Positions 1-18,139 of a stretch of 18,139 nucleotides of DNA are shown here, in pieces. The number at the start of each line of letters is the position of its first letter. Within the stretch, counting starts at the first letter, position 1. The notes beneath the pieces were generated by a model. The model ran no database searches, was not told the DNA's origin, and was given only the letters and a program-made list of their open reading frames with translations. This DNA is from Chloroflexota bacterium (GTDB lineage: Bacteria > Chloroflexota > Limnocylindria > P2-11E). Location: positions 1 through 18,139 of the forward strand of contig JANXXG010000242.1 in the NCBI GenBank assembly GCA_025350745.1, given 5' to 3'. A program made the position numbers and the translations under genes.

Positions 1-678
1 ATGCGCACGCCACCGCGCGCGCCGACCGCCCGCGTCCCCGTGGCGCGCGCGGTCGTGGAAGGCGTCCGCTATCTCGGTGCGAGCCGGATCCTGCTCGCGA
101 CGATGAGCCTGGACTTCCTCGCGATGTTCTTCGGGTCTCCGCGCGCGCTCTTCCCGTACTACGCCGAGCGCGTGTTCCACGTCGGCCCAGAAGGGCTCGG
201 GTTGTTGTACGCATCCATGGGACTTGGCGCTCTCGTGGCTGCCTTCGCCTCGGGCTGGACCGAGCGGGTGAAACGCCACGGCCGGACGATCCTCATCGCG
301 GTGACCGTGTGGGGTGCCTCGATCACGGTCTTCGGGGTGCTCGACGAGCGGATGTTCGCCCTCGCCTGCGCGCTCCTCGCGATCGCGGCGGCCGCCGACA
401 TCGTGGCGACGATCCTCCGCGGAACGATCCTGCAGCTGGTCGTGCCCGACGCGCTCCGCGGCCGGCTGAACGCGATCAACCTCATGTTCGTTGCCGGGGG
501 CCCGTACCTCGGCCAGTTCGAGTCGGGCGCGGTCGCAGGACTCTGGTCGCCGGTCGCATCGGTCGTCTCCGGAGGTATCGCCTGCGTCGCAGCCGTGTTC
601 GTCATCGCCGCCCGGTTCCCTGAGCTGGTGCGTTACCGGGTCGACCACGGGGATGACGGGCACATTCAGCGACCATGA
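1..678 (+). CDS. MFS transporter, C-terminal half (partial at window start)
   Basis: This is the C-terminal half of a major facilitator superfamily permease, an inner-membrane secondary transporter that probably exports small molecules. The 225 residues visible hold about six hydrophobic segments (roughly residues 30-48, 66-85, 96-113, 118-136, 160-180 and 183-203). Short basic loops such as ERVKRHGR lie between them, and a hydrophilic tail ends in a TGA stop. Family members are usually about 400 residues with 12 helices, so the first half should lie left of the window. The ATG at base 1 is therefore probably an internal Met rather than the real start. The pattern VVEGVRYLGASRILLATM resembles the start of the second half of MFS_3/EntS-like exporters. 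The substrate cannot be told from sequence. Confidence 0.85.
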   Translation: MRTPPRAPTARVPVARAVVEGVRYLGASRILLATMSLDFLAMFFGSPRALFPYYAERVFHVGPEGLGLLYASMGLGALVAAFASGWTERVKRHGRTILIAVTVWGASITVFGVLDERMFALACALLAIAAAADIVATILRGTILQLVVPDALRGRLNAINLMFVAGGPYLGQFESGAVAGLWSPVASVVSGGIACVAAVFVIAARFPELVRYRVDHGDDGHIQRP

Positions 679-715
679 CACCTGCAGATCGTCCCGGGCG
701 GTGACGCGGTGGCGG

Positions 716-745
716 CCGACACGGGGCGCTGACCTCGCGTACCGT
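716..745 (+). promoter_or_regulatory. Putative promoter of the PPOX gene, leaderless type
   Basis: CCGACA (716-721) and TACCGT (740-745) are separated by 18 nt. TACCGT ends 7 nt before the ATG at 753, so transcription would start at or next to the start codon. No Shine-Dalgarno sequence precedes the ATG. The match to sigma-70 consensus is modest. Confidence 0.4.
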
Positions 746-752
746 CCGTCCG

Positions 753-1163
753 ATGAAGCTCGACGACGACATCCGCGCGTTCCTCGATGCGCCCCGGGGA
801 GCCGATCTCGCGACGATCAACCCGGACGGATCCCCACAGCTCTCGGTGATCTGGTACGCGCGGCGCGGCGACGAGGTGGTCGTGAACACGACCGCCCAGC
901 GGGTGAAAGCCCGCAACATGGACCGCGACGCGCGGGTCGCGCTGCTCGTCGGGGACCCGAAGCGCTACGTGCGCCTCGACGGCGACGCCCGGGTCGTGGC
1001 CACCGGTGCGGAGGCGCTCGCGGACATCAGGGCGCATGCGGTGCGGTATGACGGCGAGGAGTCCGCGGCGCGGCTGACGCGTGCGGTGTGGTCAACGCAG
1101 GACCGCGTCACCTATTCGATCGCGGTGAGACGCGTGTACCGGTACGGTTTCGAGGAGAGCTAG
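753..1163 (+). CDS. PPOX-class (pyridoxamine 5'-phosphate oxidase-like) F420/flavin-dependent oxidoreductase
   Basis: This is a 136-residue single-domain split-barrel protein of the PNPOx-like family, similar to the Rv1155-type F420-dependent group (TIGR03618-like). Such cytosolic enzymes bind F420 or FMN and reduce small substrates. The N-terminal part has the typical pattern of a short helix, then LATINPDGSPQLSVIWYARR (residues about 19-38). This is followed by the strand VVVNTTAQRVKARNM, where the basic RVKARN segment normally contacts the cofactor phosphate, and then RVALLVGDPKRYVRLDGDARVV. Length fits the family. The ATG at 753 has a leaderless-type -10 box 7 nt upstream and no Shine-Dalgarno. 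It stands alone and converges on the tRNA-Gly gene. F420 rather than FMN is inferred from family resemblance only. Confidence 0.85.
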   Translation: MKLDDDIRAFLDAPRGADLATINPDGSPQLSVIWYARRGDEVVVNTTAQRVKARNMDRDARVALLVGDPKRYVRLDGDARVVATGAEALADIRAHAVRYDGEESAARLTRAVWSTQDRVTYSIAVRRVYRYGFEES

Positions 1164-1180
1164 CGGGACCGGATTTTCGG

Positions 1181-1251
1181 AGCGGGTGGCGAGAATCGAA
1201 CTCGCGATCGAATCTTGGGAAGATCCTTTGATGCCACTTCAACACACCCGC
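1181..1251 (-). tRNA. tRNA-Gly (anticodon CCC)
   Basis: Read on the minus strand, 71 nt fold into a full cloverleaf. The acceptor stem GCGGGTG/CACCCGC has seven pairs and is followed by discriminator T. The D-stem TTGA/TCAA carries the loop AGTGGCA, with A14, G15, G18-G19 and A21 present. The anticodon stem GGATC/GATTC includes one G-T pair and carries the loop TTCCCAA, with anticodon CCC at 1219-1217. The variable loop is GATC, and the T-stem GCGAG/CTCGC carries the loop TTCGATT. G15 can pair with C48. A discriminator U and the TTCCCAA loop are typical of bacterial glycine tRNAs. The 3' CCA is not encoded (CCG follows). It reads CCC, so it serves GGG codons. Confidence 0.96.
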
Positions 1252-1270
1252 AGACCGCGACGATCAGAGT

Positions 1271-1540
1271 TTATCGCGGTCGCGAGCCTTCCTCCACTTG
1301 AACTGTCGCGCGGTACGGCGCCGGTGACAGTTCACGCAGCGTGCGTCGGTGGCAGTTGCCGCAACGCACGTCGCACTTCTTGATCTCGGCGTCCAGTTCG
1401 AGCTTGGACCCGCTGTGGATGAGGTGCCCGACCTCGGTCGTCTTGTTCGCCGGGTCGCGATGGTCGAATTCGAGCACCACAGGATCGCTGATGCCGCAGT
1501 CGATGCACGGGTGGCTGCTCAGGTAGCTGAAACTGAAAAG
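1271..1540 (-). pseudogene. HNH endonuclease remnant (5'-degraded)
   Basis: On the minus strand the frame from 1540 to the TAA at 1271 reads YLSSHPCIDCG, then DPVVLEFDHRDPANKT, then AEIKKCDVRCGNCHRR. This is the core of a small HNH nuclease, with two CxxC zinc pairs (CIDC and CGNC), the catalytic-type DH, and NCH. Such proteins cut or nick DNA and often travel with mobile DNA. Intact relatives start with a basic region of 20 or more residues. Here a TGA stop (1543-1541) lies nine codons before the HPCIDC segment, and no ATG, GTG or TTG lies between that stop and it. The first usable start, GTG at 1480, would lose the first CxxC. I therefore call it a degraded copy. An alternative is a functional gene with an unusual start codon. 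The surrounding DNA (about 1520-1570) is unusually A-rich for this window. Confidence 0.62.
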
Positions 1541-1624
1541 TCAAGCGAATCTGGGGAAAATCCGTCCGTCCGACACCACTCGGCGACCCAAAAGTACCTC
1601 TGCCACCGACCCCCGTCCGCACCC

Positions 1625-1630
1625 TAACGT
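1625..1630 (+). promoter_or_regulatory. Putative leaderless -10 box of the lipoprotein gene
   Basis: TAACGT fits the TAnnnT pattern and ends 6 nt before the ATG at 1637, with no Shine-Dalgarno in between. A weak -35 candidate, CTGCCA, lies at 1600-1605. The same spacing recurs at several first genes in this window, which is the main support. Confidence 0.38.
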
Positions 1631-1636
1631 GGTGGC

Positions 1637-2143
1637 ATGTCGAAGCTGATCATCTCGCTCTTCGTCGGGTCGTTCGCCGCGACGGCGTGCGGCGCGATCC
1701 CCAGCCCCGTCGCCGCGCTGCCGTCGACGCCGACGACGCGGCCATCCGCGAGCGTCAGCCCGGTGCCCGCAGCCATCCTGGTGACCGCCACCCCGGTGCC
1801 GGTCCAAGCCGCACCGGCGACCGCCGCCCCGACGGCCCCGCCACCCCCACCACCGACCGCAAAGCCTGCACCGGCGATCAAGGCGGTGCCCCTACGGGCC
1901 GCGCGCGGCTCGACCTTCGTCCTTCAGTTCTCCGGGTTCCCGACCTCGCCCGGCGGCGTGGATGTCGTCCAGACCGTGACGCTCCCCAACGGCGTGCGCC
2001 TCGCGCCCACGACGTTCCTCGCGAAGCCGGATGGCACCGGATTCACCACGTATCTGGCCTCCCTGGGCGATCCGGCCGGACAGCACGTCGTTCAGCTGGC
2101 GGGCGCCGGGGCTTCGGCCCAGGTCGTCCTCCTGGTCGATTAA
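1637..2143 (+). CDS. Putative Pro/Ala/Thr-rich lipoprotein, function unknown
   Basis: The 168-residue protein starts with a basic residue and a hydrophobic stretch (KLIISLFVGSFAATA) that ends at Cys18. This reads as a lipoprotein signal peptide, although the -3 position is Ala (ATA-C) instead of the preferred Leu, so lipidation is likely rather than certain. Residues about 20-85 form a low-complexity linker rich in Pro, Ala and Thr, including a run of six prolines. This would be a disordered spacer crossing the cell envelope. Residues about 86-168 look like one small beta-rich domain (STFVLQFSGFPTSPGGVDVV, then QHVVQLAGAGASAQVVLLVD), perhaps Ig-like. I recognise no family. The start is supported by a TAnnnT box 6 nt upstream. 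The AI-2E-type permease follows after 27 nt and may be co-transcribed. Confidence 0.75.
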   Translation: MSKLIISLFVGSFAATACGAIPSPVAALPSTPTTRPSASVSPVPAAILVTATPVPVQAAPATAAPTAPPPPPPTAKPAPAIKAVPLRAARGSTFVLQFSGFPTSPGGVDVVQTVTLPNGVRLAPTTFLAKPDGTGFTTYLASLGDPAGQHVVQLAGAGASAQVVLLVD

Positions 2144-2170
2144 GCCTCGGGCGTCGGCCACTGAGCCGGC

Positions 2171-3421
2171 GTGGCACGGTTGGTGCCTTGCCTCCTGCCC
2201 ATGCAAGCCGTGCCGACACCCGCGCCCGACGGCGCCGAGAAGCCCGACATCGTCGAGAGCCTTCAGCGAAGCGACCTGAAGCGGTGGTCGCCCCGTCACG
2301 GGGGGATGCCGGCGCTCCTCGACTGGTGGCCGAGCTACGTCGCGCTCGCGGCGCTCGCGGTCGTCGCCGTCCTCGCGGCGTCACGGGTCCTTCTCGAGGC
2401 GCTCGTTCCCTTCGCGCACGTCATCCTCGTCTTCTCGCTCGCGGCCGCGCTCACCTTCGCGATCGCGCCTCTGGTCGGCCGGCTCGAGAACGTCATGCCG
2501 CGTACCCTCGCGGTCGCGTTGGTCTTCGTCACGCTCATCGCGGCGCTCGCGCTCGGCTCGTACCTGATCGCGCGACCGCTCACCACGGAGGGTCAGGCGC
2601 TCGCCGATCACATCAAGGAGTACTCCGAGGCGGTCCAGGGCAAGCGCCCGCTCGTGATCGGCGACCAGCCGCTCCCGGCGGGCGTGCAGGAGCAGATCCG
2701 CGCGATCGTCGGGGCCCAGGGTCCTGATCTCGCCGCGCGCTCAGCCGGTCTCGTCCTCGCCTTCCTCGCCGTGGTCGTCGATGTCGCCATCGTCCTCGTG
2801 GTGACCTTCTACCTGCTGCTCGATGCGCGCCGATTCAAGGCGATCCTGCTGCGGACGCTCGAGCCACCGAACCGCGCGGGCGCCCGACGGGTCATCAGCG
2901 AGATCGCTCGCGTCTTCGGGGCGTACCTGCGCAGTCAGCTGATCGTGGCGCTGTCGCTCGGCCTGCTGGTGACCGTCGCGTTGTCGATCCTCGGTCTGCC
3001 ATACGCCGTCCTGCTCGGCGCGTTCGCCGGTGTCGTCGAGCTCATCCCGATGGTCGGTCCGTTTATCGGTGCCGGACCGGCGTTGCTTGTCGCGTCAACG
3101 CAGCCGTTCCCGACCGTCCTGTGGACAGCGATCGCGTTCCTGGTCATCCAGCAGATCGAGAGCAACGTCCTCGTTCCCCGGCTGACCGGGAACGCCGTCG
3201 GCCTGCACCCGTTGGCCGCGATGCTCGCGCTCCTCGCCGGCTTCGAGGCAGGCGGCGTGATCGGCGCGCTATTCGCCGTCCCGATCGTCGGCCTCCTCTG
3301 GGTGCTCGTGTCCACTGCGGTCCTCGCGTGGCGCGGTCGCAGGATCGAGCTGCAGCGTCGTCGTAGCCGGTCGACACCGTGGCGGCCCCGCCGCAAGCGC
3401 GTGGGGGCTGCGTCGCGCTAG
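2171..3421 (+). CDS. AI-2E family transporter / PerM-like permease
   Basis: This 416-residue integral membrane protein belongs to the AI-2E exporter/PerM family (PF01594, COG0628). Hydrophobic segments lie at about 55-75, 80-103, 111-135, 192-218, 257-300, 312-328 and 345-388. A soluble stretch at about 136-190 separates the N-terminal helices from the core, as in the family. Family signatures are visible: FGAYLRSQ (249-256), LLGAFAGVVELIPMVGPFIG (281-300) and NVLVPRLTGNAVGLHP (332-347). Members export autoinducer-2 or act as ion/proton antiporters, and the sequence does not say which. The start is uncertain: GTG at 2171 and ATG at 2201 both lack a Shine-Dalgarno, and ATG at 2306 would remove a 45-residue cytoplasmic tail. 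Its TAG stop is shared, base for base, with the stop of the convergent kinase gene (CTAG, 3418-3421). Confidence 0.9.
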   Translation: MARLVPCLLPMQAVPTPAPDGAEKPDIVESLQRSDLKRWSPRHGGMPALLDWWPSYVALAALAVVAVLAASRVLLEALVPFAHVILVFSLAAALTFAIAPLVGRLENVMPRTLAVALVFVTLIAALALGSYLIARPLTTEGQALADHIKEYSEAVQGKRPLVIGDQPLPAGVQEQIRAIVGAQGPDLAARSAGLVLAFLAVVVDVAIVLVVTFYLLLDARRFKAILLRTLEPPNRAGARRVISEIARVFGAYLRSQLIVALSLGLLVTVALSILGLPYAVLLGAFAGVVELIPMVGPFIGAGPALLVASTQPFPTVLWTAIAFLVIQQIESNVLVPRLTGNAVGLHPLAAMLALLAGFEAGGVIGALFAVPIVGLLWVLVSTAVLAWRGRRIELQRRRSRSTPWRPRRKRVGAASR

Positions 3422-5436
3422 CGGACCGCCACGTGTCGGCCGGCCATCGCCGGAAGTGGCTCGTCGTCCTCGCCGGGTCGTTCGGTCGCGCTGATGACGA
3501 CGCTAGCCGCGATCGCCAGGACCGCGCCGACGGCCGCGGACACGAAGAGGATCCCGTCGGCGGGCCGGCCGGCTGACTGGGCGAGCGGCGCCCAGGTGAC
3601 GAACAGCATGTACAAGAGTGCGGCGCCGGTCGACGTGCCGATCGTGGTCGCGAAGACGTAGAGCGCGAACCAGCGCTTCGGCCGCCGCAGCACTGCATCG
3701 AAGAAGGTACGAAGCAGGCGGCTCACGGTCCAGACCACGAGCGCGGCCATCGACCATGCGATGAGCGTGCCGATCCAGGTGACATCCGCACCTCCAAGGC
3801 GCGAGACGATGCCGGCCATTTGACCCACGAGCGTCGTTGGGTCGAGCAGGTGGAGGAGCGGACCGAGCCGATCGCTCGTTCCGCCCTGCAACGCGCTGGT
3901 GATCGCGCCCTTCACCTCGGCGGCGCGCGCCGGGCTGAACAGGGATTCCTGCTCGAGGCTGAAGCCGGTCTGCACGAACGCGCCGAGCGCCTGACGGCCG
4001 GATGCGATCGCGAAGATCATCGTCATCGCCGCGCCCCAAAGCACCGTGACGACGCCTCCCAGTCCGTGGATCGCCGACGCGGCGAGCAACAGCGCGGGTG
4101 CGAGACCGAATGGCGCGGTGACGGGCATGGCGATCGCGAGCGCGGTGCGCTCGCTCGAGACGTCGCGCAGCCACAGCCAAAGACCGAGCACGGCCCACAG
4201 GACCGCGAGGCCGGGAACGAACAGGAAGATGAGCACGGTCTCGAGGACCCAGCCGATGGTCACGGCAAGGCCGAGCTGCCCGGCGAGGCTGATGACGATG
4301 ATGAGCCCACCGCCGAGTCCCGCCGCCACCGGACCGAAGCCCGCAAGCAGCGTGAGGCCAAAGAGCGGGAGCGCTGCGAGGACGCCGTAGAAGCCGCGCC
4401 GGATCGGCTGCCCGTATGCCGTCAGCAGCGCCACGACCGGGCTCTGCTCGACACCTGGCACGAAGCCGCGGAGTGGCTCGGTCATGACGTTCGGTGCGTA
4501 GTCGTCGAGGCCGTGATGGACCGGTGCGGTGTGCGCGACGAGGGTCGCGTTGAGCGCGTTCCCGAAGTCCGTCGCCTTCTGATACCGCAGGGATGGCTCC
4601 TTGGCGAGCGCCTTCAGGACGATGGCGTCGACCTCCTTCGGGAGCGATGGCCGGAGGTGGCTTGGCGGGACCGGTGGCCGCACCACGTGATCGCGCAGCA
4701 GAACAGCGGCGTTGGCGCTCGTGAACGGTGGCTTTCCGACCAGCATCTCGTACAGCACGAGACCCAGCCCGTACACGTCGGACGCGACGGACGCCGGCCG
4801 GCCCTCGACCCGCTCGGGCGCGACGTACAGCGCCGTCGCGAAGAGCTGCGGAGACTCCGACTCCTCCATCGGCGTGCGCGCGATCCCAAAGTCGCAGATC
4901 TTCGGCACGTCGTTCTGATCGAGAAGGATGTTCGACGGCTTCATGTCGGCGTGAATGATCCCGCGCGAATGCGCGAACGCGAGTCCGCTCGCGATCCCGT
5001 CGGTCAAGCGCACGGCGTCAGCGAGGGGCAGCGCGCCGGCGCGTTCGATCCGCTGCTTCAACGACAGGCCGGCGACATATTCCATGACGATGAACGGCAG
5101 CCCATCCACCTCGCCGACGTCGAAGACGGCAACGATATTCGGGTGGGAGAGCTGCGCGAGCGCGCGGGCTTCCTTCACGAAGAGCTTTCGCAGGGTGTTG
5201 TCGGCCGACGCCTGGGGATCGAGCACCTTGACCGCGACCTCGCGCCCGAGCGCGGTGTCCTGCGCGAGATAGACCTGCGACGACCCGCCGGTGCCGATCG
5301 GCTCGAGGATCCGATACCGCTGATCGAGGATGCGATCCACTCCGAGCTCCGTCGCGCGGCGCGTTCGTTCGACGCCGGGCAGGCCCACGATAGCCCCGGT
5401 CCTGCGTTCGAATGCGTCGATGAGCGGATTCGCCAT
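3418..5436 (-). CDS. Membrane-anchored serine/threonine protein kinase (PknB-like kinase domain plus multi-pass C-terminus)
   Basis: This is a 672-residue Hanks-type kinase. The kinase domain spans about 40-300: Gly loop IGTGGSSQVY (47-56), Lys70 in VAVK, Glu89 in the C-helix, catalytic loop HADMKPSN with Asp164 and Asn169, DFG at 182-184, APE at 206-208 and the F-helix Asp220. All catalytic residues are present, so it should be active. The usual HRD Arg is Ala163, which makes it a non-RD kinase whose activity is probably less dependent on activation-loop phosphorylation. Residues about 340-480 and 552-650 hold about seven or eight hydrophobic helices, with a soluble stretch at about 481-550 between them. 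There are no PASTA repeats, and I recognise no named domain in the membrane part. The start at 5436 has a good Shine-Dalgarno (GGGGAG, 6 nt spacing). The substrate is unknown. Confidence 0.93.
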   Translation of the reverse strand: MANPLIDAFERRTGAIVGLPGVERTRRATELGVDRILDQRYRILEPIGTGGSSQVYLAQDTALGREVAVKVLDPQASADNTLRKLFVKEARALAQLSHPNIVAVFDVGEVDGLPFIVMEYVAGLSLKQRIERAGALPLADAVRLTDGIASGLAFAHSRGIIHADMKPSNILLDQNDVPKICDFGIARTPMEESESPQLFATALYVAPERVEGRPASVASDVYGLGLVLYEMLVGKPPFTSANAAVLLRDHVVRPPVPPSHLRPSLPKEVDAIVLKALAKEPSLRYQKATDFGNALNATLVAHTAPVHHGLDDYAPNVMTEPLRGFVPGVEQSPVVALLTAYGQPIRRGFYGVLAALPLFGLTLLAGFGPVAAGLGGGLIIVISLAGQLGLAVTIGWVLETVLIFLFVPGLAVLWAVLGLWLWLRDVSSERTALAIAMPVTAPFGLAPALLLAASAIHGLGGVVTVLWGAAMTMIFAIASGRQALGAFVQTGFSLEQESLFSPARAAEVKGAITSALQGGTSDRLGPLLHLLDPTTLVGQMAGIVSRLGGADVTWIGTLIAWSMAALVVWTVSRLLRTFFDAVLRRPKRWFALYVFATTIGTSTGAALLYMLFVTWAPLAQSAGRPADGILFVSAAVGAVLAIAASVVISATERPGEDDEPLPAMAGRHVAVR

Positions 5437-5538
5437 CGTGAACTCCCCGTCGCCCGCGCGCGCTCTTCGTACGAGAACGCCCCGCGAGCATGCGCGTTAT
5501 TGCGTGACGGGAGACCGGGTCCCAGGACGTTCGGATTT

Positions 5539-5571
5539 CCGACCGAGACCCGTTCGATACGGGCCAGTCGG
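5539..5571. other. Two-tier inverted repeat in the kinase upstream region
   Basis: CCGAC (5539-5543) pairs with GTCGG (5567-5571), and inside it CCCGT (5549-5553) pairs with ACGGG (5559-5563) around the loop TCGAT. It lies in the 164-bp gap between the kinase start and the stop of the secreted-protein gene, both on the minus strand. No T-run follows on either strand, so it is not a convincing terminator. It could be an operator or an mRNA structure. No other clear signal was seen in this gap apart from the kinase Shine-Dalgarno. Confidence 0.3.
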
Positions 5572-5600
5572 CTCGATGGGCCGCCGGTTCAGTGCGCTTG

Positions 5601-6245
5601 TTAGGTCTTGGGAGGTGCGGTCAGCTTGGCAGGCGCAAGTGGCCGTGGTGCAGGCTTCGTGAACGAGCGCTCCGTGAACGACGCGATCTCGGCTGCGATC
5701 TTCGATCGGAGCATCGTGGCCTGCTCCGGGGTGAGCTTCTTCGCGGCAACGGCCTGATCGATGCGGTCCGTCGCGGTCTTCGTGAGCAGCGTCACGAGCT
5801 CGGCGCTGCTCTTCCCCGGGATCCCGTTCGCGACGATGGCGACGCTCTTGCCCAGACGCAGCTGCGCGAGGAGATCGTGTGGGGTCAGCCCCAGGTACGT
5901 GCTCGTGGCGCGGGTGAGATCACCGAGGAACGCTTTGCTGTTCGGGACGCCCGGCCGTGCCGGTGCGGGCTTCGCCGGAGGCGTGGCGCCCTTCAGCGCC
6001 TGGAGGATCGAGTCTTCCTGGGCCTGGGTGATGGTCCCCTTCTTCACGAGGGCATCGAGGGTCGCCTTCAGCCGGTCCTTCGGACCGTCGCGCCCGACGA
6101 GGACCGCAGCCGACTCGGTCAGCGCGCCCTGCCCCGATCGATCGGCGCCGGCCGGCGGCTGGAAGCCCGCAACGGCGGCTCCGCCGATGAGCGTCATCGT
6201 GATCGTGCCTGCCACTGCGGCAAGCGCCCACTTGTTCGTGGTCAT
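5601..6245 (-). CDS. Secreted helical protein with Chloroflexota-type GLTxxxLxxxLxxGKS repeat region, function unknown
   Basis: This is a 214-residue exported protein. I chose the ATG at 6245 over one at 6272 because GGAGGG (plus-strand 6250-6255) sits 4 nt before it and the signal peptide then starts properly: MTTNKWALAAVAGTITMTL, then GGAAVAGFQPPAGA. A helical segment (about 55-85) contains LDALVKKGTITQAQEDSILQAL. A Pro/Ala linker (88-102) follows, then a second helical region (about 107-192) with YLGLTPHDLLAQLRLGKSVA and AVAAKKLTPEQATMLRSKI. This "GLT..L...L..GKS...A...G...L" then "..G.LT.EQA..L" layout is common in exported Chloroflexota proteins of unknown role and is loosely DUF2680/YckD-like. 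The tail is rich in Pro and Lys. Its gene is divergent from glgA. No enzyme motif is seen. Confidence 0.8.
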   Translation of the reverse strand: MTTNKWALAAVAGTITMTLIGGAAVAGFQPPAGADRSGQGALTESAAVLVGRDGPKDRLKATLDALVKKGTITQAQEDSILQALKGATPPAKPAPARPGVPNSKAFLGDLTRATSTYLGLTPHDLLAQLRLGKSVAIVANGIPGKSSAELVTLLTKTATDRIDQAVAAKKLTPEQATMLRSKIAAEIASFTERSFTKPAPRPLAPAKLTAPPKT

Positions 6246-6343
6246 CGCACCCTCCAGGTCCGCGTTGTCCACCCCTTCTGTACCACGCGGTGGGCCTGCT
6301 GTGGTGGGGGCGGGGGCTCGGTGCAGCGTTCTTACGAACTGCT

Positions 6344-6349
6344 GACAAT
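6344..6349 (+). promoter_or_regulatory. Possible leaderless -10 box of glgA
   Basis: GACAAT (four of six matches to TATAAT) ends 6 nt before the GTG start at 6356. No Shine-Dalgarno is seen and no good -35 is visible. The support is mainly the same spacing seen at other first genes here. Confidence 0.28.
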
Positions 6350-6355
6350 CTCCGC

Positions 6356-7786
6356 GTGCGGGTTGCGTTCGCGGCCGCGGAAGCGGCGCCGTTCGTCAAG
6401 GTCGGCGGCCTCGCGGATGTCGCTGGATCGCTGCCCCAGGCCATCGCGCGGCTCGGGTGGGACGTCACGCTCTACCTTCCGCTCCACGGCACGATCGACC
6501 AAGCCACCTGGGGGATCACCGGCACCGCTCCCGAGCGGTCCGTTCCATACGGTGCGTCCCACGTCCGGGTCGCCTACCCGTCGGTCGAACGGGACGGCGT
6601 GCGAGTCGTCTTCGTCGCCAACAGGCGGATCGGCCGCGACCGCGTGTATGGGGCGCCCGACGACGCGAAGCGCTACGCGTTCTTCTGCCGTTCGGTCGCT
6701 GAGGCCATCGCGCAGGACGTCCCGGACGTGGTCCATGCGCACGACTGGCACGCGGCGCTCCTGGTGCCGATGATCGCGCGCCGCGCACCGACCGTGTTCA
6801 CGATCCACAACCTCGCGTACCAGGGGCAGACGTCCGCCGCGGTGCTCGCGCCGCTCGGCCTCGCGAGCGCGAAGCTGCCGGTCGAGAAGCGCGGCGAGTG
6901 CAACCCGATGGCCCGGGCCATCGCGCGCGCCGACATCGTGAGCACGGTGAGCCCGCGCTACGCGAGCGAGATCCTCACGCCCGAGTTCGGCGAGGGCCTC
7001 GACGGCCTGCTGCGTCAGCGCGTGGCCGACGTCCGCGGCATCGTCAATGGCATCGACACCGCGCTCTTCGATCCCGCACGCGATCCGCACATCGCAGAGC
7101 GCTACACGGCGGACGATCAGCGCGGCAAAGCGGCGTGCAAGGCGGCGTTGCAGCGCCAGGGCGGTCTTCGGGTCGATCCCGAGAGCCCGCTCCTCGGCGT
7201 GATCGGACGGCTGGTCGAGCAGAAGGGCATCGACCTCCTGACCGCTGTGGCCCCCGACCTCCTCGAGGGAGGCGCGCAGCTGGTCGTCCTGGGTACCGGC
7301 GATCCGGCCTACGAAGAGCGGTGGGCCAAGCTCCGCGAGCGGTATCCCTCACGGCTGTTCTTGACCCTCGGCTTCGATGCGGTACTCGCGCAGCGGATCT
7401 ACGCCGGGTGCGATCTGTTCCTGATGCCCTCGCGCTTCGAGCCGTGCGGCCTCGGGCAGCTGATCTCCCTGCGGTACGGGACGATCCCGGTGGTGCGCGC
7501 GGTCGGGGGCCTGGCCGACACGGTGCACGATCTCGACCTGCATCCGCGCGACGGGAACGGCTTCTCATTCACGCAATACGACCGCGCTGCGTTCTCCGGG
7601 GCACTCGCGCGGGCCCTTCGCGCGCTTCGGAGGGGCGGCGACGCGTGGTCGGCACTACGGACCCGAGCGATGCGCGAGGACCACTCGTGGGGCCCGTCCG
7701 CGACGGCGTACGCCGACGTCTACCGGCTGGCCCAAGAGCGCAACGTTCGGGCGGCGGACGGTGAACGGACACCGCTGAGCTATTGA
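6356..7786 (+). CDS. glgA: Glycogen synthase (ADP-glucose type), GT5 family
   Basis: This cytosolic enzyme extends alpha-1,4-glucan chains from ADP-glucose in glycogen synthesis. The 476 residues match the usual GlgA length. The GTG at 6356 is chosen because it gives the standard N-terminus: VRVAFAAAEAAPFVKVGGLA, with the nucleotide-sugar-binding KVGGL at residues 15-19. An upstream ATG at 6290 would add 22 unrelated residues. Other family marks are VVHAHDWHAAL, FTIHNLAYQG, VNGID (230-234), GRLVEQKGIDLL at the start of the C-terminal Rossmann domain, and PSRFEPCGLGQL (catalytic-site Glu at 362) followed by GTIPVVRAVGGLADTV. It stands as a single gene with no other glg gene in view. A start-proximal GACAAT suggests a leaderless transcript. 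Confidence 0.96.
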   Translation: MRVAFAAAEAAPFVKVGGLADVAGSLPQAIARLGWDVTLYLPLHGTIDQATWGITGTAPERSVPYGASHVRVAYPSVERDGVRVVFVANRRIGRDRVYGAPDDAKRYAFFCRSVAEAIAQDVPDVVHAHDWHAALLVPMIARRAPTVFTIHNLAYQGQTSAAVLAPLGLASAKLPVEKRGECNPMARAIARADIVSTVSPRYASEILTPEFGEGLDGLLRQRVADVRGIVNGIDTALFDPARDPHIAERYTADDQRGKAACKAALQRQGGLRVDPESPLLGVIGRLVEQKGIDLLTAVAPDLLEGGAQLVVLGTGDPAYEERWAKLRERYPSRLFLTLGFDAVLAQRIYAGCDLFLMPSRFEPCGLGQLISLRYGTIPVVRAVGGLADTVHDLDLHPRDGNGFSFTQYDRAAFSGALARALRALRRGGDAWSALRTRAMREDHSWGPSATAYADVYRLAQERNVRAADGERTPLSY

Positions 7787-7812
7787 CGGTCACTTCCGTA
7801 CCGCTGTACGGT
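7783..7812 (+). promoter_or_regulatory. Putative promoter of the NUDIX-like gene with an overlapping palindrome
   Basis: TTGACG (7783-7788, overlapping the glgA stop codon) and TACGGT (7807-7812) are 18 nt apart. The -10 ends 8 nt before the ATG at 7821, so a leaderless transcript is likely. A perfect inverted repeat, CCGTAC-CGCT-GTACGG (7796-7811), lies across the spacer and the -10, where a repressor could bind. As RNA it would form only a 6-bp hairpin without a U-run, so it is a poor terminator. Confidence 0.45.
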
Positions 7813-7820
7813 CGCGGCTG

Positions 7821-8264
7821 ATGGCCGACGCCACCTTCGTCTCGCGACGCGACAACGCGTTCCGTGAATTCCCACCGGCATCTGCACAGCTCGCGGTGAT
7901 CATCCCCTTCTACGGCGACCTCACCGTCTGGGTCCGCAAGGAAGAGACCGGCTGGCAGTTCCCGACCAGCACCCGCCGATCGGGCGAAACGATCCTCGAG
8001 GTCGCGAAGCGCGAGCTCTGGGATTCCGCCCGCATCATCGCCTCGCGTCTCGACCTCCTCGGAGCGATCCGCTCCACGGACCCGAAGCCCTCGACGTCGT
8101 ACGTCTACATGTGCGAGGTCCGGCACGTTCCGTGGGCCTACGAGATCCCCGAAGGCGTCGCCGAGGTCGGTGTCTTCACCCGCACCCCGAAACCGCTGAC
8201 GTCGGACTTCAGCCAGGTCGTGCTCGACGCGGCGCTGCGCGCGCGCCGGACCGGTCTCCGGTAG
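7821..8264 (+). CDS. NUDIX-like protein with a degenerate Nudix box
   Basis: This 147-residue protein has a NUDIX-like fold pattern: an N-terminal strand pair (AQLAVIIPFYGDLTVWVRK), then a Nudix-box region at about 50-72, STRRSGETILEVAKREL followed by WDSARI. Compared with the consensus Gx5Ex7REUxEExGU, Glu56, Arg64 and Glu65 are kept. The first Gly is Ser50, the metal-binding EE pair is Asp68-Ser69, and the second Gly is Arg71. NUDIX enzymes hydrolyse nucleoside diphosphates linked to other groups. With these changes metal binding is probably weaker or altered, so it may have lost hydrolase activity or act as a ligand-binding protein. The later segment STSYVYMCEVRHVPWAYEIP fits the remaining beta strands. 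It precedes the CPBP gene by 29 nt and is probably co-transcribed with it. Confidence 0.68.
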   Translation: MADATFVSRRDNAFREFPPASAQLAVIIPFYGDLTVWVRKEETGWQFPTSTRRSGETILEVAKRELWDSARIIASRLDLLGAIRSTDPKPSTSYVYMCEVRHVPWAYEIPEGVAEVGVFTRTPKPLTSDFSQVVLDAALRARRTGLR

Positions 8265-8293
8265 AGGTCGCCGAGGCAGGACCGGCCGCCCCA

Positions 8294-8977
8294 TTGCGCT
8301 GGCGCCTTTGGCCGGTCCTCCTGACGGCGCTCGCGGCGTTCGTCGTCGCGAATGCCTCGGTGCTCGCCGCCGCGATCGCGTTCGGGATCCCGCTCGGACA
8401 CCTGGACCAGCTGACCCCCGTGCAGATCGCGATCATCACCGTCGCGCAGGACGGCAGCCTCGCCATCATCCTCCTGCTGCTCCTCCGCGCCTGGCCGAAG
8501 GTGCGGGCCGCCGACCTTGGGCTGCAGACGCCGATCGCGCTCGGGGTCGGGTTCGCGTCGGGAGCGGCCCTGTGGCTGGCGTCGATCCTGATCGCGAACG
8601 CGCAGGCCGCGGTCGTCGGCGCCCACCCGCAATCGCTCATCGTCGCGGCCGCGTCGCACCGCTCTCCTGAGGCGCTTGCGCTCGATGTCGTCGTCGCCGC
8701 CGGCCTGGTGTCGGTCGTCGAAGAGCTCTTCTTCCGCGCGGTGCTGTTCGCGGTCCTCCGGCAACGGATGCCATTCGTCTACGCGGCGGCACTGTCGAGC
8801 ATGGTCTTCGCCGCGGCGCACGAGATCACCGCCTGGATCCCGGTCTTCGTCCTGGGCATCGGGTTGTGCTGGCTCTATGAGAAGCGGCGGAGCCTGTGGA
8901 CCAACGCCGCGGCCCACTTCACGGTGAACGCGATCTCGTTCGTCCTGCTGTTCGCGCTGCCGAACGCGGCTGCCTAG
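8294..8977 (+). CDS. CPBP family intramembrane metalloprotease
   Basis: This is a CPBP (CAAX protease/bacteriocin-processing, Abi, PF02517) membrane protease. All three active-site motifs are present: EELFFR (143-148), FAAAH (172-176) and HFTVN (208-212). Together they give the Glu, His and His/Asn catalytic set within the membrane. About six to eight hydrophobic segments cover most of its 227 residues. The start is inferred: after the NUDIX stop the first plausible codon in this frame is TTG at 8294, directly before RWRLWPVLL and the first helix, with a weak purine-rich stretch (GGCAGGA) upstream. Bacterial members cleave prenylated-type or peptide substrates or act in bacteriocin self-immunity; the target here is unknown. 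Its TAG stop shares the bases CTAG (8974-8977) with the convergent M23 gene. Confidence 0.88.
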   Translation: MRWRLWPVLLTALAAFVVANASVLAAAIAFGIPLGHLDQLTPVQIAIITVAQDGSLAIILLLLLRAWPKVRAADLGLQTPIALGVGFASGAALWLASILIANAQAAVVGAHPQSLIVAAASHRSPEALALDVVVAAGLVSVVEELFFRAVLFAVLRQRMPFVYAAALSSMVFAAAHEITAWIPVFVLGIGLCWLYEKRRSLWTNAAAHFTVNAISFVLLFALPNAAA

Positions 8978-9666
8978 CGGAACGCGACGCTGATCGCGTA
9001 CCGAAGCTCGGGCAGCGCCAGCCCGTCCCCGTAGAAACCGTCGCCGTCCCGGATCTCGAAATGCAGATGCGGGCCACCGACCGGGTACCCGGAGCTTCCG
9101 ACCGCGGCGATGAGCTGGCCCCGCGTCACGACATCCCCGACCCGCAGCGGCTGGACCGCGGAGAGGTGCGCGTAGCGCGTGACGATCCCGCCACCGTGAT
9201 CGATCCACACCTGGCGGCCCCGGATCCGGTCGAGCGTCGCGTCGGGCGTGTAGCCGAGTGCCTGGGCAGCGTCGAACGCGACCTGCTCTTCGGCCGCCGA
9301 CCAGTCCGTGAAGACGGAATCGATCCGGGCGATCGTGCCGGCCTTGGCGCCACGCACCGGTGTGCCGGCCTTGACCGGGAAGTCGATGCCCTCGTGACAG
9401 CCGGCGCGATAGTCGCGCGGCGAGTTCGGGAGGTATGCCTCCTCGGTCGGGAGCGCCGCGGCCTCGATCGGCAGCGCGAAGCCGGAGAGGAGGCGCACGT
9501 GTGCGGGCACCGGCTGCTCGGTCGGTCGCGCGGCCGGCCACTCGAACACCGTCGGGGTTGCGCTCGGCCGCTCCGAACGGGCGACCGGACCATTCGGGAG
9601 GACGCTCGCCATCACGGCCACCGCCGCGAACGCGACAACGCCAACGATCGCGAGCAGCGGACGCAT
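8974..9666 (-). CDS. Exported M23 family metallopeptidase (LytM-like)
   Basis: This 230-residue exported endopeptidase probably cuts peptide cross-bridges in peptidoglycan. Residues 1-22 form an uncleaved anchor or signal peptide (MRPLLAIVGVVAFAAVAVMA). A short Pro-rich linker is followed by the M23 domain at about 85-215. Zinc ligands and catalytic residues are all visible: HEGID (His91, Asp95), His167 in RYAHLS, and HLH (His200, His202). An insert of about 33 residues (117-150, acidic and helical, VFTDWSAAEEQVAFDAAQAL) sits between the first zinc motif and the VWIDHGGGIVTRYAHLS strand pair; many M23 domains have only a tight turn there. The ATG at 9666 has TAACGT 6 nt upstream, again a leaderless pattern. 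It is divergent from pyrR, and the two promoters overlap. Confidence 0.92.
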   Translation of the reverse strand: MRPLLAIVGVVAFAAVAVMASVLPNGPVARSERPSATPTVFEWPAARPTEQPVPAHVRLLSGFALPIEAAALPTEEAYLPNSPRDYRAGCHEGIDFPVKAGTPVRGAKAGTIARIDSVFTDWSAAEEQVAFDAAQALGYTPDATLDRIRGRQVWIDHGGGIVTRYAHLSAVQPLRVGDVVTRGQLIAAVGSSGYPVGGPHLHFEIRDGDGFYGDGLALPELRYAISVAFR

Positions 9667-9671
9667 ATACT
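9666..9671 (+). promoter_or_regulatory. Putative -10 box of the pyr operon
   Basis: TATACT matches TATAAT at five of six positions and overlaps the start codon of the divergent M23 gene. A start about 7 nt downstream (near 9678) would give a pyrR leader of about 54 nt containing the PyrR-binding hairpin and a Shine-Dalgarno. No good -35 is visible at 17-18 nt. Confidence 0.4.
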
Positions 9672-9672
9672 G

Positions 9673-9678
9673 ACGTTA
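9673..9678 (-). promoter_or_regulatory. Putative leaderless -10 box of the M23 gene
   Basis: On the minus strand TAACGT (9678-9673) is followed by six bases and then the ATG at 9666. The -35 region would fall in the DNA that encodes the pyrR leader hairpin, and no good -35 match is seen there. Confidence 0.4.
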
Positions 9679-9698
9679 CACGCGTCGACCTTTAACGA

Positions 9699-9724
9699 CC
9701 GGTCCTGCGAGGCCGGAAAGGGAG
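9699..9724 (+). promoter_or_regulatory. PyrR RNA-binding loop and adjoining Shine-Dalgarno of pyrR
   Basis: The leader RNA reads CCGG, a bulged U, CC, the loop UGCGA, GG, then CCGG (9699-9716). This gives six base pairs and a single bulge. The segment UCCUGCGAGG (9703-9712) fits the known PyrR-binding consensus UCCNGNGAGG at every fixed position. The purine-rich GGAAAGGGAG (9715-9724) begins with the last two bases of the hairpin and lies 7 nt before the pyrR CTG. UMP-bound PyrR holding this hairpin could mask the ribosome binding site, as described for the mycobacterial pyr operon. No U-run terminator follows, so translational repression is more likely than Bacillus-type attenuation. Confidence 0.85.
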
Positions 9725-9731
9725 TGCGCAG

Positions 9732-10268
9732 CTGCCGATCATCCTGTCCCAGGACGAGGTCCGCCGGGCCATCGCGCGCATCGCGCACGAGATCGTCGAG
9801 CGGGACCACGACACCAGAGCCCTCGCCTTGGTCGGCATTCGCGCGCGCGGTGACCTCATCGCGACGCGCCTGCACGAGGCCATCCGGCGGAACGAGAACG
9901 TCGACGTGCCGCTCGGGTCGCTCGATATCACGCTATATCGGGACGACCTGACCCGCATCGGCCACGCGCCCGTCGTGCGCGAGTCCGTGATCCCCTTCTC
10001 GATCGACGACCGCATCGTCGTGCTCATCGACGATGTGCTCTTCACCGGACGCACGATCCGCGCCGCGATGGACGCGCTCGTCGACTACGGCCGGCCGCGG
10101 GCCATCCGCCTCGCGGTCCTGGTCGACCGCGGCCATCGTGAGCTCCCGATCAAGGCCGACTTCGTTGGCAAGAACGTGCCCACGAATCTGGCCGACGATG
10201 TTCGGGTCCAGCTCATCGAGACCGGTGGCGCCGACACCGTCGAGCTCGTCCAGGCGGCGGCGGCATGA
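9732..10268 (+). CDS. pyrR: PyrR bifunctional pyr operon regulator / uracil phosphoribosyltransferase (CTG start)
   Basis: PyrR binds pyr leader RNA when UMP is high and also converts uracil plus PRPP to UMP. The 178 residues match the family length. Family features are LVGIRARGDLIATRLHEAI, the strand LDITLYRDDL (64-73), the PRPP-binding loop VVLIDDVLFTGRT (96-108) and DRGHRELPIKADFVGKNVPT (132-151). The family N-terminus, PIILSQDEVRRAIARIAHEI, is fully encoded from 9735. In this frame there is no ATG, GTG or TTG between the stop at 9693 and a TTG at 9828, which would delete 32 conserved residues. CTG at 9732 lies 7 nt after GGGAG and gives exactly the expected N-terminus, so I take it as the start. 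A sequence error is the alternative. The gene overlaps pyrB by ATGA (10265-10268). Confidence 0.93.
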   Translation: MPIILSQDEVRRAIARIAHEIVERDHDTRALALVGIRARGDLIATRLHEAIRRNENVDVPLGSLDITLYRDDLTRIGHAPVVRESVIPFSIDDRIVVLIDDVLFTGRTIRAAMDALVDYGRPRAIRLAVLVDRGHRELPIKADFVGKNVPTNLADDVRVQLIETGGADTVELVQAAAA

Positions 10269-11209
10269 CCTGGCAGCGACGCCACGTGCTCGCGACGGAC
10301 GACTGGTCGAGGGCCGAGATCGAGCAGGTGCTGGACCAGACCGGCGCGATGGTCGAGGTGCTCGGACGCCCGATCCGCCGCACGCCCGCGCTCCGCGGCC
10401 GCACGGTGATCCTCTTCTTCGCCGAGGCATCGACGCGCACGCGAGTCTCCTTCGAGCTTGCGGCAAAGGCGCTCTCGGCCGACGTCACGAATATCACCGC
10501 CAGCGGCTCGTCCGTCGAGAAGGGCGAGACCCTGCGGGACACGGTCCGCACCCTCACAGCCCTCGGTGGCGACGTGATCGTGATGCGCCATGCGGCGTCC
10601 GGCGCTCCGTACTTCGTCGCGGAGCGGACCGACGCGGCGGTCATCAACGCCGGCGACGGATGGCACGCCCATCCGACGCAGGGCCTGCTCGACGCATACA
10701 CGCTGCGCGGCGCGCTCGGCGACCTCGATGGCCGGCGCATCGTCATCGTCGGTGACATCACGCACTCGCGGGTGGCCCGGTCCGATATCGACGCGCTCGT
10801 GCCCCTCGGCGCCACGGTCACGCTCAGCGGACCGCCGACGCTCGTGCCCTCCGCGTGGCGCTGCGGCATGACACCGCGTGGCACGACCTACGAGCCTGAC
10901 CTCGACCGCGCGCTCGACGGTGCCGACGGCGTCATCGCGCTCCGCTTGCAGAAGGAGCGGCAGCACGCCGGCCTCCTGCCGTCGATCCGCGAATACGCCA
11001 AGACCTGGGGCCTGAGCGAGGAGCGCGTCAAGCGGATGCGGCCCGAAGCTCCGGTGCTCCACCCGGGCCCGATGAACGAGGGCGTGGAGATCGCCGCGTC
11101 CGTCGCGCACGGCGCGCGGTCGCTCATCGAGACACAGGTCACGAACGGTGTCGCGGTGCGGATGGCCCTCCTCTATCTGCTCGCCGGCACGCCGGAGCAG
11201 GTGGCATGA
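10265..11209 (+). CDS. pyrB: Aspartate carbamoyltransferase catalytic subunit
   Basis: This cytosolic enzyme joins carbamoyl phosphate and L-aspartate to N-carbamoyl-L-aspartate, the committed step of pyrimidine synthesis. The 314 residues match the usual catalytic chain length. Carbamoyl-phosphate residues are present: STRTR (56-60), Lys86 in EKGETLRDT, Arg108-His109 and the HPTQGLLDAYTLR segment (136-148). The aspartate side has SRVARS (168-173) and LRLQKER (226-232). HPGPMNEGVEI (266-276) is the usual C-terminal signature. No pyrI regulatory gene is next to it, so it is probably controlled through PyrR. It overlaps pyrR and pyrC by ATGA, which suggests coupled translation. Confidence 0.97.
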   Translation: MTWQRRHVLATDDWSRAEIEQVLDQTGAMVEVLGRPIRRTPALRGRTVILFFAEASTRTRVSFELAAKALSADVTNITASGSSVEKGETLRDTVRTLTALGGDVIVMRHAASGAPYFVAERTDAAVINAGDGWHAHPTQGLLDAYTLRGALGDLDGRRIVIVGDITHSRVARSDIDALVPLGATVTLSGPPTLVPSAWRCGMTPRGTTYEPDLDRALDGADGVIALRLQKERQHAGLLPSIREYAKTWGLSEERVKRMRPEAPVLHPGPMNEGVEIAASVAHGARSLIETQVTNGVAVRMALLYLLAGTPEQVA

Positions 11210-12420
11210 GCGGGCTCGCAGATCTGGAACGCGACGCGGCGCAGCACGGGTGGCTCGTGTCACCCGGATTCATCGACCTGCACGCGCATCTCCGCGAGCC
11301 CGGCTTCGAGGAATCGGAGACGATCGCGACCGGAGCGCGCGCGGCGCTCGCCGGCGGGTTCACGACGATCTGCGCGATGCCGAACACCGAGCCGGCGATC
11401 GATTCGCCCGGTCTGGTCGCCGAGGTGATCGCGCGCGGAGCCGCCGCGCGGGCGGCGCGGGTCCTGCCGATCGCGGCGATCACGCGCGGGCGCCTTGGAA
11501 AAGAGCTTGCCGATCTCGTGGAGCTCGCGGCGGCGGGTGCCGTCGCCTTCTCGGACGACGGTGCGCCCGTCTCCGACGGTCAGCTCTTCCGGAACGCGCT
11601 CGAGTACGCGCGCGCGTCGGGCCGCCCGATCTTCGAGCACTCGCAGGATCTCGCGCTCACCGCGGACGGTGTGATGCACGAAGGTGTGGTCTCAGCGCGG
11701 CTCGGGCTTCCGGGAATGGCTGCCGCCGCCGAGGAGACCGCGATCGCCCGCGACCTGTCGCTGGCGCGCCTCGCCGGTGGCCGCCTGCACCTGTCCCACG
11801 TGTCCACCGCCGGAGGTGTCGAGCTCGTCCGGCGCGCCAAGTCCGACGGCCTCGCGATCACGGCCGAGGTCACGCCGCACCACCTGGCGCTCACGGACGA
11901 ATGGGTCGCCGGCTCCCGCGCGTTCGCCTGGGAGGACGGCGGTGACCGGGCCACCCCGTACGAGACGAGCACGAAGGTGAACCCGCCGCTTCGGACCGCG
12001 TCTGACGTCCGCGCCTGCTGGGCCGGCCTGATGGATGGCACGATCGACGCGATCGCGACCGACCACGCGCCGCACGCCTCCACCAGGAAGGACGTCGAAT
12101 TCCAGGAGGCCGCGTTCGGGATCTCGGGGTTCGAGACCGCCGTGCCGCTGCTGCTCGCCGGCGTCGCGGCAGGCTGGGGGACCTGGGATCGGGTCGTCGA
12201 GGCCCTCACGACGGGCCCCGCACGCGTCCTCGGCATCACGCTGCCGGAGAACGACCGCGTCGTCATCGACCCCAACGCGGCCTGGACGTGCGACGCGGCC
12301 GCGTTGGTCTCCCTCGGGAAGAACACGCCGCTGCTCGGCCGGGCGCTCATCGGGCGGGTCGTCGCCTGCGCGGTCGATGGCGAGCTTCGGTTCGACCTGA
12401 CGCGGATCGCCGCTTCGTGA
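11206..12420 (+). CDS. pyrC: Dihydroorotase, with a reduced beta-sandwich domain
   Basis: This cytosolic amidohydrolase-superfamily metalloenzyme reversibly closes carbamoyl-aspartate to dihydroorotate. The 404 residues keep all metal and catalytic residues of class I enzymes: HAH (His26, His28) in GFIDLHAHLREPG, the Asp in FSDDGAPV (117/118), His145 in EHSQD, His198 in HLSHVST and Asp286 in ATDHAPH. The N-terminus is short. About 19 residues precede PGFIDLHAH where relatives usually have about 45-50, and no ATG, GTG or TTG occurs in this frame for about 90 nt upstream. The C-terminal return to the sandwich (ITLPENDRVVIDPNAAWT) also looks shortened by several residues. The TIM-barrel should be active, but the accessory beta-sandwich is probably incomplete. 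It overlaps pyrB by ATGA. Confidence 0.95.
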   Translation: MSGLADLERDAAQHGWLVSPGFIDLHAHLREPGFEESETIATGARAALAGGFTTICAMPNTEPAIDSPGLVAEVIARGAAARAARVLPIAAITRGRLGKELADLVELAAAGAVAFSDDGAPVSDGQLFRNALEYARASGRPIFEHSQDLALTADGVMHEGVVSARLGLPGMAAAAEETAIARDLSLARLAGGRLHLSHVSTAGGVELVRRAKSDGLAITAEVTPHHLALTDEWVAGSRAFAWEDGGDRATPYETSTKVNPPLRTASDVRACWAGLMDGTIDAIATDHAPHASTRKDVEFQEAAFGISGFETAVPLLLAGVAAGWGTWDRVVEALTTGPARVLGITLPENDRVVIDPNAAWTCDAAALVSLGKNTPLLGRALIGRVVACAVDGELRFDLTRIAAS

Positions 12421-12432
12421 GCCGGAGGCGCG

Positions 12433-12516
12433 GTGCGGTCGCGGAGCGCGAGGCGCTCCTTCTGGAGCGGCAGTTGCATCTTTATGCATCAGATATGTAT
12501 AGTTATGCACCGATGA
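12433..12516 (+). CDS. Candidate 27-codon small ORF linking pyrC and carA
   Basis: A GTG at 12433 sits 4 nt after GGAGG (12424-12428), one of the best ribosome binding sites in the window. The frame stays open for 27 codons and ends at TGA 12514-12516, overlapping the carA ATG (12513) as ATGA, the same junction used by the other genes of the operon. The peptide is basic at the start (residues 1-8: MRSRSARR) and ends in IFMHQICIVMHR. It matches no family I know. It may be a leader peptide or a coupling ORF that brings ribosomes to carA, or chance. The N-terminal extension of carA (GTG 12417) competes for the same bases in another frame. Confidence 0.3.
   Translation: MRSRSARRSFWSGSCIFMHQICIVMHR
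12443..12459 (+). promoter_or_regulatory. Hairpin in the pyrC-carA gap, with an overlapping alternative hairpin
   Basis: GGAGCGC (12443-12449), loop GAG and GCGCTCC (12453-12459) form a perfect 7-bp stem. CTCC (12456-12459), loop TTCT and GGAG (12464-12467) can form a second stem that uses the same CTCC, so the two are mutually exclusive. No U-run follows, so it is a weak terminator at best. It may set carA expression relative to pyrC. Confidence 0.35.
12474..12509 (+). promoter_or_regulatory. AT-rich promoter-like element with TTATGCA direct repeats before carA
   Basis: TTGCAT (12474-12479) and TATAGT (12498-12503, five of six matches to TATAAT) are 18 nt apart, in an AT-rich island within GC-rich DNA. 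TATAGT ends 9 nt before the ATG at 12513, so a start there would give an almost leaderless carA mRNA. TTATGCA occurs twice, at 12482-12488 and 12503-12509, exactly 21 bp (two helical turns) apart and flanking the -10, as expected for an operator bound on one DNA face. Confidence 0.5.
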
Positions 12517-13649
12517 GCAGGGCGGCGGTGCTCGGTCTCGAGGATGGCTCGATCTGGTGGGGCGAGGCGTTCGGCGACGCGTCGAGCGCGTCGGGCGAGG
12601 TCGTCTTCAACACCGCGATGACCGGCTACCAGGAGGTCGCGTCCGATCCCTCGTACAACGGCCAGCTCGTCGTGATGACCTATCCGCTCATCGGCAACTA
12701 CGGCGTGTTCCCGCGCGCCGCGGAGTCACGCAGGCCGTGGGTCGAGGCGCTCGTCGTGCGCGAATTGAACGCCACCTGCCGCGAGGGTACCGAGGATCTC
12801 GATTCGTACCTTCGCGCCAGCGGCGTCCCTGGTATCTCGGGGGTCGACACCCGCGCGCTCACGCGCCGGCTGCGCTCATCCGGCACGCTCCGGGGCGCGC
12901 TCATCCAGGTCCCCCCGCATCGAGCCCTCGATCCGGAGATCGGGAGTGAGGCCGTCGCCACGGCTCGGGCGACGACGCCGCTCGCTCAGCGACCGCTCGT
13001 GAGCGAGGCAAGCGTCACGGCCGAGCGTCAGGTCGGCGCCGGACCGAAGATCGCGCTCATCGACACCGGTGTGAAAGAGAACCAGATCCGCAGCCTGGTC
13101 CAGCGCGGTGCGACGGTGCGGGTGTTCCCGGTCGACCTTCCGGCTCGCGACCTCCTGCTCTGGTCTCCGGACGGCATCGTGATCACGAACGGACCCGGCG
13201 ATCCCGCGGCGATCCCGCAGGTGGCGGCCAACGTGAAGATCCTGATCGACATGGCCCAGAGCCGGGGGACCTCGCGGCCGGTGCCGATCCTCGGCATCTG
13301 TCTAGGGCATCAGCTCGTCGCCCGCGCCATCGGCGCGTCCACATCGCGCCTGCCGTTCGGCCATCACGGGAGCAACCATCCGGTGCAGGACACCGTCACC
13401 GGTCAGGTCGTCATCACCAGCCAGAACCACGAGTTCCAGGTGGACGAGACCTCATTGCCGCTGCACTCGGACTTCTTCGTGAGCAAGCGCAACCTGAACG
13501 ACGGATCGGTCGAGGGGCTCGCGCACCGCACCCTCCCGATCCGGACCTACCAGTACCACCCCGAGGGCGCGCCCGGTCCGCGGGACAACGAGCCGGTCTT
13601 CGACCGATTCATGGATGACGTTCGCGACGCGGTCGCGCGGCGGTCATGA
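12513..13649 (+). CDS. carA: Carbamoyl-phosphate synthase small (glutaminase) subunit
   Basis: CarA is the glutamine amidotransferase subunit that passes ammonia to CarB. The 378 residues match the family. The N-terminal domain has LEDGSIWWGEAFG, GEVVFNTAMTGYQEV and YNGQLVVMTYPLIGNYG. The class I glutaminase domain (about 178-370) has the nucleophile Cys263 in GICLGHQ and His349 and Glu351 in QYHPEGAPGP, a complete triad. I chose ATG 12513 because it gives the usual short N-terminus (MSRAAVLGLEDG). An in-frame ATG at 12495 adds six residues. A GTG at 12417 would overlap the pyrC stop as GTGA and add 32 residues (including AVAEREALLLERQLHLYASD) not expected in CarA. No Shine-Dalgarno precedes 12513. 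It overlaps the PhzF-family gene by ATGA. Confidence 0.95.
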   Translation: MSRAAVLGLEDGSIWWGEAFGDASSASGEVVFNTAMTGYQEVASDPSYNGQLVVMTYPLIGNYGVFPRAAESRRPWVEALVVRELNATCREGTEDLDSYLRASGVPGISGVDTRALTRRLRSSGTLRGALIQVPPHRALDPEIGSEAVATARATTPLAQRPLVSEASVTAERQVGAGPKIALIDTGVKENQIRSLVQRGATVRVFPVDLPARDLLLWSPDGIVITNGPGDPAAIPQVAANVKILIDMAQSRGTSRPVPILGICLGHQLVARAIGASTSRLPFGHHGSNHPVQDTVTGQVVITSQNHEFQVDETSLPLHSDFFVSKRNLNDGSVEGLAHRTLPIRTYQYHPEGAPGPRDNEPVFDRFMDDVRDAVARRS

Positions 13650-14473
13650 CTCGGCACGAGTACACGCTCGTCGATGTCTTCACCGCCACGAAGTTCGGCG
13701 GCAACCAGCTCGCGGTCTTCCGCGACGGGCGAGGAGTCGAGGGTCCGTTGATGCAGGCCATCGCGAAAGAGCTGAACCTTCCCGAGACCGTGTTCGTGCT
13801 CCCCGCGGAGCAGGGCGGCGACCATCGGCTCCGGATCTTCACTCCGGCGCGCGAGCTGGCGTTCGCCGGGCATCCGACGGTCGGTAGCGCCTTCGTGCTC
13901 GCGGCGGGGAAGGACGCCGTCCTTCGGCTCGAGGAGGGCGTCGGCGTGCTGGGCGTCACGGTGCGTGACGGGTTCACCGAGATGGAGCAGCCGCTGCCGA
14001 CCTTCGAGCGCGTCGCTGACCGCGCGTCCGTCGCCGCGAGCGTCTCGCTCGACGTCGCGGACCTCGACCCCGCCGTCCCGGTCGAGATCGGCTCGAGCGG
14101 TAACCGGTTCATGTTCGTCGCGGTGCGATCGCTGGATGCCGTGAAGCGCGCGACCCCGCGCGCGCTCGCCGAGGCGGCGTTCATCTTCACGACCGAGACC
14201 ACCGATCCCGGCTCCACGGTGCACGGCCGGATGTACGCGCCCTGGCAGGGGATCGCGGAAGACCCGGCCACCGGCTCCGCGTGCGGGCCGCTCGGCGCGT
14301 ACCTGGTGCGGCACGGGATGTCCGACGGAGCGCGGATCGTCGTCGAACAGGGCTACGAGATGGGACGCCCCTCGCTCCTCATTGTGCGCATCGGCGGTTC
14401 ACCAGACCGGATCACGAGCGTGCACGTCGGCGGGCGCTGCGCGACAGCCGGCGGCGGATGGATCGACGCATGA
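13646..14473 (+). CDS. PhzF family isomerase-like protein embedded between carA and carB
   Basis: This 275-residue protein has the twin diaminopimelate-epimerase-like fold of the PhzF/PhzC-PhzF family. Active-site marks are Glu47 in [10 protein letters not shown] (the acid/base in PhzF), GHPTVGSA (75-82, His76) and [16 protein letters not shown] (205-220, with Asp206 and Ser211 lining the pocket). The protein should therefore be a working isomerase or epimerase. PhzF itself isomerises a phenazine precursor, but no other phenazine genes are here, and most family members act on unknown substrates. The gene overlaps carA (13646-13649) and carB (14470-14473) by ATGA, so it is translated with them. 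A role in pyrimidine or carbamoyl-phosphate metabolism, such as repair of a side product, is possible but unproven. Confidence 0.92.
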
Positions 14474-17400
14474 AGGTCCTGCTCATCGGCTCCGGCCCGA
14501 TCCTCATCGGCCAGGCCGCGGAGTTCGACTACGCCGGGACCCAGGCGTGCCGGGCGCTGCGCGAGGAGGGCATCGTGACCGTCCTCGTGAATTCGAACCC
14601 GGCGACGATCATGACCGACCCGGGGGTCGCGGACGTCACCTACATCGAGCCGCTCACGGTCGAGGTGCTCGAGCGGATCATCGAGCGCGAGCGTCCCGAC
14701 GGCCTCCTCGCCACGCTGGGCGGGCAGACGGGCCTCAATCTCGCGGTCGCGCTCGCGGACGCCGGCGTGCTGGATCGCTACAACGTGAAGCTCCTGGGCA
14801 CGCCGCTCGGTGCGATCAAAACGGCCGAGGATCGCGAAGCCTTCAAAAATCTCATGATCGAGATCGGCGAGCCAGTGCCCGAATCGGTCACCGCGCGCAA
14901 CGTGGACGAGGCACTGCGGTTCGCGGAGCGCATCGGCTTCCCGGTGGTGATCCGGCCCGCGTACACGCTCGGCGGCACGGGCGGCGGTTTCGCGAACGAT
15001 CCGGACGAGCTCCGCGAGCGCGCGCAGCGCGGTATCAGCGCGTCGCCGATCGGGCAGATCCTGGTCGAGCGCAGCCTCACCGGCTGGAAAGAGCTCGAGT
15101 GGGAGGTCATGCGCGACGGCGCAGATACCTGCATCACGGTCTGCAACATGGAGAACATCGACCCAATGGGTGTGCACACCGGAGACTCGATCGTGGTCGC
15201 GCCGTCGCAGACGCTCTCGGACAAGGAATACCAGCAGCTTCGCAGCTCCGCGCTCAAGATCATCCGGGCGCTCGGCATCGAGGGTGGCTGCAACGTCCAG
15301 TTCGCGCTGCATCCGGACCGCTCGCCCTCGGACGATCCGGACGCGAACGTCCCGTACTACGTCATCGAAGTGAACCCGCGGGTGTCGCGCTCGTCAGCCC
15401 TCGCGTCGAAGGCCACCGGCTATCCGATCGCCCGCGTGGCGGCGAAGATCGCGATCGGCAAGCGCCTCTGGGAGATCCCGAACGCGGTGACCCAGAAGAC
15501 GAGCGCCGCGTTCGAACCGACGCTCGACTACGTCGTCGTGAAGATCCCGCGCTGGCCGTTCGACAAGTTCAGCGCCGCGGACCGGCGGCTCGGGACGCAG
15601 ATGAAAGCGACCGGCGAGGTCATGGCGATCGACCGCACGTTCGAGGCGGCGATGCTGAAGGCGCTCCGCTCGCTGGAAGTGAAGGGTCAGGGACTGTTCT
15701 TCGAGGCCCCCGCCTGGGTCGACGTGACCGATCCCGCCGCGTTCATGGCCCGCTTCCTCGCGACCGAGCCCACCGATGACCGGATCTGGCGGGTCATGGC
15801 GGCGCTGCGCCGCGGTGCGACCGTGGATGCCGTCCACGACGCGACGATGATCGACCGGTGGTTCCTGCGAAAGCTGCGCAACGTGGTGCGGTTCGCCGCG
15901 GACGAGCTCCAGGGCAAGACCCCGAATCCGACGTTGCTGCGCCGCGCGAAGCGGATGGGCTTCTCGGATGTCGACATCGCCGCCCTGGCCGGCGTGCTCG
16001 CGACGGATATCCGCAGGCTGCGGCTCCAGTGGGGGATCGTGCCGGTCTACAAGATGGTCGACACCTGTGCGGCCGAGTTCGAGGCCGTGACGCCGTACTT
16101 CTACTCTACGTACGAGCAGGAGAACGAGGCGTTGCCGCTCGAAGGACCGAAGACCCTCATCCTCGGCTCAGGACCCATCCGGATCGGCCAGGGCATCGAG
16201 TTCGACTGCTGCTGCGTGCAGAGCGCCATCGCGCTCCGCGAGCGCGGCACGAAGGCGATCATGATCAACAGCAATCCGGAGACCGTCAGCACGGACTTCG
16301 ATGCATCGGCGCGCCTGTACTTCGAGCCCCTCGACGAGGAGTCTGTGGCGAGCGTGTTGGCCAATGAAGGCGGAGACATCCCTGTGCTCGCGCAATTCGG
16401 CGGGCAGACGGCGCTCAATCTTGCCGATCGCATCGAAGCGATCGGCGGCCACATCAGCGGGACCAGCGCCGATGCGATCGGTCTCGCTGAGGATCGCCGG
16501 CGCTTCCACGAGTTCGCGACCGCGCTCGGGATCCCGCAGCCACCCGGTGGGACGGCGTCGTCGCTTCCGGAGGCCCGTGCCATCGCCGACGAGATCGGCT
16601 ACCCCGTCCTGGTGCGGCCGTCGTTCGTCCTCGGCGGCCGCGGCATGGAGATCGCGTATGGGCCGGACGACCTTGACCGCTATTTCGGCTCCGCGCTCGA
16701 AGCGAGCGTCGGCCGCGTGCTCGTGGACAAGTACCTGCGGGGGCGCGAAGTCGAGGTCGACGCCGTGAGCGACGGCACCGAGACGCTCGTCGCCGGGATC
16801 ATGGAGCACATCGAGCGCGCGGGCGTGCACTCGGGCGACTCGTTCGCGATCTATCCGGCCCCGAACCTGAGCCAGGCGGAACGCGACGAGATCGTCGAGC
16901 TCACCCGGAAGATCGCGCGGTCGCTTCCGGTCCGCGGCCTTTTGAACATCCAGTTCATTGTCGAAGAGGGCCGCGTCTGGGTCCTCGAGGTGAACCCGCG
17001 CGCGAGCCGCAGCGTGCCCTTCCTCACGAAGGTCACCGGCGTGCCGCTGGTGAAGCTCGCGGTCGCGATCGGGGAAGGCAGCACGCTCGAGGCGGAGGGC
17101 TACGCGCGCCTCGATGGGCTCTGGCCATCGGGCGATCTCGTCGCGCTCAAGGCGCCGGTGTTCTCGATGGCGAAGCTTCTGGACGTCGACACGTACCTCG
17201 GGCCGGAGATGAAGAGCACCGGCGAGGTCATGGGCATCGATCGCACCTTCGCGCCCGCACTCTGGAAGGCGCTCGTCGCCGCCGGCCTCGCGCCGATGCC
17301 GAGCGGCAAGGTCCTCATCACGGTGGCCGACAAGGACAAGACCGAGGTCAAGGCGATCATCGAGGGCTTCCACTGGCTGGGCTACGACCTCGTCGCGACG

Positions 17401-17712
17401 AGCGGGACCGCCGCGCTCATCCGCTCGCTCGGCATCGACGTGACCGAGGTCCCGAAGCTCGGTGACGGCGACGCGACGATCCTGCAGCTCATCCGGTCGG
17501 GCACCTGCGCCGCGGTCATCAACACGCCGACGCTCGGGAAGACCGTCGACCGTGACGGGTTCCTGATCCGCCGTGCCGCGGTCGAGGCCCGCGTGCCCTG
17601 CCTGACCTCGATGGACACCGCGCTCGCGGTCGTGACCGCGCTCCGGGCCAGCGCGCAGAGCTACAGCGTCGCGCCACTGTCCGAGTACCGCAGCGCGCCC
17701 GCCCTCGCATGA
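14470..17712 (+). CDS. carB: Carbamoyl-phosphate synthase large subunit
   Basis: CarB makes carbamoyl phosphate from bicarbonate, two ATP and ammonia from CarA. At 1080 residues it is full length. The first ATP-grasp half (about 1-395) starts [20 protein letters not shown] and has [13 protein letters not shown] and [20 protein letters not shown]. The oligomerisation domain lies at about 396-545. The second ATP-grasp half (from about 558) has [17 protein letters not shown] and [14 protein letters not shown]. The MGS-like allosteric domain (about 942-1065) has [11 protein letters not shown] and [12 protein letters not shown] 14470 is chosen because it directly starts the conserved KVLLIGSGP strand and overlaps the phzF-family stop as ATGA. 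Small oddities are an 8-10-residue acidic insert ([10 protein letters not shown]) before YYVIEVNPR, and EFDCCCVQS where EFDYCCVHA is usual. Confidence 0.97.
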
Positions 17713-18139
17713 CCACGAAGCGCGCCGGCAGCCCGTGGAAGACCCCGCTCGAGTACGGGCGGACCCTGACCGGCCTCAGCATGAACCTCATCGTCCGCGA
17801 CGTCGCGACGAGCCTGCCGTTCTACCGGGACGTGCTCGGCTTCACCGTGCATTACGCGGACGTGGACTTCGCGGCACTGCAGCTGGCTGACGCGAAGGTG
17901 CAGCTGCATGCTGACCACACCTACGACCATCAGCCGTGGGGTCCACGGCTGACCGATCCCGGGAAGCGTGGGTTCGGCGCCGAGATCCGCATCATGGGAG
18001 TCGACCCGGACGCCGCTGAGCGCCGAGCCCGCGAGCACCGCGTCAGCGTGCTCTCGGGATCAAGAGACTGGCCGCACGGCTGGCGCGATGTCGTGCTGGA
18101 GGACCCCGACGGGTACACCTTCGCGGTCGGCATTCCGCT
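17709..18139 (+). CDS. VOC (glyoxalase/bleomycin-resistance-like) family protein, 3' end outside window
   Basis: An ATG at 17709 overlaps the carB stop as ATGA and opens a frame of 143 codons that runs off the window. The protein has a 20-residue polar lead, then a vicinal-oxygen-chelate module: [40 protein letters not shown] and, near the end, [17 protein letters not shown]. That completes one VOC domain apart from perhaps a few residues. VOC proteins bind a divalent metal and act as lyases, dioxygenases, isomerases or drug-binding proteins. Likely metal ligands are His85 in [10 protein letters not shown] or nearby, and the Glu of VVLEDPDG. The exact reaction cannot be told. The tight overlap places it in the pyr operon, which is unusual. 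Confidence 0.87.

Follow-up and report, generated by a model that had tools for sequence, protein, structure and literature searches.

The pyrR gene in the stretch of Chloroflexota DNA analysed here (18,139 nucleotides, hereafter the window) very probably starts at a non-canonical codon, and CTG 9732 is probably the codon in question. Ahead of it, a Shine-Dalgarno sequence shares bases with a hairpin that resembles the PyrR-binding loop, and by homology it is likely that PyrR represses its own translation through this putative operator. The explanation as a whole, which combines a CTG start, self-repression through the hairpin and a weak codon that keeps PyrR scarce, is one that we hold with reasonable confidence.

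The pyrR Locus

The plus strand of the window encodes pyrR-pyrB-pyrC-carA, then a PhzF-like gene and carB, all named by sequence likeness, of which only pyrR was tested; the genome assembly is fragmented (2.0 Mb in 426 contigs). The PyrR frame opens behind an in-frame TAA at 9693-9695 and, as the initial annotation had stated, contains no ATG, GTG or TTG before TTG 9828, which lies inside the conserved domain. The layout that it described was also found: GGGAG at 9720-9724 is followed by a 7-nt spacer (9725-9731), CTG at 9732-9734 and then PIILSQDEVRRAIARIAHEI from 9735. A second in-frame CTG, which it did not mention, is present at 9705 within the hairpin loop. Read from CTG 9732, which is proposed from the sequence and from the corresponding column in relatives, the pyrR coding sequence spans 9732-10268 on the plus strand and encodes 178 amino acids including the start residue, with the stop codon TGA at 10266-10268. 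The protein scored 229.3 bits against NCBIfam model NF003549 (cut-off 138), with residues 2-173 of 177 matched, which places it in the family. Alignments with the three best solved PyrR chains begin at query residue 2 or 4, which corresponds to chain residue 5 to 8, and the N-termini of the solved structures thus begin just a few residues ahead of that of the window protein. The structures and the NCBIfam score together indicate that the frame is a genuine PyrR.

Downstream, pyrB (10265-11209, plus strand) has an ATG that overlaps the pyrR stop as ATGA, and pyrC (11206-12420, plus strand; from the ORF list) overlaps the pyrB stop. The pyrR/pyrB overlap occurs as ATGA or GTGA in 22 of 26 family loci, and pyrB is likely to be translationally coupled to pyrR through it. 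Upstream, TATACT at 9666-9671 (plus strand) was found by eye and is the probable -10 element of the pyr promoter; the same sequence, or one close to it, is seen at a similar position in many family loci. When 9600-9800 was scanned with strict sigma-70 criteria, no promoter was returned.

Two further features of the cluster lie outside pyrR. The PhzF-like gene is located at 13646-14473, between carA and carB, and likenesses to it occur in nine family contigs including that of the window. Ahead of the carA ATG at 12513, a conserved block of the form TTGCATCTTTATGCA-(6-7 nt)-GTATAGTTATGCA occupies 12471-12515; it precedes the carA start in all 18 carA loci, in two of them with the first base or two changed. 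The block contains two palindrome-like TGCAT/ATGCA units, 21 bp apart, that resemble the consensus for a pair of ArgR operator boxes. It looks like a candidate ArgR box pair, or a promoter with TATAGT.

The Start Column Across Relatives

The gene was found in 27 of the 28 family genomes searched, with a readable start in 25; the start counts leave out one locus that departs from the family sequence before residue 14 (L024) and one whose contig begins inside the gene (L028). L024 (G024:C23), in which no hairpin was found either, could reflect a rearrangement or a chimeric assembly. The column of CTG 9732 holds ACG in nine of the 25 readable loci, CTG and ATG in five each, TTG in two, and GTG, GTA, CGC and CGG in one each. 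Twelve of these loci have no in-frame ATG, GTG or TTG from -48 to +9, and the start falls in the same column among relatives. In the CGC and CGG loci (L012 and L021), the N-terminus reaches further up, to a canonical GTG at -33 and a canonical ATG at -15, respectively. The column lies 8-11 nt past AAGG in the 13 family loci tabulated; for other families (34 loci), the distance from AAGG to the first start is 4-15 nt (search span 2 to 19 nt). The proposal of CTG 9732 as the start of pyrR is supported by the conservation of the codon within the genus, by canonical codons in the same column in eight of the 25 loci and by the arrangement of hairpin and Shine-Dalgarno sequence. An ATG at some other place in relatives would have spoken against it; the ATG codons found stand in the same column, except in L021, where one lies four codons up, and in three loci that have it two codons on.

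These three (L008, L010 and L011, among the 15 loci with CTG, ACG or GTA in the column) carry the ATG 12 nt behind AAGGAG, and a start at that codon is possible in them. The real start could accordingly lie two codons on throughout, at ATC 9738 in the window and at ACG or ATG in relatives, with the CTG as part of an untranslated spacer. In the sister genus g4, every one of the 10 readable loci, among them L016 with its upstream GTA, does have ACG or ATG at this position. However, where the CTG column is canonical (eight loci), the codon two on is ACG, ATC, GTC or GTG, which suggests that the position reads as ordinary Thr, Ile or Val. In addition, the Shine-Dalgarno spacing would grow to 12-13 nt, and ATC is normally a still weaker start than CTG. 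We regard a start two codons on as improbable.

A canonical start further upstream, with read-through of the hairpin, or use of the out-of-frame GTG 9724 followed by a frameshift, would also do away with a CTG start. Some of the twelve loci have in-frame ATG, GTG or TTG codons beyond the hairpin (at -90 in L006, at -99 and -87 in L015, further up in L007 and L016), an out-of-frame GTG is present at -11 in L001, L002 and L014, and 13 of the best 120 of 349 public protein predictions are drawn through the hairpin. In P0005, a metagenomic relative with 84% identity, L is kept in the CTG column and a V lies in frame three codons before it (VRSLPII); this V could be a GTG start there and is our main reservation from the protein side. 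Against this, in-frame stops at -27 to -42 bar an upstream start in L001, L002, L008, L010, L020 and L022; the stop is at -27 in L020 (CTG) and at -39 in L022 (ACG), and neither has a canonical in-frame start within 110 nt downstream. An upstream start would also place the hairpin and the Shine-Dalgarno sequence inside coding sequence. Four of the twelve loci (L006, L007, L015 and L020, among 13 examined) lack a canonical start in all three frames between the Shine-Dalgarno sequence and +30. One of the 13 predictions drawn through the hairpin, P0056, opens at an ATA that in L004 is part of the promoter-like TATACT, which we read as a sign of forced annotation. An upstream or frameshifted start is therefore very unlikely.

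In 57 of 60 pyrR loci outside the family, a canonical codon occurs at most 18 nt ahead of the aligned start; among the three exceptions, one contains Ns, one ends at a contig edge and one is L090. Three class matches outside the family (L027, L029 and L030), which were compared in addition to these 60, all have a canonical start; G043 and G048 were left out. A contig scan gave 80 loci, one of which (L091) belongs to the family; the other 79 stand outside all counts.

Comparison With a Sister Species

The initial annotation had allowed that an indel could bring GTG 9724 into frame. L002, from the only other species of the genus compared (85% protein identity), has the same stop, hairpin, Shine-Dalgarno sequence, out-of-frame GTG and CTG as the window. 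The leaders differ at two of 75 bases, against 39 differences among the 89 four-fold degenerate sites of pyrR. The shared layout, and a leader nearly unchanged beside such diverged four-fold sites, argue against an indel in the window. By this comparison, the CTG is retained together with the leader in the genus. CTG is shared by the sister species but is not conserved beyond the genus; ACG is the commoner codon in the family.

Turnover of the Start Codon

Lineages g1, g4, part of g6 and part of g7 have left the canonical set. A rough tree of PyrR, PyrB and CarB, in which 10 rows are under half filled, nine forks are open and the g4 member L014 falls outside the g4 clade, requires at least nine codon changes, at least five of them between canonical and non-canonical codons. 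It points roughly to several switches between canonical and non-canonical starts in the same column within one Chloroflexota family. One g4 locus, L016 (G022:C104), has GTA in the start column, two bases from ATG, and no canonical start near.

The CTG or ACG start could be real and yet neutral, in that little PyrR is needed and the codon drifted, so that its weakness brings no benefit. The way the codons replace one another and the GTA in L016 speak for mere tolerance of this kind. Function is favoured by the retention of ACG in nine of the 10 readable g4 loci despite a pairwise four-fold divergence of 29-58%, and by the 14 of 15 non-canonical codons (CTG 5, ACG 9; GTA is the exception) that are one base from ATG in the departed lineages. 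We consider neutral drift rather unlikely, though a serious alternative for the weakness of the codon.

Public Annotation of pyrR

A protein search scored 8000 candidates, and the figures given here are from the best 120 of 349 listed. As the initial annotation had foreseen, an automatic caller shortens the window gene: the predicted protein P0006 (146 amino acids) begins with MVGIRARG, in the frame of TTG 9828, so that pyrR is drawn at 9828-10268 on the plus strand, as in the ORF list, without the first 31 residues after the CTG. Among the best 120 of 349 predictions, 27 begin within the domain; for 24 the start falls on this GIRARG site or next to it, and some of the 27 starts are perhaps due to contig ends. 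Some of the twelve loci described above also have canonical codons inside the domain (GTG at +24 in L004 and L014, GTG at +60 in L004 and L013). That pyrR truly starts at TTG 9828 and encodes a short PyrR, or is a decaying pseudogene, nevertheless seems most improbable. The 31 residues lost include R10, R11, R15, I16 and H18-R23, which are invariant in 19 aligned members, L002 has no canonical in-frame codon within 110 nt downstream of the start, and the listed family matches are without internal stops. We judge from these comparisons that gene-finding software has mis-drawn pyrR in the family. Gene finders tend to miss conserved non-canonical starts, and a corrected N-terminus would apply to many public PyrR entries.

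The Leader Hairpin

The hairpin resembling the PyrR-binding loop occupies 9689-9721 on the plus strand and was recognized by a partial match to Rfam RF00515 and by a scripted layout score. Its lower stem pairs CCUUU 9689-9693 with AAAGG 9717-9721 and its upper stem CCGGUC 9699-9704 with GGCCGG 9711-9716; the 5' bulge is AACGA (9694-9698) and the hexaloop CUGCGA (9705-9710). The match covers model positions 5-36 of 115 with 24.4 bits (E 0.14 in a 201-base search), which is below the gathering score of 54, and the whole window gave no match to RF00515 at that score. The alignment contains the elements of the model's binding loop (a lower stem, a 5' bulge, an upper stem and an NNGNGA-type hexaloop), and we describe the hairpin as PyrR-binding-loop-like rather than file it as an RF00515 member.

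The layout, as defined by the threshold of the scripted score, was found in 61 of 89 loci: in 25 of 26 in the family and in 36 of 63 in other families (f2 1/1, f3 20/39, f4 15/19, f5 0/4). Across the 61 loci, the first upper pair is C-G in 45, G-C in 15 and U-G in one, and the replacement of C-G by G-C in f4 is the sole clear double change; the other upper pairs show one-sided changes or none, and pair 6 is non-standard in eight of the 61. The hairpin core is present in 25 of the 28 family genomes, each time at pyrR; elsewhere in these genomes, eight further sites were found versus 11 for a reversed control, none above chance.

Folded alone, the short window leader and the leaders of three relatives form the upper stem, and the minimum for a longer window leader is another fold and not the PyrR hairpin. 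None of the five leaders folded better than its shuffles, and PyrR binding would therefore need to supply energy. The Shine-Dalgarno sequence AAAGGGAG (9717-9724, plus strand) begins within the hairpin: by the sequence and the RF00515 structure line, the 3' arm of the lower stem provides its first five bases. Since AAAGG 9717-9721 has both roles, a locked hairpin would hide the Shine-Dalgarno sequence. A scan of 9600-9800 found no terminator-like site, which makes control of translation likelier than transcription attenuation; the latter was set aside for this reason.

A different arrangement was seen in other families. In 17 of their 34 hairpin-bearing pyrR loci (L031, L033, L034, L036, L037, L043, L046, L054, L060, L063-L066, L068, L072, L073 and L075), the first start behind the Shine-Dalgarno sequence opens a leader frame of 7-23 codons, with peptides such as LQGSENR, MSRRGRA and VRIRTAAATFR. 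The stop of the leader frame overlaps the pyrR start by 4 nt in 15 loci and by 1 nt in two, and PyrR may control a coupled leader peptide in these 17 loci.

Control Genes and Initiation Apparatus

Six control gene families on the same contigs have a canonical start in 105 of 107 genes (pyrB 24/25, carB 16/16, carA 18/18, a NUDIX gene 21/21, glgA 17/18, PhzF-like 9/9), and for the two misses, pyrB of G023 and glgA of G001, a GTG lies further upstream. Tested in a similar way, pyrR is canonical in 11 of 25 loci, or in 13 if the two extended loci are counted. The control families were picked by hand and post hoc for sharp N-termini, with windows of 3-16 codons (eight for pyrR); a kinase, M23, pyrC and one further family were left out, some for ragged N-termini. 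Three automated start surveys of about 1 Mb of contigs saw no near canonical start for 158 of 477 open frames (79 when the search span was widened), for 71 of 240 and for 220 of 583; many of the flagged frames have an ATG a few codons on. These surveys are unreliable, as homology between close genomes reaches into upstream DNA and antisense frames are scored, and we take them as evidence neither way.

An altered initiator tRNA was set aside, since the initiator-type anticodon arm GGGCTCATAACCC is present in 24 of the 28 family genomes; six of its 27 sites were checked and each is in a locus with tRNA-Met genes. Loss of IF3 was likewise set aside, since IF3 was found in 22 of the 28 genomes, in 21 of them over the cut-off. 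The infC loci of the family (L231-L251) have ATA in the likely start column in 20 of 21 cases, so that at least one regulated gene besides pyrR probably has a non-canonical start in this lineage. The one exception, in G018 (L231), has no ATG in that column either. The family's initiation apparatus appears ordinary, with a non-canonical infC start as in other bacteria.

Comparison With Known Systems

Fields and Switzer are said to have described in 2007 how PyrR represses translation of the mycobacterial pyr operon in Mycobacterium smegmatis. The window shares with that system a PyrR-family protein, a single PyrR-binding-loop-like hairpin just ahead of pyrR and, as AAAGG 9717-9721 belongs to both hairpin and Shine-Dalgarno sequence, the overlap of operator and ribosome-binding site that is typical of the mycobacterial type. 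It differs in phylum, in the CTG or ACG start and perhaps in the place of the Shine-Dalgarno sequence in the 3' arm of the lower stem. A hairpin over the Shine-Dalgarno sequence, with the energy supplied by PyrR binding, fits translational repression as in M. smegmatis. From the PyrR RNA of Bacillus subtilis, known for PyrR attenuation (RF00515; PMC7430163), the binding-loop part is matched (hexaloop, upper stem and 5' bulge). In contrast to that system, RF00515 positions 37-115 are unmatched and no terminator-like site was found at 9600-9800.

Two regulatory genes offer parallels for the start codon. The infC gene, encoding IF3, starts at ATT in E. coli and at ATC in Streptomyces (PMC5472188). 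Like pyrR as proposed here, infC is self-regulating and has a conserved non-canonical start, also within this family, but IF3 acts through the codon itself, whereas PyrR would act on the hairpin. The same study describes Streptomyces sigR, the mis-annotated first gene of a coupled pair, whose GTC start follows a strong ribosome-binding site, is conserved in 32 of 34 species and was shown to limit the regulator (PMC5472188). On that description, pyrR resembles sigR in having a conserved non-canonical start behind a strong ribosome-binding site, in its mis-annotation and in leading genes that are probably coupled. The codon and the regulator differ: sigR is repressed through IF3, and a protein-bound operator is not described for it in the text consulted (PMC5472188).

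Proposed Mechanism and Implications

In the mechanism that we propose, the ribosome would bind AAAGGGAG and start at CTG 9732 because this codon lies 7 nt behind a strong Shine-Dalgarno sequence, and fMet would be inserted at the CTG. With ample UMP or UTP, PyrR would hold the hairpin closed and keep the ribosome off; this would shut off pyrR and, via its ATGA overlap with pyrB, also pyrB and the genes downstream. At a near-cognate codon, probably discriminated against by IF3, less PyrR would be made from each mRNA, and a weak codon might be kept or re-evolved because a self-controlling repressor is needed in small amounts.

A CUG start gives 0.86% of the AUG yield in E. coli and makes up 0.024% of bacterial starts (PMC11497404), AUG-to-CUG switches accounted for two of 61,358 when 36 genome triplets were surveyed (PMC5622118), and few bacterial genes with a conserved non-canonical start have been characterised (PMC5472188). 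A yield of 0.86% is perhaps too little for a working repressor. In a literature search that covered few subscription journals, no report of a non-canonical pyrR start stood out among the matches listed.

That the weakness of the start codon was selected is a guess that rests on the retention of the codons and their repeated origin, and we offer it tentatively. PyrR is a small, widespread and biochemically tractable regulator whose start codon has changed several times here, and ATG, GTG, TTG, CTG, ACG and GTA in one column form a natural series in which to ask whether start strength is tuned by selection. It is possible, if somewhat doubtful, that selection has made a weak start codon an element of PyrR feedback in this family; the canonical start would then have been given up several times for CTG or ACG behind a Shine-Dalgarno sequence bound by the repressor, ACG would be a conserved natural bacterial start, and pyrimidine control would be tied to the stringency of IF3.
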